From the IMG/VR virus record IMGVR_UViG_3300027865_000008, positions 1 to 63,789 of that record: 63,789 bases of DNA; one strand, given 5' to 3'. The notes below the pieces were generated by a model. The model made no database searches. It was not told the origin of the DNA and worked only from the letters and a program-made list of their open reading frames with translations. A program made the translations under genes and the position numbers. Origin of the DNA: a virus. Shown here piece after piece: positions 1 through 63,789 of the stretch. Within the stretch, counting starts at the first letter, position 1. Every line of letters starts with the position of its first letter.

Positions 1-203
1 AGACACCGACTATTGCAGCTGATTCCGTAGACTATCAGAGCAAAGGTGGAATTTTTGCAAAACGAGCGAGAGAATTTAAAAAAACGTATGAGGAATTTGT
101 GGGGAAAAGTGGCGGAGTAAAACCTGCCAGCTTAACATTTGATTGGGATAGGTCGCCCACTTGGGGTGGGGATCACATGACGCATTCCCAGCGTTATCGT
201 TAA
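1..203 (+). CDS. Neck / head-completion protein, C-terminal part
   Basis: An open frame enters from the left edge at base 3 and stops at 201-203. It gives about 66 residues, including ADSVDYQSKGG and then a basic helix (AKRAREFKKTYEEF). This resembles the C-terminus of phage neck proteins, where an ADSVDY-type motif precedes a helix. The gene cut by the right edge (63317 onward) has the fitting N-terminal part, and the two join in frame if the terminal a and the first a are one base. It lies just upstream of a MuF-type gene with good spacing. The function is inferred from position and motif. Confidence 0.7.
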   Translation, partial: TPTIAADSVDYQSKGGIFAKRAREFKKTYEEFVGKSGGVKPASLTFDWDRSPTWGGDHMTHSQRYR

Positions 204-228
204 CATTTTTTCTAAAAGGAGGATTTTC

Positions 229-1158
229 ATGAAGCGTTTTTCTACACTATTGGCGATGGTAGGGGTTATGTGTTTTACGCTAATGTCAACACATCTCCCC
301 GTATTATATGCCGAAACGGGCTTAAGCGGGTATGAGAATATGGCAAAAATTACAGTAACTTCCGAGATCAAACGTGTTTTAAGTGAAAAAGATGCCGGGC
401 TGCTTTCTGGCACAGAGGCAATAAGAACTACTTTAAAAGAAATGCAGAAACAAGTGCAGTCTGAAATTGCTGCTGCTGGTGTCGGCTCTTGGGATGCTCA
501 TTTTCTTCCGGATGTAGAGGCGGCGATAAAAGAACACATCGATAATTGGGGGATTACAGCTAATGCAGGTTTGGGCGATACCATCGATAAAACTTGGGCG
601 AGCGGTATTAATTTGGTCAACGCTCCTCTTGTCGCATCGGGTGAACTTGTAATCGGTAGTTTCGGAATTCCTGTAGAAATTCTTAACGTTATGAAAGATT
701 TTACTTTTCATAAATTGGACGGCGTAAAAAATGCGGCGTGGGATAAAATCCGGAGCGAGTTAACATTAGGGGTGCTCGGTGGCAAAACACCACATGAAGT
801 AGCTACGGCAATAGGAAAGAATTTAACTTCTCCTTCCATTTTTAAAAGTATTCATGATAGAGCTAACGTTATAACAAATACTGAATTAAGTAGGGTTTTT
901 GACAAAGCTTCACATGAACAGATGAAAACGGCAGCAGCTCATGTTGACGGTTTAAAAAAACAATGGCGGCATGACGGTCATCCGAAGAAGCCAAGATCAA
1001 CGCATGTCGCGGCTCACAATCAAGTACAGCTGGTAGAGGAGTATTTCATAATTGGTTCTGTTGAGATGATGTTTCCCCATGATCCGGCGGCACCAATAGG
1101 AGAAGTTATTAATTGTACGTGTACGCAGGTGCCGTATATGGATAAATGGGCAGCGTAA
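229..1158 (+). CDS. MuF-like minor head (head morphogenesis) protein with N-terminal hydrophobic segment
   Basis: 309 residues. The C-terminal third (about 205-305) has the pattern of the Mu gpF / SPP1 gp7 family: a TNTELSR helix, a QW..DGH..PR..H segment, MMFPHDP and a final VINCTC. That family is a minor head protein near the portal, packaged in few copies. The start is firm: AAAGGAGG lies 7-8 bases before the ATG. Unusually, the N-terminus reads as a Sec-type signal or a membrane segment: MKR, a hydrophobic stretch to about residue 27, then a small-residue site before ETG. MuF proteins are normally cytoplasmic, so the segment may act in DNA ejection; that is inference. Confidence 0.8.
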   Translation: MKRFSTLLAMVGVMCFTLMSTHLPVLYAETGLSGYENMAKITVTSEIKRVLSEKDAGLLSGTEAIRTTLKEMQKQVQSEIAAAGVGSWDAHFLPDVEAAIKEHIDNWGITANAGLGDTIDKTWASGINLVNAPLVASGELVIGSFGIPVEILNVMKDFTFHKLDGVKNAAWDKIRSELTLGVLGGKTPHEVATAIGKNLTSPSIFKSIHDRANVITNTELSRVFDKASHEQMKTAAAHVDGLKKQWRHDGHPKKPRSTHVAAHNQVQLVEEYFIIGSVEMMFPHDPAAPIGEVINCTCTQVPYMDKWAA

Positions 1159-1180
1159 GTATTTTCAGAAACTGATTATG

Positions 1181-1256
1181 CCGGAAGAAGTCTTGCGGGC
1201 TAAGGTGTGTAAGTTTGAGCACCTTGCATGTCTTCTCGCAAGACTCATGGCTTCGG
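1181..1256 (+). promoter_or_regulatory. Structured 5' leader hairpin of the pyrE-like gene
   Basis: Three nested inverted repeats form one long hairpin: CCGGAAG (1181-1187) with CTTCGG (1251-1256, one bulge), AGTCTTGCG (1189-1197) with CGCAAGACT (1237-1245, perfect), and AAGGTG (1202-1207) with CACCTT (1220-1225). The outer 3' arm runs into the GGAG at 1255-1258 that serves the ATG at 1266. The fold could therefore hide the ribosome site. No U-run follows, so it is not an intrinsic terminator. Known pyr leaders use other structures; I do not recognise this one. Confidence 0.6.
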
Positions 1257-1265
1257 AGAAATAAT

Positions 1266-1850
1266 ATGGGTATCAAAAATCTTAAAAGACTGTTAACACA
1301 ACTTATTTTAAAGAGAAGTTTTAAGTATAGCGAAAAGCCCTTATTTACATTGGCTTCTGGGGAAAAAAGTCCTTATTATATCGATTGTAAACCAATTACT
1401 CTTTGCCCAGAGGGACGCTTAATTATAGGGGAAATAGCTTTTTTAATGCTAAGGGCGCTTGATTTCAAGGGGGTTGGAGGCTTAACCTTGGGTGCTGATC
1501 CTATTGCTATTACTATAAGTGATTTTTTCCTTAAAAACAGTAGATTGATTCATAGCCTCGTTGTCAGAAAAGAACCAAAGAAGCATGGTACAAATAAATG
1601 GATTGAGGGGAACTTTTACGATCAAATGCCCGTAATTATTGTAGAAGATGTCCTTACAACCGGGGGCTCAACAATAAAGGCCATAAATCGTGCTCGTGAA
1701 TGTGGCTTGGAAGTAAAACATGTTCTAGTTATCGTTGATCGTGAAGAGGGTGGCAGGCAAATAGTTAAACAGGAACTGAATGTTTCTGTAAGAAGTATGT
1801 TATACAAAAGTGAAATATCAGAAGTTTTTTGGAGAGAACAACAAAAATGA
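1266..1850 (+). CDS. pyrE: Orotate phosphoribosyltransferase
   Basis: The family makes orotidine-5'-phosphate from orotate and PRPP, a step of pyrimidine synthesis in the cytoplasm. The 194-residue product is close to the usual length. It shows FTLASGEKSPYYIDCK near the N-terminus, the catalytic loop VRKEPKKHGT (about 101-110) and the PRPP-binding motif IIVEDVLTTGGST (about 123-135), followed by VDREEGG. All key parts appear intact. I start it at the ATG at 1266 because GGAG lies 7 bases upstream; an in-frame TTG at 1215 falls inside the leader hairpin. It sits between head and tail genes, where Mu-type phages carry no metabolic gene, so it looks like an inserted cargo gene. Its stop directly abuts the permuted tRNA. 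Confidence 0.88.
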   Translation: MGIKNLKRLLTQLILKRSFKYSEKPLFTLASGEKSPYYIDCKPITLCPEGRLIIGEIAFLMLRALDFKGVGGLTLGADPIAITISDFFLKNSRLIHSLVVRKEPKKHGTNKWIEGNFYDQMPVIIVEDVLTTGGSTIKAINRARECGLEVKHVLVIVDREEGGRQIVKQELNVSVRSMLYKSEISEVFWREQQK

Positions 1851-1851
1851 A

Positions 1852-1932
1852 GCGGGGGGTCGGGAGTTCAAATCTTCTCATGCAGTTTTTAACTGGGTGT
1901 AGCTCAGTCTGGTTAGAGCGCCCGCTTAGGAT
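1852..1932 (+). tRNA. Circularly permuted tRNA gene (3' half before 5' half), anticodon AGG
   Basis: The 3' half comes first: anticodon-stem GCGGG (1852-1856), variable GGGTC, T-stem GGGAG, T-loop TTCAAAT (1867-1873), CTTCT and acceptor CATGCAG (1879-1885). A 7-base linker TTTTTAA follows. Then comes the 5' half: acceptor CTGGGTG (1893-1899), TA, D-stem GCTC, D-loop with GG, GAGC, G26, anticodon-stem CCCGC (1921-1925) and loop TTAGGAT (1926-1932). The halves match: the anticodon stem pairs 5/5 and the acceptor 6/7 with one G-G mismatch. T8, A14, G15, G18, G19, C48, C56 and A58 equivalents are all present. The loop would read AGG (proline CCU). No CCA is encoded. Whether it is processed is unknown. 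Confidence 0.75.
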
Positions 1933-1938
1933 TTTGGA

Positions 1939-2493
1939 ATGTACATTAAGCTAGATATCACAGAAAAAGGGGGGATATTTCATAGGCGCTCACAGGATGT
2001 TGTTATGAAAGCCCTCACCGATGCAATGTACAAAGTAACAAGCTTTCTTTCGATGGAAGTCAAAGAACGAACGCCTGTTGGATACCGCGGTAATAGAGGT
2101 TCCGGTTTAAAGCAGAGGATATACGGAAAACCAATTTTCAAAGGTAAGGCTCTCGTGAAGGGGATCGTTTCCCATACCTCTAAATACGGTGATGTTATAG
2201 AACTTGGCAGACGTGCCGGAAAGAAAATGCCGCCTGTAGGTTCTCTCCTCGATTGGATAGTCTTTAAATTTGCTGGTGTAGACATGGCTGAGGCCATGGA
2301 TATCGAATGGGCTGTGAGGCGAAACATAGGGAAATTCGGTTTCCCAGGAAAGTTTATGTTTAAAGAAGCTTACACCGATAATGAGAGTAAGATTTTTAAA
2401 ATATTTGACGAAGCCGGTTTCAACATTTCTAAAGAAATGGGCGAATTGACTAGTATAGCCGGTGTTTCAAGTGATGTGGGTGGAAGACCATGA
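1939..2493 (+). CDS. HK97 gp10-like tail completion protein
   Basis: 184 residues resembling the HK97-gp10 / minor tail group that helps join tail to head. It has an N-terminal helix with basic residues, the ERTPVGYRG..GLKQ segment, YGDVIELGRRAGKKMPP, and a C-terminal VRRNIGKFGFPGKFMFKEAY region. The ATG overlaps no other gene. Its likely ribosome site AGGA (1929-1932) lies inside the anticodon loop of the preceding permuted tRNA. The last bases overlap the next gene (ATGA). The assignment is by pattern and by its place before the tail terminator and sheath. Confidence 0.65.
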   Translation: MYIKLDITEKGGIFHRRSQDVVMKALTDAMYKVTSFLSMEVKERTPVGYRGNRGSGLKQRIYGKPIFKGKALVKGIVSHTSKYGDVIELGRRAGKKMPPVGSLLDWIVFKFAGVDMAEAMDIEWAVRRNIGKFGFPGKFMFKEAYTDNESKIFKIFDEAGFNISKEMGELTSIAGVSSDVGGRP

Positions 2494-3248
2494 GCGAAAC
2501 ATTAATAAGAACAGGTATAAAAAATCTTCTTGAAGCAATAACCGGTGTCGGAAAAGTTCATGATTATGAACGTTTTACGATGAGGCCAGAAGAGTTTTTA
2601 CTGCTGTTTAAAGATGCTACTTCGAATAAAATAATCGGTTGGGAAATCACTCGGACTGGTGCGGATGTCGAAAGAGTAACATCGAACAAATTTAAAATCC
2701 TGCATCATTTTGTAATAAAGGGGTATTACGGTTTACAAGATTCGAGTGCCAGTGAAAAATTATTTAATGCCGTTGTCGAACTGATAATAGCAAAACTGAT
2801 AAATAATCCGATTGCCGATACACAGGGGTTAGCAATCCCGCAAGTAAAAACGATTAATGCTCAGGTTTTTGGTGATCATCTTTGCCACCATGCAGAAATC
2901 GAATACAGTGTAAGAGAAATAATCACACTCGATGAAGAGACGCTTGAGGATTTGGTCAAGGTAAATCTTAAATACTATATACAAGATCCTGCTACCGCTG
3001 GAGATGTCGAAACCGGTACAACTACGAGTGCGGCTACGGATAAACTAATCGATTCTGGAAAAGATTTTACGACATATGTGACCGCTGGAATGCATGTAGA
3101 AAATACGACTGATGCTACATATTCAACTGTGGTAAGTGTCGATTCTGCTACACAATTGACACTGAGGGATGATATTTTTACCATCGGCGAGGATTATCGT
3201 GTCGTAGAAGAACACGCGGAAGATTTAGTCGATAACCTAGACGCATAG
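2490..3248 (+). CDS. Tail terminator-like protein carrying an inserted repeat domain
   Basis: 252 residues. Residues 1-165 look like a tail terminator (Mu gp37 position): MSETLIRTGIKNLLE, a WEITRTGA segment, and a cytosolic alpha/beta fold with no membrane segment. Residues about 171-237 (DKLIDSGKDFTTYVTAGM through LTLRDDIFTIGEDYRV) are a separate module. It recurs in the genes at 12075, 12674 and 13995. Here it sits at the C-terminus, so it extends rather than interrupts the core fold. The start overlaps the previous stop. The terminator role rests on synteny with Mu. Confidence 0.6.
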   Translation: MSETLIRTGIKNLLEAITGVGKVHDYERFTMRPEEFLLLFKDATSNKIIGWEITRTGADVERVTSNKFKILHHFVIKGYYGLQDSSASEKLFNAVVELIIAKLINNPIADTQGLAIPQVKTINAQVFGDHLCHHAEIEYSVREIITLDEETLEDLVKVNLKYYIQDPATAGDVETGTTTSAATDKLIDSGKDFTTYVTAGMHVENTTDATYSTVVSVDSATQLTLRDDIFTIGEDYRVVEEHAEDLVDNLDA

Positions 3249-3261
3249 GAAAGGGGAACTC

Positions 3262-3549
3262 ATGAAAGTAATAGCAAAACAAGATACGAAATGTCCTAAA
3301 GAAAACAAACCGAGGGTATATATATCTGATTCAGTAGCATCTGATGTGCCTAACAGCCCTTTCTATCGCCGTTTAATTGCCGATGGTTCTCTTATAAAGA
3401 TGGAAGAAAAAGAAGAAGTCAAAACAAAAGCAAAGAAAACGGAAAAAGTGTTAGAGAAGAAAAAAAATACTGGAAAAATACTTCCCCGGCTAAACCAAGT
3501 CAGGCCAAAGGAACAAATAAAAACAAATAAAAACGGAGGATCTTTATAA
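3262..3549 (+). CDS. Mu gp38-like small tail protein (DUF2635-like)
   Basis: 95 residues. The first half (MKVIAKQDTKCPKENKPRV, then SPFYRRLIADGSLI) follows the DUF2635 pattern of Mu gp38: short N-terminal strand, a Pro-rich turn and a YRRxxxDG segment. The second half is a highly charged lysine/glutamate tail. It lies directly before the sheath gene as in Mu, and its stop overlaps the sheath start. The role of gp38 is not well known. AAAGGGGA precedes the ATG. Confidence 0.6.
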   Translation: MKVIAKQDTKCPKENKPRVYISDSVASDVPNSPFYRRLIADGSLIKMEEKEEVKTKAKKTEKVLEKKKNTGKILPRLNQVRPKEQIKTNKNGGSL

Positions 3550-5249
3550 TGGGTTCAGAAAATATTTCATTTGCAGAAATACCCTCTTCTATTCGGAAAC
3601 CTGGCAAGTACATGGAATTCAATACCAAGCTTGCCGTGAATACCCTTTCTCAAAATCCACAGAAGGTCTTAATTGTAGGCCAGCGGCTGGCATTGTATAT
3701 CGAAACAGCAAGATTTAAGGGTGGTACCTTAAATGATATGACTTCTCAGGGAACGTATACCGGACTCGTTGCTACAAATTTTATTGTCAGGATACAAGCC
3801 ACGGGCACTCCAGATGATATGGAATTTTCAACTGATAATGGTGCTACATGGTCGTCTCCCGCAGCCGTTACAGGTAGTGCACAAGCACTTTCTCTTGGAG
3901 TAACTGTCACTTTCGGTGCTACTACCGGGCATGGTCTCCTCGATGAGTGGAGATTCACCGCATGGCCAGAGCCTTCGGTTGCTGCTGCCACTCCTACCCG
4001 CATTTTCAGCGAAGCCGAAGCCGCCGAACAGTTTGGTTATGGGAGTATGGTTCATATTATGGCTAAAGCTGCTTTGAAAGCGAATAAATACTTACAGCTT
4101 TCTATTTGCGCTTTGGCTGACAGTGGGTCGACTAAGGCCGCCGGGGATATTACTATTACTGGTACCGCTACAACTGCCGGGAGTTTAAAGCTTTATATAG
4201 GCAATGTATTATGTGAGGCAGATATTGTAGTGGGTGACACTGCCCATGAAGTAGCTTTAACTTTGCAAGCGAAGATGGAAACTTTCAATTATCTACCTGT
4301 AGTTTTTGACGTTGATGCGCTTACAGGGAAACTTGATTTTGTAGCAAAAAATGCAGGTACCATCGGAAATGATATCGGTATTGAAACTATACTTTCTTCT
4401 GACGGACTTGCAGTTGCAGAAACAGCTATGACTTCCGGTGCAACGAATCCTGATGTTGATACTGCCCTTACACCTGTACAGCCAGAGGACTACAATATCC
4501 TCATCACTCCTTATGCCATCCAGGCCGATCTTGTTAAAGTTCGTGATCACCTTGATCTAGTTTCTGGACCGATGGAACAAAGACCCTGTACTTCTGTTTT
4601 CGGTATGTCGGGTACATTGGCTGCTGCAACTACACTGGGAAATGGTGTAAATCATGCACGTATAGTGGGAGCTTTTCTTAGAAGTACACGTAGTATGCCT
4701 TACGAAATTGCTGCTGCTTTTGCTTCTGTTATGGCTTTTGAAGAAGATCCCGCGATGCCATTAAATACATTGGAACTCAAAGGGCTTCATGCTCCGACTA
4801 TAGCAAATCGTTTTACTCGTACTGAGCAGGAAACGCTTTTGAACAATGGTGTTTCTCCGGTTATGGTTGGTCCAGGAGAAAAGGTACAAATAGTACGGGC
4901 AATCAGTACGTATGTGAAGGATGCACAGGGTATCGATGATATAAGTTTGTTAGACATTACGTCAATAAGAACACTCGACTATGTCAGGTTAGTTTGTGTC
5001 GAAAGAATATCTTTGCGGTTTCCACGATCAAAATTGTCTACCAGGACGGCCAATATGGTAAGGTCAGAGCTTTATGATGTTCTTAAAAAATTAGAAGCCT
5101 TGGAAATCGTTGAAAATGTCGATGATAATGCCGATGAGCTGATTGTCGAGGCAGATTTACAAGATCCCAACAGATTAAATGCAAAGGTGCCATCTGATGT
5201 CGTTAATGGATTACATGTATTCGCAGGCAGGATTGACCTGATATTGTAA
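3549..5249 (+). CDS. Contractile tail sheath protein (Mu gpL-like)
   Basis: 566 residues, similar in length to Mu gpL. The opening segment (FAEIPSSIRKPGKYMEF, then QKVLIVGQR) is typical of Mu-type sheaths. The C-terminal third (SISLRFPRSKLSTR, QDPNRLNAKVPSDVVNGLHV) matches the sheath core that ends in long strands. Threonine- and alanine-rich central domains (about 60-280) are probably surface insertions. GGAGG stands 8-9 bases before the ATG. The gene is followed by the tube gene, as expected for a contractile tail. Confidence 0.85.
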   Translation: MGSENISFAEIPSSIRKPGKYMEFNTKLAVNTLSQNPQKVLIVGQRLALYIETARFKGGTLNDMTSQGTYTGLVATNFIVRIQATGTPDDMEFSTDNGATWSSPAAVTGSAQALSLGVTVTFGATTGHGLLDEWRFTAWPEPSVAAATPTRIFSEAEAAEQFGYGSMVHIMAKAALKANKYLQLSICALADSGSTKAAGDITITGTATTAGSLKLYIGNVLCEADIVVGDTAHEVALTLQAKMETFNYLPVVFDVDALTGKLDFVAKNAGTIGNDIGIETILSSDGLAVAETAMTSGATNPDVDTALTPVQPEDYNILITPYAIQADLVKVRDHLDLVSGPMEQRPCTSVFGMSGTLAAATTLGNGVNHARIVGAFLRSTRSMPYEIAAAFASVMAFEEDPAMPLNTLELKGLHAPTIANRFTRTEQETLLNNGVSPVMVGPGEKVQIVRAISTYVKDAQGIDDISLLDITSIRTLDYVRLVCVERISLRFPRSKLSTRTANMVRSELYDVLKKLEALEIVENVDDNADELIVEADLQDPNRLNAKVPSDVVNGLHVFAGRIDLIL

Positions 5250-5323
5250 ACTGCGCGATTTCAAACGATACTAATATTCTCGTAAAAGGGGAAGTGTAAA
5301 CTAATAAAATAGGAGGTAAATTC

Positions 5324-5680
5324 GTGAAATATGTATCTAAGGTTACATTAGATGTAAACGGATCGGTTATCGATGACATAAAAACTGTTACTGAAAAGGA
5401 GTTTGAGCTTAACAAACAAGTTAATCTCATGGGTAAAACCGGCCATATGTCGGTTACTCCCAGATATGCATTTGATTTTGACTATGTCGTACCAGAAGAC
5501 ACTACGCCAAGAGATTTTTCAAATTTATCAAATGGCAGGTTAAGTATTGAATTCGAAGGCGGCGAACGTATTACTTATACGGGTGTATATGTTCTGAAAA
5601 TTGGCGATAAAAAGATTGACGGGGAAAATGAAACCGTTCAAACTATTTCAGTCGGTGCAGAAGGAAGAGTTGAAGAATAA
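5324..5680 (+). CDS. Tail tube protein (Mu gpM-like)
   Basis: 118 residues with a mostly beta pattern, as in myovirus tube proteins: VSKVTLDVNGSVIDDIKTV, EFELNKQVNLMG, TPRYAFDFDYVVP, then RITYTGVYVLKIGD. It begins with GTG, with AGGAGG 8 bases upstream; no ATG fits in frame before the conserved opening strand. The neighbours are sheath before and chaperone after, the Mu order. The product would assemble as stacked rings inside the sheath. Confidence 0.8.
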   Translation: MKYVSKVTLDVNGSVIDDIKTVTEKEFELNKQVNLMGKTGHMSVTPRYAFDFDYVVPEDTTPRDFSNLSNGRLSIEFEGGERITYTGVYVLKIGDKKIDGENETVQTISVGAEGRVEE

Positions 5681-5721
5681 TAGTCTTTGGTAATCTAAGA
5701 AACAAGGAGGGAAGGGGACAA

Positions 5722-6081
5722 ATGGAAAAAAAAATGGATGATATTAAGACAAGTATTTCTGGTGAACTTGTTATCGGTTTGGATTTTAACGGAAGGAAAC
5801 ACAAGAATTTTACAATCGGCCTTGCCACGGTAAAAGATACATTTGAGGCACAAAAAGAAGGAGGTAAAGACCAATATAAAATTTACTTGGCTCTCATTGC
5901 CCGCCGTATAGAGAAACTGGGTGGTATTCTTAAAGAAAATATTAATGCTGAATTGCTTCTAAATTTGTATGATATTGACCTCGAAATTATTTTAGAAAAA
6001 CAAAAAGCTCTGGATGGTAGCTTCGATTCGTTTCGTGAACAGTTCGAAGCCACAGAGAAAGTTAGTACTAGCACTTCTTAG
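5722..6081 (+). CDS. Tail assembly chaperone, short form (gpG-like; Mu gp41 position)
   Basis: 119 residues, acidic and helical toward the C-terminus (SGELVIGLDFNGRKHKNFTIG, then IARRIEKLGG, DIDLEIILEKQKAL). It sits between tube and tape measure, where nearly all long-tailed phages have two overlapping chaperone frames. A second frame is open from 5996 to 6238 and overlaps the end of this one. The short form would therefore be made by normal termination at 6079-6081. GGAGGGAAGGGG precedes the ATG. Confidence 0.7.
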   Translation: MEKKMDDIKTSISGELVIGLDFNGRKHKNFTIGLATVKDTFEAQKEGGKDQYKIYLALIARRIEKLGGILKENINAELLLNLYDIDLEIILEKQKALDGSFDSFREQFEATEKVSTSTS

Positions 6082-6238
6082 TTTCGGAATTCCATATAAT
6101 GTAATAATGGAGATGCATGGAATTGAGGCGGCCGGATATCTGGAAGCATATGAAGAAGTAAAATCTAAAGCGGAAGAAAACCCAGAGTCGGGTGAAAGTA
6201 AGCCTGAAACATATGTAGTAAAAAATAAGAAAGAATAA
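5996..6238 (+). CDS. Tail assembly chaperone, frameshift extension (T part)
   Basis: Open frame shifted +1 (equivalently -2) from the preceding chaperone gene. It ends in LALLSFGIPYNVIMEMHGIEAAGYLEAYEEV, which fits the T extension that recruits the tape measure. No good ribosome site precedes its own ATG (6014). Expression by frameshifting within 5996-6081 is therefore likely. Candidate slips are TTT-C (6031-6034) and AAA-G (6058-6061), where tRNA-Phe or tRNA-Lys can re-pair one base ahead. Mu is known to use -2 at this point, which gives the same frame. The exact site cannot be fixed by reading. Confidence 0.65.
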   Translation, partial: KNKKLWMVASIRFVNSSKPQRKLVLALLSFGIPYNVIMEMHGIEAAGYLEAYEEVKSKAEENPESGESKPETYVVKNKKE

Positions 6239-6240
6239 AA

Positions 6241-8688
6241 ATGAGCGTTGCTAAAGTAGCGATACAGTTTACAGCGATTGACCTCTTAAGCAGAGGGGTC
6301 GATACGATGAAAAAACGTATGGATTCTTTCAAGGATGCTGGGGTAGATGCCCAGCGTTCTTTCAATAGAATGACTACAGCAATTAAACTTGCTAGTGTTT
6401 CGGGAATTTTAACAAAGTCTATTTATAACAGTATAAAACCGGCTATAAGTGTAGCTGGTGACTTACAAGCGGAATTATTAGGTGTTAACGCACTGTTAGC
6501 CGGTATGGGAGATAAAGTTGGAAGTGTCGTTAATAAATTTTCTGCAACTGCATTTGACATTCAAGCCTGGACTCCTTTTGACATAACGCAAATTGTAGCA
6601 CTCGAAAGACAATTAACGAAATCTGGTGCGAGTATCGATGCCGTTCTCAGTAAAACGGGTGTTACTGCTGCTGCTTCTGCTCTAGCCATTCAAGAAGGTC
6701 TTGATCCAGTTACAGCCGGAAAAAGCCTCATAAGACTTGCCACACCTTTCAGCCTTGCAGCCGATCAATATGCACATGTAGCCGATATGATTTCCCGTGC
6801 TGCCGATGTTTCTCCTGTTGGTGCAGCAGAAATTGTTGAAACAGCAAAGTATGCTGCTTTGCCTCTTGCCGCACTTGGTAGAACTGTAGATGAAGTTGTC
6901 ACTCTTTCTGCCGTACTCGCTAAAAGTGGAATTGATGCAAGTATGGCCGGTACAGGTTTAAGACAATTTTTCTCTCAGGCAGCAAAAGTTGACGCTTTCA
7001 AAGATGCAAATGGAGATTTAATAGAAACTTCTGAAATCATAGAAAAATTGAGAACTGGTTTTGAAGGTGTCGGTAAAGCTGATCTTATGGAACGTCTTAT
7101 AAGAGGTTTTGGATTGAGAGGGATGCCGATAGCTCTTGCTCTTATGAAAAAGGGTGAGGCAGGATTTAAGGGTACCATTGATGCCATGAAGCGGGTAAAT
7201 CCGTTGCAAGAAAAAATGGCCACTCGGATGCGTGGTTTCATTGCCCAACTTAATTCATTGAAAGGTACATCTAAGTCCCTTATTGCTCAATTATATCAAC
7301 CTGCATTGGAACCGCTTACGTTTTTACTAAAAGGTACAAATGACTTATTGACAAGTTTCGGAAGACTTGCACAAGAAAAACCATCAATCGCGGAATTTGT
7401 TTCAAAATTTTCTCTCGGAACTCTCTTTACAGGTGGTGCGGCTACAGCTGGTTTAGGGCTAGCGGCTCTCTTCTTCGGTAAAAAAGCCATAAAGGGTATG
7501 GGAGGATTTAAGGGAGTTTTCAAAGGTCTTACTTCCACTTTAGTCGGTGTCGTAAAAGGAAAAGCTCTCGAAGCAGCGGCGGGTATAAAACCAGTTTTCG
7601 TTACCAATTGGCCAGTGGACAGAGGTATTAATGCTGCTGCGGCTGGATTAAATGAAAAACTTAAAGGTATTAAAAAAGGTGCTGAGGACGGTTTTGGTAG
7701 TTTAACTGCTGCCGGAGGCGGAGCTGCTGCTGCCGGAGGTACAGGTTTGTTTGCTTGGCTCGGTACTAAGATCGGATCTTTTCTTCCGAAAGCTTTTCTT
7801 ACAAAATTAGCTGGTATGGGTAAAATCGGCGGTGCTTTAGCTGCTCTACTGGGTACAGCTGGGACAATGACCACCCTTGGTGTTGCTGGTGCAGGTCTTG
7901 GGACCGGTGTCCTGCTTGGAAAACTGATAGATCAAAATGATTTTATTAGCGATAAACTTGATAAGACGGTTGATCTCCTTTATGACATTTCTCCAGATTT
8001 CGGTATTTCGGATTATTTTGCAGACATTCCAGATTTAGTTGAGGCAACAAAACGAAGCGATAGAATGTCTCGGGTTGAAAAACCTTTGGCCGTTATCCGT
8101 CCCATTTCTACAGAAATTATAAAAAATACAATTCTCGAAAAAATTTTGACTAAAAATAATACTGAAAAATTTCTCAATGAAAGAACTGAAAATAATACTG
8201 AAAAATTTCTCAACGAAAGAACTGAAAATAATACTGAAAAATTTCTCAATGAAAGAACTGAAAATAATACTGAAAAATTTCTCAACGAAAGAACTGAAAA
8301 TAATACTGAAAAATTTCTCAACGAAAAAACCGAAAATAACATCGAGAGATTTTCCAAAGAAAAAACCGAAAATAACATTGAAAGGATTCTTCAAAATAGG
8401 GTTGAAAACAACGTATCTGAAAGAGTCTTTAGGGAAAAAACTTCGCATAATATATCTGAAAAAATCCTTCGTGAGAAGCATACTACCGAAAAAGCAGAGC
8501 GGATATTGCGAACGGAAAAAACAATCGGGAAAAGTCAGGAGAGAGGTGAAATGACAGCCATTCCTACTTTTAAGAACGATATAAACCTTAATGTAAGAAT
8601 TGATGAACGGAATAGAGTAATAACTGATTCGTCTGATAATACACGGATAAAAACGACATTAGATAGAGGCGGTTTTAGCTCTTTATAG
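6241..8688 (+). CDS. Tail tape measure protein
   Basis: 815 residues. The N-terminal half matches the TP901-type tape measure core: VGAAEIVETAKYAALPLAALGRT, LSAVLAKSGIDASMAGTGLRQFF, and the GLRGMPIALAL segment. Two glycine/alanine-rich hydrophobic stretches (about 395-420 and 540-565) could cross the host membrane. From about residue 639 a 12-residue repeat (NNTEKFLNERTE) runs five times and then decays over five more copies. Tape measure length sets tail length, so repeat gain or loss would change it. The gene begins 2 bases after the chaperone stop. Confidence 0.85.
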   Translation: MSVAKVAIQFTAIDLLSRGVDTMKKRMDSFKDAGVDAQRSFNRMTTAIKLASVSGILTKSIYNSIKPAISVAGDLQAELLGVNALLAGMGDKVGSVVNKFSATAFDIQAWTPFDITQIVALERQLTKSGASIDAVLSKTGVTAAASALAIQEGLDPVTAGKSLIRLATPFSLAADQYAHVADMISRAADVSPVGAAEIVETAKYAALPLAALGRTVDEVVTLSAVLAKSGIDASMAGTGLRQFFSQAAKVDAFKDANGDLIETSEIIEKLRTGFEGVGKADLMERLIRGFGLRGMPIALALMKKGEAGFKGTIDAMKRVNPLQEKMATRMRGFIAQLNSLKGTSKSLIAQLYQPALEPLTFLLKGTNDLLTSFGRLAQEKPSIAEFVSKFSLGTLFTGGAATAGLGLAALFFGKKAIKGMGGFKGVFKGLTSTLVGVVKGKALEAAAGIKPVFVTNWPVDRGINAAAAGLNEKLKGIKKGAEDGFGSLTAAGGGAAAAGGTGLFAWLGTKIGSFLPKAFLTKLAGMGKIGGALAALLGTAGTMTTLGVAGAGLGTGVLLGKLIDQNDFISDKLDKTVDLLYDISPDFGISDYFADIPDLVEATKRSDRMSRVEKPLAVIRPISTEIIKNTILEKILTKNNTEKFLNERTENNTEKFLNERTENNTEKFLNERTENNTEKFLNERTENNTEKFLNEKTENNIERFSKEKTENNIERILQNRVENNVSERVFREKTSHNISEKILREKHTTEKAERILRTEKTIGKSQERGEMTAIPTFKNDINLNVRIDERNRVITDSSDNTRIKTTLDRGGFSSL
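8155..8334 (+). repeat. Tandem 36-base repeat inside the tape measure gene
   Basis: Five near-identical 36-base units encode NNTEKFLNERTE. The asparagine codon before GAA alternates AAT, AAC, AAT, AAC, AAC. This suggests one 72-base unit was duplicated recently. Degenerate copies continue to about 8520. The unit length is a multiple of three, so expansion keeps the frame. Confidence 0.9.
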
Positions 8689-8745
8689 AGTTTATCGACT
8701 GTGAGTCGCTAAACTTAAGTCGGCTTATTCGAGAGGAAAGTTCAA

Positions 8746-10233
8746 ATGCCTGAAAAATACAAAGCGACATTGGAAGGAATTGATTTAGAAATACAGGATA
8801 TTACTGATTCTTTCAAAAAATCGATCGCAAAACATGATTTTCCCTTCCTTGATGGTGCGAGATTGGAGGATATGGGACAGACTGCACATGTTATTAGGTT
8901 TAGGTGTTTTTTCTACGAAGAAAATTATGATATGCATGAAGATGTAATTCAATTATTGGAATTACAAGATCTCTTGGAATTACATCACCCAAAACACGGC
9001 ATCATTAAGGGTTCCATAGAATCGTTGGACATACATCATAATTCAGAGTTTCTAAAAACAGCCGAAGTTGATATCGGCTTTGTTGAACAGCTTAGGGGCG
9101 AAGTATCTTTAATAGAGAATTTGACTGATATCGGTCCTATAATCGAGAGTACCTTTATCAATGCAAAAATTGAGCAAATGAAAGAATTGAGTACTGATGT
9201 CTACGGAATTTTGGGTGAAGATGCGCTGGAAATTCTTAATGTCGAGCTTGATCCTGATCTCGGTTTTGTTGATCAATTTACCTCTATTGTTGGTAAGCCT
9301 AGAATGTTCTTGAATCAGATCGATAGTATGATCGGTACGGCAAAGGCGGCATTAAATACAATAACGAATCCTATCCGCTCGTTATTAACAACATATGATT
9401 ATCTCTATAATACTGGTTCTCATATGCTCTTCAACATGTCTAGTTATATGATGGATGTTATATCCGATACTGTTGAACGTTATAGTTTAAGTCATAATTC
9501 TCGTAAAATTGCTCCGGTAAGATTTACGGAGTCATTTATTGAAGATGTGAAGACATTTAAGGATGTAACGCTCCCACAAACGGCAAATCATGAAATGAAA
9601 CAGGCAGCTATTGACGTTTTCAAAAAACATGTACAGATTATTATGGCTCAACAAGCAGCCCTGGATTTAGGTTATATATATGCGGCTGATGAAAAAGTAC
9701 GTCAAATTCAGAAGAGAATTGAAAAGAACAAAAGCTTTGATGTACTGGGGCGGTTTCAAAAACCGGATACCATTACACCGCAAGTTATCGGAGGTACATA
9801 TGATATTTCTTCTGCCCCTTTGGGAAGTGCTACACCAGAAGAGTACAAAGTATCCTCACTTATAACTATAGACGAAATTGAAAGAGCTTTGACAAATGTT
9901 AGGACGGAAATTCAGGTTTCTGTTGAGGGTGCGAGAGAAAATATAGTGCTTCCTGTTCTTCCTCCGTCTGCAGTAGGGGAGGGTATATCTAAAATTGAAC
10001 CGCAAATTATTGAACAAATGAAAGAACTCGCCAGGCAACTTTTTTTACATGCTAATGAAATAAAATTAGAAAGAGAAAAAATTATGAAGGTAGAGGTAGA
10101 AAATGAGTCGCCCCTACATCTTATTTGCCTCAAATACGGCCTGGATTACAATGCCGCCGACAGAATTCATGCAATAAATAATATAGAAAATCCTAATTTT
10201 ACTAAGGGAAATATCGGTATTTATGCAAGATGA
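8746..10233 (+). CDS. Baseplate/tail protein, Mu gpN-like (DNA circularisation N-terminal domain)
   Basis: 495 residues. The first 110 (KATLEGIDLEIQDITDSF, HDFPFLDGARLEDMGQTA, ELHHPKHGIIKGSIESLDIHH) follow the DNA_circ_N pattern of Mu gpN. Despite the family name, gpN acts in the tail and baseplate, probably joining tube and hub. The C-terminus has a short LysM-like stretch (ESPLHLICLKYGLDYNAADRI..INNIENPN). The gene lies between tape measure and gpP and overlaps gpP by 11 bases, as in Mu. Confidence 0.78.
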   Translation: MPEKYKATLEGIDLEIQDITDSFKKSIAKHDFPFLDGARLEDMGQTAHVIRFRCFFYEENYDMHEDVIQLLELQDLLELHHPKHGIIKGSIESLDIHHNSEFLKTAEVDIGFVEQLRGEVSLIENLTDIGPIIESTFINAKIEQMKELSTDVYGILGEDALEILNVELDPDLGFVDQFTSIVGKPRMFLNQIDSMIGTAKAALNTITNPIRSLLTTYDYLYNTGSHMLFNMSSYMMDVISDTVERYSLSHNSRKIAPVRFTESFIEDVKTFKDVTLPQTANHEMKQAAIDVFKKHVQIIMAQQAALDLGYIYAADEKVRQIQKRIEKNKSFDVLGRFQKPDTITPQVIGGTYDISSAPLGSATPEEYKVSSLITIDEIERALTNVRTEIQVSVEGARENIVLPVLPPSAVGEGISKIEPQIIEQMKELARQLFLHANEIKLEREKIMKVEVENESPLHLICLKYGLDYNAADRIHAINNIENPNFTKGNIGIYAR

Positions 10234-11278
10234 CGTTAAGCTTTCTATAGGTACGAAACAAATTACAGATTTTATTTCATATTCGATAGAAAGTGATATT
10301 TTCGTTGCAGCAGATGTTTTCCAAATAAAACTCTATGATCCAGGAATGAATATAAAAACGGGTCAAGAATGTAAACTTTCTGTTAACGGTAGTTTAGAAT
10401 TAGTTGGAATCATTGACAGGATTCAACGAACTTGGGATAAAAACGGTCAGACTCTTTCTATTGAGGGACGTGATCTGATGGGTCTAGTGGTAGATTCATA
10501 TGTGGAAGTATTCGAAACTAAACAAGATATCTCTCTTAAGGAATTGGCAGAATTGGTTCTTGTAAATGTTCCATTTATAAACAGGGAAAAGGTAATTTAC
10601 GGGAAGGGTGATAAGGTTGGTGCTCGAACTCTCGTAGAAGATTTTTCAAAGGATTTTTTTGCTAAACATGAATTTGTACAAATCAAACCAGGAAAAACTA
10701 TTTTTGAAATATTGAATGATTATGCTAAGTCGAGAGGTCTTGTTTTCTTCAATATGCCAAATGGGACTTTTGTTTTTGGTGAACCTGTCACATCGGGGAA
10801 AGCTGCGTATTCGATGATATGTAAGTATGATAATAACGTAGAAAATAATGTCTTGAACGGGGATGAAATAACAGATATATCTAAACGGTATAAAAAAGTA
10901 ACTGTGTTAGGACAGCGGCAAGGGGCAGATATCTGGGAAGCAGAAGAAATAAGTGTTTCTGGTGTTTCTGAGGATGAAGAATTTCCTTTTACAAAACCTT
11001 TTATACAGGTTTCAGATGACGACGGTCTTACTCCTGGTCGTGAAGCGAAACTGATAATGGAACAACAAAAGTTTGAATCCTATAAATTGCAATATAAAAC
11101 CTCCGGTCATAGTCAGAGGGGTAAAAATTTCCAAGTAAACACTATTTGTCATGTTGATGATGATGTCGCAGGTATTTCCGAAGACTTTCTTATATACGGC
11201 CGCACCTTCGATATGAATAAATCTGATGGTACATCAACTACTTTAAAACTTTCAAAATTAGGTGTTTTGCCAGCATGA
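10223..11278 (+). CDS. Baseplate hub protein, Mu gpP-like (gpD/gp27 fold)
   Basis: 351 residues. The opening DDVKLSIGTKQITDFISYSIE and SNLEGRDLMGLVVDSY-type segment (IEGRDLMGLVVD at about 83-94) fit the Mu gpP / P2 gpD hub family. That family forms a trimeric ring on top of the spike. The C-terminal part (TSGHSQRGKNFQVNTICHV..DDVAGISEDFLIYGR) matches the last barrel of this fold. It overlaps gpN upstream and the spike gene downstream by a few bases, indicating tight translational coupling. Confidence 0.8.
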   Translation: MQDDVKLSIGTKQITDFISYSIESDIFVAADVFQIKLYDPGMNIKTGQECKLSVNGSLELVGIIDRIQRTWDKNGQTLSIEGRDLMGLVVDSYVEVFETKQDISLKELAELVLVNVPFINREKVIYGKGDKVGARTLVEDFSKDFFAKHEFVQIKPGKTIFEILNDYAKSRGLVFFNMPNGTFVFGEPVTSGKAAYSMICKYDNNVENNVLNGDEITDISKRYKKVTVLGQRQGADIWEAEEISVSGVSEDEEFPFTKPFIQVSDDDGLTPGREAKLIMEQQKFESYKLQYKTSGHSQRGKNFQVNTICHVDDDVAGISEDFLIYGRTFDMNKSDGTSTTLKLSKLGVLPA

Positions 11279-12072
11279 ATTTTATAAGGTCAATAATATC
11301 ATCAGTAGTTGAAGGTGTAATAAAGCGTATCTCGGGGGCCGGTCGTATCGGGGAAACTTTTACAAATCGTGAATATTTCCAGCATTACGGTTTTACTTCA
11401 AGGCCGTTATCCGGTGCAGAAGGAATATTCATCGTACAGGGGAATAATGTAATAGCAATTGCCTCCGACGATAGGCGTTACAGGTTTGCTATAGAGGACG
11501 GTGAACTTGCACTCTATACGGATGAGGACAAAGATTCCTTCGGTCATCGGATCCATTTTAAGAGAAATCGCGAAATTGAAATAAAGTGTAAACTTAAAGA
11601 TGTGGACGTTGAAGAGAATAAAACTCTCGACATAGGGCAAGCTTACACTGAAAATGTTGGGACTGATAAAATAGAAACTATAACAGGAAGCAAATCTGAA
11701 ACCATTGGTATTAACAAAACAGAAAATATAACCGGAAATAAAGCAGAAACTATATTAGGAAATAAAACAGCAACGGTAACACAAAATATAACATTGACCG
11801 CAAGTGGAAATGTAATTATTAGTGGAGCGAATGTAAGCATAGTTGCCACAGGTACAACTACTATGAGTCTTACAGGGAACGCGACCGTAAACGCTCTCGG
11901 TAATGTAACTGCGAATGTGACTGGAACAGCAAAAGTTATTAGTCCGGATGTTCAACTTGGAGCAGCCGGTGGTCCGGCGGCTGCAAGAGTAGGTGATGTT
12001 ACTTCTTCAAATGGTGAGCATCCCCATACCCACACAATTGCAGCCGGAAGTGGTATAGTAAAAATAGGGTAA
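11275..12072 (+). CDS. Baseplate central spike, Mu gp45-like (gpV family)
   Basis: 265 residues. An N-terminal OB-like part (about 20-110) is followed by a beta-helix run with regular six- to eight-residue units (TGSKSETIG, TGNKAETILG, GNATVNALGNVTANV). Near the C-terminus lies NGEHPHTHTI (about 247-256). Its HxH motif matches the iron-binding tip of P2 gpV and related spikes. The protein would be the trimeric needle that pierces the outer membrane, which suggests a host with an outer membrane. It overlaps gpP by 4 bases. Confidence 0.8.
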   Translation: MNFIRSIISSVVEGVIKRISGAGRIGETFTNREYFQHYGFTSRPLSGAEGIFIVQGNNVIAIASDDRRYRFAIEDGELALYTDEDKDSFGHRIHFKRNREIEIKCKLKDVDVEENKTLDIGQAYTENVGTDKIETITGSKSETIGINKTENITGNKAETILGNKTATVTQNITLTASGNVIISGANVSIVATGTTTMSLTGNATVNALGNVTANVTGTAKVISPDVQLGAAGGPAAARVGDVTSSNGEHPHTHTIAAGSGIVKIG

Positions 12073-12074
12073 AC

Positions 12075-12674
12075 ATGGATTTTAAAATTGTAACAAATCT
12101 CGGAATTGGAGAAATGACTTTTACTGATCCTAATGTCGTTGCGGAAATTATTGAAAGTGGTAATTCAACCGATGATGCTGAAAAAAAGCTTATTGATTCG
12201 AGCCAAAACTTTCTTGCTAAGGTAGAAGCAGGAATGAGTATAAAAAATATAACAGATACGACTTATACTCTGGTAACGGCCGTTGATTCCGATACCCAGC
12301 TGTCTGTCAGAGACGATATATTTACTATCGGAGAAGCCTATCAAATCAGGAAAAAAACAGATTTTGCCAAAGCTAATAACATTCTGAATAATATTTTTCT
12401 TAGCATTATGATTGAAAGAGGTTCTTTCTTTTTCAATACCGATTTCGGTTCAAGATTACATTTATTAAAAAAAATGACAGATAGGAATGTTGCCCTTGCA
12501 AAGAGCTATATAGATGAGGCATTACAGTGGATTTTGGACACTGGAAAGGCAAAAACTATAGAAACACGTACTGAACGTGATCTTAACGTAACGAATAGGA
12601 TCAACTTTCAAGTTGTAGCCACTCAAGCCAATGATGCAATAACAACTTTTGAATCTTTTATAGAGGTCATCTAA
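12075..12674 (+). CDS. Baseplate wedge, Mu gp46-like (gpW/gp25 family), with inserted domain
   Basis: 199 residues. The gp25-type core is split: strand GEMTFTDPN at the start, then the inserted module at about 27-92, and then NNIFLSIMIERGSFFFNTDFGSRLHLLKK and a helical end. The insert (KKLIDSSQNFLAKVEAGM through DDIFTIGEAYQI) is the same domain found in the genes at 2490, 12674 and 13995. The core alone would be about 130 residues, the usual size for gp46. It starts 2 bases after the spike gene. Confidence 0.75.
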   Translation: MDFKIVTNLGIGEMTFTDPNVVAEIIESGNSTDDAEKKLIDSSQNFLAKVEAGMSIKNITDTTYTLVTAVDSDTQLSVRDDIFTIGEAYQIRKKTDFAKANNILNNIFLSIMIERGSFFFNTDFGSRLHLLKKMTDRNVALAKSYIDEALQWILDTGKAKTIETRTERDLNVTNRINFQVVATQANDAITTFESFIEVI

Positions 12675-14005
12675 TGAGTTTTCAAAGGGACTTTGATACG
12701 ATTTTTAATGCCATGATGACTGATTGGCAGAACCAATACCCGGAAGCTGATATATCGCAAGGCAGCCTCATTTATGTCAAAAATGCTTGCCTGGCTTCTG
12801 CTTTATGGGGATTGTATAAGTACCAGGAATGGATAGCAAAGCAGATATTTCCTGATACAGCGAACCTTGAGAACCTTGAGCACCATGCATACATACGTGG
12901 TATTACACGGCGACAAGGTGAAACAGATGCCGAATTACTTGCTCGGCTTCTACAGTATATAAGGCAGCCACCTGCTGGTGGAACAGCGGATGATTATGAG
13001 AAATGGGCACTTGAAGTAGACAATGTGACAAACGCTTATTATTATTCGGAACCAGGTGGTGCAGGCACTGTAGGTTTGACCTTTATCATGGGAAACAAAG
13101 CTACTTATCCTGATTATGCCGTTAACGGTGATTTCGCTACCGATACAATCTGGCTAAAAGGAACTGGTTGGACTATATCTGGAGGAAAAGCAAGCTGTGA
13201 CGGTAGTCAAGTTGCAGATTCAGATATAGACGAAAGCCTTACACATTTTGTAACTGCTGATTCTGGTACTACTGACGGCGTTTCAGCAAATAAGCTTATC
13301 GATGCTGGGCAGAATTTCCTTACCACTGTAAAAGTGGGAGATGCAGTACAGAATACTACGGATACTACATTTTCTACTGTAACAGCGGTTGATTCCGATA
13401 CTCAGTTGACACTTGCTGATGACATTTTTACGAGTGGTGAAGATTATGTAATCGGACGAAAATACAATGTTACTTTTACGGTTTCAAATTATTCTGCTGG
13501 AACAATTACACCTATTCTCGGTACGAGTGGAACTACAGGAACGGCCAGGAGTGCAAATGGAACTTTTACGGAATATATAGTCGCTTCTGGTGCAAATAGG
13601 ATTATTCTCCGTGCCAATTCCACGTTTGTCGGTGATATCGATGATGTAAAAGTTGAGGATGAGGCTTCTCTGGTGGTTCCCGGTACGGCTGAAATTGCGA
13701 CCGTACAAACTTATATTGATAGCAAACGCCCTGTAACCGCAGAAGCTTTTGTAAATCCACCTGATGCGAACCTACAGGATGTTACCATGGTTATAACGGG
13801 AACTGGTGTCGATTTGACACAAATAGCAACCGAAATTACGGCATATCTGAATAGCCTTGAACCGGGGGAAACACTATATCGGGCGCAATTATTTTCAATT
13901 GCTATCAGCCTGGGAGCGGACAATGCAAGTATTAGTCTTCCTGCTGCCGATGTAACTCAGACAACTTTAAATATGATAAGGGCAGGTACAGTAAGTGTTA
14001 CATAA
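12674..14005 (+). CDS. Baseplate J-like wedge, Mu gp47-like, with inserted domain
   Basis: 443 residues. The N-terminus (ISQGSLIYVKNACLASALWGLYKY, ANLENLEHHAYIRGITRRQGETDAELLAR) and the C-terminal part (AEIATVQTYIDSKRPVTAEAFV, LYRAQLFSIAISL) fit the baseplate J family. That family is usually about 350 residues. The extra length lies in the middle: the repeat module at about 195-259, next to a second beta stretch (WLKGTGWTISGGKA and TVSNYSAGTITPI) resembling a carbohydrate-binding sandwich split by the module. Its start overlaps the gp46-like stop. Confidence 0.8.
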   Translation: MSFQRDFDTIFNAMMTDWQNQYPEADISQGSLIYVKNACLASALWGLYKYQEWIAKQIFPDTANLENLEHHAYIRGITRRQGETDAELLARLLQYIRQPPAGGTADDYEKWALEVDNVTNAYYYSEPGGAGTVGLTFIMGNKATYPDYAVNGDFATDTIWLKGTGWTISGGKASCDGSQVADSDIDESLTHFVTADSGTTDGVSANKLIDAGQNFLTTVKVGDAVQNTTDTTFSTVTAVDSDTQLTLADDIFTSGEDYVIGRKYNVTFTVSNYSAGTITPILGTSGTTGTARSANGTFTEYIVASGANRIILRANSTFVGDIDDVKVEDEASLVVPGTAEIATVQTYIDSKRPVTAEAFVNPPDANLQDVTMVITGTGVDLTQIATEITAYLNSLEPGETLYRAQLFSIAISLGADNASISLPAADVTQTTLNMIRAGTVSVT

Positions 14006-14696
14006 AGATGTTTTAAGACTGCTTTTTCCTATATCCCTGGATGGTGACTTCATTGAAGATATAGATTTAGAAGGTAGTCATCTCGATGATGTTTATGACC
14101 GTGCCAGTGATTTTCTAACTGAGATTTTCCCGGATGAAGCCCTGGAATTGCTTAGCGATTGGGAACGGGTAACAGGTTTCCCCGATGATTGTATCGGTCC
14201 GGAAACAGATCCAGTTGAAAGACGAAGGAATATTCTATCTAGGATTGCTGGATATGGTGGTCTGTCGATGCCTTATTTCATCGATCTCGCGGATAATCTC
14301 GGATATACAGTTACAATAAATGAATTCCCTGCTTTTCGTATGGGTATAGAGGGCATGGGTGATTTTATCCGTGATCCTGATTTTCGAATTGTATGGGAAG
14401 TAGTAGTAGCTGAGGCTGATTCCGGTACAACTGATGGGTCAAGTTTTAATAAACTTGTGGATACTGGCCAGAATTTTCTTGCTACTGTTAAAGTAGGAAT
14501 GGTTGTAAAAAATACTACCGATACAACATCTACAACTGTTTTAGTGGTGGATTCAGATTCACAACTTTCCTTAGCCAATAATATCTTTACAAGTGGTGAA
14601 GATTATCAAATAATACCGGATTATACAAAATTAACATGTATTTTAGGAAAACTAAAACCTGCTCATACACGGGTTTTTTTAGTTGATCCTGCTTAG
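13995..14696 (+). CDS. Baseplate/tail protein, Mu gp48-like (DUF2313), with inserted domain
   Basis: 233 residues. The N-terminal 135 residues (FLTEIFPDEALELLSDWERVTGFPDDC, PVERRRNILSRIAGYGGLSMPYFIDLADNLGYTV) match the DUF2313 family that links baseplate and fibre. The repeat module occupies about 142-206 and is followed by the family's usual ending (KLTCILGKLKPAHTRVFL). So the module was inserted just before the last strand. The start is GTG at 13995, overlapping the gp47-like gene. Confidence 0.78.
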   Translation: MLHKDVLRLLFPISLDGDFIEDIDLEGSHLDDVYDRASDFLTEIFPDEALELLSDWERVTGFPDDCIGPETDPVERRRNILSRIAGYGGLSMPYFIDLADNLGYTVTINEFPAFRMGIEGMGDFIRDPDFRIVWEVVVAEADSGTTDGSSFNKLVDTGQNFLATVKVGMVVKNTTDTTSTTVLVVDSDSQLSLANNIFTSGEDYQIIPDYTKLTCILGKLKPAHTRVFLVDPA

Positions 14697-14705
14697 AGGT
14701 GTAAT

Positions 14706-16421
14706 ATGCAAGACGCAAGTAATTTACCGGGAAATGTCAGTGGAGATTTTTCAGATGGGAATCCATCGACAGGTGTAGACGGCACTAAACTTTTATCCGT
14801 TTTTATGAATGACCTTATGAATAATGTTCTACAGGTTATTGTAGATGCTGGGACGGGTATGTCAGACGGAGATGCAAGTGATCTTGTAGATGCGATAAAT
14901 CAGTTGTGTACAGATCAAATTGATGCGGTGGATTTAGATGATATCGAGGATGGTAGTTCATATATAAGATTAAGTAAAGCAGGTATAACACAGTTATTTG
15001 CGGGGGCGGATATCCGATGGGAAACAGGGGATTCGGACCAGGTATATATAAAGCGCTCTGATGACAGTACATTACAACTGGGGAATATTGTTGAGGTAGT
15101 AGGTACACTAGATGCTCTGAATGACATTAATGTATATGATGAAAATCTTACTGATCATCTATTTACTGCTGCGCTAAATGGCGATGCCCAAAAACGCTTA
15201 ATTATATATGGTAGTGGTAAAATAGAGGTTGGGAATGGATCACTCGCTCCAGGAGTTTCTGGTACTGTTAGCTGGTCTCGCGGTGGTCCAGATCAGTGGA
15301 TGACTTATGATGAGGTCATATCTAAACGTGATATTATTACCGATCATGCTTTTACAGCGTATATCGATGGTGATTCATATTCACGATGGAATGTTCAAGC
15401 TGATGGTAAACAAGTTTTGGGTAGTGGAGCTGCAACCCAGGATGCGGCTTTTTGGCGGTCTGGTGTTGCTGAGATTACTTTTGAGAACGACATAATAACC
15501 CTAGGTTCAATTGTTGCAACTTCTGGTGGAATATCAATTTCAGGTGGTAGTAACTTAGCATTTATTGGCGGAGGTGAGATTGTAGGTAGCGATGTTATAA
15601 ATACTGTCCAAATAAAAGCTGATGCAGTTGACAAAACAAAGATTGCGGCCGATGTAGCCGGTCCTGGTTTACAACAGGAGGCAGGTGGTGAATTAGGTAT
15701 AAATATCGGAATGTCAGTGCAGATTACCGGCGGTACTGATCTCGACATTAATGCTGGATATATTGCGGGTAATGCTCTCGATCCTGGTTCGGGTATCACT
15801 CTCAATGTCGTCGCTGATGAAATTACATTAACAGCTGGCGCAAGTTCTATAAAAATAAAGGACTTAGGTGTAGATACAGGCCAGTTAAAAAATGATGCTG
15901 TTACAGGAGCTAAACTTGACGAAACTGAAAATTATCAAATGGTTGACCTTACGCTCACAGGAAAGTTAATCGGTCTGCCGTACTCTTTTAGAGCATACAG
16001 TAGTAATACCACAGCTATTGTTACTAATACAGCTACTAAGATTGCGTTTTTTGCAGAAGCTTGGGATACAGATAGTGTTTATGACCATGTTACAAATTAC
16101 AGGTATACGCCTGTAAGATGGGGGAAATATCATTTATCTGCTCAAATTAAATATCATAATGATGATATAGCTGCTGCGGGTGAGTCTTATCGCATTTATC
16201 TATATAAAAACGGGGTATTATTAAAATATAGTGAGGTTTTTTCTGCCGCAGCAAATTGTGTACCTACTCTTCAGATTTCTACAGATGTACAGGTAACTAG
16301 TGGTACGGATTATTTTGAAATTTATACATTTCATACAGCCGGATCTAACAGAAGATTAAATACGAATGACGACAACTCTTGGTTTGCGGGACATATAATA
16401 GCTTTATCGAGTACACCATGA
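14706..16421 (+). CDS. Tail fibre protein
   Basis: 571 residues. The N-terminal segment (NLPGNVSGDFSDGNPSTGVDGTKL, MNDLMNNVLQVIVDAG) is typical of fibres that attach to the baseplate. The middle is a repetitive glycine/serine/threonine shaft with heptad-poor beta content. The last 140 residues (FRAYSSNTTAIVTNTATKI, YRYTPVRWGKYHLSAQIKY) resemble a C1q/TNF-like trimer head. It probably binds the host surface. It follows the gp48-like gene as in Mu. Confidence 0.75.
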   Translation: MQDASNLPGNVSGDFSDGNPSTGVDGTKLLSVFMNDLMNNVLQVIVDAGTGMSDGDASDLVDAINQLCTDQIDAVDLDDIEDGSSYIRLSKAGITQLFAGADIRWETGDSDQVYIKRSDDSTLQLGNIVEVVGTLDALNDINVYDENLTDHLFTAALNGDAQKRLIIYGSGKIEVGNGSLAPGVSGTVSWSRGGPDQWMTYDEVISKRDIITDHAFTAYIDGDSYSRWNVQADGKQVLGSGAATQDAAFWRSGVAEITFENDIITLGSIVATSGGISISGGSNLAFIGGGEIVGSDVINTVQIKADAVDKTKIAADVAGPGLQQEAGGELGINIGMSVQITGGTDLDINAGYIAGNALDPGSGITLNVVADEITLTAGASSIKIKDLGVDTGQLKNDAVTGAKLDETENYQMVDLTLTGKLIGLPYSFRAYSSNTTAIVTNTATKIAFFAEAWDTDSVYDHVTNYRYTPVRWGKYHLSAQIKYHNDDIAAAGESYRIYLYKNGVLLKYSEVFSAAANCVPTLQISTDVQVTSGTDYFEIYTFHTAGSNRRLNTNDDNSWFAGHIIALSSTP

Positions 16422-16738
16422 CCGAAGAAACGGCAAAAGCATTACAAAAATTTCGAAAAGAAATCTGTAAGGATGTTTGTGAACATATTGATAAACTGGA
16501 ACCTAATTTCGAGAAAAAATTTGAAAAGTTCGAAAAAAAGTTTGATAAAAAGTTTGAAACATTAGAGCTTAAATTCGAGAAGCATGATGTGAAAAAAGAT
16601 TTTTACTATCACATAAAAGGTCATAAACGAGTGAATAAAGTTGCAGGTGGATTTATTACCGTTATGACCACTGGTTTTGGGTGGATATTTACAAAACTTC
16701 CATCTGAATTTTACCAGAGAATTTTACATCTATTTTAA
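16418..16738 (+). CDS. Coiled-coil protein with C-terminal membrane segment (XhlA-like)
   Basis: 106 residues from the ATG at 16418, which overlaps the fibre stop (ATGA). Residues about 8-65 are a charged coiled coil with EKKFEKFEKKFDKKF repeats. Residues about 72-95 form one likely membrane segment (VAGGFITVMTTGFGWIFTKL). This layout recalls XhlA-type holin accessory proteins. No other holin is obvious nearby, and the endolysin lies far away at 45474, so the role is uncertain. An in-frame upstream ATG at 16379 lies inside the fibre gene without a ribosome site. Confidence 0.6.
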   Translation: MTEETAKALQKFRKEICKDVCEHIDKLEPNFEKKFEKFEKKFDKKFETLELKFEKHDVKKDFYYHIKGHKRVNKVAGGFITVMTTGFGWIFTKLPSEFYQRILHLF

Positions 16739-16753
16739 GGAGGTGTTTATAAG

Positions 16754-17092
16754 ATGGAAATACATTACCTTGAGGCCGATTATAACAGAACGAGCAAGAG
16801 TGGTTCTATAAGGGTTGTTTACCATGTTCTAAATGATAAGGTGAACAATAATTATCCGGGAGTTACTGAAAGTAAAGTTATTTTGAATATAGAACAAGAG
16901 GAAATTGATGCTATTATTTCTGGTTCCGTTTATGAATATGTAAGAACTTATGAAAGGAATCTTACTGATGTAGGTGGTGTGGCTGCCTTAAAAGCTGAAA
17001 TTAAGGCAACTTATCCGGCTGTTCAAACCAAAGTCATGCAAATGTTGAATACAAATTACAAGCTTTACGGAGATACTGAAACTTACCCGTAA
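16754..17092 (+). CDS. Hypothetical protein in fibre cluster
   Basis: 112 residues, not recognised with a function. AAGGAGG precedes the ATG. It has a beta-rich first half (IHYLEADYNRTSKSGSIRVVYHV) and a helical second half with no membrane segment or signal. Proteins of this kind occur beside fibre genes, so a virion role is possible. Confidence 0.6.
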   Translation: MEIHYLEADYNRTSKSGSIRVVYHVLNDKVNNNYPGVTESKVILNIEQEEIDAIISGSVYEYVRTYERNLTDVGGVAALKAEIKATYPAVQTKVMQMLNTNYKLYGDTETYP

Positions 17093-17147
17093 AATTCGAT
17101 ATAATATTAGATAGGTTCATTGGAATCAGCGTTTTAGGAGAAAATTA

Positions 17148-17546
17148 ATGGCCGACATAAAGAAAAACTGGAGTTCCCAGGTTTGGATAGAAGGTGATGC
17201 CGTTCCTACTTGGACTACATTGAGCAGTACCACAGAAGAATTTTCTGCAACCGTAAATATGGAAACAGATGGCTATGAAGCGGCCCACGTAAAAGCTGAG
17301 GTGGATTTCCAAGGTTCTCCAAATGGGAATATTGAAATTGCTTTTTATGGCTCTTTAGATGGGAGCGATTGGGATTCCGTTCCATTTCATAAAATAACCA
17401 TGGATAAGGATGCCGGTGACAATGATTTGAGTTTTGTTATTGCAGGATATTCTTATTGGAGAATGGGTTTTGTAAACACGAATGGTGCTGATACTGCTAA
17501 TAAAGTTCGCGCCTCCTATAAAGGCTGGAATTACGTAAGTACTTAA
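17148..17546 (+). CDS. Hypothetical beta-sandwich protein in fibre cluster
   Basis: 132 residues, soluble and beta-rich (SATVNMETDGYEAAHVKAEVDF, NGNIEIAFYGSLDGSDWDSVPF). It looks like a small jelly-roll or sandwich domain and has no membrane segment. TTAGGAG precedes the ATG. Its place between fibre genes suggests a surface or fibre-associated domain; the function is not known. Confidence 0.6.
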   Translation: MADIKKNWSSQVWIEGDAVPTWTTLSSTTEEFSATVNMETDGYEAAHVKAEVDFQGSPNGNIEIAFYGSLDGSDWDSVPFHKITMDKDAGDNDLSFVIAGYSYWRMGFVNTNGADTANKVRASYKGWNYVST

Positions 17547-17584
17547 TATTTTTCCGATCGTAATTTAAATTTTGGAGATAATTT

Positions 17585-19291
17585 GTGCTTACACCTGTAC
17601 TCAAACCGTCACCTGGTACAGTATTAGATCCTGGCCACCGTTTTGCTCGTGGTCTGATCATTACTTATCTAATAAACGAACGTATAGGTAATACGCTTTA
17701 TGATTTGTCAGGAAATCAATTGCACGGAACTTTTGCTGGTGGTACTGGAGTACCATCATGGGTTGCCGGTGGAAATGGATACGCGCTCAGTTTTAATTCT
17801 ACAAATAGCCACAGGATAAATTGTGGTAATAGTTCGCTTTTCGATACTGATGATACCGGAGAATTAACGTTAATAGCGTATATAAAAACAAACGCTTTGA
17901 GCGATCGTCACATAATATCAAAGGGTGATACTGGTGATTATCAGTACACATTGAGAATGGACGGTGAAAACGTTCAAATTAATGCGTGGGTGGCTAATGG
18001 TGCAGATCATTTAGTCGCTTTATCATCAGCGGTGGTAAATGATAATAAATATCACTTGATAGTCGGAACGATTAAAGATGGTGTCGAAGCGCGTATATAT
18101 GTCGATGGAGTATTGAGCGGGAGTGATACTTCGTCAGCTGGCACGTGGAATAAGAGCGGTAATGCAAATTTTCTAATTGGCGGTCGTGATGATGGTGCTG
18201 GGTATTGGCCAGATGATATAGGATACATTGCTGCTTATAATAGAGTATGGTCTGCTGAGGAAATTCGTGAGTTACAAATTGATCCATTTGCAAAGTTTCG
18301 TAATCAGAGAGTGGTTAGTGGGTCTTTTTTGGCTGGGGCAGCTATTAATACAAGGAGTATACCCAATATGGTTAAACCAGTAAGAGGAACTATCTTAAAT
18401 ACGTCTGATTATATAACTCGTGGTTTGATTACTAGTTATCCTGTAAACGAGGGAAACGGTGATAAGCTTTATGATTTATCGGGTAACAATATAGTAGCAA
18501 CGTTTACCAATATGGATCCGTCTACTGATTGGATTGCAGGCAATTCAGGATATGCTATAAACTTTCCAGGTGCTAATGAGTTCATTCTTATGGAAGATAG
18601 TGACGTTTTTAACGGTTTGGGAGAACTATCTATTGAATGTGTCTTTATGCTAAGTGAGTTACCAAGCGATAGAGCCGAGCGGGGATTATTGGTTTCTTTA
18701 CCTCGTACCGAGGCACCGTGGCTTTCTTTTCGTTTAGGTGTTGATGACGCTTCGGATAAAGTAATTTTCAGTGTTCGGAATATAGATCCAGCATTGGAAG
18801 ATGTTTTGTCTACAGATTCATTGGTAATAAATACGTGGTATCACGTTATTGGTGTTTATAACGGCATTGATTTGAGGATATACATAAATGGTGTGTTGAA
18901 TTGTACCCCAGTAATTCAGGACGATTTAATTTTGGATTCGGTTTCAACTGTTAGAATTGGTGCTAACACTGCTTTTGACCAACGTTTAAATGGTCAAATA
19001 GAGTATGTTAACATTTGGAATAGAGGTCTTCTTGCTGTTGAGGCATTACAAAGACAATTTGACCCATATCGGATGTATCACTGGCCTTCACGAGCATTAT
19101 TTTACATGTCATCCATTCCAATTTATAATTGTCCACTTGCATCTAATGCGGCTGGTTCAGGATCAGCTGACGATTCGATGAAGATATGTCCATCATGTGC
19201 GCTGTTTGATACAAAAAGTTTACAATGCATGTTTCGCCAAAAATTAATTTATGGACAGGATAATTGGAGAGGTAAGACACTTCCGGCATGA
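17585..19291 (+). CDS. Two-LamG-domain fibre/adhesin with C-terminal Cys module
   Basis: 568 residues with two copies of a concanavalin-like (LamG) domain, about 1-245 and 250-510. Both begin alike: a KP..GT.L segment, RGLI..Y..NE..G..LYDLSGN. Each contains the YHLIVGT / YHVIGVY strand and an IYVDGV / IYINGV turn. The last 50 residues (YNCPLASNAAG through WRGKTLP) are a Cys-rich module that is also a free-standing protein at 63114. The start is GTG at 17585 with GGAG 8 bases upstream. LamG domains commonly bind sugars, so it is a likely receptor-binding protein. Confidence 0.75.
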   Translation: MLTPVLKPSPGTVLDPGHRFARGLIITYLINERIGNTLYDLSGNQLHGTFAGGTGVPSWVAGGNGYALSFNSTNSHRINCGNSSLFDTDDTGELTLIAYIKTNALSDRHIISKGDTGDYQYTLRMDGENVQINAWVANGADHLVALSSAVVNDNKYHLIVGTIKDGVEARIYVDGVLSGSDTSSAGTWNKSGNANFLIGGRDDGAGYWPDDIGYIAAYNRVWSAEEIRELQIDPFAKFRNQRVVSGSFLAGAAINTRSIPNMVKPVRGTILNTSDYITRGLITSYPVNEGNGDKLYDLSGNNIVATFTNMDPSTDWIAGNSGYAINFPGANEFILMEDSDVFNGLGELSIECVFMLSELPSDRAERGLLVSLPRTEAPWLSFRLGVDDASDKVIFSVRNIDPALEDVLSTDSLVINTWYHVIGVYNGIDLRIYINGVLNCTPVIQDDLILDSVSTVRIGANTAFDQRLNGQIEYVNIWNRGLLAVEALQRQFDPYRMYHWPSRALFYMSSIPIYNCPLASNAAGSGSADDSMKICPSCALFDTKSLQCMFRQKLIYGQDNWRGKTLPA

Positions 19292-19382
19292 GAGATGTAT
19301 ATAAAATTATTATGAAAATATGAATATTCTATTTTGAAAATTTCCCAATCGTAATTTCAGCAAGGCTGAGGAGGTATGAATA

Positions 19383-19880
19383 ATGGCAAAAGGCACCATA
19401 ATGTTGCCAGTAACAGCAGCAAAAATATCAGGGGATTTTATAACCAATCCTGCACGTATAGACAATGGTTTGGGGGGTGGCGCATTGTTGTTTGCTGCCG
19501 ATCAAACCGAAAGTGCCATGTGGGTATTTAGAATGCCAGAGAATTATGGTTCTGCTCTTACAGCTAAACTGCAATATTCTATGGCATCAGCAACGTCGGG
19601 AAAAGTTGACATGGAAGTAGAAGTCATGGCCGTAAGTGATGGAGATTCGCAAGATCTGGATACAGCCAGTTTTGCTGCTGTTAATGAGATAGCGGGAGGT
19701 ACAACTGTACCGGGAACTGCGGGATACCTTGATGAAATAAGTATAACCCTTTCTAATGCTGATAGTTTGACTGCTGGTGATTTGGTATATATTAGGATTA
19801 ATCGTGATCATGATGATACTGACGATACTGCTGCTGGTGATTTAGAAATGAGAGCTTTGAGTCTCGAATATACAATATAA
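19383..19880 (+). CDS. Beta-rich structural protein
   Basis: 165 residues, soluble and low in Cys. A beta-sandwich pattern is visible (ESAMWVFRMPENYGSALTAKLQYSM, VDMEVEVMAVSDGD, GDLVYIRINRDHDD). Similar small proteins accompany phage fibres. GGAGG lies 8 bases upstream. The start region repeats a short leader motif (AATCGTAATTT) also seen before the gene at 17585. The function is inferred from position only. Confidence 0.6.
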   Translation: MAKGTIMLPVTAAKISGDFITNPARIDNGLGGGALLFAADQTESAMWVFRMPENYGSALTAKLQYSMASATSGKVDMEVEVMAVSDGDSQDLDTASFAAVNEIAGGTTVPGTAGYLDEISITLSNADSLTAGDLVYIRINRDHDDTDDTAAGDLEMRALSLEYTI

Positions 19881-19892
19881 CAGAGGTGAATC

Positions 19893-20174
19893 ATGGCAAT
19901 AGCAAAACAAAAATACGTTCAGGCATTTGTACAAATTATGAACAGGGTCGTGGATCTGGAACAACAAGCAGATACAATAGTTCAAGAAGCTAAAACAAAA
20001 TTTCTTGATTTGGGTATAGACTTATCCGACACAAATTTAACGCCAGCACAAATTAGTGCTATTAGTAATCATATTAATAGTTTGAACGATTTAGCCACTG
20101 GTGCGGTTGCGACTTTTGTTAAGGAAAAAAACATGCCTTCTCATGGAACAAAACTTATAGACGATTTAGAATGA
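19893..20174 (+). CDS. Small helical protein
   Basis: 93 residues, helical and charged, with two amphipathic segments (MNRVVDLEQQADTIVQEAKTKFLDLG and QISAISNHINSLNDLATGAVATF). It has no membrane segment. GAGGTGA precedes the ATG, and its stop overlaps the next start by 4 bases. It is conserved in pattern with small proteins beside LamG fibres; the role is not known. Confidence 0.6.
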   Translation: MAIAKQKYVQAFVQIMNRVVDLEQQADTIVQEAKTKFLDLGIDLSDTNLTPAQISAISNHINSLNDLATGAVATFVKEKNMPSHGTKLIDDLE

Positions 20175-21982
20175 GTATATTACTTAACGGTACAGATGAA
20201 TATTTAGAGGGAGATAGTAATGAATCGAGTTTCGATATCGATAGGACAGATCCCTTTTCTTTTTCTGTATGGTTAACAGCTGATACAAAAAACAGATTTA
20301 TTTTTTCTAAAGCTCCAACTGGGGGGGCATTTGAAGGTATACATATTTTCAATCACACAGCAGGAGGGCAAGTTAGTTTTTATTTAATAAATAACTTTGG
20401 TGGTGATAATTATCTCTTTACAGCAAGTACAAATAGTGTGGCGCCCGATGGCAATTGGCACCATGTTCTTGTTACTCATGATGGTTCTGGACATACAGAT
20501 GGAGTCGAGATCTATATAGATGGTGTGAAAGAAACACAGCAAAGCCAGCATAATACATTAACCGGATCCATATTGAATAATATTGAAATACAATTGGGTG
20601 CAAGAAATGCTGCATCGTTTCATGATGGGCAACTTTCTGATGCCGCTTTCTGGGATATAGAACTTACGGAGGCTAATGTAAAATCCATATGGAATTCGAG
20701 ACAAAAGCATATGCCGCTGCAAATAAACCCATCAAATTTAATAGCATATTGGCCACTTGATGATAAATCGGACGGCACAGATGTTACGGATGATACCTTG
20801 AGAGATATGTCGGGAAATGGGAATGGTATTCTTGTAAAAAATGGTGGGATAATGAGAGCAGAGGAATATTTAAGTTATCCTGGACAAATTATTATTCCCA
20901 GCAGTTTAGGTGTCCTATTGAAAGTTGCTAATGAGACATTACAGATTAACGAAAGTACTATCAGACTGGGCAATTCAACAAGACTAAAAAATGAAACTGT
21001 ACAGATTAATGAAGGCACTATTAGGCTGGGGAATTCAACAAGACTAAAAAATGAAACTGTACAGGTTAATGAAGGCATATTAAGAAAGCTTGTTTCCAAC
21101 AGAATTATTGCTGAAACTCTAAATTGGGGTGAAAATATTCTACGGAAATTGGATAGTATCAGAATTATATCTGAAACTATTCAATTTACAGAGGATTTAA
21201 TTCGAAAATGCGTTTCTACCAGGATTACAAATGAGTCTATAAGTATCAACGAAGGCATACTCAAGTTTACTGGGATATTTAAACTTGTTAATGAGACTGT
21301 TCAATGGGGTGAAGATATTTTAAGAAAGCTGGTAAGCATTAGGATTATCAGTGAAACTATTCAGTGGGGCGAGGATAAACTGAGAAAGTTAAATAGTATC
21401 AGAATTATATCTGAAACTATTCAATTTGCAGAGAATTCTATTAGAAAATGTGTTTCTAATAGAATTGTAAATGAAACTATAGGTATTAATGAAAGTACTC
21501 TTAGGTTTTCTGGAATATTTAAACTCGTTAGTGAAACTGTTCAATGGGGTGAAGGCATCCTAAGAAAGTTGGTTTCCAATCGAATTATATCTGAAACGCT
21601 CCAATGGAGCGAAAGTGTACTAAGGAAACTGGCCAGTATCAGGATTATTGCTGAAAATTTGAATTGGAATGAAAATTCTCTATATCTGAGAGGCATTAAA
21701 CGAATAATTAATGAAACATTCCAATGGGGCGAAGGAATTGTAAAGAAACTGGCAGTAACGGGTATTGCTGTTATAAAAGTTATAAATGAGACTGTGCAAT
21801 TTGCAGAAGGTCTTATTCGGAAGGCAGCTTCCATTAGAATAATTGATGAAAGTCTGTCGTGGATAGAATCGTTATTAAAATCTTCTTGGCTTTATCTTTT
21901 TAAACCGCAAATGAAGATTTTGAAAGATATGCCACAGATGAAAAGTCTAAAGGGAAGGAAATTCATGAAATGGATACGTTAA
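20171..21982 (+). CDS. LamG-domain fibre protein with 16 twenty-residue repeats
   Basis: 603 residues. Residues 1-225 form a LamG domain (DPFSFSVWLTADTKNRFIFSK, NWHHVLVTHDGSG, IYIDGVKETQQS, then LIAYWPLDDKSDGTDVTDDT). Residues about 250-580 hold about 16 copies of a 20-residue repeat with consensus R-I-I-x-E-T-x-Q-W-x-E-x-x-L-R-K-L-x-S-x. The end is basic. The repeat may form a solenoid shaft. The previous stop overlaps its start, and it precedes a small membrane protein. Confidence 0.7.
   Translation: MSILLNGTDEYLEGDSNESSFDIDRTDPFSFSVWLTADTKNRFIFSKAPTGGAFEGIHIFNHTAGGQVSFYLINNFGGDNYLFTASTNSVAPDGNWHHVLVTHDGSGHTDGVEIYIDGVKETQQSQHNTLTGSILNNIEIQLGARNAASFHDGQLSDAAFWDIELTEANVKSIWNSRQKHMPLQINPSNLIAYWPLDDKSDGTDVTDDTLRDMSGNGNGILVKNGGIMRAEEYLSYPGQIIIPSSLGVLLKVANETLQINESTIRLGNSTRLKNETVQINEGTIRLGNSTRLKNETVQVNEGILRKLVSNRIIAETLNWGENILRKLDSIRIISETIQFTEDLIRKCVSTRITNESISINEGILKFTGIFKLVNETVQWGEDILRKLVSIRIISETIQWGEDKLRKLNSIRIISETIQFAENSIRKCVSNRIVNETIGINESTLRFSGIFKLVSETVQWGEGILRKLVSNRIISETLQWSESVLRKLASIRIIAENLNWNENSLYLRGIKRIINETFQWGEGIVKKLAVTGIAVIKVINETVQFAEGLIRKAASIRIIDESLSWIESLLKSSWLYLFKPQMKILKDMPQMKSLKGRKFMKWIR
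20930..21880 (+). repeat. About 16 tandem 60-base units in the LamG repeat protein
   Basis: Each unit encodes a 20-residue E-T-x-Q-W-G-E-x-x-L-R-K-L type repeat. Units 1-3 differ slightly from units 5-6 and 9-10, which alternate between W, F and I at the aromatic position. Blocks such as 21161-21240 and 21401-21480 are closer to each other than to neighbours. This points to duplication of larger blocks. Confidence 0.85.
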
Positions 21983-22209
21983 AAAGAACATTGAAAATCA
22001 GCGTTTCTTTCATTGGTATGTTGATTCTATTGATCTTGCCTTATGGCTTAGTAATATTGGGACAGTGGATAGTAGAAAAAATAAAGCAACTCCCATCAAT
22101 AAACGAAACCCTGAAAATGAATGAAAATGTAATAGTCATTCTGAATAATGGTACACAAACAAAGAAATATGATTCAAAAAGGAGGATTATGCAATGGAGA
22201 AAAGCTTGA
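21970..22209 (+). CDS. Small membrane protein
   Basis: 79 residues with one strong membrane segment at about 11-33 (ISVSFIGMLILLILPYGLVIL). A basic tail and a short KLNETLKMNENV stretch resembling the preceding repeats follow. It overlaps the repeat protein by 13 bases and the next gene by 16. AAAGGGAAGGAAATTC lies upstream. Function not known; a holin role is possible but not supported. Confidence 0.5.
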   Translation: MDTLKRTLKISVSFIGMLILLILPYGLVILGQWIVEKIKQLPSINETLKMNENVIVILNNGTQTKKYDSKRRIMQWRKA

Positions 22210-22712
22210 AAGAAAGATTGGCCAGTAAAGTAAACGTTATAGCCATTCTAGAAAATAAGAAAACTGGCGAGAAAAGGATAATCAAAACCCATAATATTGT
22301 CACAAATGATGGGGACGTATATTATGCCCAGAGTGGTGCTGCCGAATCTCCCACAAATACATTTAATTCAATGTATCTCGGGACTACAGGTTCACCATCT
22401 ACAGGGAAAACTTCTGATTATAGCGATATTACTTTCCAGAGTGGTAGTGAAAAACTGGTTAAGTCTACATATCCCAAAACCGATGATGGTGACAGTGACA
22501 ATACGGGAGCTGGTGTTGACAAAGTGACCTGGACATTTGAATATTCTGCAGGTGACGGTAATTGGACGGGTATTACAGAGGGCATAATCAGTATTGCCAG
22601 TGCAAGTGGATCGGACCCTGTGTTGACACATTTCTCTTTTGGTGGTGCATTCAATAAGGATAGCAGTACGACACTGAAAGTTATTGTAAACCATGAAGCA
22701 AACGGTGTGTAA
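22194..22712 (+). CDS. Virion-associated beta-rich protein
   Basis: 172 residues. The first part reads as a capping domain (NVIAILENKKTGEKRIIKTHNIVTNDGDVYYAQ), a pattern seen in many phage tail-tip or fibre proteins. The second half is a beta-rich acidic domain. GGAGG lies just before the ATG. It overlaps the next start by one base. Confidence 0.6.
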   Translation: MEKSLKERLASKVNVIAILENKKTGEKRIIKTHNIVTNDGDVYYAQSGAAESPTNTFNSMYLGTTGSPSTGKTSDYSDITFQSGSEKLVKSTYPKTDDGDSDNTGAGVDKVTWTFEYSAGDGNWTGITEGIISIASASGSDPVLTHFSFGGAFNKDSSTTLKVIVNHEANGV

Positions 22713-23071
22713 TGGAAGTAATTGGTGATGTAACAATACGGGCAGGAAGTCAGGATTATATCGAGTGGCAATTGTTACAAGAAGATGGTATCACGCCTAT
22801 TTCGCTTGTAAGTGCTACAAGTGTTACATTAAGATTTAAACATAAAGTAAGTGATGCTGTCACAGAATTTAAAACCACAGATAATCCGCAGAAGCTTTTT
22901 ATTAAGGATGCTGCTGATGTGGAAATACAATTACGTCCGGCAGTGGCTGATTTCACAGTTGTCGGTAGTTATAAATTTCATACAATAGTAGTCGATGGAA
23001 TAGGTAATCATCCAATACCAGAGGGTGAAAATTATACATTACAGGTGATTGATAGTTATCCTTCTTCCTAG
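22712..23071 (+). CDS. Baseplate-upper-like or fibre-associated protein
   Basis: 119 residues with a compact beta pattern: VTIRAGSQDYIEWQLLQEDGITPISL, VTLRFKHKVSD, YKFHTIVVDGIGN, NYTLQVIDSYPS. This pattern recalls the N-terminal domain of BppU-like baseplate proteins that hold receptor-binding proteins. It is the last gene of the virion block, before the terminator at 23182. Confidence 0.55.
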   Translation: MEVIGDVTIRAGSQDYIEWQLLQEDGITPISLVSATSVTLRFKHKVSDAVTEFKTTDNPQKLFIKDAADVEIQLRPAVADFTVVGSYKFHTIVVDGIGNHPIPEGENYTLQVIDSYPSS

Positions 23072-23181
23072 TTACATGTCGATGAAAATAAATTTGGGGT
23101 ATATTGTAAATTATTCAAATGTTTAGTATACTTTAGATGTCACCATAACCCTGTGACACCTTGTTTGAAGCCATGAGATGC

Positions 23182-23208
23182 GCCACAATGCGTCTTGTGG
23201 CTTTTTTT
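23182..23208 (+). terminator. Intrinsic terminator after the structural operon
   Basis: A perfect 7-pair stem GCCACAA / TTGTGGC with a 6-base loop is followed by seven T. It lies 110 bases after the last structural gene, so it ends the late transcript. The region before it (23072-23181) holds no gene I can support. Confidence 0.85.
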
Positions 23209-23253
23209 ATTGCCTTTTATCCTGCCAGAAACATTCTATAAAACACGCATAAA

Positions 23254-23371
23254 ATATCTAATATTAGATATATATACCGGCCGCAAAATAATTATTAACA
23301 TATATATACGAATCTCCTTGACAATGATTTTCGCGCAGTATAATATCTATAGTTAGATGTCTAACATTAGA
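23254..23371 (+). promoter_or_regulatory. Promoter with two repressor operators
   Basis: Promoter: TTGACA (23318-23323) and TAATAT (23341-23346) with a 17-base spacer, or TATAAT (23339-23344) with 15. Operator 1 is a perfect 18-base palindrome (23254-23271, core TCTAATATTAGA). Operator 2 is TCTAACATTAGA (23360-23371), between the promoter and the ATG at 23379. The shared core differs by one base. The likely binder is the HTH protein encoded next. Bases 23209-23253 show nothing else. Confidence 0.75.
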
Positions 23372-23378
23372 GGGGACT

Positions 23379-23588
23379 ATGACAAAAGCACGCATAAAAC
23401 GAATTAAATGTTTGTTAATAAATTGGGGAATAACGCAACGGGATTTAGCCATAGAAATAGGCAAAACGTATCATGTAGTAAATAAAGTGATTCTGGGAAA
23501 GTTGGAAACTCCAGAAGTTAGAAAAAAAATTGCTGTGTTTTTCGACGAATCATATAAGAAATTATGGGGGGAAGATGAATCAGCTTGA
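23379..23588 (+). CDS. Cro/CI-like helix-turn-helix regulator
   Basis: 69 residues. RIKCLLINWGITQRDLAIEIGKTYHVVNKVILGKLE (about 6-41) is a helix-turn-helix of the Cro/CI group. There is no oligomerisation domain. The paired TCTAA-ATTAGA operators on both sides of its promoter point to autoregulation. GAGGGG lies 4-5 bases before the ATG. It is the first gene after the late terminator, so it probably controls the early or accessory region. Confidence 0.7.
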   Translation: MTKARIKRIKCLLINWGITQRDLAIEIGKTYHVVNKVILGKLETPEVRKKIAVFFDESYKKLWGEDESA

Positions 23589-23805
23589 CCGTGTCGAGGA
23601 AAAAATAAATAAAATTATCGCATTTTTAGAAAACGATTTGCTCAACCTCATCAGTGATGAGAGGTTCGTTTGTAAAGATGAATGTCCCGACCATGAAGGG
23701 CGGCGTGATAAGTTTGATCAGTCCCCAATGGTAATGTGTCCAATGTTTCAGCGGATATGTGTAAATACAGAATGTGATCCTAAGAAGAAGTGGAATGTAG
23801 GTTGA
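23575..23805 (+). CDS. Small Cys-containing protein
   Basis: 76 residues from the ATG at 23575, with GGGGGGAAG just before it; the frame overlaps the HTH gene by 14 bases. A short coiled coil (VEEKINKIIAFLENDLLNLI) is followed by Cys at CKDECPDHEG, MCPMFQRICVNTEC. These may bind a metal. Function not known. Confidence 0.6.
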   Translation: MNQLDRVEEKINKIIAFLENDLLNLISDERFVCKDECPDHEGRRDKFDQSPMVMCPMFQRICVNTECDPKKKWNVG

Positions 23806-23806
23806 A

Positions 23807-24010
23807 ATGAACGTGTTTTGTGGGATAGGTAAAAGTGAGCAAGAAGAAAACATTGAACAGAGATGGAGAAACGAGCTTACAGAATATCAATTGAAAGGAA
23901 ACTTAAAGGGTTATGAAACCTATGTTAGTTGGGAATTGTGGGATATTCTTGAAAAGTTCTATCCCGACCAAGAGAAAAAGTTACTGCAATATATCGCTGA
24001 TAGGAAATGA
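23807..24010 (+). CDS. Hypothetical acidic protein
   Basis: 67 residues with no known domain and no membrane segment; it is helical and acidic (SEQEENIEQRWRNELTEYQL). The ribosome site is weak. It follows the previous gene by one base. Function not known. Confidence 0.5.
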   Translation: MNVFCGIGKSEQEENIEQRWRNELTEYQLKGNLKGYETYVSWELWDILEKFYPDQEKKLLQYIADRK

Positions 24011-24034
24011 ATAGTTCAGGGCTACTAACAAAAA

Positions 24035-24099
24035 CTTGCAAGTACTTGTACCTCTTGCTAGACTTAAAATATAAACAATATTTTATACGGAGGTACAAG
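24035..24099 (+). promoter_or_regulatory. Operator-promoter with ribosome-site-masking inverted repeat
   Basis: CTTGCAAGTACTTG (24035-24048) matches the element before the primase promoter at 37884. TTGTAC (24046-24051), 18 bases, TATAAA (24070-24075) form a promoter, with start near 24082. CTTGTACCTC (24045-24054) is the exact inverse of GAGGTACAAG (24090-24099), which contains the ribosome site of the ATG at 24102. The left arm lies upstream of the promoter start, so only read-through RNA would mask the site. Confidence 0.6.
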
Positions 24100-24101
24100 A
24101 A

Positions 24102-24296
24102 ATGTTTTCATCTTCAAGTGTCAGAAAAGCAAAAACAGAAACGAGTCAAAAACAGTATCCATTTTGTTTGGAATGTGTGTTTTGGCAGCAAGAAAATTGG
24201 TCTGGTGATTCTGGTGATGGTAGATGTCCGTTAAAAGGGGAAGATACAAACGGGTTTGACGGATGCGAAAAGGGGGTTGACAGTGTCAATAATTAA
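24102..24296 (+). CDS. Small Cys-rich protein
   Basis: 64 residues with four Cys (CLECVF, CPLK, GCEK), spaced like a small zinc site. GGAGG lies 7 bases before the ATG. A frame that begins at 24007 overlaps it but lacks a ribosome site. Related Cys-rich small genes lie at 24524 and 45174, with the same C-x-x-C-x-F start and a later CPL or GCxF pair. Function not known. Confidence 0.6.
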   Translation: MFSSSSVRKAKTETSQKQYPFCLECVFWQQENWSGDSGDGRCPLKGEDTNGFDGCEKGVDSVNN

Positions 24297-24299
24297 AAA

Positions 24300-24330
24300 G
24301 GGACTGTCGAACCGAGAAAAACGACAGCCC
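24300..24330 (+). promoter_or_regulatory. Hairpin in the intergenic stretch
   Basis: CTGTCG (24304-24309) pairs with CGACAG (24322-24327), extended by GGG/CCC across one bulge. No U-run follows, so it is probably a 3'-end stabiliser or a weak terminator. Bases 24331-24421 have no gene I can support. Confidence 0.4.
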
Positions 24331-24421
24331 CCTAACTTGGAAAATTGGAAAAGAAACATGATGAGTACTTAACTTATAAGTCTATCATAAAATGTTGAAA
24401 TGTAAATCATTGGTTAATAAT

Positions 24422-24506
24422 AGTGCGGGAATGTTAGTTTTTGTTCCATATACCATATGGAGCTTCCCTTTTTTCTAACAAGGAGCTGTGGCTCTATTCC
24501 CGCACT
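24422..24506 (+). ncRNA. Three-way-junction RNA leader
   Basis: An 11-pair perfect stem AGTGCGGGAAT (24422-24432) / ATTCCCGCACT (24496-24506) encloses two smaller arms. One is GTTAG (24433-24437) / CTAAC (24475-24479), holding CCATAT (24446-24451) / ATATGG (24455-24460) with a 3-base loop. The other is GAGC (24483-24486) / GCTC (24491-24494) with a 4-base loop. The fold ends 4-5 bases before the AAGGAG of the GTG at 24524. It is not a family I recognise; an independent small RNA or a leader switch are both possible. Confidence 0.55.
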
Positions 24507-24523
24507 GCTAAGGAGAGTTTCTA

Positions 24524-24802
24524 GTGTCGATTAATGAGTTGGAAGGTGGTGCGAATGAATGTGTCGTAGAAATATGTTCCACGTGTCATTATGGACAGTT
24601 TCATGAAGAGAAAAAACAATCTAAATTACAAACCGGAGTGTGTACTGAATCAAAACCCATTTTTGTAGGTGATGGATTTCGCAGACCGGAAATTCATAAA
24701 ACGGATTACGGGTGTACGTTCTGGAAAATTAGCCGCAGAAATGAGTGTAATAAACAGTTGGGAAAAACATTATTAGGGAGGAAAGAGAAGAAATGTCAGT
24801 AG
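24524..24802 (+). CDS. Small Cys/His protein
   Basis: 92 residues from GTG with AAGGAG 8 bases upstream. It has CSTCHYGQFH, a GVCT segment and YGCTFW. The spacing resembles the small Cys-rich proteins at 24102 and 45174. Its 5' leader is the three-way-junction RNA. It overlaps the next gene by 10 bases. A metal-binding role is likely; function not known. Confidence 0.6.
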   Translation: MSINELEGGANECVVEICSTCHYGQFHEEKKQSKLQTGVCTESKPIFVGDGFRRPEIHKTDYGCTFWKISRRNECNKQLGKTLLGRKEKKCQ

Positions 24803-25179
24803 ATGGAATTTTCAAGGCGTTATCAGATCCTACGAGAGTTCGAATATTAAAAATATTATGTTTGACGGATTTACCACTTCCAGGTGGGGAGATTGCTAAG
24901 ATTTTGGATGAGCATCATTATAATATTTCGCGCCATTTAAAAATCTTGCGAAAAGAAGGGTTCGTTAAGGTTGTTGAGCAGGAACGTTATGTGTTCTGTT
25001 TCATAAAGAGTTCGGATATTCTCCATCATGTGATGTCCATTATAGCTACAAAAGAACCAGAATTAACTTTCCGGGATGATGTTTCGCGTTTGTCAGAGTA
25101 TTTACTTGCGCCAATAGCTCTTATGAAGAAGGACGGAACGATAATTATAGATTATATTGTTCGGGGGAGAAGGGCATGA
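24793..25179 (+). CDS. ArsR-family winged-helix regulator
   Basis: 128 residues. The DGIFKALSDPTRVRILKILCL opening and EIAKILDEHHYNISRHLKILRKEGFVKVVEQERYVFCF are the ArsR winged helix, about 1-80. The usual metal ligands (ELCVCD) on the recognition helix are replaced, so it may not respond to metal. GGAGG precedes the ATG. The partner operator is not visible. It overlaps the next gene by 4 bases. Confidence 0.75.
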   Translation: MSVDGIFKALSDPTRVRILKILCLTDLPLPGGEIAKILDEHHYNISRHLKILRKEGFVKVVEQERYVFCFIKSSDILHHVMSIIATKEPELTFRDDVSRLSEYLLAPIALMKKDGTIIIDYIVRGRRA

Positions 25180-25508
25180 GCAAAGTTGAAGGTGGTTATC
25201 AGCCAGATCCCAAAAACGGAAATTTGAATACAGGTAATCCGCCTCAAGGTGGTTCTGGTGTGCCTAATACTTCGGATACAGATGAAAAAGTATCTGGTGC
25301 CACGTGGGATGTAAAAATAATTTCTGGGGGGATAGATGGGCAAGTAAATTGTGACGCGCTAGCAAGTGAATTAAAGGAATATCTCGATTCACATTATTCT
25401 GGGATTGAGATGCCAACTGTCGAGTTCAGATTTAGTGTTGATGCTGATGGGTGTATGTGGGGCGCCTACTCAATTTATTCTGCAAAGATAAAACCAACAA
25501 TGTGGTGA
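25176..25508 (+). CDS. Hypothetical protein
   Basis: 110 residues. The first 35 are Gly/Asn/Pro-rich and probably disordered; the rest is an alpha/beta fold (TWDVKIISGGIDGQVNCDALASELKEYLDSHYSG, EFRFSVDADGCMW). No motif I recognise. It starts at the stop of the ArsR-like gene. Confidence 0.55.
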   Translation: MSKVEGGYQPDPKNGNLNTGNPPQGGSGVPNTSDTDEKVSGATWDVKIISGGIDGQVNCDALASELKEYLDSHYSGIEMPTVEFRFSVDADGCMWGAYSIYSAKIKPTMW

Positions 25509-25530
25509 TAAGTGCAGGAAACAGGCAAAA

Positions 25531-25710
25531 ATGGTTTACGGGGATCCATATTTAATCGAAAATGTTGATGTTCGGCTTTATAACCCTAGTAACTTCGGTG
25601 ATTCATTCTATTGTCAGCCGAACGAGGAATTTTTACATTTGACCGCTAATGACGGTGCAGCCGCTTTACTTTATGACGTTCCGACTATTTATCATTTCGA
25701 AATGGGGTAA
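25531..25710 (+). CDS. Small hypothetical protein
   Basis: 59 residues from the ATG at 25531, with AGGAAACAGG upstream. It is acidic and aromatic (YLIENVDVRLYNPSNFGDSFY, ANDGAAALLYDVPTIYHF). It has no membrane segment. It ends 2 bases before the PAPS-reductase-like gene, so it is probably cotranscribed. Function not known. Confidence 0.5.
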   Translation: MVYGDPYLIENVDVRLYNPSNFGDSFYCQPNEEFLHLTANDGAAALLYDVPTIYHFEMG

Positions 25711-25712
25711 TA

Positions 25713-26663
25713 ATGGGTGTTACATTACAAGAACTTAGAATACGACAAGCTTTGTCCCTAGAAGATAAGATCAGGTTTTCTCAGGTTATGATTCAAGAGT
25801 GGTATGAATACTGGAAAACATTAGTATATGTTGCTTTTTCTGGTGGAAAAGATTCTACAGTTCTTCTCCACCTTATCAGATCGATATTTCCAGAAGTACC
25901 GGCCGTATTTTGTAATACCGGCTTAGAATTCCCTGAAATAATCCAATTTGTTCTAAAAACAGAAAACGTTACAATCCTTCGGCCTAAAAAGACGTTTAAA
26001 CAGATCATTAATAAATTTGGGTATCCAGTTATTTCAAAAAAACAAGCACAATATATTTATGAGGTACGAAATGCTAATGGAGATACTGCAACAAAGCGCT
26101 TGCGTTTAACAGGTATATATCCGAATGGCAAGAAGTCTCCGATGTCAGTATTGTCAAAAAAATGGCGTTATCTTGTAGATGCTCCTTTCGGGGTGTCTGA
26201 AAAATGTTGTCACATTATGAAAACGTATCCTGCACGAGCTTACTCAAAGCGATCAGGACGCTTTCCTTATAGGGGTATTATGGCTAGTGAGGGGGGAAAC
26301 AGAGAACACAATTATTTAAAGTATGGCTGTAATGCATTTTCTCTATCATCACAGCCTAGGTCTGATCCTATATCATTTTGGACGGAAAAAGATATTTGGA
26401 ATTATATCGAAAAATATAACGTTTCGTACTCAAAAATTTATGATATGGGGTATAAGCGGACAGGTTGTATCTACTGTGGTTTTGGTGCGCATATGGAAAA
26501 GTATCCAAACAGATTTCAACGATTGCGGCGAACACATTTCAAATTATGGAAATACTGTATGGATCAATTGGGTATGAAAGAAGTCCTTAAATATATTGGG
26601 ATTCCTACTGTTGTTAGCGGGGAGCAATTGGATTTAAAAAAATACTTGGAGAAAAGAACATGA
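25713..26663 (+). CDS. PAPS-reductase-like / adenine nucleotide alpha-hydrolase protein
   Basis: 316 residues. VYVAFSGGKDSTVLLHL (about 39-55) is the PP-loop SGGKDS motif of PAPS reductase and related ATP-using sulfur-transfer enzymes. It is followed by VFCNTGLEFPE and Cys pairs (EKCCHIMK, TGCIYCGFG) that may bind an Fe-S cluster or zinc. A helical, Arg-rich end follows (FQRLRRTHFKLWKYC). Phages carry such genes widely; sulfate reduction is only one option, and DNA or tRNA thiolation is another. I see no DndA, D or E partner. It overlaps the next gene by 4 bases. Confidence 0.78.
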   Translation: MGVTLQELRIRQALSLEDKIRFSQVMIQEWYEYWKTLVYVAFSGGKDSTVLLHLIRSIFPEVPAVFCNTGLEFPEIIQFVLKTENVTILRPKKTFKQIINKFGYPVISKKQAQYIYEVRNANGDTATKRLRLTGIYPNGKKSPMSVLSKKWRYLVDAPFGVSEKCCHIMKTYPARAYSKRSGRFPYRGIMASEGGNREHNYLKYGCNAFSLSSQPRSDPISFWTEKDIWNYIEKYNVSYSKIYDMGYKRTGCIYCGFGAHMEKYPNRFQRLRRTHFKLWKYCMDQLGMKEVLKYIGIPTVVSGEQLDLKKYLEKRT

Positions 26664-26923
26664 AAAGAGACATATCAGAATTTTTTTCAACACTAAGTGA
26701 GAGACTACAGCTCTGTATCTGTTTTTCTTTGTGGTTGATACTTCTATTAGTATGCCTCTCTTTTGTTTTATCGTTAGGACTACTTCAAGTGACAATAGTA
26801 GGATTTAACTGTATAAGTTCAATGTTCGAATGCTTGAAGCCGGATGGAATATTACAAATATTACATGATGCAAATGGAAAAAGATCCGTTAAGTGTAGTT
26901 CAAGAAAAAATAAAGGAGCGTGA
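26660..26923 (+). CDS. Small membrane protein
   Basis: 87 residues with one long hydrophobic stretch at about 17-47, enough for one segment or a hairpin (LCICFSLWLILLLVCLSFVL). The rest is polar with two Cys. The start overlaps the previous stop. Function not known. Confidence 0.5.
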   Translation: MKRDISEFFSTLSERLQLCICFSLWLILLLVCLSFVLSLGLLQVTIVGFNCISSMFECLKPDGILQILHDANGKRSVKCSSRKNKGA

Positions 26924-26925
26924 AA

Positions 26926-27126
26926 GTGATTTTAGACTCTACAAGGGAAAATATGGAGAATCTACGGGTAGCTACAAATACAAAACAAAACGATTTTAAC
27001 TCTATAGAAGAGGAGGAAATTTTCGAGGTCACTGTAAAGAAGAAGAAAAAAAACAAGGAAATAAAAACAGGGGGGGTAATAAAAATCCATGGGTGTAAGA
27101 GCGACAACAGTCATAATCGATTGTGA
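26926..27126 (+). CDS. Small charged protein
   Basis: 66 residues from GTG at 26926, chosen because GGAG lies 7 bases upstream; a GTG at 26920 is too close. It holds an acidic stretch and then a Lys-rich run (EVTVKKKKKNKEI). It overlaps the next gene by 38 bases. Weakly supported. Confidence 0.4.
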   Translation: MILDSTRENMENLRVATNTKQNDFNSIEEEEIFEVTVKKKKKNKEIKTGGVIKIHGCKSDNSHNRL

Positions 27127-27301
27127 CTGTTGTAAAAACAATACAGTGAAGGGGGTTCCGGTGGTTATTCGCTTACCTTCGGTGGAAATGTTGGTAGCCG
27201 GGATTGATGTTAAGGTAGAAATAAGAGCTGATTTTTTGGGTTGGGAATTCTTCGCCGGGAGTTGGTATTGTCCCGAATGTAAATCTAAAAAAGCATCATA
27301 A
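27089..27301 (+). CDS. Zinc-ribbon-like protein
   Basis: 70 residues. CDCCKN near the start and CPECKSKK near the end make a pair of knuckles, with a beta-rich middle (VPVVIRLPSVEMLVAGIDVKVEIR). This is the layout of small phage zinc ribbons. GGGGGG lies upstream of the ATG. Function not known. Confidence 0.6.
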   Translation: MGVRATTVIIDCDCCKNNTVKGVPVVIRLPSVEMLVAGIDVKVEIRADFLGWEFFAGSWYCPECKSKKAS

Positions 27302-27312
27302 GGATATTGTTT

Positions 27313-27741
27313 ATGGGTAAATATAAGAAACTTGTAAAACTTTATAATCGTATCCCTTTAATGAAGTGCAAAAGGGGTTGCAATGAATGCTGTAATTCTG
27401 TGATTTTTAGTGAGGTTGAGGCAAGTAAACTATCGAAAATTCATAGGATTGCTTTGAAAGTTGCTGGTAATTCAAGTTTGCGCTGTTCGGACATAACGTC
27501 AAATGGACATTGTGTGTTTGCTTCAAAAAAGGGATGTTGTATTCATGATGTGAGACCGTTTTTGTGTCGGTTAAAAGGAACGGTGAAGTCAGAAACCCTC
27601 AAATGCGAAGTCGGGGGAGAATATCAACCGGGTGATTTTTTGAGTGGAAAAACAGCTCGTAGGCTAATGCAGGAATATACATCTAAATTTTTTGATCCGG
27701 TTGATGTAGCTGAATGGAGGTTCTGGTTGAAAAATCAGTGA
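27313..27741 (+). CDS. YkgJ-type cysteine cluster protein
   Basis: 142 residues from the ATG at 27313 (AGGA 8 bases upstream; a TTG at 27307 is less suited). The Cys layout CKRGCNECCN, GHCVFASKKGCCIHDVRPFLCRL fits the YkgJ family, which binds zinc or an Fe-S cluster. Its activity is not established. Phage copies are common. Confidence 0.7.
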   Translation: MGKYKKLVKLYNRIPLMKCKRGCNECCNSVIFSEVEASKLSKIHRIALKVAGNSSLRCSDITSNGHCVFASKKGCCIHDVRPFLCRLKGTVKSETLKCEVGGEYQPGDFLSGKTARRLMQEYTSKFFDPVDVAEWRFWLKNQ

Positions 27742-27789
27742 TTATGAACGGGATCGGTATTATGTGTTTCATTGTGGTTGTCCACCATA

Positions 27790-27829
27790 TTGATATCCCC
27801 TCCATATTGTTGTATAATTTATATGGAGG
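27790..27829 (+). promoter_or_regulatory. HNH gene promoter set inside a ribosome-site-masking inverted repeat
   Basis: TTGATA (27790-27795), 17 bases, TATAAT (27813-27818). CCTCCATAT (27799-27807) is the exact inverse of ATATGGAGG (27821-27829), which holds the ribosome site of the ATG at 27835. RNA from this promoter starts near 27825 and lacks the left arm. Read-through RNA has both arms and could mask the site. The same logic is described for the T4 homing endonuclease I-TevI. Confidence 0.65.
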
Positions 27830-27834
27830 CATGT

Positions 27835-28434
27835 ATGAAAAGAGATAAAAATGGCAGGTTTTTAAAGGGGTTTAGGCATTCAGCTGAAACAGAATTTAAA
27901 AAGGGGCACCATTGGAGAAAGAGTAAAAACTTTTGGAATAAAGAATGGCTAAAAAATGAATATATAAATAAACAAAAGAGCGCTCAAGACATAGCTTGTG
28001 AAAATGGTTGCATTGAAAACAATATTCTATATTGGCTTAAAAAGCATAATATTGAAACAAGATCAATTTCAGAAGTAAGAAAAATAAAGAAATGGGGTCT
28101 TAAAGGTAAACATAACCCAATGTTTGGAAAGAAATGTGAAAGGAGTTCTAATTGGAAAGGTGGAATAACTCCAGAAAGAGAAGCTTTGTACTGTCAATTA
28201 GAGTGGAAGGAAATCGCTGCTTATATATGGGAAAGAGATAAAGGTAAATGTAATAGATGTAATAAAGAAGATACAAATAAAAGAAAGATGCACGTTCATC
28301 ATATATACCCTTTCTATTCCCACAAAGCAAAGAGATGTGATATAGATCATCTTATTCTGTTATGTAGTAAATGTCACGGATTTATACACTCAAAGTTAAA
28401 TGTAAACAATGAATTTCTGGAAGGAGGTGAATAG
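27835..28434 (+). CDS. HNH homing endonuclease with NUMOD3-like motif
   Basis: 199 residues from the ATG at 27835 (GGAGG upstream). The middle (KGKHNPMFGKKCERSSNWKGG) is a NUMOD3-like DNA-binding motif. The C-terminal part is an HNH nuclease: CNRC, HVHHIYPF, IDHLILLCSKCHGFIH, with two zinc pairs. The N-terminal part has a basic DNA-binding look (FKKGHHWRKSKNFWNKEW). It lies directly upstream of a broken DNA methyltransferase, typical of a free-standing homing endonuclease that entered a neighbour gene. Confidence 0.8.
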   Translation: MKRDKNGRFLKGFRHSAETEFKKGHHWRKSKNFWNKEWLKNEYINKQKSAQDIACENGCIENNILYWLKKHNIETRSISEVRKIKKWGLKGKHNPMFGKKCERSSNWKGGITPEREALYCQLEWKEIAAYIWERDKGKCNRCNKEDTNKRKMHVHHIYPFYSHKAKRCDIDHLILLCSKCHGFIHSKLNVNNEFLEGGE

Positions 28435-28436
28435 CC

Positions 28437-29466
28437 ATTAAATTTTTAAATCAATCAGTTTTTGACAAATGGCCATTGGAGGACAATTCGATACAAAGTA
28501 TCGTGACAAGTCCTCCTTATTGACTGGGGGCTACGGAAGTACGATATTCCAGATATCAGGGTAACGATTCCATCAAAACAGAAATGCAACTGTATGGGAA
28601 ATGGAAATTTACCCAGTGGCCGAACGTGTATGTGTTGTGGCAGCTGGCAGGGACAATATGGGCTCGAACCTGATTTCAAAAAGTATGTTCTCCATACAAA
28701 ATGGTGGGCAAATGAAGCCTGGCGTGTCTTAAAAGATAACGGGGTATTCTTCCTTAATTTGGGCGACACATATTCAGGTAGTCATAAGGGGGCATGGAAA
28801 GGTCATAAATATACCCATGGAAAGCTTGGTATATCATCTGAACACTTGCCTGTAAATAATTTTGATTATGGGAATATTTCAAGAAAATGTAAGCTAATGA
28901 TACCCCAGAGAATAGTTATTGCGTTAATTGATGGCGGCTGGATTCTTCGTAACGATATCATATGGTTGAAACCTAATGCCATGCCCGAATCATGCGAAGA
29001 CCGTTTTTCAAAGAAATTCGAATATATTTTCATGCTCGTAAAAAATGAAAATTACTTCTTTGATCTGGATTCAGTTAGGGAAAAATGTAAACCATTAAAC
29101 AGGTGGGGCGGACCTCGAGTAAAGGAAAAAGCGGAAAAAACTGAACGAGATAAGGTAACAAATCAAAAATTTAACCGGCCTGGCAGACAGGTACAACCTA
29201 ACAATGGAATGAAGAATCCAGGCGATGTATGGGAGATAAGTACGAAGCCCTCCGGTATAGAGCATTACGCTACATGGCCGGAAGAACTCGTTCGCCGGAT
29301 GATTAAATGTTCTACAAAGCGAGATGATACAGTTCTTGATCCGTTTTGTGGAAGTGGTATGACAATTAAAGTTGCTGAACAATTGAATAGAAGGGGGGTA
29401 GGTATCGATTTAGGCTATCGGGAAATCAGAAAAAAAGTGTGCCGAAACATTCAAAAAGAATTCTAG
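28437..29466 (+). pseudogene. DNA (N4-cytosine/adenine) methyltransferase, disrupted
   Basis: The frame from 28437 reads IKFLNQSVFDKWPL..SIVTSPPY and then TGA (28521-28523). The rest continues in another frame as WGLRKYDIPDI to 29466, with LEPDFKKYVLHT, VFFLNLGDTY and the SAM motif VLDPFCGSGMT (about 29335-29365). Removing four bases (for example ACTG at 28523-28526) restores SPPYWGLRKYD, the standard catalytic motif. The natural start would be at 28437, where ATT stands instead of ATG. The TGA-C context also allows +1 recoding (SPPY-D-WGL), as in prfB, so loss of function is likely but not proven. Confidence 0.7.
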
Positions 29467-29514
29467 GAAAATAATTCTCTGAAATGAATTATGGCTACAT
29501 AAAGAATTTTCGGT

Positions 29515-29562
29515 AAGTATTGGAAAATTAAAATATAAACCGAAGGGATCCAGGAGAAAAAT
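29515..29562 (+). repeat. Leader copy 1 of a duplicated pair
   Basis: The bases ending at the ATG at 29563 share AAGTATTGGAAAATTAAAAT and the GATCCAGGAGAAAAATATG end with 31930-31980. The second copy differs at several bases. It carries the ribosome site of the next gene. Confidence 0.6.
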
Positions 29563-29871
29563 ATGTTAAGTCCAGAAGATAAAAAATCGTCCGATAATGG
29601 TGAAAAAGATGATCCTCGTCCTAATAATAGAGACTTTCGTTTATGGGAAACATTCCAAAAAAACGGCATGCTTTGGCTTGTTAACTCAAATTTACATATT
29701 TTTGGGTGGAATATCGTAATTGAGAGAGATGAGGACGTTATAGTCGATGTTTTTCCCATTAAAACGAGAAATGGGGGGTTTTCAGCGACCACTAATAAAT
29801 GGGGAATAAGGCGTATCTCTGAATATATGAAGAGAACGGACGAACTCATTAAAGATTTGGAGGATTATTAG
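29563..29871 (+). CDS. Hypothetical protein
   Basis: 102 residues with an acidic, probably disordered start and then an alpha/beta part (WLVNSNLHIFGWNIVIERDEDVIVDVFPIK). AGGAGAAA precedes the ATG. It overlaps the next start. Not recognised. Confidence 0.6.
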   Translation: MLSPEDKKSSDNGEKDDPRPNNRDFRLWETFQKNGMLWLVNSNLHIFGWNIVIERDEDVIVDVFPIKTRNGGFSATTNKWGIRRISEYMKRTDELIKDLEDY

Positions 29872-30122
29872 TGCAGGAATTTGCTTACATTTATGATCAC
29901 GTAAAACGCAAGGTAAAGAATGAAAGGATTTTAGAGGTGGTTTCCAAGAGCGGTAAATTTCCTCCCGCACAGATCTTTTTTAATACAAAAGACGCTGATG
30001 CTTTTAAAAATAAGGCGATAGATGCTGAGGTCGGAAAGCATGAAGGTACCATTAACAAGTTGAAGGGGATAATTAAGATATTAAAAACAGGGAAATTTTC
30101 ACATGTTGATAGTACTAAATAA
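29871..30122 (+). CDS. Hypothetical basic protein
   Basis: 83 residues from GTG overlapping the previous stop. It is lysine-rich and helical (KHEGTINKLKGIIKILKTGKF), with a PPAQIFFNTKDADAF middle. Not recognised. It overlaps the next gene by 20 bases. Confidence 0.5.
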   Translation: MQEFAYIYDHVKRKVKNERILEVVSKSGKFPPAQIFFNTKDADAFKNKAIDAEVGKHEGTINKLKGIIKILKTGKFSHVDSTK

Positions 30123-30339
30123 AGACGAAGTGAGGGCGATAAAGGCTCTTAAGCGTTTGGCGAAGATATGGCCACAATCTTTATCGCTGCTTTCTATGTG
30201 CAGTGATTTATGTGTCATGAAGACCGATCTGTGTCATGTATGGCCGGTCGGGACTTCTAATAATGCGAAGGAAGGTGTGAACCCTGATGCCCAGGTGTGC
30301 AAAATTGAGGGTATTCCTAACGATGGAGGGGGGTGGTAA
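30103..30339 (+). CDS. Hypothetical Cys-containing protein
   Basis: 78 residues with an N-terminal helix (NKDEVRAIKALKRLAKIWP) and four Cys (SMCSDLCVM, LCHVWP, CKIEG). It could bind a metal. Function not known. Confidence 0.5.
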   Translation: MLIVLNKDEVRAIKALKRLAKIWPQSLSLLSMCSDLCVMKTDLCHVWPVGTSNNAKEGVNPDAQVCKIEGIPNDGGGW

Positions 30340-30520
30340 AGAATACAGAACAGAAATTAATCTTGCATTGTTGCCCGCACACAAACGGGAATATGCTTAC
30401 AAGAAATTTTTAGAGTTGATGAATGCCGTTATATCTGAGAAAAACGAGGAGGAACTTTCTGGCAAATCGGAAACAGTACCAGAGGATAACGCCGTCATAT
30501 CTGACGGAGGAATTTCGTAA
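30323..30520 (+). CDS. Hypothetical protein
   Basis: 65 residues from the ATG at 30323, which itself contains a purine-rich run. The frame is open further upstream, but only inside the previous gene. Helical and acidic with no motif I recognise (PAHKREYAYKKFLELM). The start is uncertain. Confidence 0.4.
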   Translation: MEGGGKEYRTEINLALLPAHKREYAYKKFLELMNAVISEKNEEELSGKSETVPEDNAVISDGGIS

Positions 30521-30541
30521 AAAACAAGGGAGGAAATACAT

Positions 30542-30952
30542 TTGAACATTGATGATCTAAAAATCAGGGCGAAATTAAAGGAAGGTGGAGTAGTTACAGT
30601 TCTATCGATTGATGTAATAGACGATGATCTTTACATTCAATATCCAGATGGTGAACGAGACTGGATAGGTAAAACAAAGGTTGAAACTCTTATTCGCTAT
30701 ACCTACAGGTTAGACAAAAAATTCAAGCCGATTTATGAAGGTGACTGGCTTAAGGTTCCAGGGGCGACTAATAATGGTGAAGTTATCTGGGATGATGAAG
30801 CATTACAATGGAAAATCAGTATAAAAACGCGGAACGATTGTAATCTTAAAGCACCATTTATCAAAGGTGTAGAAATTATCGGTAGTAATTATAGCGGTTA
30901 TACTGCTGAGGCACAGAAACCTGGACAGGTATTGCAAGGACCGGCAGCATAA
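30542..30952 (+). CDS. YopX-like protein, copy 1
   Basis: 136 residues from TTG with GGAGG 9 bases upstream. The C-terminal half (KPIYEGDWLKVPG, GEVIWDDEALQWKI, VEIIGSNYSG) follows the YopX family pattern, in which an IYEGDIV strand is followed by a W-D/GW turn and a VIGNIYE end. The family is common in phages; its function is not known. The next gene is a paralogue. Confidence 0.65.
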   Translation: MNIDDLKIRAKLKEGGVVTVLSIDVIDDDLYIQYPDGERDWIGKTKVETLIRYTYRLDKKFKPIYEGDWLKVPGATNNGEVIWDDEALQWKISIKTRNDCNLKAPFIKGVEIIGSNYSGYTAEAQKPGQVLQGPAA

Positions 30953-30994
30953 CTAAAATTATTAATAAACGGAAAGGACCGGGAGGGTAAGATT

Positions 30995-31372
30995 TTGAAA
31001 TTTAATTATGTTCATGACAAGGTTAAACTTGCAAGTACAGGTAAGGTCTGTAAACTTTTATCTGTTGATCATGTAAAACGAACGGTACGTGTTTTGTACT
31101 CAAATGGTCAAGGACATTGGGAAGAGATGTCCGACATAGAAAAACATATCAGGTATATATATAAAAAAGATGTGGACGGTAAACCAATTTATGAGGGGGA
31201 TATAGTAAAAATTCCAGGTTACGAAGAACAGGCTTTCGTTGTATGGGATGAAGTTGAACTTGGGTGGAAATTAAGCACAGCAAATAGTATGTTTGTTTGT
31301 TCTGCATCTTTTAATACAGGGAATATAAAAAAATTCGGTTTGAAAGTCATTGGCAGTATTTACGATGAATAA
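30995..31372 (+). CDS. YopX-like protein, copy 2
   Basis: 125 residues from TTG with GGGAGGG 8-9 bases upstream. It is similar to copy 1 over the full length (KVKLASTGKVCKLLSVDHV; GKPIYEGDIVKIPG; VVWDEVELGWKL; KVIGSIYDE) and closer to the family consensus. Tandem paralogues suggest duplication. Function not known. Confidence 0.7.
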   Translation: MKFNYVHDKVKLASTGKVCKLLSVDHVKRTVRVLYSNGQGHWEEMSDIEKHIRYIYKKDVDGKPIYEGDIVKIPGYEEQAFVVWDEVELGWKLSTANSMFVCSASFNTGNIKKFGLKVIGSIYDE

Positions 31373-31469
31373 TTCCGAATTCCTAGACAATCTTACGGAG
31401 TTCTTTGCCTCTTTCGAAAAAATAGGCAAGGCAGAATTGGAAGCAGAACTAAGAGAAGTCAGAGTTTAA
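31365..31469 (+). CDS. Small acidic peptide
   Basis: 34 residues overlapping the previous stop (ATG at 31365). One amphipathic acidic helix (EFLDNLTEFFASFEKIGKAEL). The ribosome site is weak. Possibly coupled to the YopX-like gene, possibly chance. Confidence 0.35.
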   Translation: MNNSEFLDNLTEFFASFEKIGKAELEAELREVRV

Positions 31470-31523
31470 TGATTTTATTTGTTCCAAAGTAAGAGAAATC
31501 GAAGAAAAACAAGGTGATTAAAA

Positions 31524-31907
31524 ATGAATGATCGTTTTTTAGGAAGATTTGATGATGTCATATATGACCAGGAAACAGGTTTTGAATGGATAGCTGGACC
31601 TGATGTTGCCACACCATGGCCTGTTGCAAAAAAATGGGCAGAGGATATGTATACCGATCGGAAAAATTGGAGAATGCCTACAAAGGAAGAGTTGAAAACA
31701 TTGTATCAATTAGGATTAGGTAAATGTAACATCTCCCCATTATTTGAGATGAGAGAATGTTACGAGCAACCTCGTGGAATTTTTGTATGGTCAATAGAAA
31801 GAAGGGGTTCCATGAATGCATGGGGGTTTCATTTTGAAAAAGGTGATTATCGTTGGGCTAATTGTAAAAGTGATGCTTTCCGGAGAGGTTTTGCTGTACG
31901 CGGTTGA
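31524..31907 (+). CDS. DUF1566-like (C-type-lectin-like) protein
   Basis: 127 residues. DQETGFEWIAGPDVATPWPVAKKWAED, WRMPTKEELKTLYQ, FVWSIERRGSMNAWGFHF and RRGFAVRG follow the DUF1566 pattern, the same C-type-lectin-like fold used by many diversified or secreted proteins. A distant relative is the C-terminal half of the gene at 44004. No reverse transcriptase or template repeat is in the window. It has no signal sequence. Confidence 0.65.
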   Translation: MNDRFLGRFDDVIYDQETGFEWIAGPDVATPWPVAKKWAEDMYTDRKNWRMPTKEELKTLYQLGLGKCNISPLFEMRECYEQPRGIFVWSIERRGSMNAWGFHFEKGDYRWANCKSDAFRRGFAVRG

Positions 31908-31920
31908 ATTACATAAATAA

Positions 31921-31980
31921 TAGTCGATAAGTATCAGAAAATTAAAATGTATTTCAAGCGATCCAGAAGAAAAAATATGT
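31921..31980 (+). repeat. Leader copy 2 (decayed duplicate of 29515-29562)
   Basis: It shares AAGTAT-AGAAAATTAAAAT and GATCCAGAAGAAAAAATATG with the leader at 29515. Its ATG (about 31977) opens only a 10-codon frame. This suggests a duplicated gene start that has since been lost. Confidence 0.5.
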
Positions 31981-32009
31981 CACCTTTAAGTAATGGCGGA
32001 AATATATAA

Positions 32010-32258
32010 ATGATAGAAGTCAGAAATAAGCTCATAAAAAAGTCAGATCATAACGGTAGGTTATGTTCTGCCATAGATGAAAATTGTCCTTGTAGAAAAT
32101 GTTATCGTCCGCATGATTTCAGAAAATCATATGATGATCCCCATGATATGCGATGTGTAAATAATTATAACCATGGGTGTCCTGATCCGGTGCCACAACC
32201 GGATCATATCTTCTCCAGGAAAAAGTGCAAGAGATGCGGAGAAATAGAGAATAAATAA
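32010..32258 (+). CDS. Small Cys-rich zinc-ribbon-like protein
   Basis: 82 residues with Cys at LCSAIDENCPCRKCYRPHD, RCVNNYNHGCPDP and a C-terminal HIFSRKKCKRCGEIE knuckle. Likely zinc binding. The ribosome site is weak. Function not known. Confidence 0.55.
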   Translation: MIEVRNKLIKKSDHNGRLCSAIDENCPCRKCYRPHDFRKSYDDPHDMRCVNNYNHGCPDPVPQPDHIFSRKKCKRCGEIENK

Positions 32259-32259
32259 C

Positions 32260-32309
32260 TTGACTCCTATTTTTTTCTCAGTATACTTTACTAGTAGACT
32301 ACTAGTAAA
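32260..32309 (+). promoter_or_regulatory. Promoter with 10-base-arm palindromic operator
   Basis: TTGACT (32260-32265), 16 bases, TATACT (32282-32287). The operator has perfect arms TTTACTAGTA (32287-32296) and TACTAGTAAA (32300-32309) around GAC. It covers the transcription start. Each arm contains a CTAG-centred sub-palindrome. The HTH gene at 32336 is the likely binder. Confidence 0.75.
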
Positions 32310-32335
32310 CGAATAGTAAAGTTTGGAGTTTGAAA

Positions 32336-32527
32336 ATGAAAATTGATGTTAAACGAATAAGGAAAAACCTAGATTTAACACAATATCAACTAGCCATTGA
32401 ACTTGAGCTTTCTCCTTCGGCGGTTGCGAAGTGGGAGGCTGATACACACCAACCCAGTAAAAATTCAAAAGAAAGATTGCAAGAACTGGCAAAGAAAGGA
32501 GGAATCGAATTTTCAACAGTTCATTAA
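32336..32527 (+). CDS. Cro/CI-like helix-turn-helix regulator
   Basis: 63 residues from the ATG at 32336 (GGAG 7 bases upstream; an in-frame TTG at 32330 is too close). DVKRIRKNLDLTQYQLAIELELSPSAVAKWEADTHQPSKN is a classic Cro/CI helix-turn-helix (about 4-43). The palindrome at 32287-32309 lies across its own promoter, so it probably represses itself and the recombination cassette downstream. Confidence 0.75.
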   Translation: MKIDVKRIRKNLDLTQYQLAIELELSPSAVAKWEADTHQPSKNSKERLQELAKKGGIEFSTVH

Positions 32528-32585
32528 ACCGAGTATAAATGAAAGTATTGTTGAAACAGTAACAAAAAGGAAAAGGAAAAGAACG

Positions 32586-33614
32586 ATGGAAAAGATAAAA
32601 ACGACTTATTCCATGTGGAATAAGTTTCGAAGCTGCCCGAAATCCTGCCAATTCCGATACCTTGAAAATCTCGTTCCCTTGAAGAAAGATTCAAATTTGA
32701 CCTTCGGTTCTGTTATCCATGAGTGTCTTGAATGCTGGCATGGAGATTATAATGTCGGTATGGTGTATAAGATTTTGGATGAAATGTATCCGGAAAGGGC
32801 TACCAACGAGAATCAGAAATATACCTATCGGTATGCCCGTGCAATGATGACGGGATATTTCCAGGCATATGTATCTGATAAAGATAGTTTTGAGGTTGTT
32901 TGTCTCGAAAAAGAATTCCAGGGGGAGATTATCAATCCCAAAACAGGTTCGTTTTCCCGCAGTTTTTCTTTTGCCGGAAAAGTAGACGGGGTAGTAAAAG
33001 TAGCTGGTGAGCACTATTTGTTGGAGCATAAAACGGCTTCAACAATCGATTCCACTTATATTGAAAGACTTTGGAATGATTTTCAAATCACCCTTTATTC
33101 CTGGTATATGAGGGAAGTGTACAAATATCCTATTGTAGGGATTATTTATAACATTTTGGGAAAAGCTAAGTTAAAACAGGGTGAGGGTGAAACAGAAGCA
33201 GAATACGAAACCCGCCGACAGGAACTTATTGCCAAATCAAAATCAGGAAAAACCACCGCCAAAAGGAAAATGCCTGAAACTGATGAAGAATATCATGAAC
33301 GACTACAAAAAAAATGTAGTGATCCAAAAATGTTTCACAGAGAAATTATCTATATTTCCCAGGATCGTTATGCCGATTTAAGGCAAGAATTATGGGAATT
33401 GTCTCAAACATTCCTTTTTGCCCGTAGGAGGAAATTCTTCTGTAAAAATACTTCTTCATGTTATCAGTACCGGCGGCAATGTGCTTACCATCCAATCTGT
33501 ACCGCAAAAGATCCCCAAATGGCTATTGATAACTTTTTTGAAAAAGTTGAGCCCCACCAAGAATTGAGTGTAGGAAAAAGTGAAGACGAAACTGTAGCAG
33601 AACTATCATTCTAG
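32586..33614 (+). CDS. Cas4/RecB-like exonuclease (PD-(D/E)XK)
   Basis: 342 residues from the ATG at 32586. The N-terminal part (SMWNKFRSCPKSCQFRYLENL, LTFGSVIHECLECW), the nuclease core (FAGKVDGVVKV, YLLEHKTA with the E-x-K), and the C-terminal Cys (FCKNTSSCYQYRRQCAYHPIC) fit the PDDEXK_1/Cas4 group with an Fe-S cluster. It would be the 5'-3' exonuclease of the recombination pair with the ATPase that follows. The purine-rich AAAAGGAAAAGGAAAAG precedes the start. Confidence 0.75.
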   Translation: MEKIKTTYSMWNKFRSCPKSCQFRYLENLVPLKKDSNLTFGSVIHECLECWHGDYNVGMVYKILDEMYPERATNENQKYTYRYARAMMTGYFQAYVSDKDSFEVVCLEKEFQGEIINPKTGSFSRSFSFAGKVDGVVKVAGEHYLLEHKTASTIDSTYIERLWNDFQITLYSWYMREVYKYPIVGIIYNILGKAKLKQGEGETEAEYETRRQELIAKSKSGKTTAKRKMPETDEEYHERLQKKCSDPKMFHREIIYISQDRYADLRQELWELSQTFLFARRRKFFCKNTSSCYQYRRQCAYHPICTAKDPQMAIDNFFEKVEPHQELSVGKSEDETVAELSF

Positions 33615-33651
33615 TAATCAGGAATGTAAATAAATAAAAGGATTTCAAGTA

Positions 33652-34428
33652 ATGGAAAAGAAGGAATCATTAAAATTGCCGGTAAATAAAACACTGGCGA
33701 GGTCTGAATTGGAGAGTTTTTCTATTCTCATCCATGGAATGCCGAAAATAGGTAAGTCCACTTTTTGTTCTAATGCAGAAAATACTCTGTTTCTGGCAAC
33801 TGAACCAGGACTGAATTCGCTGGATGTTTATCAGTTGCCGATAAAAGACTGGCCAAGTTTAATGGACGCTTGTGGCTTGATAGCAAGTGGTGATCATAAA
33901 TATAAAACAATTGTTATAGATACGATTGATAATGCGTACAAGCTCTGCCAGGCTTATATCTGTTCAAAGTACAAGATTGATCATGAATCGGACATGGGTT
34001 GGGGTAAGGGTCATGCTTTCGTTAATAACGAGTTCCAGCGGGCAATAAATAAAATGATTGCCATGCCGTATGGTTTGTATATGATCTCTCATTCGCAAGC
34101 GAGGGAAATTGAAACCCGGACGAGCAAACATACTAAAATTGTTCCCACTCTGCCGGATAAGGTCGGAAAGATCATAACTGGTATGGTGGATATGATTCTA
34201 TTCTGTGATTTAGAAATTGTGAAGGATGACAGTGGTAATGATATTTCGAGACGTGTTCTTAGAACAACACCCAATATCTACTTTGAAGCAGGTAACAGGC
34301 TAGGTCTATCACCAGTAATAGATCTGGATTATGGGAAATTTAAGGAGGATTTTATTGCCACGATGAAGAGGAGGGCGGTAAAGGGCGAGACGAAATCCTC
34401 GCAGAAAAAAACAGAAAAAAAGTCATAA
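33652..34428 (+). CDS. RecA-like ATPase, Sak4-type recombinase
   Basis: 258 residues. ILIHGMPKIGKSTF (about 26-39) is the Walker A, YKTIVIDTIDNAYKL is the Walker B, and the SHSQAREIETRTSKHTKIVPTLPDKVGKII segment fits AAA_24/Sak4 proteins. These are RecA-core annealases or recombinases found beside phage exonucleases. The end is basic. It lies between the exonuclease and the DUF669 gene, the usual order. Confidence 0.75.
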   Translation: MEKKESLKLPVNKTLARSELESFSILIHGMPKIGKSTFCSNAENTLFLATEPGLNSLDVYQLPIKDWPSLMDACGLIASGDHKYKTIVIDTIDNAYKLCQAYICSKYKIDHESDMGWGKGHAFVNNEFQRAINKMIAMPYGLYMISHSQAREIETRTSKHTKIVPTLPDKVGKIITGMVDMILFCDLEIVKDDSGNDISRRVLRTTPNIYFEAGNRLGLSPVIDLDYGKFKEDFIATMKRRAVKGETKSSQKKTEKKS

Positions 34429-34482
34429 CGAATACAGTAATAACCGTACAGTAACCGTAATAAATTTACAGGAGATTAAAAA

Positions 34483-35004
34483 ATGGAAGAAACTGAAAAA
34501 AATGAGGACTTTGCAGGCGACTTATCACAATTTGATGATGAGTTTGAAAAAACCGAAGCTGCACCTCCAAATGAATTTGTAAAAATTCCAAATGGTAAAT
34601 ATCAAGTGGTTGTTGACAAAGTTCGTCTCGATAGGGCACAAAATTCCGGGGCTCTGATGCTTAAATGGGAATTGATTATTATCGGTGGAAAATATATAGG
34701 GCGACGTTTGTTTAGAAACAACATGATTGCTACACCCGAAAACTTTTCATGGCTCAAGCGTGATCTAATTAACTCCGGTGTCGAGATTAAAAAAGCTTCT
34801 GAACTTCCTGGCCAATTGAACAATTTGCTCAATATCCTCCTGGAAGTAGCAGTAAGGAATACGAAAAAGAACGACCAAGAAAATGTAAATGTCTATATCA
34901 CCAAGAAATTAAAAATAGAGTTGCCGGAGGCATACATAAGACATATGGAAAGTAAGGACGATTTCAATGCAGAAGACATCGAGGCAGGTAAACTCAAGTT
35001 CTAA
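34483..35004 (+). CDS. DUF669 protein (single-strand-binding-like)
   Basis: 173 residues. PNGKYQVVVDKVRLDRAQNSGALMLKWELIIIGGKYIGRRLF and the later NFSWLKRDLINSGVEI match DUF669. In phages it sits next to Sak4 and is thought to bind single-strand DNA. The acidic N-terminus (FDDEFEKTE) and C-terminus are typical. It overlaps the next gene by 38 bases. Confidence 0.7.
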   Translation: MEETEKNEDFAGDLSQFDDEFEKTEAAPPNEFVKIPNGKYQVVVDKVRLDRAQNSGALMLKWELIIIGGKYIGRRLFRNNMIATPENFSWLKRDLINSGVEIKKASELPGQLNNLLNILLEVAVRNTKKNDQENVNVYITKKLKIELPEAYIRHMESKDDFNAEDIEAGKLKF

Positions 35005-35437
35005 GGTATCTATTCCTACTATTGTAATAGATACCAGGGAGCAGAAGCCTTACGTCTTTACATCTGGCCGGGTTGGGAGTGTTAAAAAAGCACTCCCGGC
35101 CGGGGATTATTCCCTCGAAGGGTTTGAAAGTCAAGTGGCTATTGAACGTAAGACACTGTCTGACTTGGTTTCTACAGTAGTGCATAGCCAGGAAAGGTTT
35201 AAGCGAGAATTAAAAAAATTATTAGAATATAAATACGCATTTATAGTGGCGGAATGTTCTATTGAAGATATTATCCTGCATCGATATAGGTCAAAAGTAA
35301 GCCCTAAAGCTCTTTTGGGAATTTTATCCGCTATTATGGTCGATTACATACCCATATATTTTGCTGGAAATAGGCAATGTGCCATAGTTTTAGTAGAAGC
35401 TTTATTATTACGTTGCTATAAAAGGATAGGAAAGTAG
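34967..35437 (+). CDS. ERCC4-type nuclease
   Basis: 156 residues. TIVIDTREQKPYVF (about 18-31), PAGDYSLEGF and VAIERKTLSDLV (about 59-70) are the V/I-D-T-R-E and E-R-K catalytic set of the XPF/ERCC4 family, which cuts branched DNA. The helix-hairpin-helix part is absent, as in many phage members. It lies between DUF669 and a RecD2-like helicase, consistent with a role in recombination or repair. Confidence 0.75.
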   Translation: MQKTSRQVNSSSKVSIPTIVIDTREQKPYVFTSGRVGSVKKALPAGDYSLEGFESQVAIERKTLSDLVSTVVHSQERFKRELKKLLEYKYAFIVAECSIEDIILHRYRSKVSPKALLGILSAIMVDYIPIYFAGNRQCAIVLVEALLLRCYKRIGK

Positions 35438-37876
35438 ATGCAAAGCAACACACAAAACAAGGTTACTCCAGAGGCAAAGAATAAAATTGAAACTATTATC
35501 GTTGAATCGATGATGGCAAGAGGGATGACGGAGGAGGAAGCATTCGCTTACTTGTCAAAAGTTAAAGAACCTCCTCTTCCACCAGAAGAAGAGAAAGAGG
35601 ACAACAATAAATTTACAGAAGAAGAATTGCTTGAGGAGCTTGATAGAAAATCAAAATATCTTTCTGGGAAAATAATAAAAGTATTCCATTCTTCTGATAA
35701 GTTCAGTGCAGGAATCATAGAATACAAAGACGATATGTTCGCTTCCAATAGTTGTTTTTATGGAGATACGGTTACTGGTAAATTTGCAGGAAAAGTAAGT
35801 GTATCTGTAGGCGAGCAAGTAAAATTTGAAGGTGAATGGAAACAAGTACCTAAATGGGGTAGGCAGTTTATTGTAACGGGAATCGTACATGAAACTGTAC
35901 TGGATGAAGCAGGTCTGTCGCATTATTTAAACACAAATCCAGCATTCAAAGGAATTGGTCCGACTAAAGCGGGAAAAATTGCCTTCTATTGTGGAAAAGA
36001 TTTCGATCGAATATTACGAGAAGAGCCGGAGAAATTAAAAAAGGTTGCTGGACTGTCTGATAATGACATAGCAATACTGATAATGGAATGGGATTCCAGG
36101 AAGGAATTTAATTCGTTATCAACATGGTTGGCCAGTTATGAACTGACACATAACCAGATAACTAAGTTAATCGAAAGATTCGGTCATAATTTGAAACCCA
36201 TTTTGCAGGATGACCCTTATATTCTTTGTCGGGAAGTAGACGGTTTCGGTTTCGTGAAAACCGATCAGATCGCGCTCAAAATGGGTATCAAAAAAACTCA
36301 TCCGATGAGAATACAGGCTGCGTTAGTCCATGTTGCAACTCTTCGTGCTGATAATGGTGGACATTGCTGGACTGAATCAAGGGAGCTTGTAAAACAAGCA
36401 TCGGAACTTTTGGCTATTGATAATCTTGATTCAGATATGTCGATTGAAACGGAATTAACGTGTTTAATTGGAACGACTGTCCTGGCGGGGCACTGTGTAA
36501 ATGACAACATTTTAGTAGCATTACGACTTATTTATGATAGAGAAATGGAGCTAATAGACATTTTTTTCAATTGTGAAAATAATTGTTCAATCCCGATCGA
36601 AGACACTGAATCAATTTTAGAAATTGTTGCTCCATCTCTTAACTTGAGTCAACGGAATGCCGTAGAAATGGTTTTTTCAAGTAAGTTTTGTGTCATTACT
36701 GGTTCTGCTGGGAGCGGGAAATCTTATACTGTCGGTGCCATTATTAAAGTTTTAGAAGAATACAATGTTTCGAATACTTCACCATATTCTTTTGCAATTG
36801 CTGCACCGACTGGAAAGGCTGCAAAACGTATAGAAGAACTGTCCGGGTATGAAGCGAAAACAATTCATCGTCTGCTCGGATATTCGAATAATGGTTGGTT
36901 TCACAATAGGAAACGTCCTCTGACTCATGACTTTATAATTCTCGATGAATTTTCAATGGTCGATGTAAATTTAGCTTGGCGTTTTTTTAGCGCTTTGAGT
37001 CCTTATACAAAGGTGATTTTAGTCGGAGATCACAACCAGTTGCCTCCTATAGGTCCCGGAAATATTCTAAGAGATTTGCTCGACAGGCAATTAATTCCTA
37101 CTACTATTCTGGAACAAGTTGTTCGACAAGCGGGAATTCTTAAGGAAAACTGTACTGCCATTTTGGGGGGTAAAGTAGCAAATACTGCTCCTGGAGTTGA
37201 TGGAACATTACGTCCGTGGTATGTATTCGATAGACTCGAAAAAGATTCAACTGTACTTTCCGCGCTTATCGATGCCATTGAGAATAAGTTGCCTGATCTG
37301 GGAGTAGATATAATTAAAAAGATGCAGGTTCTAACTCCTACCAAGAAAGGTAAACTGGGTGTCCTAAACCTGAATATCGAGTTACAGCGTATTATTCAAC
37401 GTGTTCACTTTGGAAATGAAATAGATATCGTTTCGGAAGGGAAAAAGCCTCCATTCTATAGTGGCGATAAAGTCATGCAGATGAGGAACAATTATAAATT
37501 AGAGATAATGAATGGCACCGTGGGTTTTGTTACGTCTACTTGGTGCGAAAATGACCAGAGAGGGAACAAGTGTAATTTTATCTCAATTGATTTTGGCAAA
37601 GAAGAAGAAACCAAAATTATGAAAGGTTCAAGAGAATACAATGATATTTCACTTGCTTACGCATGCACAATTCATAAGTATCAGGGTTCAGAAATCCAGT
37701 GTGCTTTAATTATTATTCACAATTCACATTATTTCATGCTTCACCGTAATTTACTGTACACAGCAGTAACCCGTGCTTCCAAGGTAGCAATACTTTTGGG
37801 GAATTGTAAGGGGATAAAATCAGCAGCTACAAGACAAATAGTTGATGATAGGAAAACCTTTTTATCGATAATTTAA
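35438..37876 (+). CDS. RecD2-like 5'-3' helicase
   Basis: 812 residues, the usual length for RecD2. The middle N-terminal part has GIGPTKAGKIAFYCGKDF (helix-hairpin-helix). FCVITGSAGSGKSYTVGAI (about 415-435) is Walker A, APTGKAAKRIEE and HDFIILDEFSMVDVNL (DEFSM) follow, and the C-terminus has LAYACTIHKYQGSE and LLYTAVTRASKVAIL. An OB-type region (about 65-140) precedes these. An ATP-driven DNA helicase for recombination or replication is well supported. It starts right after the ERCC4 stop. Confidence 0.85.
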   Translation: MQSNTQNKVTPEAKNKIETIIVESMMARGMTEEEAFAYLSKVKEPPLPPEEEKEDNNKFTEEELLEELDRKSKYLSGKIIKVFHSSDKFSAGIIEYKDDMFASNSCFYGDTVTGKFAGKVSVSVGEQVKFEGEWKQVPKWGRQFIVTGIVHETVLDEAGLSHYLNTNPAFKGIGPTKAGKIAFYCGKDFDRILREEPEKLKKVAGLSDNDIAILIMEWDSRKEFNSLSTWLASYELTHNQITKLIERFGHNLKPILQDDPYILCREVDGFGFVKTDQIALKMGIKKTHPMRIQAALVHVATLRADNGGHCWTESRELVKQASELLAIDNLDSDMSIETELTCLIGTTVLAGHCVNDNILVALRLIYDREMELIDIFFNCENNCSIPIEDTESILEIVAPSLNLSQRNAVEMVFSSKFCVITGSAGSGKSYTVGAIIKVLEEYNVSNTSPYSFAIAAPTGKAAKRIEELSGYEAKTIHRLLGYSNNGWFHNRKRPLTHDFIILDEFSMVDVNLAWRFFSALSPYTKVILVGDHNQLPPIGPGNILRDLLDRQLIPTTILEQVVRQAGILKENCTAILGGKVANTAPGVDGTLRPWYVFDRLEKDSTVLSALIDAIENKLPDLGVDIIKKMQVLTPTKKGKLGVLNLNIELQRIIQRVHFGNEIDIVSEGKKPPFYSGDKVMQMRNNYKLEIMNGTVGFVTSTWCENDQRGNKCNFISIDFGKEEETKIMKGSREYNDISLAYACTIHKYQGSEIQCALIIIHNSHYFMLHRNLLYTAVTRASKVAILLGNCKGIKSAATRQIVDDRKTFLSII

Positions 37877-37883
37877 AAAAATG

Positions 37884-37923
37884 CTTGCACGTACTTGCAA
37901 GGCGTTGGCGTTTGAGCTATACT
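37884..37923 (+). promoter_or_regulatory. Promoter with palindromic operator, primase gene
   Basis: TTGCAA (37895-37900), 17 bases, TATACT (37918-37923). The palindrome CTTGCA-CGTACT-TGCAAG (37884-37901) overlaps the -35 box. The related element at 24035 has CTTGCAAGTACTTG, so the two genes probably share a regulator. Nothing else is visible in 37877-37958. Confidence 0.7.
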
Positions 37924-37958
37924 TTATTCTAAAGCAAGGTAATTAGGGGTGGTAGAAC

Positions 37959-40900
37959 ATGAAGACGTTCGATGTACGGGCTTATTATGATCAATTGATT
38001 TCTTCGGATATTGGAAATGTAGCTCGCGATATATTAGGTAGTTCAATTATTGACGAACAGAAATCAACTCTGTTTATTGATTGTCCCCACCATTCTTCCA
38101 CTTCTCACCGTTCCTTCCATATTTGGCTAGATAAACAAGGCTGGTACTGCCATGGATGCGGTACCGGCGGTGATGTTTTACAACTAGTTGAATTTGTTCA
38201 ATCAGGGATTGTTACCCGTGGACATTCGGGAGTAATGCCTGATTCTCACAAGGTAGCGCGCGATTGGCTGGCGGAAAAGAATGGCCTGCCTCTCCTAGGT
38301 CAAGTAGGTCTTTCACCGGAAGAAATCAAAAAATTAGAACAAACACGCGCCCAAACCATGCGAGCATGGGAATGTCTCACCGAAACTACAAAATTTTATA
38401 ATATAAAATTACTTAAAAATACAAAAGTTCTCACTTGGATATTTGAACAATATTCCTTTGATGAAAAAATCATAAAAGATTTTCTGATCGGGTATGCTGA
38501 TAATTCCGGGTTAATAGAACACCTTACGAATCGAGGGTTTACGCTTAGAGAAATAACCTCTTCCGGTGTATTTCGTCCCGATAACAATAATGAGGAACTT
38601 GTACATCCCACCTTTATAGGAAGAGTCATCTTTCCATATATGTCAAAAGGGCGTGTTATTTTCATGATAGCCCGTAAGACACCATGGACACCTGACAATA
38701 AATATGAAGCAGGTAAGTACAAAAAATTACCGATATACGATTTCAAAAAAAGGCCATGGATTAATAAGGAGATTGATAACAGTACACTATTCAATGAGGA
38801 TATTCTAACCAATAAACCTGAATATGTAATTATTACTGAGGGGATTACAGATTGTATAAGTCTTATACACCGTGGTTTTCCTGTAATAAGTCCAGTTACT
38901 GTTAATATCCGACACGATGATTGGAGTAGAATTATTCCAAAATTACAGGGGGTTAAGAAAGTAATCCTTTGTCAGGATAATGAGATTTCGGAGGCAGGTT
39001 GGCAAGGTGCCCTTCGGTCTGCAAACAGATTGTTAAAAGAAAATATAACATGTCGAGTTGCCCAGCTGCCACTTTTTGAGGAACAAACTGAATCCCGCTG
39101 CGCCTTAAAAAAATTCGGTATTTTTGCGGGCATTGAACCGAAAATCCTTAAACAAATTAGAAACGAAAAAACGGAAAATGAACAAATAGAGATAGCAGGT
39201 TTAATCGAAAAATCGAAAATTGATATTTGCTCGTTTTTTGTTTCAGGAAAGACGGAAGAAGATTTTCAAAAAATAATCGATTCGGCATTGTTGCCAGTAG
39301 AATTTGCTATAAAATCTCTCCCCGATGATTTTAGTACCAGTGATAATCTTGGAACGTTACACAGTATCTTAATCGAAATCGGACGGCAACCTAAACCTGA
39401 ACAAGATAAGCTCCTAAAAGTCTTACAGGAGAAAGTCAAAGAGAAAATCGGTTCATTGCGCGGAGAGATGAAAGAAGCCGTTCGCAATGCCAGTGTTGAA
39501 TCCAGGGAAAAAACTAAACAAAAAATTGAGCGGAAATTTGGCGCACCCATTTTCAAAAAGGGGAATCGGAGTTTTTTTCTTGTTAATAATACTATCGTGG
39601 AGCAATTCGTGCGTGAAACACCACAAGGACCTATTGTAACCTCTCAGGAAATTTCAAATTTTCATATCAAAATAGTCAAAGAAGAGATAAGTGATGATGG
39701 GGAGGTAAAAACTGACGGTTCAACTATTTCAGGGAAATTGTTTATAGGAAAAGTAATCGCTGAAAACTGGGAAAGAGATTTCCGTATTGATTCTGACTTT
39801 TGGGGGAATAACAACAGACTGTCTGCAGCGATATCAGCGCAGGCCGGTATACAGGCAATGTTTTCAACTAGGGATATCGATATGATACGGATAGTCTCAG
39901 CCGCAGTTTGTGGAATCCCAGAAAGATTGACTATATTTTCAATATTCGGTGTTCATCCACAAATAGGGTTTGTGACACCTACGCTTACTATTTCTAAAGG
40001 AAAAATCATTCCGACCGATGAGACACAAGCAGCTGTTAAGGTAAGTCCTGCATACCAAAAGGCTCAACGGCTTGATCTAGAATCTTCGACTATCGAAGAA
40101 ACGAAAGACGTTATTGAACATTTATTGACTGATCACCTTGATTTACAGCCACATAAAGTAACAATGCCGTTGCTTTCACATGCATTTTTAGGACCGCTTT
40201 TATTTGGAATGGATTTGGTAGGTGAATTTTCTCCATATGTTCTTTTCCTGGTGGGTTCTTCTGGCAAGGGAAAAACTGAAACGGCAAAATTAGCTCAATC
40301 GATATGGGGCAACTTCCAATTAAAAGAACATTTGGCCTCATGGGGCTCAACTCCAGAAATAAATCGTCAGGAGGCTGCCAGATGTCGTGGTGCACTTTGG
40401 ATTATTGATGATTTCAAACGAGCAAAGATAGGAAATTCTCAATGGAATAATGCTATCCGGGTTTTGTTAGATTATGCCGATTTACAGGCTCGTAAGCGGG
40501 CGACTCCTGGTTCAAAGGTCATCTCCGGGTATGCAATGAAATGTATGCTTTTGATCACTGGTGAAGATATTCCAACTTCTGAAACAGCATTGTTAGCTCG
40601 TTCTCTGATGGTGGAATTTCATGGCAGGAAAGATGTTGATAGATTCAGAAAATGCCTTCATCGGCAGAATGATTATCGTAAAATTCCGGCTCATTACATT
40701 GCTTGGTTACAAAAACAAGATAGTAAAGACTGGCGTAAACGTATCAGAGGTTTCTTCGATGGGTTTAACAGCTTCATCGATGAAAAGAATTTGGATATTG
40801 ATAATTCTAGGAGGCTAGCCTCTAATGCTGCTTTGTCTGCTTCTGGATTTTGTGCTTTCTTGGATTTTTCTGAAAGTATTGGGGCAATAGATAGGGATAC

Positions 40901-41372
40901 TGTTGACAAATTATTTTTAGAATATTGGGGGATTCTTACTGATATCCTGGAAAATATGCTTGTAGAGGTAGAGGAAGTAAAGCCTGTCCGTATTTTTATA
41001 TCAGCACTTACAGAGCTTATAAGAACAAAAAAGGTGGCAATACTATCATCTGAAAAAGATACTACATATGATACGAGGGTTCCAATAATAGGCTACAGGA
41101 AAGATTTCGGGGACACTCTCTGTTTGTTTCCGAAAACAACAATGGGGTTGGTCAGGGAGCATTTTAGGCGGGGTGAGGATGAAAGTCTTAACTTTTCGAC
41201 AACGGCTATTGGTAAACAGTTGGCTGTTGATGGGTATTTGATAAAACCACCCAATGAAAATAGGCTGACGTTTGTTGAGCGCGTTCCTGGCGGTGGTGCG
41301 GGGCGGTCGCCGGAGCGGGTATGGCGGCTAGATATGACTAAAATTGAAGGCTTGGCAGGGTGGATAGAATGA
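37959..41372 (+). CDS. Primase-helicase (CHC2 zinc finger, Toprim, AAA ATPase)
   Basis: 1137 residues. DCPHHSSTSHRSFHIWLDKQGWYCHGCGTGGDVL (about 44-77) is a CHC2 zinc finger. EYVIITEGITDCISLIHRG through KKVILCQDNE (about 287-345) is Toprim. A charged linker follows. LFLVGSSGKGKTETAKL (about 762-778) is Walker A and ALWIIDDFKR Walker B, resembling DUF927/helicase-like ATPases of integrative elements and phages. It probably primes and unwinds at the origin directly downstream. There is no polymerase in the window, so host polymerase would be used. Confidence 0.82.
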   Translation: MKTFDVRAYYDQLISSDIGNVARDILGSSIIDEQKSTLFIDCPHHSSTSHRSFHIWLDKQGWYCHGCGTGGDVLQLVEFVQSGIVTRGHSGVMPDSHKVARDWLAEKNGLPLLGQVGLSPEEIKKLEQTRAQTMRAWECLTETTKFYNIKLLKNTKVLTWIFEQYSFDEKIIKDFLIGYADNSGLIEHLTNRGFTLREITSSGVFRPDNNNEELVHPTFIGRVIFPYMSKGRVIFMIARKTPWTPDNKYEAGKYKKLPIYDFKKRPWINKEIDNSTLFNEDILTNKPEYVIITEGITDCISLIHRGFPVISPVTVNIRHDDWSRIIPKLQGVKKVILCQDNEISEAGWQGALRSANRLLKENITCRVAQLPLFEEQTESRCALKKFGIFAGIEPKILKQIRNEKTENEQIEIAGLIEKSKIDICSFFVSGKTEEDFQKIIDSALLPVEFAIKSLPDDFSTSDNLGTLHSILIEIGRQPKPEQDKLLKVLQEKVKEKIGSLRGEMKEAVRNASVESREKTKQKIERKFGAPIFKKGNRSFFLVNNTIVEQFVRETPQGPIVTSQEISNFHIKIVKEEISDDGEVKTDGSTISGKLFIGKVIAENWERDFRIDSDFWGNNNRLSAAISAQAGIQAMFSTRDIDMIRIVSAAVCGIPERLTIFSIFGVHPQIGFVTPTLTISKGKIIPTDETQAAVKVSPAYQKAQRLDLESSTIEETKDVIEHLLTDHLDLQPHKVTMPLLSHAFLGPLLFGMDLVGEFSPYVLFLVGSSGKGKTETAKLAQSIWGNFQLKEHLASWGSTPEINRQEAARCRGALWIIDDFKRAKIGNSQWNNAIRVLLDYADLQARKRATPGSKVISGYAMKCMLLITGEDIPTSETALLARSLMVEFHGRKDVDRFRKCLHRQNDYRKIPAHYIAWLQKQDSKDWRKRIRGFFDGFNSFIDEKNLDIDNSRRLASNAALSASGFCAFLDFSESIGAIDRDTVDKLFLEYWGILTDILENMLVEVEEVKPVRIFISALTELIRTKKVAILSSEKDTTYDTRVPIIGYRKDFGDTLCLFPKTTMGLVREHFRRGEDESLNFSTTAIGKQLAVDGYLIKPPNENRLTFVERVPGGGAGRSPERVWRLDMTKIEGLAGWIE

Positions 41373-41374
41373 CT

Positions 41375-41793
41375 GTTACCATTTTTATATTAGCATATCT
41401 CTTTGATTTTAAAGCCGTTGCCGGAAAATGTTACCACCGTTACCTTTTTAAAAGTGAGTGGTTACACTTTTTTTGCCGTTATTTATTTGAGAATAAAGGC
41501 TTTTCTCCGAAATGTTACCATGTAACCAGAAAATTGAAATCATATATATACATATATATACGTACAGAAAAAAAATATATACATTTATATAATATATTTT
41601 CTCACGCGCATATAGGTATACAGTTTGTGGTTACATGGTTACATGGTAACAGGCAGGGAGAAAAGCCTTATATTACATATAAATATATATATAAATGGTG
41701 TTACCATTAGAAAAAAAATGGTAACAGGTAGATGTCATATATAGATATTAATTAATAAAAACAAGGGAATAAGGGGGAAAATAAAATGGTAAC
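41375..41793. repeat. Cluster of 12 GTTAC[CA] motifs, candidate replication origin
   Basis: In about 420 bases: GTTACC at 41375, 41430, 41439, 41514, 41700; GTTACA at 41461, 41630, 41638; and inverted copies TGTAAC at 41521 and GGTAAC at 41645, 41720, 41788. A very AT-rich tract with alternating TA lies between them (41538-41600). There is no convincing gene. The position right after the primase-helicase gene fits an iteron-type origin. An apparent frame at 41360-41710 arises from the repeats and has no ribosome site. Confidence 0.6.
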
Positions 41794-41813
41794 AGCAAAA
41801 GGGGTTCAAGGGA

Positions 41814-42485
41814 ATGAGTGAAATTATGTATGTTTCTTCTAATTTGGATATAGTTAAAGTTGAGAAAACTAAGACTGATGTATATATAAATCAGTTGTTT
41901 ATTGATGGAAGAACTTATCTGATTCTTACCCCAGGTTTCTATTCTTGGGCAAGAAAAAATGTAGAAACAGCAAATGTGCATTTTAAAAGCGGAAAGTTAT
42001 CAAAAGAAGCCTGGGAATCGCTCAGAAAGAAATTTATTGTTGTTCATGAGTATACTCTTTCAGTGTTTACTAATTCAGGTATAAACAAGGCATTAAAAGG
42101 AAAACACAAGCCTTTTGTACATTCTGGTGCTCCTATTTTGATAAAGTCTTCCGATCGTGAAAATTTGGACTGTTGGTTATCTGATTCTGTTGTAAATTCT
42201 CTTTGTGTAGGAGCGTTGCCGAGAAAAGTAGCAGGATTAGAAAATTTAGAATATGTACTCATCTATTCAGAACTTTTAAAGGAAAAAATAGTTCTATTAT
42301 TCGTACCCAAATCTTTCAATAAAATTTATTCCATGTTCCCGAATACAGCAATTTATTTCCCATCTGAAATACAAGTTATTAGTAAATTAACAGGTAAAGA
42401 AATTCTTCGTGCGCACAAAATAAAAAAGGAATTTAATGGCTTTATTACTAACAAAAAAAAAGTAAAGGGGGTGAGGAACAGATGA
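41814..42485 (+). CDS. Hypothetical protein
   Basis: 223 residues with an alpha/beta look (YINQLFIDGRTYLILTPGFYSWARKNV, GAPILIKSSDRENLDCWL, IYFPSEIQVISKLTGKEIL). A basic tail follows. AAGGGG lies before the ATG. No motif I recognise. It follows the origin-like region and overlaps the next gene by 4 bases. Confidence 0.6.
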   Translation: MSEIMYVSSNLDIVKVEKTKTDVYINQLFIDGRTYLILTPGFYSWARKNVETANVHFKSGKLSKEAWESLRKKFIVVHEYTLSVFTNSGINKALKGKHKPFVHSGAPILIKSSDRENLDCWLSDSVVNSLCVGALPRKVAGLENLEYVLIYSELLKEKIVLLFVPKSFNKIYSMFPNTAIYFPSEIQVISKLTGKEILRAHKIKKEFNGFITNKKKVKGVRNR

Positions 42486-42712
42486 TGAGTCTTGAGAATT
42501 TTATTAAATCTGGTGTCGATCCAAAAGAAATTGATCCTGGTGATATTAAAAACAGGTACGAGAGAATTGTACTTCTAATTTATCAGGATCTACTCGAAAT
42601 TACGGGTAAGCCGGTGTCCTTTTGTAGCAAGCGTGAAGAACTCGAAACCTTGAAAAGATGGCAAAGTACCATAGAAGATGAGGTTATAGAAGAATTCGGT
42701 GAAGTTTCGTAG
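42482..42712 (+). CDS. Hypothetical protein
   Basis: 76 residues, helical and acidic (GDIKNRYERIVLLIYQDLLEIT, EELETLKRWQSTIEDEVIEEF). GGGGGTGAGG precedes the two ATG codons. Not recognised. Confidence 0.6.
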   Translation: MMSLENFIKSGVDPKEIDPGDIKNRYERIVLLIYQDLLEITGKPVSFCSKREELETLKRWQSTIEDEVIEEFGEVS

Positions 42713-42741
42713 CTTTATAGCTACAAGTTTGTAGTTTTTTT
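42709..42741 (+). terminator. Overlapping hairpins with U-run
   Basis: CTACAA (42721-42726) pairs with TTGTAG (42729-42734) and is followed by seven T, an intrinsic terminator with a very short 2-base loop. GTAGCT (42709-42714) pairs with AGCTAC (42719-42724), sharing bases with the first stem. The two folds exclude each other, so the first could act as an antiterminator. Confidence 0.5.
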
Positions 42742-42771
42742 GATATATTAAGAGTATGGAGTAAATGACAA

Positions 42772-43074
42772 ATGAAAAAGATTGAATTAAAAATTGATTG
42801 GAAATTTGATGCCCTCGCTATAGTTCGGGGTGAATCAGTAAAAATTCAATTTGTAACTTCTGAAATACCTAAACCTAGTAAGGAAAACTCAAATAGTAAA
42901 CCAAAGCCTCCTACGATACAAGAGGCCATTATCAGAGTAACGGAAAACGGTCTCCCCCAAATATTTTCTGACGTGATAAAAGTTGTCCCTATGAGTTTTT
43001 ATGAACCATTGAAAAGCGAAATGGTTGTTGCCAGTGCTGATACTGGGAAAATATGCCTGGAGAAAAAAAAATAA
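42772..43074 (+). CDS. Hypothetical protein
   Basis: 100 residues with a beta-rich fold and a Ser/Pro/Asn linker in the middle (KPSKENSNSKPKPPT). Basic. Weak ribosome site. Not recognised. Confidence 0.5.
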   Translation: MKKIELKIDWKFDALAIVRGESVKIQFVTSEIPKPSKENSNSKPKPPTIQEAIIRVTENGLPQIFSDVIKVVPMSFYEPLKSEMVVASADTGKICLEKKK

Positions 43075-43128
43075 TTAATAAATCTTAAGAAACCGTAAAC
43101 GCTTTTTAGAAAAAGGGAAAGGAAAAGA

Positions 43129-43800
43129 ATGAGTAACGAAATGTCAAAACCAATTGAAGAGATCGAAAAAAGTATTAAAGATGAAGGCACTCCCCCTCTT
43201 GAACTTGGTGAAATGTTCGAAGCGGCAAAGGTATCAATTGAAGAACAAAAACGTGTTTCAGATTTTAAAGATGCAAAAGAGCAATGTGAAGCTTTTCAAA
43301 AAAACTCTTCTGATGATGAAAAAACTATTTCACACGCAGAAGAGAAAGAAATAGGTAAAAGGATGACCGCTGCTGATGTCGAATTAATAGGAACCATTAG
43401 AGAACTCCGTGCCAATTTGGCTGCTGCAAAGCAGAATGAAGCTGCTATCAGAGAAAAACATCAGAAAGCTTTGGATGCTGCGGCTAATTTGGAGTCTCTT
43501 CTGGCTGCTAGCAACGAAAGAGAAAAAAAAGGTTTTGAGACTGTAAAGAAATTCGAATCCAATTTTGAAGAGGAACAAGTAAAATATGGCACTCTTTTTA
43601 AAGAGTTCGAGTTTTCTAAAGAAACGGCAACGGCTGTTGAGAGTGATCTTAGGCAACAAATTACCAATATAACGGTGAAAGAAAAAATGCTGGTAAGACT
43701 GTGTCAACAAACCGCACAAAAATTGGCTAATGCCAGAATGGCTTTGGGAGATTTCGTTTCTGAAATGACTGTTTCAAGTCCACAAACTCCCGGAGGTTAG
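43129..43800 (+). CDS. Coiled-coil protein
   Basis: 223 residues, mostly helical and charged. A long coiled coil spans about 70-205 (IRELRANLAAAKQNEAAIREKHQ; LESLLAASNEREKKGFETVKK). GGAAAGGAAAAG precedes the ATG. There is no membrane segment. It may be a phage scaffold or interaction protein; the function is not known. Confidence 0.6.
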   Translation: MSNEMSKPIEEIEKSIKDEGTPPLELGEMFEAAKVSIEEQKRVSDFKDAKEQCEAFQKNSSDDEKTISHAEEKEIGKRMTAADVELIGTIRELRANLAAAKQNEAAIREKHQKALDAAANLESLLAASNEREKKGFETVKKFESNFEEEQVKYGTLFKEFEFSKETATAVESDLRQQITNITVKEKMLVRLCQQTAQKLANARMALGDFVSEMTVSSPQTPGG

Positions 43801-43827
43801 TATCAACTTTCTGAGGTGGTGATAAAT

Positions 43828-44007
43828 ATGTTTACATGTAAAAACATTTATTTAGCACAGGCAGAAGAAATTCAAAAACACCGTTGGATTGAAAGTAAAA
43901 AAGCGGGCTGTGATGTCGGAGAATTATGGGCAGCCCGTGACTGGATTAGAAAGTACGCAAAAACTTTTAGGGAAAATTGGAATAAAACAAGGGTTATAGG
44001 GAAATGA
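43828..44007 (+). CDS. Small hypothetical protein
   Basis: 59 residues from the ATG at 43828 (GAGG upstream; GTG at 43816 is an alternative). The pattern AQAEEIQKHRWIESKKAGCDVGELWAARDWIRKYA occurs in many phage and bacterial short proteins of unknown function. It overlaps the next gene by 4 bases. Confidence 0.55.
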   Translation: MFTCKNIYLAQAEEIQKHRWIESKKAGCDVGELWAARDWIRKYAKTFRENWNKTRVIGK

Positions 44008-44894
44008 ATTTATTTTTATTGCGGGACAATAAATTAGGTAAATTGCGATTGAGTAAAAGTCGTGGATACAGGTATGAGGATACAGATGTCCTTTCTGGTA
44101 CAGGTTGGTTTTATATCAATAAAAATTTGTACCCGGATATTACATTCGAAGGTGGTGCAGCAACATTTAAACTTGTCCAAGTGAAAAATGGAACGCAAGA
44201 ATATTCAGAAAAAAAATGTACTCAATGTAGTGATGGTGGCGGGAGCGAACAATTTGAAATCTGTAATTCGTGCCGAGATATACTGTTAGCGGAAGTGGGT
44301 AATTCACAGTGGAATACTGAAAATGCTGTAAATCTATTATACGATGCTAACCATCAACAGTGTCCCCGGCCATATGCTTTGAATAAAAACAGTGATTGTC
44401 ATGTGAGTGAATTTCATAAATCTTGCTGGGAAAATCGTATAAAAGGTGTTGGATTGAGATGCAATCGTAATGTCATTGCAAGAAGAAAACAAAACAAAAT
44501 AGATGTGCAGAAGAGAGAAGTCGACCTACCACGTTTTTATTACGAATTTGGATCTTTAGATATATTTTGTGATAGGAGAACAGGGAACAAATGGTCTGCT
44601 TTTTCTTGTGCTGATGTATGTGATGTATGTTTTGACGAAGCTTATAATCATTGTAAAAGTATCGGAAATGGTTGGGAACTGCCTTTTATAAATGAACTAG
44701 AAATATTGTACCAGCCAAGTCTAAATACGAATCTCAAAATAGATCCAATTTTTGATTTAGATAGTCGTTACGTATGGGCAGCAAACAAGGGTTCATTCGA
44801 TTTTTTTTCTGGTAATGGACTTTTTCTAAAAGGTCCAGACAAGGCCGTATTATTTGTTATAAAAAGAAGTAAGCGAAACAAACGAGGTGCGTAA
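44004..44894 (+). CDS. Zinc-binding / DUF1566-like two-part protein
   Basis: 296 residues. The first half is Cys-rich (KKCTQCSDGGG..EICNSCRD, QQCPRPYALNKNSDCHVSEF, SCWENRI). The second half (about 175-290) resembles DUF1566 (FCDRRTGNKWSAFSC, GNGWELPFINELEILYQ, YVWAANKGSFDFFSGN) and is a distant relative of the gene at 31524. It may be a fusion of a zinc-ribbon part and a lectin-like domain. Function not known. Confidence 0.55.
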   Translation: MNLFLLRDNKLGKLRLSKSRGYRYEDTDVLSGTGWFYINKNLYPDITFEGGAATFKLVQVKNGTQEYSEKKCTQCSDGGGSEQFEICNSCRDILLAEVGNSQWNTENAVNLLYDANHQQCPRPYALNKNSDCHVSEFHKSCWENRIKGVGLRCNRNVIARRKQNKIDVQKREVDLPRFYYEFGSLDIFCDRRTGNKWSAFSCADVCDVCFDEAYNHCKSIGNGWELPFINELEILYQPSLNTNLKIDPIFDLDSRYVWAANKGSFDFFSGNGLFLKGPDKAVLFVIKRSKRNKRGA

Positions 44895-45155
44895 ATGAAG
44901 GCGAAAGTGATTAAATTTCCTACTCTGGGAGATAAATTTTTTGAAGCAGCTCTAAAAAAGAAGAATAAGGTCTGTCCTTATAGAGTTAGGGTCGTTCAGT
45001 GTCCCGAAGCTTTTCAGTTTGAATATCTAGGTAAAATTTCAAGATGCCAAACTGGCGACTTGTTAGTGCTCAACGAACATAACGGTATTTTGCCAAGATT
45101 TTTTATTTGTAAACCGGATGAATTACATGCCATTCGTCCTAAACCCTGGTTATAA
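44895..45155 (+). CDS. Hypothetical basic protein
   Basis: 86 residues, beta-rich and basic (VCPYRVRVVQCPEAFQFEYLGKISRCQTGDLLVLNE). It starts just after the previous stop. No motif I recognise. Confidence 0.55.
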   Translation: MKAKVIKFPTLGDKFFEAALKKKNKVCPYRVRVVQCPEAFQFEYLGKISRCQTGDLLVLNEHNGILPRFFICKPDELHAIRPKPWL

Positions 45156-45173
45156 AAACTATTTGGAGAAATT

Positions 45174-45419
45174 ATGGAAAAGATAAAACCAAGTTGTAAA
45201 GAATGCTTCTTTAAAGGTGACGAGTTAGGTGGATTTATCGGTTGTGCCTTTTTTTCGACAATTGGAGATATTTTCCCCTTTTGGGCTAAAGGAAAAATGG
45301 GAAACATGAATTTTAATGTGCACAACGGTCATGAAATAAAGGACTGTAACGCTTTTTGTGCGTCTGCAGAAGCTCTAAAAAAACAAAAGCAAATATTAAA
45401 AGATCAGTTTGCAGTGTAA
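45174..45419 (+). CDS. Small Cys-rich protein
   Basis: 81 residues with CKECFF, GCAFF and a late CNAFC. The CKEC-F/GC-F spacing recalls the small Cys proteins at 24102 and 24524, so a shared family is possible. It may bind a metal. Function not known. Confidence 0.55.
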   Translation: MEKIKPSCKECFFKGDELGGFIGCAFFSTIGDIFPFWAKGKMGNMNFNVHNGHEIKDCNAFCASAEALKKQKQILKDQFAV

Positions 45420-45473
45420 TCGCAATAAAACAATTACGGGGGCAATTACGGAGCCCTCACGGAGGTAATCTTA

Positions 45474-45941
45474 ATGTTGGATAAACAGTGGCAGGAATTT
45501 TACCCGGAATTTTCACCAATTGAAAATTGGGGTGATGCTGAAAAAATGGACTATCGGCTCGTTTGGATGTTACACAGGGCTAGAAAAAGCCTGGGACGGA
45601 AGTTCTTTATAAACCGCGGTGTAGATTCAGAAGGTTCAAATGTTCATAAAAGTGGGCTTGCTGTCGATTTTAGGGTGGAAGGCATAAAAGATATCATGAT
45701 TGAAAAGTCTTGTTTGATTAATGCTTATGGAACGACTGGAAAGGTATACCGGTTATCAAAAGCTAATGATCCCGCCATATTTGATTTGGTAAATTTTTTA
45801 GGATCATGTCGCTTAGGTTTTTATCCATTCTGGGAATATAACGGAAATATCTGGGGTGGTTTTCACGCTGATGTGGATTTTCCACTTTTAAACTGGTGGA
45901 GGGATGAATCAGGAAAATATCATTATAATTTTCGGGTTTAA
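45474..45941 (+). CDS. Endolysin-like M15 peptidase
   Basis: 155 residues. VHKSGLAVDFRV (about 57-68, H..G.A.D) and GGFHADVDF (about 128-136, H-x-D) are the zinc and catalytic set of the M15A/VanY-like peptidases that cut cell-wall peptides. GGAGG lies 8-9 bases before the ATG. There is no signal peptide, so release would need a holin. It lies in the early-type region rather than the late block, an unusual place for a lysis gene. Confidence 0.7.
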   Translation: MLDKQWQEFYPEFSPIENWGDAEKMDYRLVWMLHRARKSLGRKFFINRGVDSEGSNVHKSGLAVDFRVEGIKDIMIEKSCLINAYGTTGKVYRLSKANDPAIFDLVNFLGSCRLGFYPFWEYNGNIWGGFHADVDFPLLNWWRDESGKYHYNFRV

Positions 45942-45980
45942 CCTTTCCATATCTTTCATTTAAACAAGGGGGAGGGTGCT

Positions 45981-46184
45981 ATGAGGTGTGAAGTTAAGGG
46001 TTGCAATGGAATAGTGTTTTGTGTTCGTATCGTGGATTATGTAACGGGAAAGGTAGGGCATGTACCTAAATGTTATATGTGCGGTCGGTATTTTACTGCT
46101 TATACTGTTGAGGAAGCACCGAGGGAAAATAAGAAGAAGATTGAGGACGTTGAGGAATTCTTCAAAAACGAATACGGATTATAG
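45981..46184 (+). CDS. Small zinc-ribbon-like protein
   Basis: 67 residues with CEVKGCNG and CYMCGRYF, one on each side of a beta turn. Acidic tail. GGGGGAGG precedes the ATG. Likely a zinc ribbon; role not known. Confidence 0.6.
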   Translation: MRCEVKGCNGIVFCVRIVDYVTGKVGHVPKCYMCGRYFTAYTVEEAPRENKKKIEDVEEFFKNEYGL

Positions 46185-46207
46185 TTGTCCTTGCAAAGGA
46201 GTATCTT

Positions 46208-46543
46208 ATGGATTTTCGTGATATCGAGTTAATAGTGTGGGATAAGGTTTCTAAGCAAAGAGGGTATGTATTAGAAATAAAGAATAATTTTTTTCATCCA
46301 GTTACTGTTAAATTTCATAGTCATAGTGCGGTGTATAACAGTTGGGACAAAGATTTAGAAATATTAGATCCCGGTAAAGTCTCTATTCCGTTGAAAATAA
46401 AGTTATTTGTAATAGAGGAATTCTATAAACGGCTTTATGTTCAATTAAGAAAAAAGAAGGGAACATATTGCAGGTCTTCATGGTCTTCTTTGGAAAGATG
46501 TTTACGGTATCGAAGAGTAAAAAAGTATATTTCAACAAGGTAA
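46208..46543 (+). CDS. Hypothetical protein
   Basis: 111 residues with a beta-rich start (DIELIVWDKVSKQRGYVLEIKNNFFHPVTVKF) and a basic helical tail. AAAGGAG precedes the ATG. Not recognised. Confidence 0.6.
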   Translation: MDFRDIELIVWDKVSKQRGYVLEIKNNFFHPVTVKFHSHSAVYNSWDKDLEILDPGKVSIPLKIKLFVIEEFYKRLYVQLRKKKGTYCRSSWSSLERCLRYRRVKKYISTR

Positions 46544-46556
46544 GGGGGAAAAGTAC

Positions 46557-47087
46557 ATGGAAGGGAAACAAGCACTTATAATTTTGGTCGGAAATATAGG
46601 TACTGGTAAATCAACTTTTGCGAGGCTACTTGCAGACATGGATAGAAATACCAATGTTGTAGTGTCACTTGATGCTATCACGACTATGATTGGTGCGGGA
46701 AATTACGGGAATTACGATGAAAAGAAAAAGCCTCTTTATAAACAAATTCTGGTTTCAGCTATTGAAGCAGGTCTTTCAGCTGGTTTTGATATCATTGTTG
46801 ATGATACCAATATAGAGGCTAAACGTCGAAAGTGGCTATTAGGAATTGTTAAGAAACGGGAAGTTCAAACGGTTTGTTATAATTTTGGTAAGGGTGATAG
46901 CTTTACGTTGTGGCGTAGAATGGCTGAACCAAAAGGAATCAATCCCTATGAATGGAGTAGAATACATCTTAGATTACAGAGAGATTATTGCAAGCCTACC
47001 TGTGAAGAAGGTTTTGTTCATGTTTGTAATGCAAATGAATCTTTTAGTCCGAAAAACACCGATTTTTGGTACCAAGAATCCGCCTAA
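46557..47087 (+). CDS. P-loop kinase, polynucleotide-kinase-like
   Basis: 176 residues. LIILVGNIGTGKSTFARLLA (about 7-26) is the P-loop, VVVSLDAIT and DIIVDDTNIEAKRRKWL follow the T4 PNK / AAA_33 pattern, and RMAEPKGINPYEWS lies in the lid region. It would phosphorylate 5'-OH ends of RNA or DNA, or a nucleotide. No phosphatase domain follows. I saw no RNA ligase to pair with it. Its frame ends shortly before a small membrane protein. Confidence 0.65.
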   Translation: MEGKQALIILVGNIGTGKSTFARLLADMDRNTNVVVSLDAITTMIGAGNYGNYDEKKKPLYKQILVSAIEAGLSAGFDIIVDDTNIEAKRRKWLLGIVKKREVQTVCYNFGKGDSFTLWRRMAEPKGINPYEWSRIHLRLQRDYCKPTCEEGFVHVCNANESFSPKNTDFWYQESA

Positions 47088-47116
47088 CGTTATATTGGGG
47101 ACTAACGAGGTGTATT

Positions 47117-47275
47117 ATGTTAAGTTTAAAACATTACTGGCAAAAAATAGTATTAGAATTCAGGACGCTCGCTTGGTATCTCGAATTTCATGAAAATATC
47201 AAATTGCTGCTGGGTATCTTATTCTTTGCCAGTATGATCGGACTGACAATATTATTCGTGTCCTGGAAGGGGTGA
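47117..47275 (+). CDS. Small membrane protein
   Basis: 52 residues from the ATG at 47117 (GAGG 6 bases upstream). One membrane segment at about 29-49 (LLLGILFFASMIGLTILFV). Holin or lysis accessory roles are possible, given the M15 peptidase 1.2 kb upstream, but not shown. Confidence 0.5.
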   Translation: MLSLKHYWQKIVLEFRTLAWYLEFHENIKLLLGILFFASMIGLTILFVSWKG

Positions 47276-47279
47276 AATT

Positions 47280-47495
47280 GTGACAACAGTATTTGTTAAT
47301 GACAAGCAGCTCTTTAAAACGAGAGTCAATTCTAAGGATAATTTTTATAAAGATTATGATGTCGATATGGAAAGTGTAAATAAAATAATCGAAAAAAAAG
47401 CAAGAACTAAAAATGGTATCACGGTTCAGTTTATGGGAACGAGTGAGAATCCGTTTGTGAATCTTTATTTTAATCGGGAGATTGTAAGGTGGTAA
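47280..47495 (+). CDS. Hypothetical protein
   Basis: 71 residues from GTG with GGGGTGAAA upstream; compact alpha/beta with a basic middle (NKIIEKKARTKNGITVQFMG). Not recognised. Confidence 0.5.
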   Translation: MTTVFVNDKQLFKTRVNSKDNFYKDYDVDMESVNKIIEKKARTKNGITVQFMGTSENPFVNLYFNREIVRW

Positions 47496-47593
47496 TGTTT
47501 AGAGGGAAGGAAGTCTATTGCTTATTTATTATTCTCTTCTGGGTCGTGTTTCAAAGTATTTATCATAGTTTATATGAAATGTTTATTTGGTAG
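47495..47593 (+). CDS. Short hydrophobic peptide
   Basis: 32 residues, overlapping the previous stop, with a hydrophobic stretch (VYCLFIILFWVVFQSIY). A GTG at 47489 adds two residues. It may be a small membrane peptide. Weakly supported. Confidence 0.4.
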   Translation: MFRGKEVYCLFIILFWVVFQSIYHSLYEMFIW

Positions 47594-47605
47594 GAGATAT
47601 CTATT

Positions 47606-48088
47606 ATGTATTTCAAAGATTCATCTAAAGTGCTTTTTGCGGTATTTATTTTTTGGTTGGTTACGATTATTATCCTTTTAAATTCGTTCCCATCGGAGGC
47701 AATAACAGCACAATTGCCTGATGGGTCATTTGTAACCGGATCACCCACTATAGCTTTACAATGCTATATTCTCAGTGGAGATGTTGGTATGGAAGGCGGT
47801 ACCGCTCAATTCAGGTGGTCAACGGAGCCTTCTGTTGGTGAAAAGGGTGTCTGGTCAACGAAAGTGCCGTATACAACAGAGAAGATGGATGTTGATATCC
47901 CAGATTTTCCAGTAAATAAAAAAATTTTCGTACAAGCTCGTTTTTGTGACGTTTTAGGTAATTGTTCACCCGTTTCAATTGTTTCTGCTATTACTGCTAG
48001 TGGCCAAATTACACTAACAGATGTTAAGCCAGCGGGTACGATTAATGTTATATATTCGATTACGATAAAGGTTCAGGAGGTGCAGTAA
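47606..48088 (+). CDS. Secreted or membrane-anchored beta-sandwich protein
   Basis: 160 residues. Residues about 8-29 are an N-terminal hydrophobic signal or anchor (VLFAVFIFWLVTIIILL), followed by SEA. The rest is a beta-sandwich (FRWSTEPSVGEKGVWSTKVPY, KKIFVQARFCDVLGNCS) with three Cys. It is paired with a second exported protein right after. The outward role is not known; surface exclusion is one option. Confidence 0.6.
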   Translation: MYFKDSSKVLFAVFIFWLVTIIILLNSFPSEAITAQLPDGSFVTGSPTIALQCYILSGDVGMEGGTAQFRWSTEPSVGEKGVWSTKVPYTTEKMDVDIPDFPVNKKIFVQARFCDVLGNCSPVSIVSAITASGQITLTDVKPAGTINVIYSITIKVQEVQ

Positions 48089-48093
48089 TCTCC

Positions 48094-48444
48094 ATGATAA
48101 TAAAAACATTATTCATATTTTTATTCCTGGTAACTCTTGCAAATGCAAACAGTGTCGGTTTCGAGTGGGCTTCAAATAAAGATCATGTTTTAGGATACAA
48201 AATATATTACGAACAGTTTCCGGATGTTTGTGGGAAAACTTTTGTAGAAATTCCGATTGAATCGTTGGTAGATTCATCGTATCCAGAATATGTTTTAACC
48301 GACCTAGCTGATGGGACATGGTACTTTAATTTGTCGGCATATAACGATATTGGTGAAAGTGAATGTACTTGGGAAATAGCAACGACTTTTGATCCTAATG
48401 GTTTCAGCGGTTTTATAAAAATTATAGTTACTGGGAAAAAATAA
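48094..48444 (+). CDS. Secreted fibronectin-III-like protein
   Basis: 116 residues. A signal peptide (MIIKTLFIFLFLVTLANA, cut after ANA) precedes a fibronectin type III fold: GFEWASNKDHVLGYKIYYEQF, DLADGTWYFNLSAYNDIGESE. It lacks a lipobox. It may act in the periplasm or on the cell surface with the preceding protein. Confidence 0.65.
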   Translation: MIIKTLFIFLFLVTLANANSVGFEWASNKDHVLGYKIYYEQFPDVCGKTFVEIPIESLVDSSYPEYVLTDLADGTWYFNLSAYNDIGESECTWEIATTFDPNGFSGFIKIIVTGKK

Positions 48445-48468
48445 TCTATATATAGAAGGTACGCAGCC

Positions 48469-48924
48469 ATGGAAGAATCTACATCTAGTACTTTAAAAAT
48501 GAAACTTCATTCAAGAAATTTTGCAGCTGTTAGTGACGGTACAAAAATAGCTGAATTGAGACTTTATGATAAAAAACGGCAATCGCTTAATTTGCAAAGC
48601 TCGATTATTTTTTCAGATTCTTCCGATGAGAATTTGAAACCTGTAAAAGTTAATGTGAGGGGATTGTTATATTTTCCAAGTTTTAGGGATGTTTTTTCAT
48701 TCATTCCAGGTAAATGGCTCGGTAAATCTCCACGTTTAAAGTTTATGGATGAAAATTCATGTCCAGATAATGCTAACGGGTATAAAAAATGGTATAAGAA
48801 GGTGGATTCTCTGGAATTACATATCAAAAATGCTGTTTTAGACGAATTAAGGGGAATTTATACTCCAGAACAAGAAAAAGAAAATGGTGTAATAGTAATA
48901 GTTCTTGAAAGGGAGAAATTTTAA
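48469..48924 (+). CDS. ASCH-domain protein
   Basis: 151 residues. MKLHSRNFAAVSDGTKIAELRLYDKKRQSLNLQSSIIFSD (about 11-50) follows the ASCH pattern (F..I..G.K..E.RLYD.KR), an RNA-binding-like PUA-related fold. The rest is helical. ASCH proteins bind RNA or act on nucleosides in some systems; here the role is not known. GAAGG precedes the ATG. Confidence 0.7.
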   Translation: MEESTSSTLKMKLHSRNFAAVSDGTKIAELRLYDKKRQSLNLQSSIIFSDSSDENLKPVKVNVRGLLYFPSFRDVFSFIPGKWLGKSPRLKFMDENSCPDNANGYKKWYKKVDSLELHIKNAVLDELRGIYTPEQEKENGVIVIVLEREKF

Positions 48925-48926
48925 AA

Positions 48927-49052
48927 ATGCCACAAGCACCGAGGCCGTATCCAGGAAAAGAAAAAATACCAAGACCACCTCCACCACCACCTCCTCCTCC
49001 TCCAAGGAAAGAGAGTAAAACGTATATAGTTGTAATAGAGAAAAATATTTGA
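48927..49052 (+). CDS. Polyproline peptide
   Basis: 41 residues with a run of ten prolines in the middle, flanked by basic residues, then a beta-like IVVIEKN end. GGGAG precedes the ATG. The stop codon shares bases with the -35 box of the next promoter. Ten prolines would stall ribosomes without EF-P, so a regulatory role is possible. Weak otherwise. Confidence 0.45.
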   Translation: MPQAPRPYPGKEKIPRPPPPPPPPPPRKESKTYIVVIEKNI

Positions 49053-49077
49053 CATTATAGGCAGGCTTGATTATAAT
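49049..49077 (+). promoter_or_regulatory. Promoter A of a shared-operator set
   Basis: TTGACA (49049-49054), 17 bases, TATAAT (49072-49077). The spacer ends GGCTTGAT, the right half of the operator seen at 50918. Transcription would start near 49084, at the ATG (49085), so the message would be leaderless. Confidence 0.65.
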
Positions 49078-49084
49078 TAGAATT

Positions 49085-49336
49085 ATGGATTTAAAAAATA
49101 AAATAACCCTACAAGAAGCTGCACAATATGCAGGTGTAAGTTATAACACAATACGTGGTGCTGCAAATAGATTCTTAAAGGTCGATTCTCCATCAAGCTC
49201 ACTATTAAGATGTGAACGGTCTAAAATTCCTGTTTGTGGGAGTATGCTTATATTTACAACTGAGGTAGATGTAGATAGTTGGAAAAGAAAGCGTAAAAGA
49301 CCAGGTCAATATAAAAGAGTGAAAAACAACAAATAA
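49085..49336 (+). CDS. MerR-like/excisionase-type HTH protein
   Basis: 83 residues from the ATG at 49085, with no ribosome site. KITLQEAAQYAGVSYNTIRGAANRFLKV (about 5-32) is a winged-HTH of the MerR/helix-turn-helix-17 type, followed by basic residues to the end. The promoter just upstream belongs to the set with the ATCAAGCTTGAT operator, so it may be the regulator of that set. A translated start lies 7 bases after the -10 box. Confidence 0.6.
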   Translation: MDLKNKITLQEAAQYAGVSYNTIRGAANRFLKVDSPSSSLLRCERSKIPVCGSMLIFTTEVDVDSWKRKRKRPGQYKRVKNNK

Positions 49337-49350
49337 AAACTATTTTTTTC

Positions 49351-49379
49351 TTTACATTATGATCAAGCTCGACTATAAT
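49351..49379 (+). promoter_or_regulatory. Promoter B of the shared-operator set
   Basis: TTTACA (49351-49356), 17 bases, TATAAT (49374-49379). The spacer has GATCAAGCTCGAC, a near copy of the core palindrome. Confidence 0.65.
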
Positions 49380-49414
49380 CAAAATATAGAAACAATAATT
49401 ATAGGGAAATAAAA

Positions 49415-49612
49415 ATGATTAATTTCACGATTCACAATTTACCGGGTGAGGAAGAATTTACGTTCAGGGAATCAAGATGGAAATATGTAAGTCTTCATTA
49501 TAAAAATGGAGAAAAAGAGCATAGGTATTTCCATTCAAGTTGTGACGTTATTACTGGCAAAAGTGGATTTTGCTTAGCTTGTGGTGCAAGTTCACCCGTT
49601 GTGCCGCTTTAA
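49415..49612 (+). CDS. Small hypothetical protein
   Basis: 65 residues. A short zinc-knuckle-like end (GFCLACGASSP), with a Cys at SSCDVI, and a beta-rich body. AGGGAAA precedes the ATG. Function not known. Confidence 0.5.
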   Translation: MINFTIHNLPGEEEFTFRESRWKYVSLHYKNGEKEHRYFHSSCDVITGKSGFCLACGASSPVVPL

Positions 49613-49664
49613 TTTTTAACAAGGTCTGGTCGATTTGACCGGACATAAACTGGAGGGTCATTTT

Positions 49665-49856
49665 ATGAAAGTTTTTCCGGAAAAAAAGTCTTCAATTTTT
49701 ATAGAAAAAAGGGCCGGCAAATTTTCTGCTCGCTGGCGTGGTTATCCTGGAACTCGAACTAAATTTTTTTATTCTATGGGGAAGGCAATTTCGGCACTGA
49801 TATTACAGTCTCATGACGAATTAACCATTTTTTCAGAAAATGACACAGTTCATTAA
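49665..49856 (+). CDS. Small basic protein
   Basis: 63 residues from the ATG at 49665 (GGAGGG 7 bases upstream; a TTG at 49635 is less fitting). Basic and beta-like (IFIEKRAGKFSARWRGYPGTRTKFF). It overlaps the untranslated start region of the next gene. Not recognised. Confidence 0.5.
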   Translation: MKVFPEKKSSIFIEKRAGKFSARWRGYPGTRTKFFYSMGKAISALILQSHDELTIFSENDTVH

Positions 49857-49872
49857 ATTATGGAGTAAAACT

Positions 49873-50124
49873 ATGAAACAAATTTGGAAACGGGAATTTG
49901 GCCTGATTGTAAAAATTCTTGATATCGTAGGTTTAATAGTAATTTTGCATTGGTTAAGTGATATTTGTTGGAAAAAAGCACAAAATGCACTAACAGAGGA
50001 TGAGAAAGCAAAATTTACCTTTTCAGTGAAGGCTTTTAATGAAATGGAAAAGAGTTTAATAAAAATTAAAGATGGTATCGATCCTAATGAAAAAGAGGAG
50101 AATGACATTGAAAGGAACAATTAA
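49873..50124 (+). CDS. Small membrane protein
   Basis: 83 residues from the ATG at 49873 (GGAG 7 bases upstream). One membrane segment at about 11-29 (LIVKILDIVGLIVILHWL) followed by an acidic cytoplasmic tail. It overlaps the next gene. Function not known. Confidence 0.5.
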   Translation: MKQIWKREFGLIVKILDIVGLIVILHWLSDICWKKAQNALTEDEKAKFTFSVKAFNEMEKSLIKIKDGIDPNEKEENDIERNN

Positions 50125-50581
50125 ATTAATAAAAGAAGATTATCCGTTACGTTTTTGGCAGGGTATATACGTTACTTTACATTGGATGCTAAAAGCAGAT
50201 TGTGTAAATATCACACCTAAGAAGGTTTCTGATCAGGCTTCTTTTAAGGAGGATTTTGCTCTTAAAAGTCCTAAAGAGCCGATAGTTTTAGGTGACATTT
50301 TGATGGAAGATGTTTTTAGGAATGCTTTAATAGCCGACATTAGTGAATTGGAAAAGCTCCAGTTGACAAATTATATGTTTAATTATGTTATGTTTGATAA
50401 AATTCTCTATCGTAGGTTTGTTATTGAAGGTACGCCCAGAGAGGTTTGGTTCAATGAAAGGTTTACAAGTGTTCTATTAAATTATGATATATATTATGAT
50501 GTCGGGGACATGCATGCATATATTGTTAATGGTACTAAAATAATCGGTACTATTATGCCGTCTATTGTGAATATAGATTAA
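50108..50581 (+). CDS. Hypothetical protein
   Basis: 157 residues from TTG at 50108 (GAGGAG 8 bases upstream); ATG at 50102 would sit too close. Alpha/beta with several aromatic residues (YPLRFWQGIYVTLHWML; YMFNYVMFDKILYRRFV). Not recognised. Confidence 0.5.
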   Translation: MKGTIKLIKEDYPLRFWQGIYVTLHWMLKADCVNITPKKVSDQASFKEDFALKSPKEPIVLGDILMEDVFRNALIADISELEKLQLTNYMFNYVMFDKILYRRFVIEGTPREVWFNERFTSVLLNYDIYYDVGDMHAYIVNGTKIIGTIMPSIVNID

Positions 50582-50604
50582 TACTCTGCGTAAGGATAAA
50601 TTTT

Positions 50605-50898
50605 ATGTTTAGAATTAGCAACCGAAAAAATAGTATAGATGTAGATTACAATTTAAAAAACGGGGAACCTTCTGGTGTGTATCGTTATCGTCCAGGTAGG
50701 GGAACGTTTAGACAGCTTTTCGGATTAGCTAAAGCTGCTGATAAAATTAAATTTGATTTTAAGCAATTGTCGGAGGAATTTGTATTAGATAAAAAATGCT
50801 TTTTGGACCATTACGAGGGTAGAAGGGATGATAACAGTTCTTTTCCAGGAGAGTTCTGGTACTGGATAAAGTCTAAAATATTAGTAATTTATAGTTAG
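50605..50898 (+). CDS. Hypothetical protein
   Basis: 97 residues, basic in the first half (NRKNSIDVDYNLKNGEPSGVYRYRPGRG) and helical after. TAAGGA precedes the ATG. Not recognised. Confidence 0.5.
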   Translation: MFRISNRKNSIDVDYNLKNGEPSGVYRYRPGRGTFRQLFGLAKAADKIKFDFKQLSEEFVLDKKCFLDHYEGRRDDNSSFPGEFWYWIKSKILVIYS

Positions 50899-50917
50899 TA
50901 CTTTATTTATATTTCTC

Positions 50918-50946
50918 TTGACATCATGATCAAGCTTGATTATAAT
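50918..50946 (+). promoter_or_regulatory. Promoter C of the shared-operator set
   Basis: TTGACA (50918-50923), 17 bases, TATAAT (50941-50946), near perfect. The spacer holds the perfect palindrome ATCAAGCTTGAT (50929-50940), preceded by TCATG. Confidence 0.75.
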
Positions 50947-50995
50947 ATATTTATAATCAATTGGGACAATGTTTAACACAAAAAGGAGCAAAAGA

Positions 50996-51259
50996 ATGGA
51001 AACGACAACAACAATTTATGCCGGATCAGCTTTCTTAGGAAATGGAGACGAAGTCATTCAAAAAACCAAAAAACTAGCTGAACGCATTGAGCGTTCAGCT
51101 AAAAAACACAGTGTTTTCCTGTCCTTCTGCGGAAACATTACATTAGATTTTTTGTGTGAATATAAAAATAGAAATGACGCGGAGATTATAATTAGTGCCT
51201 ATCGATCAAATGATTTAGTCCGCGACGCAGAGGCAGAAATTAGCGAATCTATTGCTTAG
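50996..51259 (+). CDS. Small hypothetical protein
   Basis: 87 residues from the ATG at 50996 (AGGAG upstream). A charged helix (DEVIQKTKKLAERIERSAKKH) is followed by an alpha/beta part. Not recognised. Driven by promoter C. Confidence 0.55.
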   Translation: METTTTIYAGSAFLGNGDEVIQKTKKLAERIERSAKKHSVFLSFCGNITLDFLCEYKNRNDAEIIISAYRSNDLVRDAEAEISESIA

Positions 51260-51294
51260 AACCACTTGTGAGAATAAAGAAAGGAATTTTAAAA

Positions 51295-52110
51295 ATGTGG
51301 AATGAACCAACCCTTGCAATGCTGGAAACTTTGCCCAAATTGTACGAAACTGAGGATGTACTTGCAGAAGATAAAATAGTTCACATGCATTTTTTTGTTT
51401 CAGGGCATGATTGGTATGTTGTTGAATATGATAAAACAGAAAAGCTTATTTTCGGATTTATTCTGAATGCTGCAAATCAGGTAAATGATGCTGAACTGGG
51501 ATATACGACTTTAAAGGAATTGTGTCAATGCCGTGTTAATCATCTGCAAGTTGACAGTGACATTCATTTCATATCGAAAAAAGCATCAGAGATCAAACAG
51601 TTAAGAGACGCTAATGGCTGGACGGAAGAAATTAAGGGAACGGAAAACGAGATTAAGGAAAGGATAGAAAAAAAATACGTGGTAAAAACTACCGCACAGA
51701 TTAAAAAGCTGTTAAGCAAACAATTTAATTGGAAGTTTTCCGTTACTAAAGATAGGGGTACCGCTTCTCACTGGATCAGTGTTTCTTGGCTTGATGGTCC
51801 CACCGAAAAAGCCGTCAGTGCGTTTTGCAAACAATTTAATGATAATAAAAATGATGATCATTCGACCGATTTATGGTGTGGTTCTCAGTATACTTCTACA
51901 AGCCGACATGTTACGGCAGGATCATATCTCATGATTATGGATATGGTATGCAAAAGGGAAAAAGTGGATATCCCTCCCTATACCGAGGGTGAATCAAGCC
52001 ATGGTAAGCATAAATATAAATATGCTTATATAGAAAGAGATTATACAAGTAACATTGATATTGGACACTTGGTATTACAAGAACTCAGCATAACAGATTT
52101 ACGCTTATAG
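51295..52110 (+). CDS. DUF2958/LPD29-like protein
   Basis: 271 residues from the ATG at 51295 (AAAGGAA upstream). The N-terminal part (HDWYVVEYDKTEKLIFGFI, AELGYTTLKELCQ, DSDIHFISKKASEI) fits DUF2958. The C-terminal part (KFSVTKDRGTASHWISVSWLDGPTEKAVSAF) fits the LPD29 domain. Both are usual in conjugative elements and plasmid/phage antirestriction proteins. Role not known; it is followed by a DUF3560-like gene from the same type of neighbourhood. Confidence 0.65.
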   Translation: MWNEPTLAMLETLPKLYETEDVLAEDKIVHMHFFVSGHDWYVVEYDKTEKLIFGFILNAANQVNDAELGYTTLKELCQCRVNHLQVDSDIHFISKKASEIKQLRDANGWTEEIKGTENEIKERIEKKYVVKTTAQIKKLLSKQFNWKFSVTKDRGTASHWISVSWLDGPTEKAVSAFCKQFNDNKNDDHSTDLWCGSQYTSTSRHVTAGSYLMIMDMVCKREKVDIPPYTEGESSHGKHKYKYAYIERDYTSNIDIGHLVLQELSITDLRL

Positions 52111-52124
52111 AAAGGACATGAAAC

Positions 52125-52931
52125 ATGAATAAGTACGAATTGAAACAAGAACTTAGAAAAGAGAAGTATGAGGAGCTGTCGAAGAAAGCAGGTGTAAAGT
52201 CTACTGTAAATTATGAAGCCAGTAACGAAATAACCAAGTTTATTCCAATGGGACAACCTATTTTAGTTGGTCATCATTCGGAAAAACGTCACAGAAAGGA
52301 TCTTGGGCGTGTCAATTCTCTTATGCGTAAAAGCGTAGAGGAAATGGATAAGGCCGAGTATTATGCCAATAAAGCCGAATCTGTTGGAAAGGGTGGAATT
52401 AGTTCGGATGATCCTGACGCAGTTAAAAAGTTGAAAGTAGAATTGAAGGGGCTCGAAGATTCAAGGGATTATTCGAAAAAACTAAATGCTGAATACCGGA
52501 AAAATAAGTCTATCGATGATATGTCTATTTCTGACGGGCTCAAAGTTAAATTGGAAGTTCAAAAGAAAAATTGGTTCATGGGATCTGAAAAATGGGTGCC
52601 ATGTGAAAGTTACGTGTTTTCGAATCTCGGTGCAAATATCAGGCGTATCCGGAAACGAATTGAAATTTTAACTGTTGAAGCTAACAGAGAAGAAGCAAAG
52701 CCTATAGAGCGGGAAGGTTTTACTATTATCGAATCGAAAGAAGAAAATAGAATTATGTTTGATTTCGATAAAAAACCTCCTTATGAAATGCGCACATTGT
52801 TAAAGAAAAATGGCTGGCGTTGGACTCCTTCTCTTGGTACATGGACACGTAAAACAACCAACGCCGCTCGAAGTTCGGCTAGTTACTTAATGGGGGAGAT
52901 AGAAAAAGAAAATTTATTAAATAACGTTTAG
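52125..52931 (+). CDS. DUF3560-like protein
   Basis: 268 residues. HSEKRHRKDLGRVNSLMRKSVEEMDKAEYYANKAESVG (about 48-85) is the DUF3560 helical segment. The C-terminal part (ENRIMFDFDKKPPYEMRTLLKKNGWRWTPSLGTWTRK) is a small domain often linked to it. Such genes are frequent in mobile elements beside DUF2958, as here. Function not established. Confidence 0.65.
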   Translation: MNKYELKQELRKEKYEELSKKAGVKSTVNYEASNEITKFIPMGQPILVGHHSEKRHRKDLGRVNSLMRKSVEEMDKAEYYANKAESVGKGGISSDDPDAVKKLKVELKGLEDSRDYSKKLNAEYRKNKSIDDMSISDGLKVKLEVQKKNWFMGSEKWVPCESYVFSNLGANIRRIRKRIEILTVEANREEAKPIEREGFTIIESKEENRIMFDFDKKPPYEMRTLLKKNGWRWTPSLGTWTRKTTNAARSSASYLMGEIEKENLLNNV

Positions 52932-52944
52932 CTTCTTTTTTTGC

Positions 52945-52973
52945 TTTACATTTTGATCAAGCATGACTATAAT
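52945..52973 (+). promoter_or_regulatory. Promoter D of the shared-operator set
   Basis: TTTACA (52945-52950), 17 bases, TATAAT (52968-52973). The spacer has TGATCAAGCATGAC, a variant of the operator. Confidence 0.65.
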
Positions 52974-52997
52974 AATATTAAGGGATTATGAGCATGT

Positions 52998-53026
52998 TTG
53001 ACTATAATTAAATTTTTAGCTATAAT
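52998..53026 (+). promoter_or_regulatory. Promoter E (tandem with D)
   Basis: TTGACT (52998-53003), 17 bases, TATAAT (53021-53026). AGCATGTTTGACTATAAT around 52991-53008 carries half of the shared operator, overlapping its -35 box. Confidence 0.6.
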
Positions 53027-53043
53027 AAAAGAAAGGGAATGCC

Positions 53044-53592
53044 ATGCAACTAAAAACGAGAAAAGGTTATGATTTTTTTGTAGCAACGTCAGCATTGCAA
53101 AAAAGCATCAGGCGGAACAAGCCGGAGGTGGCAGGGTTTTTTGCTATTGAACTTTGGGAGTCAAATTATCGGAAATATGTGTGGAAAAGGCTTCTGACTA
53201 TTTCCGCGGAGGATTGTGCCGGCATAATTACAAAAGAGATCAAAGCCCTTTACGATTCCTATGTATTTATAAATACGCCTAAACCCAAAGAACCTAAAGG
53301 GCGTATTTTCGTGGCCAAAGCAGTACTTATCTTATGTGCGGCGGCTAAATGCCGTGATGCAGATCATTTAACCAATCTCGTATATGACAAAGAAAAGCTT
53401 TCTCCAGGTGCTCTCGATGAATTTTTGCAAGAAGTAGATAAAACTGAACGCAGAGAAATTGAGGGTTATGTGTATGATTGCCATACACGGCAGGGTAAAA
53501 AAGCGGGCAAAACGAAAGAAAACTTTTTTAGAGACGAGTTTATCTGTTTGAAGCCGAAACAATTGGGACTTTTTGACAGTCTGGTTAAATAG
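53044..53592 (+). CDS. Hypothetical protein
   Basis: 182 residues, mostly helical, with basic stretches (NKPEVAGFFAIELWESNYRKYVWKRLL; CHTRQGKKAGKTKENFFRDEF). GAAAGGGAA precedes the ATG. It resembles helical phage replication-associated proteins of unknown role (no specific match). A terminator follows. Confidence 0.55.
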   Translation: MQLKTRKGYDFFVATSALQKSIRRNKPEVAGFFAIELWESNYRKYVWKRLLTISAEDCAGIITKEIKALYDSYVFINTPKPKEPKGRIFVAKAVLILCAAAKCRDADHLTNLVYDKEKLSPGALDEFLQEVDKTERREIEGYVYDCHTRQGKKAGKTKENFFRDEFICLKPKQLGLFDSLVK

Positions 53593-53623
53593 ATAAGTAT
53601 AAGTAATTATATCAACATTTTGT

Positions 53624-53650
53624 AAAAACCCCACTATATGTGGGGTTTTT
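53624..53650. terminator. Bidirectional intrinsic terminator
   Basis: AAAAACCCCAC (53624-53634) pairs perfectly with GTGGGGTTTTT (53640-53650) over a 5-base loop. The U-run on both strands makes it usable in either direction. It separates the early genes from the packaging operon. Confidence 0.85.
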
Positions 53651-53664
53651 CGTGGAGCGTAATA

Positions 53665-54312
53665 ATGAAAATAATCGATGATTTGAAGTCTCTTGCCGTT
53701 CCGGTTGATTCAATAAAACTGGATGATCAAAATGCAGTTAATCACCCGCAACGTAATATAGAGATGATAGCCAATAGTCTCAAAAAATATGGACAGCGAA
53801 AGCCTATTGTGGTTAACAAAAAGACCAATATCGTAGAAGCCGGTAATGGTACGCTAACAGCTGCTCGAATGTTAGGAGCGAAAGAAATTGCAGCTGTTTT
53901 TGTAACCGAATCTAAAAAAAACGCTCAGGGGTTCTCTGTACTTGATAATAGGTCTGCTCAACTGGCGAAATTCAATCCCAATCTGTTAGATATCGCGAAG
54001 CTCTTTGAGGGCGAAGAGGATATATCGTTAGGATTTAGACCGGATGAACTTGATTCAATGTTTAATACTGAAAAAGAAATGAAGATAAAGGACAACATTG
54101 AAGAAATGGAAATTCAACCATTTGAGCACCATGATTATATCGTTCTGATTTTTAAAGACACTTTATCCTGGACAAAAGTTTTAACATTTTTCGGGATAAA
54201 AAAAGTTAACTTTTCTACTACTTCCAAAAAGGTAAAAATCGGTTTGGGAAGAGTTATAAAAGGGGAGAAATTACTTGATTATATTGATTCTCAGTCGGGG
54301 AAGAGTAAATAG
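53665..54312 (+). CDS. ParB-like nuclease/partition domain protein
   Basis: 215 residues from the ATG at 53665 (GGAG upstream). IKLDDQNAVNHPQRNIEMIANSLKKYGQRKPIVVNKKTNIVEAGNGTLTAARMLGAKEI is the ParB/Srx N-terminal domain (about 15-75), and AQGFSVLDNRSAQLAKFN follows. In phages it is often next to glycosyltransferase and terminase genes and may regulate or cut DNA. It overlaps the next gene by 38 bases. Confidence 0.75.
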   Translation: MKIIDDLKSLAVPVDSIKLDDQNAVNHPQRNIEMIANSLKKYGQRKPIVVNKKTNIVEAGNGTLTAARMLGAKEIAAVFVTESKKNAQGFSVLDNRSAQLAKFNPNLLDIAKLFEGEEDISLGFRPDELDSMFNTEKEMKIKDNIEEMEIQPFEHHDYIVLIFKDTLSWTKVLTFFGIKKVNFSTTSKKVKIGLGRVIKGEKLLDYIDSQSGKSK

Positions 54313-54994
54313 TATCACGTCTCATAAGCTTTTCCCTTCTGCAAAGTTGGTATGTATAGAGGAAGAAGAGCGGTTATATAGAAATCACGGATTAGAAACG
54401 GTAATAATTCCTAAGAGTGTTATCGGATTGGGAGCGATAAGAAATTGGTGTCTTGATAATTTCAAGGATAAAACTGTAGTTATGGTAGATGATGATATTA
54501 AACATTTAGCCTGTATCGCACGGGAAAACAGTTTCCGGATTACTGATCCAGATGCGATTCTTCAAATAGTAGAGAATACAGCTCTTTGTGCGGAAGAAGC
54601 AGGTACCGTTTTCTTCGGTTTTAATCAGGCATGGGATGTAAGGAAATATCAGGGTAACAGGCCATTCGCTCTCGTTTGCTGGATAGGTGGTGTTGTAGGT
54701 ATAATCGGTAGGGATTTTCGTTTCGATGAAAATAATAAGTTAAAGGTCGATATAGATTACAGTTTGCAAACGCTGTTGAAAAAACGAATTATATGGACAG
54801 ATAACAGATTTTCATTTGTTCAGATAAGAAATAATAATACGGGTGGAAATGTGCATTTGAGAAGTTTAGATTTGTATGAGAAGGAGATCAAATATTTAAA
54901 AGAAAAGTGGGGAACATATTACAGTGTGAAGCGGACAAGAACCGGGGAAAAAATAGGTATCCGAGTAAAAAGAAAGCAATCTATATTGTTATAG
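54275..54994 (+). CDS. GT-A-fold glycosyltransferase (TET-associated type?)
   Basis: 239 residues from TTG (GGGGAG 7-8 bases upstream). ILILSRGRVNS opens the nucleotide-sugar fold, VVMVDDDIKHL (about 69-79) is the D-x-D metal site, and GGVVGIIGRDFRF with VDIDYSLQTLLKK completes the pattern. It resembles the phage glycosyltransferases that act on modified DNA bases beside TET enzymes. No TET or base-modifying partner is in the window, so the acceptor is unknown. It follows the ParB-like gene, a common pair. Confidence 0.65.
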   Translation: MIILILSRGRVNSITSHKLFPSAKLVCIEEEERLYRNHGLETVIIPKSVIGLGAIRNWCLDNFKDKTVVMVDDDIKHLACIARENSFRITDPDAILQIVENTALCAEEAGTVFFGFNQAWDVRKYQGNRPFALVCWIGGVVGIIGRDFRFDENNKLKVDIDYSLQTLLKKRIIWTDNRFSFVQIRNNNTGGNVHLRSLDLYEKEIKYLKEKWGTYYSVKRTRTGEKIGIRVKRKQSILL

Positions 54995-55001
54995 GTGATT
55001 C

Positions 55002-55433
55002 ATGTGTAAAAAACATAAAAAAGGTAAGGATGGAAAACATCCTGGAGGTCGTCCCAGATGGGAAGTAACTCCTGAAATGCTTGAGGAAATAATCAAGTTA
55101 AATTCTATGCATTGTACTGTTCAAGAAATTGCCGATTGGTACGGAATAAGTAGAGATACATATTATGAGCGGATGAAGGATAACAAAGAGTTTTCCGACG
55201 CTGTAAAAAAAGCTCGTGTAGACGGTAAGTTTTCCCTGCGCCGCTGGCAGTGGAAAGCTGCACAAGACGGTAATATTACTATGCAAATATTTTTAGGTAA
55301 ACAGCCCGATATACTAGGGCAAACAGATAAATGTATAGTTATCGAACGTGATGAAACGAACAAACCACGTCCTCTTGAAAATATGACGGATGAAGAACTT
55401 TTGGAAGATGCGGGTATGGACGAACAATGGTAA
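55002..55433 (+). CDS. terS: Terminase small subunit
   Basis: 143 residues. A Gly/Lys-rich start (HPGGRPRWEVTPEMLEEI), then an HTH (CTVQEIADWYGISRDTYYERMKDNKEF, about 36-62) and the SLRRWQWKAAQDGNITMQIFLGKQ helix typical of TerS. It marks DNA for packaging with the large subunit that overlaps its stop. Confidence 0.78.
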   Translation: MCKKHKKGKDGKHPGGRPRWEVTPEMLEEIIKLNSMHCTVQEIADWYGISRDTYYERMKDNKEFSDAVKKARVDGKFSLRRWQWKAAQDGNITMQIFLGKQPDILGQTDKCIVIERDETNKPRPLENMTDEELLEDAGMDEQW

Positions 55434-56956
55434 CAGTATCGGAACGACCGACAGAAGTTCAAAAAAAAACGGATGCTACACGTAGAGAGATAAGCAGGAG
55501 GCAGCTTCTCCCTTTTACAAAATATACAAAAAGAAATTATCGTGTGCAGTGGTATCACAGATTGATTTGTGAAACACTCGACGATTGGATATCCGGTAAA
55601 ATCAAGCGATTAATGGTCTTTGCTCCCCCTCGTCATGGCAAGTCTGAACTTGTTTCACGCCGCCTTCCTTCGCTCATTTTAGGAATGTATCCTAATGCAA
55701 AAATAATTAGTGCGTCTTATAACATGAATCTTGCGGAAGACATGAATAATGATGTTCAGAAGATTATTGATAGTGAACGTTATAGGTTGCTTTTTCCAAA
55801 AACGACCTTGGCCGGGCAGTCCGCACAAAGGTTCAAACTGGGTGGAAAGTTTACCAGGACTTCTAAACAGTTTCAAATTGTAGGGCATGAAGGTGCATAT
55901 GTATCCGCCGGTGTTGGCACAGGTATTACGGGAAAAGGTTTTGATTTTGGTATTATTGATGACCCTGTAAAAAATAGGCAAGAAGCAGAAAGTGAAACCG
56001 TTAGAAATACCGTTTGGGACTGGTATATGTCTACTTTTGAGAGCCGTCAAGAGGGGGAAGTTCCCATATTAGTAACCGTTACCCGCTGGCATGAGGACGA
56101 TTTAGCAGGACGGTTACTTGCTGCTCAAGAAAAAGGTGGTGAGCATGCTCTAAAATGGAGAATAATAAGGCTTCCAGCGTTGGCAGAGCCGGAAGAAAAT
56201 CTTGATCCGATGGATGTTCGAGAGGGAGAAGGTGAAGCTTTATGGCCGGGGAAATTTTCCAGAAAAGTTTTATTGGGTAGGCGTGCCACCTTAACAGGGT
56301 ACGAATGGGATAGTTTGTACCAACAACGGCCACTCCCCCCAGGCGGTGGAAAAATTAAACGAAAATGGTTCAAAATGAGGGACACTATTCCAGAGGGTTT
56401 GTCATGGAAACGCTTTTGGGATTTAGCCGTTTCTGCGAAAAAAAGTGCAGATTATACGGCTTCAATTGCTGCTGCTTTAGATGCAGAAGGAAATATTTAC
56501 CTGCGTGATATGGTTCGTGGGCAGTGGGAGTGGCCTGATGTAAAAAGGAATATTATTGCCACTGCTCTGACTGAGAAGATACCAATATGTGTAGAAGAAG
56601 GTGGTCAACAAATAGGATTCATTTCACAGCTTCTCGAAGAACCAGAACTCCAGGGGATTAGTGTTACAGGTAGTCGTCCTGATAAAGACAAATTAACTCG
56701 TGCTTTGCCATGGATCGCAAGGGCTGAGGCAGGAAAGATATATTTGATTAATGGTAGTTGGATAAACGAGTTCCTTAACGAATGTCAACATTTTACGGGT
56801 ATATCGGACAAACATGACGATCAAATTGATGCAGTTTCAGGTGTGTACCTGTTGATTGCTCAGGTAAAAGCTGCCGATTGTGGAATTGATGCGTCTCCGG
56901 AAGATTATATGGGTGAACATGAAAGTGTCTGGGGGAATTCTAATTCTCTTTTCTAG
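55427..56956 (+). CDS. terL: Terminase large subunit
   Basis: 509 residues. LMVFAPPRHGKSELVSRRLP (about 62-81) is Walker A, GFDFGIIDDPVKN the Walker B region, and the C-terminal nuclease has FWDLAVSAKKSADYTASIAAALD, ICVEEGGQQIG and KHDDQIDAVSGVYLL. ATP-driven packaging with a headful or cos cut follows. The Asp residues of the RNase-H-like nuclease appear intact. It overlaps TerS by 7 bases. Confidence 0.88.
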   Translation: MVTVSERPTEVQKKTDATRREISRRQLLPFTKYTKRNYRVQWYHRLICETLDDWISGKIKRLMVFAPPRHGKSELVSRRLPSLILGMYPNAKIISASYNMNLAEDMNNDVQKIIDSERYRLLFPKTTLAGQSAQRFKLGGKFTRTSKQFQIVGHEGAYVSAGVGTGITGKGFDFGIIDDPVKNRQEAESETVRNTVWDWYMSTFESRQEGEVPILVTVTRWHEDDLAGRLLAAQEKGGEHALKWRIIRLPALAEPEENLDPMDVREGEGEALWPGKFSRKVLLGRRATLTGYEWDSLYQQRPLPPGGGKIKRKWFKMRDTIPEGLSWKRFWDLAVSAKKSADYTASIAAALDAEGNIYLRDMVRGQWEWPDVKRNIIATALTEKIPICVEEGGQQIGFISQLLEEPELQGISVTGSRPDKDKLTRALPWIARAEAGKIYLINGSWINEFLNECQHFTGISDKHDDQIDAVSGVYLLIAQVKAADCGIDASPEDYMGEHESVWGNSNSLF

Positions 56957-56999
56957 ATGTATACTATCATTTAAGATATTTTATCCATAGGGTACAGAG

Positions 57000-57152
57000 A
57001 TGAAAGATAATTCAAAAAATGTTTCAAAGGAAAAATATGAAAAGCCTATCATTTTAGAAGAAGTTCATATGAATTTTCCTGTTGACCTTATTAAGCAATC
57101 AAATTTTCGATACAGTTGTAAACAGTGCTCTTCCTGCCATGGCTGCCGATGA
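57000..57152 (+). CDS. Cys-rich peptide with CX2CX2CX2C end (RiPP-precursor-like)
   Basis: 50 residues from the ATG at 57000 (AGGG 7 bases upstream). A charged leader (KEKYEKPIILEEVHMNFPVDLI) is followed by the end SCKQCSSCHGCR, four Cys spaced by two. The layout, a leader with a K-P-I motif and a compact Cys core at the C-terminus, is that of ribosomal peptides modified by radical SAM enzymes. No such enzyme is in the window, so a small metal-binding protein is equally possible. It lies between terL and the portal. Confidence 0.5.
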   Translation: MKDNSKNVSKEKYEKPIILEEVHMNFPVDLIKQSNFRYSCKQCSSCHGCR

Positions 57153-57186
57153 AATATTGCTATTCTCGTAGCATGATTTACAAAGG

Positions 57187-57215
57187 TTGTCAAATATATT
57201 ATTAGTTGATATAAT
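57187..57215 (+). promoter_or_regulatory. Promoter of the portal/head operon
   Basis: TTGTCA (57187-57192), 17 bases, TATAAT (57210-57215), 55 bases before the portal ATG. No operator palindrome is seen. The surrounding stretch 57153-57270 has no gene. Confidence 0.7.
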
Positions 57216-57270
57216 TAAACATAAGTGTTGATTTGTCCAAATTGGGGATAATGAGTATATAGGTATTTCC

Positions 57271-58728
57271 ATGTTTTTAGAACGTTTGTTCAAAAAAAAT
57301 ATTTCTGCAAGTGTAGAAAAACAGGTAAAAGAAAAACTGGCTGAGGCGATGCCCTTGTTCCAGATGGGTATCGATAGCGACGATTGGCAATATCGAGCGC
57401 TTACAACAAATCCGAATAGAGATTTAAACATTTTCAATCAGGACAGAATGATTGATATCGCCTACTATCTCTATAAAAAAAATCTGACTGCCCGGAGAAT
57501 AATCGATATTACTAAAGATTTTGTTATCGGTGAGGGTATTCAATTTTCGGCTGAGGATGATTCTGTGCAAGAAGTTCTCGATGATTTTTGGAATGATCCT
57601 CTCAATCAATGGGACTTAAAACAAGGTAATAAAGTTGCAGAATTAGGTATATTCGGAGAGCAAATTTATCCAACATTTGTTAATAATGTCGATGGTCATG
57701 TAAGAATCGGATATATTGATCCGAAACAGATTTCAAGAATCGAATACGATGAAGGAAATTGTGAAGTTCCCAGGAAGATATTTTTACGTGCTCGTAAGGA
57801 TGTTGGTGAAGAAAAGTCATTAAGTGTTGTAAATTATGATGACGATCCTAGAAGTAAAACTTACGGGAAATTAGTTGGTGAGTGCTTTTTTTTCGCTGTG
57901 AACAAGGTTTCGAATGCCACTCGTGGTACATCTGATTTGTTTTGTCTTGCAGATTGGCTTGACGGATATGATAAGTTTCTTTTTAACAGACTTGACCGAC
58001 AATCTTTCATGAATGCCTTTGTCTGGGATGTTACGTTAAACACTGCACAGCCCGAAGACATTATAGCCTGGCAAAAAGATCCTAGAAACGGACCACCCAA
58101 ACCAGGTTCGATTCGCGTCCACAATGAGAAAGTAAAGTGGGAGGCTGTAACTCCCAAAATGAGAAGTAATGACGCTTCTGATGAAGGCCGAATGATTAAA
58201 AACCACGTTTTGAGCGGTGCAGGTTTCCCTGAACACTGGTTCGCAGATGGTGGAAATGCAAATAGAGCTACAGCCGGCGAAATGGGTGAACCTACTATTA
58301 AGCAGTTAAAATCCAGGCAAAAATACGTAAAATTTGTTTATACATATATTTTTCAGCATACGATTGATCAAGCGAAAATACACGGAACACTCTCAGCAAA
58401 TGCAAATGAGAAATTTCAAGTAATCATGCCGGAAATATCCGTTAAGGATACTAAGGGGATAGCAACGGCAATGAAGGATATCTCTTCTTCTACGGCAATG
58501 GCTCAGCAATACGGATGGATAACAAGAGAAACCAGTACGAAAATTTTTGCTTCTGTGGCTAATCAATTGGAAAGTGTTGAAATAAATGTTGAAAAAGAAA
58601 TGGTAGCTGTTGAACAAGAAAAAGAAGAGGAAGAGTTCCAAGATTATACGGCAGATGAAAAGAAAAAAGTAAATGAAAAGCCTAAATTAAAAGTGGTTAA
58701 GGAGAAAAAAAACAATGGGAAAAGATAA
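57271..58728 (+). CDS. Portal protein
   Basis: 485 residues. RNDLNIFNQDRMIDIAYYLYKKNLTARRIIDITKDFVIGEGIQF (about 50-92) and IFGEQIYPTFVN, YIDPKQISRIEYD, DRQSFMNAFVWDVTLN, with the long helix near SGAGFPEHWFADGGNANRATAGEMGEPTIKQL are the portal pattern. It forms the ring for DNA entry and tail joining. The C-terminal part is acidic and lysine-rich. It overlaps the next gene by 14 bases. Confidence 0.8.
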   Translation: MFLERLFKKNISASVEKQVKEKLAEAMPLFQMGIDSDDWQYRALTTNPNRDLNIFNQDRMIDIAYYLYKKNLTARRIIDITKDFVIGEGIQFSAEDDSVQEVLDDFWNDPLNQWDLKQGNKVAELGIFGEQIYPTFVNNVDGHVRIGYIDPKQISRIEYDEGNCEVPRKIFLRARKDVGEEKSLSVVNYDDDPRSKTYGKLVGECFFFAVNKVSNATRGTSDLFCLADWLDGYDKFLFNRLDRQSFMNAFVWDVTLNTAQPEDIIAWQKDPRNGPPKPGSIRVHNEKVKWEAVTPKMRSNDASDEGRMIKNHVLSGAGFPEHWFADGGNANRATAGEMGEPTIKQLKSRQKYVKFVYTYIFQHTIDQAKIHGTLSANANEKFQVIMPEISVKDTKGIATAMKDISSSTAMAQQYGWITRETSTKIFASVANQLESVEINVEKEMVAVEQEKEEEEFQDYTADEKKKVNEKPKLKVVKEKKNNGKR

Positions 58729-59053
58729 AAAGGTAAAAGGGAAAGAAAACGTATCTGTACCAGTACCAGTACAGCCAGAAACAGAAGAGAGGGTGTGTAA
58801 AGCTGCGGATACTGTTGAGATTTTCAAGGAGATTGCAGCAAAAAAAGAAGAGAAAGTTGATACAAAGAAAATGTCAGCTCTTCAAAAAGCTTTAGCTACT
58901 GTTGGAAGAACTGAATCAGATATATTTGACAGCAGATATGTAGGTGCAGAACTTGTATCAATTGTTACAAAAGATGGACGAAATTTATATTTCAATCTGA
59001 AAAAATGCGAACAAGTAGAAAAACAAGCGGTGTATCCTAAAAACCCATTCTAG
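58715..59053 (+). CDS. Hypothetical head-region protein
   Basis: 112 residues, lysine-rich start (GKDKKVKGKENV) and a compact C-terminal half (MSALQKALATVGRTESDIFDSRYV). It lies between portal and capsid, where small head proteins are usual. Not recognised. Confidence 0.55.
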   Translation: MGKDKKVKGKENVSVPVPVQPETEERVCKAADTVEIFKEIAAKKEEKVDTKKMSALQKALATVGRTESDIFDSRYVGAELVSIVTKDGRNLYFNLKKCEQVEKQAVYPKNPF

Positions 59054-59140
59054 TATAAGGTGTACTCAGTTTGAGTAACAAATATGTTTTTATATTTTTG
59101 TGTTTTAAAAACGCAAAATTAATTTTTCGGAGGGGTTAGT

Positions 59141-61771
59141 ATGCAGTATACGATAAGTAAACCTCCCAGCAGAATTCGAAAACTCCCCAAACCGGCAAAG
59201 AAAATTTGGATTGAGGCATTTAATTCTATTTTTAAGTCTACTGGAGATTCGAAAAAAGCAATCCATGCAGGTTGGAAAGCTGTTCGGGATGTTGGGTATA
59301 CGGTAAGTAGTGGTGGTAAGTGGGAGAAAACCACAACAGATGATATTCAGCTTTTTGAATTGGCTGCTGCTAAAAAAGAAGATAAAAAAGTAATCGCGGA
59401 AGCGGATGAATTAAGTTTATATCAAAAGAGAAATTTAATCGAGCAAGCCGTTGAGGAAAGGTTCGGACAGTATTCTTGGTCAGTAGAAACTTATGATACG
59501 TATGTCGTAGTAAAAGTTAATACTAATTCCTATTCATGGGATGAGAATAGTTCTCTATTGAAGGTTGATTATACTTTCGCGGACGATTTCAAATCTGTAA
59601 CTCTCGCAACCAATACAACACCTGTTGAGAAAAAAACAGAATACGTTGAAGTGGCGGAAGCGACTTTGCCCGTTAAATTTATAGAGGCAAAAGGTAAGAA
59701 AGGCAGTTGTTATAAAGTTAGATTGATCGCTGCCGGTCTATCATTAAATAATTACAATTATCCGTCAGATGTTTTGAAAGCTGCTGTGCCTCTTTTTGAG
59801 GGTGTCAGAGCGATTGCGCGAAGTGATGAGGATCATGTCAACGATTTAAATACGAATGTAAACAATATCGTCGGTTGGTATGAGAATCCACGTTTCGAAG
59901 ATGATTCTATCGTTGCTGATTTTATGGTTTCAGCGGCGGCTACAAATCTAAAAGTTATGATGAAGGATGCTTGGGATCGTGGTAAACCGGATCTTGTTCA
60001 ACTTAGTATAGTTGCATTGGGTACAGGAGTGATCGTTAAGGGCGATGATGGTTCAGAAATTGTAAATGTCGAATCTCTGGTTTCCGTAAAATCAGTAGAT
60101 ACAATTGTTAATGCGGCTGCGGGTGGTGAGCTTATTGAATTAAGAGCAGCTCATATTCCAGTCACAAACATGGAGGAAAACGAACACATGTTATTAGAAA
60201 AAATTTTGAAATTTCTGGAAGCAAAATTTCCAGAACACTTCAAAAGAATTAAGGATCAAAAAAATGTAGAGGAAGTTACTCAGATTTTCAACGAAGCTAC
60301 AGCAAAAATACCGGAGGTTAGTTTGGATACACCTCCCTCTCCGTCTCCTGCTGCCATAGTTCCAGTTGCGGAAGCCTCAACAGAAGGACAAAGCCTTGCA
60401 GCTGAGACACGGGTTGAATTGACGAAGCTGAGGGAAAGTATTGCCGCTGAACGAAAGGATCTAAAAAAACATGGTTGTGCTTTGATGCTGACAGAGTCAA
60501 TCGCGGCCTCTACACTTCCAGAGCCGATGTTGAGTGCGATTAGAACCCGTTTTGATGGGAAAATTTTTGAAAGAGCGGAATTAGATGCTGAATTTGCTTC
60601 AAATAAAAAGGTTTTGGCACAAATGTCAGAGTCTGGGAATATTACAGGTTTCGGTGAAAATCGTATGGAAATCGGGAAAGAAGAACGTGATAAAGTTCTT
60701 AAAGCTTTTGAAGGGTTTTTTCTCGAAGAGGATGTGGATGAAGTTCCCCGATATGAATCTTTCCGTGAAGCATATAAAGACATTACAGGTGATGTAAAGT
60801 TTACGGGGCAACTCAGGGAGGCCAAAAATCTTCATAAGTTCACTGAGTCAATGACAACTGATAGTTGGACACAGCTGTTGGGAGACTCGATAACGCGAAA
60901 AATGTTGAGAGAGTATAACACTCCTGGATTTGACGATTGGAAAAAAATCGTTTCCGATATCGTTCCTATCAGTGATTTTCGTGATAATAAACGTATGAGA
61001 ATGGGTGGTTATGGCCTTTTGCCGTCTGTTGGGCAAACTGGAACATATAATCCGCTTACAAGTCCTACGGATGAAGAGGCAAATTATGCCATTTCGAAAA
61101 GAGGTGGCTTGGAAGATATTACCTTGGAAATGATAGCAAATGACGATGTTGGAGCTATCAGGCGTGTTCCTAAAAAATTGGGGCGTGCGGCTGCTATCAC
61201 CTTGTACCGTTATATCTTTGATTTTATTCTGAATAACGCTACAACGACATATGATTCTGACGCACTTTTTCATTCCAACCATGGTAATCTTGGTTCAGTG
61301 GCTCTTTCCGCTGTCAGCTTGTTGGCTGCCAAGGTAGCAATGGCAGATCAAGCAGCTTATGGTGCTGCAACAGATATATTAGGGTTAGTACCTAGATATC
61401 TGTGTATTCCGTCTGAGCTTGAGGATGTTGCTCTCAGGCTTACTACCTCTCCCAATGCTATAGCCAATCAAACTCCTCCACTGCGTCAGGGTGATGGTGA
61501 ACCCAATATCCATGCAACATATGGTTTAAAACCGTTAGTAGTTCCTTATTGGACAGATGCTAATAATTGGACATTGGTCTGTAACCCAAAAGATTGTCCT
61601 ACTATCGAAGTGGGTTTTTTCCAGGGCAGGCAGCAACCGGAGCTTTTTGTTCAGGATCAACCAAACGTGGGCAGTATGTTTACTGCTGATAAAATTACCT
61701 ACAAGATCCGTCATATTTATGGTGCCGTTCCTGTAGAACATAGAGGAATGTATAAGGCTGTTGTAGCTTAA
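59141..61771 (+). CDS. Fused ChaB-like / prohead protease / scaffold / major capsid protein (Mu gpT-like)
   Basis: 876 residues. The first 50 (IRKLPKPAKKIWIEAFNSIFKSTGDSKKAIHAGWKAVRDVGY) are ChaB-like. About 170-345 is a prohead protease: DEDH with His 232 and VQLSIVALG with Ser 289 as candidate catalytic residues. About 350-540 is a helical scaffold. About 560-876 is the Mu gpT-like capsid (WTQLLGDSITRKMLREY, TDEEANYAISKRGGLEDITLEMI, EHRGMYKAVV). These are separate genes in Mu. An internal ATG at 60188 (codon 350) has GGAGG 11 bases upstream, so a scaffold-capsid form may also be made. Confidence 0.85.
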   Translation: MQYTISKPPSRIRKLPKPAKKIWIEAFNSIFKSTGDSKKAIHAGWKAVRDVGYTVSSGGKWEKTTTDDIQLFELAAAKKEDKKVIAEADELSLYQKRNLIEQAVEERFGQYSWSVETYDTYVVVKVNTNSYSWDENSSLLKVDYTFADDFKSVTLATNTTPVEKKTEYVEVAEATLPVKFIEAKGKKGSCYKVRLIAAGLSLNNYNYPSDVLKAAVPLFEGVRAIARSDEDHVNDLNTNVNNIVGWYENPRFEDDSIVADFMVSAAATNLKVMMKDAWDRGKPDLVQLSIVALGTGVIVKGDDGSEIVNVESLVSVKSVDTIVNAAAGGELIELRAAHIPVTNMEENEHMLLEKILKFLEAKFPEHFKRIKDQKNVEEVTQIFNEATAKIPEVSLDTPPSPSPAAIVPVAEASTEGQSLAAETRVELTKLRESIAAERKDLKKHGCALMLTESIAASTLPEPMLSAIRTRFDGKIFERAELDAEFASNKKVLAQMSESGNITGFGENRMEIGKEERDKVLKAFEGFFLEEDVDEVPRYESFREAYKDITGDVKFTGQLREAKNLHKFTESMTTDSWTQLLGDSITRKMLREYNTPGFDDWKKIVSDIVPISDFRDNKRMRMGGYGLLPSVGQTGTYNPLTSPTDEEANYAISKRGGLEDITLEMIANDDVGAIRRVPKKLGRAAAITLYRYIFDFILNNATTTYDSDALFHSNHGNLGSVALSAVSLLAAKVAMADQAAYGAATDILGLVPRYLCIPSELEDVALRLTTSPNAIANQTPPLRQGDGEPNIHATYGLKPLVVPYWTDANNWTLVCNPKDCPTIEVGFFQGRQQPELFVQDQPNVGSMFTADKITYKIRHIYGAVPVEHRGMYKAVVA

Positions 61772-61792
61772 TTTGAGCAGCTTTTGATAGTT

Positions 61793-61826
61793 TTCTCGGT
61801 ATCGGGTTTTATCTCGGTACCGAGAA
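61793..61826 (+). terminator. Hairpin after the capsid gene
   Basis: TTCTCGGTA (61793-61801) pairs with TACCGAGAA (61818-61826). The right part also holds the perfect palindrome TCTCGGTACCGAGA (61812-61825). Only a short T-run follows, so a partial terminator or an RNA-processing site that sets capsid level is likely. Confidence 0.5.
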
Positions 61827-61863
61827 TTACTGAATAATCAATTTATTAGGAGGTCGAAAGACA

Positions 61864-62280
61864 ATGGGAAATAACTTTTTGGGTGATATCCCCGGTTCAC
61901 ATAGCTACACAGTGGAGACACCAGTTGTAGCCTTGGGTACAGAGTACAAACAGGCAATATGGAAAGCACCCTTTGCATGTACCGTTACATCTGTAAAGAT
62001 TCTTCCACAGGCAGCCGTGACCGGAAATACTACGAATAACTTTTCAGTAAATATCTTGAATGGTGGTCAGGTCGGAACTAGTACAACCAGTGTGGCAGTA
62101 AAAGAGTACAACACAGGTGTAGATTCGGTAGCGCTTACTGAGGAAACGCTTACACTCAGTGGTACAGCGGCGAATTTGGTTTTGGCAGCTGGTGACTGGC
62201 TGGTGTGGAGCAAGACGGAAGATGGTTCTGGGCTTGCTACTGTACATTGTGCAGTAGCAATCGAAGTTACTCCTGTATAG
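61864..62280 (+). CDS. Capsid decoration-like protein
   Basis: 138 residues, beta-rich (YKQAIWKAPFACTVTSVKILP, NNFSVNILNGGQVGTSTTSVAVKEY, LVLAAGDWLVWSKTED). AGGAGG precedes the ATG. The place right after the capsid gene fits a cement or decoration protein, as in many phages. The fold resembles a beta-sandwich that binds the shell surface. Not proven. Confidence 0.6.
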   Translation: MGNNFLGDIPGSHSYTVETPVVALGTEYKQAIWKAPFACTVTSVKILPQAAVTGNTTNNFSVNILNGGQVGTSTTSVAVKEYNTGVDSVALTEETLTLSGTAANLVLAAGDWLVWSKTEDGSGLATVHCAVAIEVTPV

Positions 62281-62298
62281 TTTCATAGTTTGATTTGA

Positions 62299-62329
62299 AT
62301 TCCCGGTAGTTTTGTATGCTGCCGGGAAT
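62299..62329 (+). terminator. Hairpin between head genes
   Basis: ATTCCCGGTAG (62299-62309) pairs with CTGCCGGGAAT (62319-62329; one G-T pair) over a 9-base loop. No U-run of note follows, so it may only slow read-through or protect RNA. Confidence 0.45.
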
Positions 62330-62351
62330 ATTAAAATGTTGGAATTAAAAT

Positions 62352-63101
62352 ATGGAATTAGATCAAGGTCGTAATTTATATAATCGTTATTTTATGCGTT
62401 TTCTTGGTGTTTTTGGAGTACTCGGTACACCAATAGCCAGAGGACATATATCTATTGTACTTACTCCCGATACCAGTGTTAATTTTTCGGCAGGTGAAGA
62501 AATATTTATATCTAATGAAGAAATAGACGAACCTTTTTCGTTCTTTATAAAGTCGAAGGAATCAAATACTCTGTTTTTGGATAGGCCGATTGATAACAAT
62601 TATCTCGTTGGTTCTGTTATCGAAAAAATTACCTCGAATATGGCTAAAAATGGTCTTACCGATAATGCGAGTGTATCTGTTCCAGTAATATTTGAATTAA
62701 GACCCCCCCCCAAGAGAGATTTGTTATTAGCTCGGATAAACTTTGTTATGGAATTAGAAGGGCAACCGTCAGAAAGTGACTTCGGGAATATATCACAGCT
62801 CGAAAATGGTATAGTTTTTAATCAATTAATATCTGGAACACGTCAAACATTATCTCAATGGAAAAAAAATAGTGACATGCGATTAGATACGGGTGGTCCA
62901 GATGTAAAATTTATTTCTGCAAAACTGGGTTATGAGTCAAGTGGTTTAGGTGGCCGATGGACAGTTTCAAAGGTGATGTCAGGTCTGGAGTTATCGCCTG
63001 TTAATAAAGATCGTATAAATATTGATATTCAGGATGATATTTCCGAAATTATATCTTTTCGGGCAAAAGGACAAGGCGCAGTTTCAAGGACACTTAATTA
63101 A
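62352..63101 (+). CDS. Head or neck region protein
   Basis: 249 residues with a beta-rich N-terminal half (YFMRFLGVFGVLGTPIARGHISIVLTPDTSVNFSAGEEIFI) and a helical middle (RQTLSQWKKNSDMRLDTGGPDVKFISAKLGYE). It lies between decoration and neck genes. Not recognised by name; virion role inferred. Confidence 0.55.
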   Translation: MELDQGRNLYNRYFMRFLGVFGVLGTPIARGHISIVLTPDTSVNFSAGEEIFISNEEIDEPFSFFIKSKESNTLFLDRPIDNNYLVGSVIEKITSNMAKNGLTDNASVSVPVIFELRPPPKRDLLLARINFVMELEGQPSESDFGNISQLENGIVFNQLISGTRQTLSQWKKNSDMRLDTGGPDVKFISAKLGYESSGLGGRWTVSKVMSGLELSPVNKDRINIDIQDDISEIISFRAKGQGAVSRTLN

Positions 63102-63113
63102 GAGGTAAAAAGT

Positions 63114-63320
63114 ATGTCAGCTCCAACTTACAATTGTCCATTGTCGGCGAATGCCGCTGGTGCTGGTTCGTCCGATGATGTTTTGACTTGTGCGGAGTTA
63201 CTTGCACTCAATACAAATGCCGGATGTGCTTTGTACGATACGAAAAGCGAGGAATGTATGTTTCGCCAGTCACTTATCGAGATGCAGGAATTTTGGCGAG
63301 GAAAGACACTACCGTCATGA
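63114..63320 (+). CDS. Small Cys-rich protein (module also found in the LamG fibre)
   Basis: 68 residues. YNCPLSANAAGAGSSDD, CALYDTKSEECMFRQ and WRGKTLP match the last 50 residues of the LamG fibre at 17585, with Cys kept at similar spots. GAGGTAAA precedes the ATG, and the stop overlaps the next gene (ATGA). The fold is unknown; a small disulfide or zinc domain that joins head-neck and fibre is inference. Confidence 0.65.
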   Translation: MSAPTYNCPLSANAAGAGSSDDVLTCAELLALNTNAGCALYDTKSEECMFRQSLIEMQEFWRGKTLPS

Positions 63321-63789
63321 ACCTAACAGAAGCGACCACAAAGACAACATTAAAACTCCAGGATAAAGCGGATACACTGTCTGTAAACGATATCCAGGAC
63401 ATAATCATTAATACTCTTGAACCATTCAGTAAAGATCTTCCCAGAAAAATTGTGGGGGATATCGATGGTGATGGAAGTTTTGATTATACTCCTCCTACGG
63501 GTTTTCTTGACGGATTCTCTGTAATCGATTCGATAGAATATCCTGCCGGGGAAAGAATACCAGTAAAGATGTTATTCGAGGACTGGACGATTTATGATGA
63601 TGGTGTAAATAAGAAAATACGTTTTCTGGTTGCTACGCCTGCAACCGGAGAAACTGCACGGGTCACGTATACAATTCCGTATGCTAAAGCTACGATCGTA
63701 AATATTCCAAGTAACCATATCGATGCATTCATTAATTTGGTAGCTTTTCATTGTCTTATGGCTATTGCTGTAAGATTTGGATTCTCACA
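63317..63789 (+). CDS. Neck / head-completion protein, N-terminal part
   Basis: 157 residues are visible (DKADTLSVNDIQDIIINTLEPFSKDLP, FLDGFSVIDSIEYPAGERIPVKML, VTYTIPYAKATIVNIPSNHIDAFINLVAFHCLMAIAVRFGFS). This is the neck/completion type of fold with a late helix. The frame runs off the right edge with two bases over. It joins base 2 of the left edge if the terminal and first bases are the same nucleotide, giving a full protein of about 224 residues with the ADSVDY motif. Overlaps the previous stop. Confidence 0.7.
   Translation, partial: MNLTEATTKTTLKLQDKADTLSVNDIQDIIINTLEPFSKDLPRKIVGDIDGDGSFDYTPPTGFLDGFSVIDSIEYPAGERIPVKMLFEDWTIYDDGVNKKIRFLVATPATGETARVTYTIPYAKATIVNIPSNHIDAFINLVAFHCLMAIAVRFGFS

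What the first reader, a model, noticed from the sequence alone, without database searches (positions are those of the whole stretch)
1852..1932. Circularly permuted tRNA gene between pyrE and tail genes
Seen: a tRNA 3' half (GCGGG, GGGTC, T-arm, CATGCAG) precedes its 5' half (CTGGGTG, D-arm, CCCGC, TTAGGAT), linked by TTTTTAA. Anticodon stem pairs 5/5, acceptor 6/7. All key tertiary positions are present. Known: permuted tRNA genes are described in red and green algae and some archaea; I know of none worked out in a phage, but I cannot search. Inference: the acceptor forms a closed hairpin and the ends lie at the anticodon loop, so a functional tRNA would need circularisation or ligation, RNase P and CCA addition. 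Alternatively it acts as a tRNA mimic or an integration relic. Its loop overlaps the ribosome site of the next gene.
Basis: partly seen in the sequence, partly recalled or inferred. Interest (0 to 1): 0.88.

Follow-up and report, generated by a model that had tools for sequence, protein, structure and literature searches.

The report
Phage RNA imitating an inside-out tRNA
Between two virion genes of a phage lies a short RNA element whose tRNA halves are in reversed order; a related phage keeps the same fold at the same place with different sequence, so it is a real conserved tRNA look-alike of the kind seen in bacterial Y RNAs, but probably not a working tRNA.

Summary
At window 1850-1927 a tRNA 3' half precedes its 5' half. 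Put back in normal order it is called a complete tRNA-Pro(AGG) by ARAGORN and matches phage tRNA-Pro genes end to end at 74-77% identity.

A working permuted tRNA gene is not supported. The termini pair beyond the anticodon stem (7 bp); A73, CCA and a BHB motif are missing; no RtcB was found in the apparently complete genome.

A related phage contig (L001) has a homologous RNA in the same gap between the MuF-like and tail genes. The AAGCGGG/CCCGCTT stem, TTCRA T-loop and GG D-loop are kept, the hairpins are re-paired with different sequence, and de-permuted it is no tRNA. A decoding role is thus very unlikely there, and simple decay of a tandem tRNA-Pro pair is unlikely.

The architecture is that of bacterial Y RNAs (YrlA), including Ro60-linked phage Y RNAs recovered as controls. 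But no Ro60 gene was found, the YrlA score is at tRNA background, and the element sits inside a late operon. I read it as a tRNA-derived, Ro60-less, YrlA-shaped mimic, most likely acting within the late mRNA. The mechanism is inferred, from two sequences only.

The parts
1850..1856 (+). 5' strand of closing stem, AAGCGGG (overlaps the last base of the OPRT stop codon)
   Evidence: pairs with 1921-1927 in the MFE fold; identical in L001
1862..1878 (+). T-arm GGGAG-TTCAAAT-CTTCT
   Evidence: tRNA consensus; T-loop TTCRA kept in L001
1879..1899 (+). closed acceptor-like hairpin CATGCAGTT-TTT-AACTGGGTG
   Evidence: MFE fold; different but fully paired hairpin at the same place in L001
1902..1919 (+). 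D-arm GCTC-AGTCTGGTTA-GAGC, with GG in the loop
   Evidence: tRNA consensus; D-arm with GG loop and different stem in L001
1921..1927 (+). 3' strand of closing stem, CCCGCTT
   Evidence: pairs with 1850-1856; identical in L001
1928..1931 (+). AGGA, probable Shine-Dalgarno of the tail-region gene; predicted mostly unpaired
1266..1850 (+). OPRT-like (pyrE-like) gene upstream; absent from L001
   Evidence: absent between MuF-like and tail genes in L001
1939..2493 (+). tail-region gene downstream of the element
   Evidence: 65% identical homologue at the same place in L001; next downstream genes include the tail sheath

Best explanation
A tRNA-derived RNA element with circularly permuted (YrlA-type) architecture. 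A closing stem carries a T-arm, a closed acceptor-like hairpin and a D-arm, so the transcript can display a tRNA elbow without tRNA ends or an anticodon loop. It probably arose from two adjacent tRNA-Pro copies that lost their outer halves, and has since been kept as a structure in a phage lineage (window and L001). It is probably not a decoding tRNA. Inferred mechanism: the element nearly fills the intergenic gap, with no promoter-like site near its start and no terminator after it, so it most likely acts as part of the polycistronic late mRNA, as a docking site for host enzymes that bind the tRNA elbow (for example RNase P, tRNA-modifying enzymes or PNPase-type nucleases), which process, protect or punctuate the message just before the tail gene's ribosome site. 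A free Y-like RNA cut out of the same transcript is the second choice. Shown: permuted halves, tRNA-Pro resemblance, shared structure in a second phage, no Ro60 or RtcB match in this genome. Inferred: origin from tandem copies, cis action, and which enzyme binds.
For: De-permuted it is a full tRNA-Pro cloverleaf and aligns end to end with phage tRNA-Pro. L001 holds the same plan in the same gap, with identical closing-stem core, TTCRA and GG kept, hairpin and D-stem re-paired with other bases and a 9-bp closing stem; 1 of 20,000 shuffles of that gap scores as high. De-permuted L001 is no tRNA for ARAGORN. A Ro60-linked phage Y RNA in L086 (1306-1412) folds to the same plan. No promoter-like site just upstream and no + strand terminator after it. 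Truncated tandem tRNA-Pro copies exist in a known phage.
Against: Only two sequences support conservation. The descriptor was written after seeing them. Fold z-scores are modest, -2.2 and -2.3. If both halves come from tRNA-Pro copies, pairing within the window element is expected without selection, so the case rests on L001. The T-stem of L001 is weak (3 bp). Closer relatives such as L123 do without the element. There are no RNA data, and the promoter scan covers only sigma-70-type sites.
Confidence: 0.55

Rival explanations
1. A true Y RNA (YrlA) that works with a Ro60/Rsr protein supplied by the host: the stem binds Ro60 and the tRNA-like module binds PNPase or gates Ro60.
For: Same permuted plan as YrlA; weak full-length YrlA match of 21.2 bits, E 0.09; Ro60-linked phage Y RNAs include one with the same plan.
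Against: 21 bits is what tRNA pairs also reach (19.2 bits; 18-24 bits), against 34-41 for the main Ro60-linked controls. No Ro60 in an apparently complete phage genome. The long two-part basal stem and flanking motifs of the controls are missing. No room for a transcription unit of its own.
Confidence: 0.2
2. A decaying remnant of a tandem tRNA-Pro pair without present function.
For: Both halves resemble tRNA-Pro; truncated tandem tRNA-Pro exists elsewhere; the element is missing in L123 and others.
Against: In L001 the stems have changed sequence yet pair fully, with the loops and closing-stem core kept.
Confidence: 0.15
3. A working circularly permuted tRNA-Pro gene, joined at the anticodon loop and processed by RNase P, RNase Z and CCA addition.
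For: The de-permuted cloverleaf is complete, with C1-G72, U33 and a Pro anticodon; gap-free match to a phage tRNA-Pro with loop TTTGGAT. Junctions at 37/38 with 9-31 bp intervening sequences exist in C. merolae (PMC3978253).
Against: No BHB motif, no A73 or CCA, termini paired past the anticodon stem, no RtcB found in the phage, homologue not a tRNA. The GG of the 'anticodon' is already explained by the Shine-Dalgarno.
Confidence: 0.05
4. A translational control element: the structure governs access to the tail gene's ribosome site.
For: The ribosome site lies directly after the stem; a second short helix flanks it. In L001 a GGGA upstream of the start codon is predicted paired.
Against: In the window the AGGA is predicted mostly unpaired (0.82-0.96), and in L001 the GGGA is 14 nt from the ATG, so the two phages do not agree.
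Confidence: 0.2

Closest known systems
Bacterial Y RNA, YrlA (Rfam RF02553; structure PDB 6CU1)
   Same: Ends form a stem that carries a T-arm, closed acceptor-like arm and D-arm, i.e. a circularly permuted tRNA-like module (PMC11472068, PMC8394870).
   Different: No Ro60 gene found in the phage, no long basal stem with the motifs of the phage controls, YrlA score at tRNA background, placed inside a virion operon.
Ro60-linked Y RNAs of phages (L012, L018, L045, L086; reported for mycobacteriophages)
   Same: Phage-borne, same order of arms; L086 1306-1412 has the same plan without an anticodon arm.
   Different: They lie on contigs with a TROVE/Ro60 gene, in L086 in an array, with conserved flanks; the window element stands alone.
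Circularly permuted tRNA genes of red and green algae and archaea
   Same: 3' half before 5' half, short intervening sequence, junction in the anticodon region.
   Different: No BHB motif at the junction; termini paired by 7-9 bp; no 3'-end determinants; homologue is not a tRNA.
Phage tRNA-Pro genes
   Same: De-permuted sequence aligns over all 74 nt at 74-77% identity.
   Different: Gene order inverted, no A73 or CCA, stem closes where the anticodon loop should be.

Membership tests
YrlA / bacterial Y RNA | Permuted tRNA-like module (T-arm, closed acceptor arm, D-arm) on a stem formed by the ends | tested here: met
YrlA / bacterial Y RNA | Score above Rfam gathering threshold (69 bits), or at least clearly above tRNA background | tested here: not met
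   21.2 bits; tandem tRNAs 18-24 bits and Ro60-linked controls 34-41 bits, themselves below 69
YrlA / bacterial Y RNA | Ro60/Rsr (TROVE) gene in the same genome | tested here: not met
   no match in the phage; host unknown, so a host Ro60 cannot be excluded
YrlA / bacterial Y RNA | Basal Ro60-binding stem with conserved internal loop and motifs | tested here: inconclusive
   only 7 bp plus a weak A/T-rich 5-bp helix; motifs of the phage controls absent
YrlA / bacterial Y RNA | Binding to Ro60 and PNPase | not testable with these tools
   needs biochemistry
Circularly permuted tRNA gene | 3' half precedes 5' half; de-permuted sequence is a full tRNA | tested here: met
   window only; not met for homologue L001
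[quoted passage not shown]
   termini form a continuous 7-bp (window) or 9-bp (L001) stem followed by an internal loop; motif definition from PMC3978253
Circularly permuted tRNA gene | Circular intermediate and mature aminoacylated tRNA | not testable with these tools
   needs RNA data

The most novel reading that the evidence does not exclude
A Ro60-independent lineage of permuted tRNA mimics that works in cis in phage late mRNA, as a tRNA-elbow docking, processing or punctuation signal between head and tail genes, born from a tandem tRNA-Pro pair.
Probability: 0.35. Interest if true: 0.65.

Novelty: new variant of a known kind. Interest (0 to 1): 0.5.

Why it matters
YrlA-type RNAs show that a permuted tRNA can be a useful mimic, but the examples I could identify are tied to Ro60. 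A copy in a virion operon without Ro60, still close enough to tRNA-Pro to show its ancestry, would capture how such mimics can arise (loss of the outer halves of tandem tRNAs) and suggest a second use, as a handle for tRNA enzymes on an mRNA. It allows direct tests: RNase P cleavage, TruB/Dus modification and reporter effects on the next gene.

Tried and rejected
Protein query of the OPRT in viral contigs: no relative confirmed. Pattern AGCGGG...GTTCRA...CCCGCT: mostly ordinary tRNAs read on the other strand, no new relative. General T-arm to D-arm pattern: mostly tandem tRNAs, but it gave the Ro60-linked control Y RNAs. Scan with the sheath profile: 80 relatives, only L001 (again, as L276) has the element. 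MuF profile scan: nothing usable, and it missed even L001, so it is uninformative. Known ribozymes or other Rfam families in 16 related loci: none. RtcB and tyrosine integrase in the phage: none. Matches in permuted order among known phages (L360-L364): ordinary tandem tRNAs, one with a truncated tRNA-Pro copy.

Considered and rejected: an assembly artefact (an independent contig, L001, has the homologue) and an attP relic (no tyrosine integrase found; order and structure do not fit). No covariance model was built, since two sequences would add nothing.

Full report
WHAT IS THERE. The window is a virus record of 63,789 bases. Its two ends continue one gene in frame if one base of overlap is removed, so the genome is very probably a complete circle, although the record itself is classed only as a virus record. 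The element lies at 1850-1927, between an OPRT-like gene (ends 1850) and a small tail-region gene (starts 1939). Reading 5' to 3' there is AAGCGGG, GGGTC, a T-arm with loop TTCAAAT, CATGCAG, TTTTTAA, CTGGGTG, TA, a D-arm, G, CCCGCTT. ARAGORN, and Rfam at gathering score, find nothing in the window as it stands. When the halves are swapped back ARAGORN reports a full tRNA-Pro(AGG). The swapped sequence aligns over its whole length with phage tRNA-Pro genes at 74-77% identity. Among about 1,500 viral tRNAs at hand the two best are tRNA-Pro, one matching without a gap through the anticodon loop; averaged by isotype, Pro and Val tie.

WHY IT IS PROBABLY NOT A WORKING tRNA GENE. The ends of the element pair for seven, not five, base pairs. 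The acceptor strands close as a 9-bp hairpin with one mismatch over a UUU loop. Position 73 is U and no CCA follows. There is no bulge-helix-bulge, the mark of permuted tRNA genes in algae and archaea (PMC3978253), and no RtcB was found in the phage. The 'anticodon' AGG is part of the Shine-Dalgarno AGGA of the next gene.

THE HOMOLOGUE. Protein searches brought one close relative, contig L001 (tail gene 65%, sheath 80%, MuF-like protein 66% identical). It has no OPRT gene here, but in the 132-nt gap between the MuF-like gene and the tail gene it holds AAAAGCGGG-AATATATA-GGTTCGATTCC-...-TTTACGAATTTATGATTTGTAAA-CCCATTGGGATGGG-CA-CCCGCTTTT. The closing-stem core is identical, the T-loop TTCRA and a D-loop GG are kept at matching places, and the hairpin and D-stem have quite different bases yet pair fully, while the T-stem is reduced to 3 bp. 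A structural descriptor ranked L001 top among the 152 loci (1.34 Mb) first scanned, and 1 of 20,000 shuffles of that gap reached its score; the same was true of the window element. The descriptor was written after seeing both sequences, so these figures are guides, not clean P values. De-permuted, L001 is no tRNA for ARAGORN. In the next relatives the element is absent: L123 (tail gene 62% identical) has the MuF-like gene abutting the tail gene, and in L138, L141 and L142 the preceding open frame also runs up to the tail gene.

CONTROLS FOR THE Y RNA COMPARISON. A pattern scan for a T-arm followed by a D-arm found mostly tandem tRNAs, but also four phage contigs (L012, L018, L045, L086) that carry a TROVE/Ro60 gene and RNAs of which the best score 34-41 bits with Rfam's YrlA model. 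In L086 several such RNAs stand in a row; one, 1306-1412, has the plan of the window element. Y RNA is circularly permuted relative to tRNA (PMC11472068), has a stem formed by its ends and a tRNA-like domain modified by DusA and TruB (PMC8394870), and is reported from mycobacteriophages (PMC12282133). So the permuted layout in phages is not new. The window element scores only 21 bits, which pairs of ordinary tRNAs also reach; it lacks the long basal stem and flanking motifs of the controls, and no Ro60 was found in the genome. I therefore say that it is built like YrlA, not that it is YrlA.

ORIGIN AND MECHANISM. Both halves look like tRNA-Pro, so the likeliest origin is two adjacent tRNA-Pro copies that lost their outer halves; a truncated tandem tRNA-Pro pair in Escherichia phage BYEP02 shows that such arrays occur. 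That origin would also explain the pairing in the window by itself, so the argument for selection rests on L001. The element fills the gap. No + strand terminator-like site follows it, and the only promoter-like match in the window stretch lies about 470 nt upstream, inside the OPRT gene, in a region with fewer matches than shuffles give. I infer that it works inside the late mRNA as a tRNA elbow presented on a stem. The ribosome site lies in a predicted internal loop just outside the stem in the window, and a possible one is paired in L001, so control of the tail gene is possible but not shown to be common to both. Which enzyme binds is unknown; RNase P cutting in the hairpin loop is a testable guess.

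LIMITS. Two sequences, no RNA data, unknown host, no metagenome scan. Confidence that it is a conserved tRNA-like structure: about 0.8. Confidence in the cis mechanism: about 0.35-0.4.

Noticed in passing
window 1188-1245: Long imperfect hairpin just upstream of the OPRT gene (fold z-score -2.8 over 1156-1268); no Rfam family fits. Absent from L001, which also lacks the OPRT gene.
   Followed up: partly
L086 330-1412 and L275: Phage contig with an array of at least four YrlA-like RNAs with varied tRNA-like modules, some with an anticodon-arm-like hairpin, next to a TROVE/Ro60 frame; flanks share GCGTGG...TTACTTC...TTGTTCCCGC. The Ro60 frame may be interrupted by another ORF (by eye only; Pfam did not confirm the N-terminal part).
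   Followed up: partly
L012, L018, L045: Further phage contigs with TROVE/Ro60 genes and Y RNAs that carry an anticodon-arm-like hairpin.
   Followed up: partly
L363 (Escherichia phage BYEP02, about 92.3 kb): A tRNA-Pro copy lacking its acceptor 3' strand directly precedes an intact tRNA-Pro: a natural step towards a permuted order.
   Followed up: no
window 1 and 63789: The two ends continue one gene in frame with a 1-base overlap, so the record is probably a complete circular map.
   Followed up: yes
window 1266-1850: OPRT-like gene whose best phage matches are in Prochlorococcus phages (about 40% identity), sitting in the head-tail operon.
   Followed up: partly
window 6241-8688: Tape-measure-like protein with a run of near-identical repeats (NNTEKFLNERTE) near its C-terminus.
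   Followed up: no
window 59141-61771: Capsid protein with an N-terminal ChaB domain fused to the head protease/capsid part.
   Followed up: no
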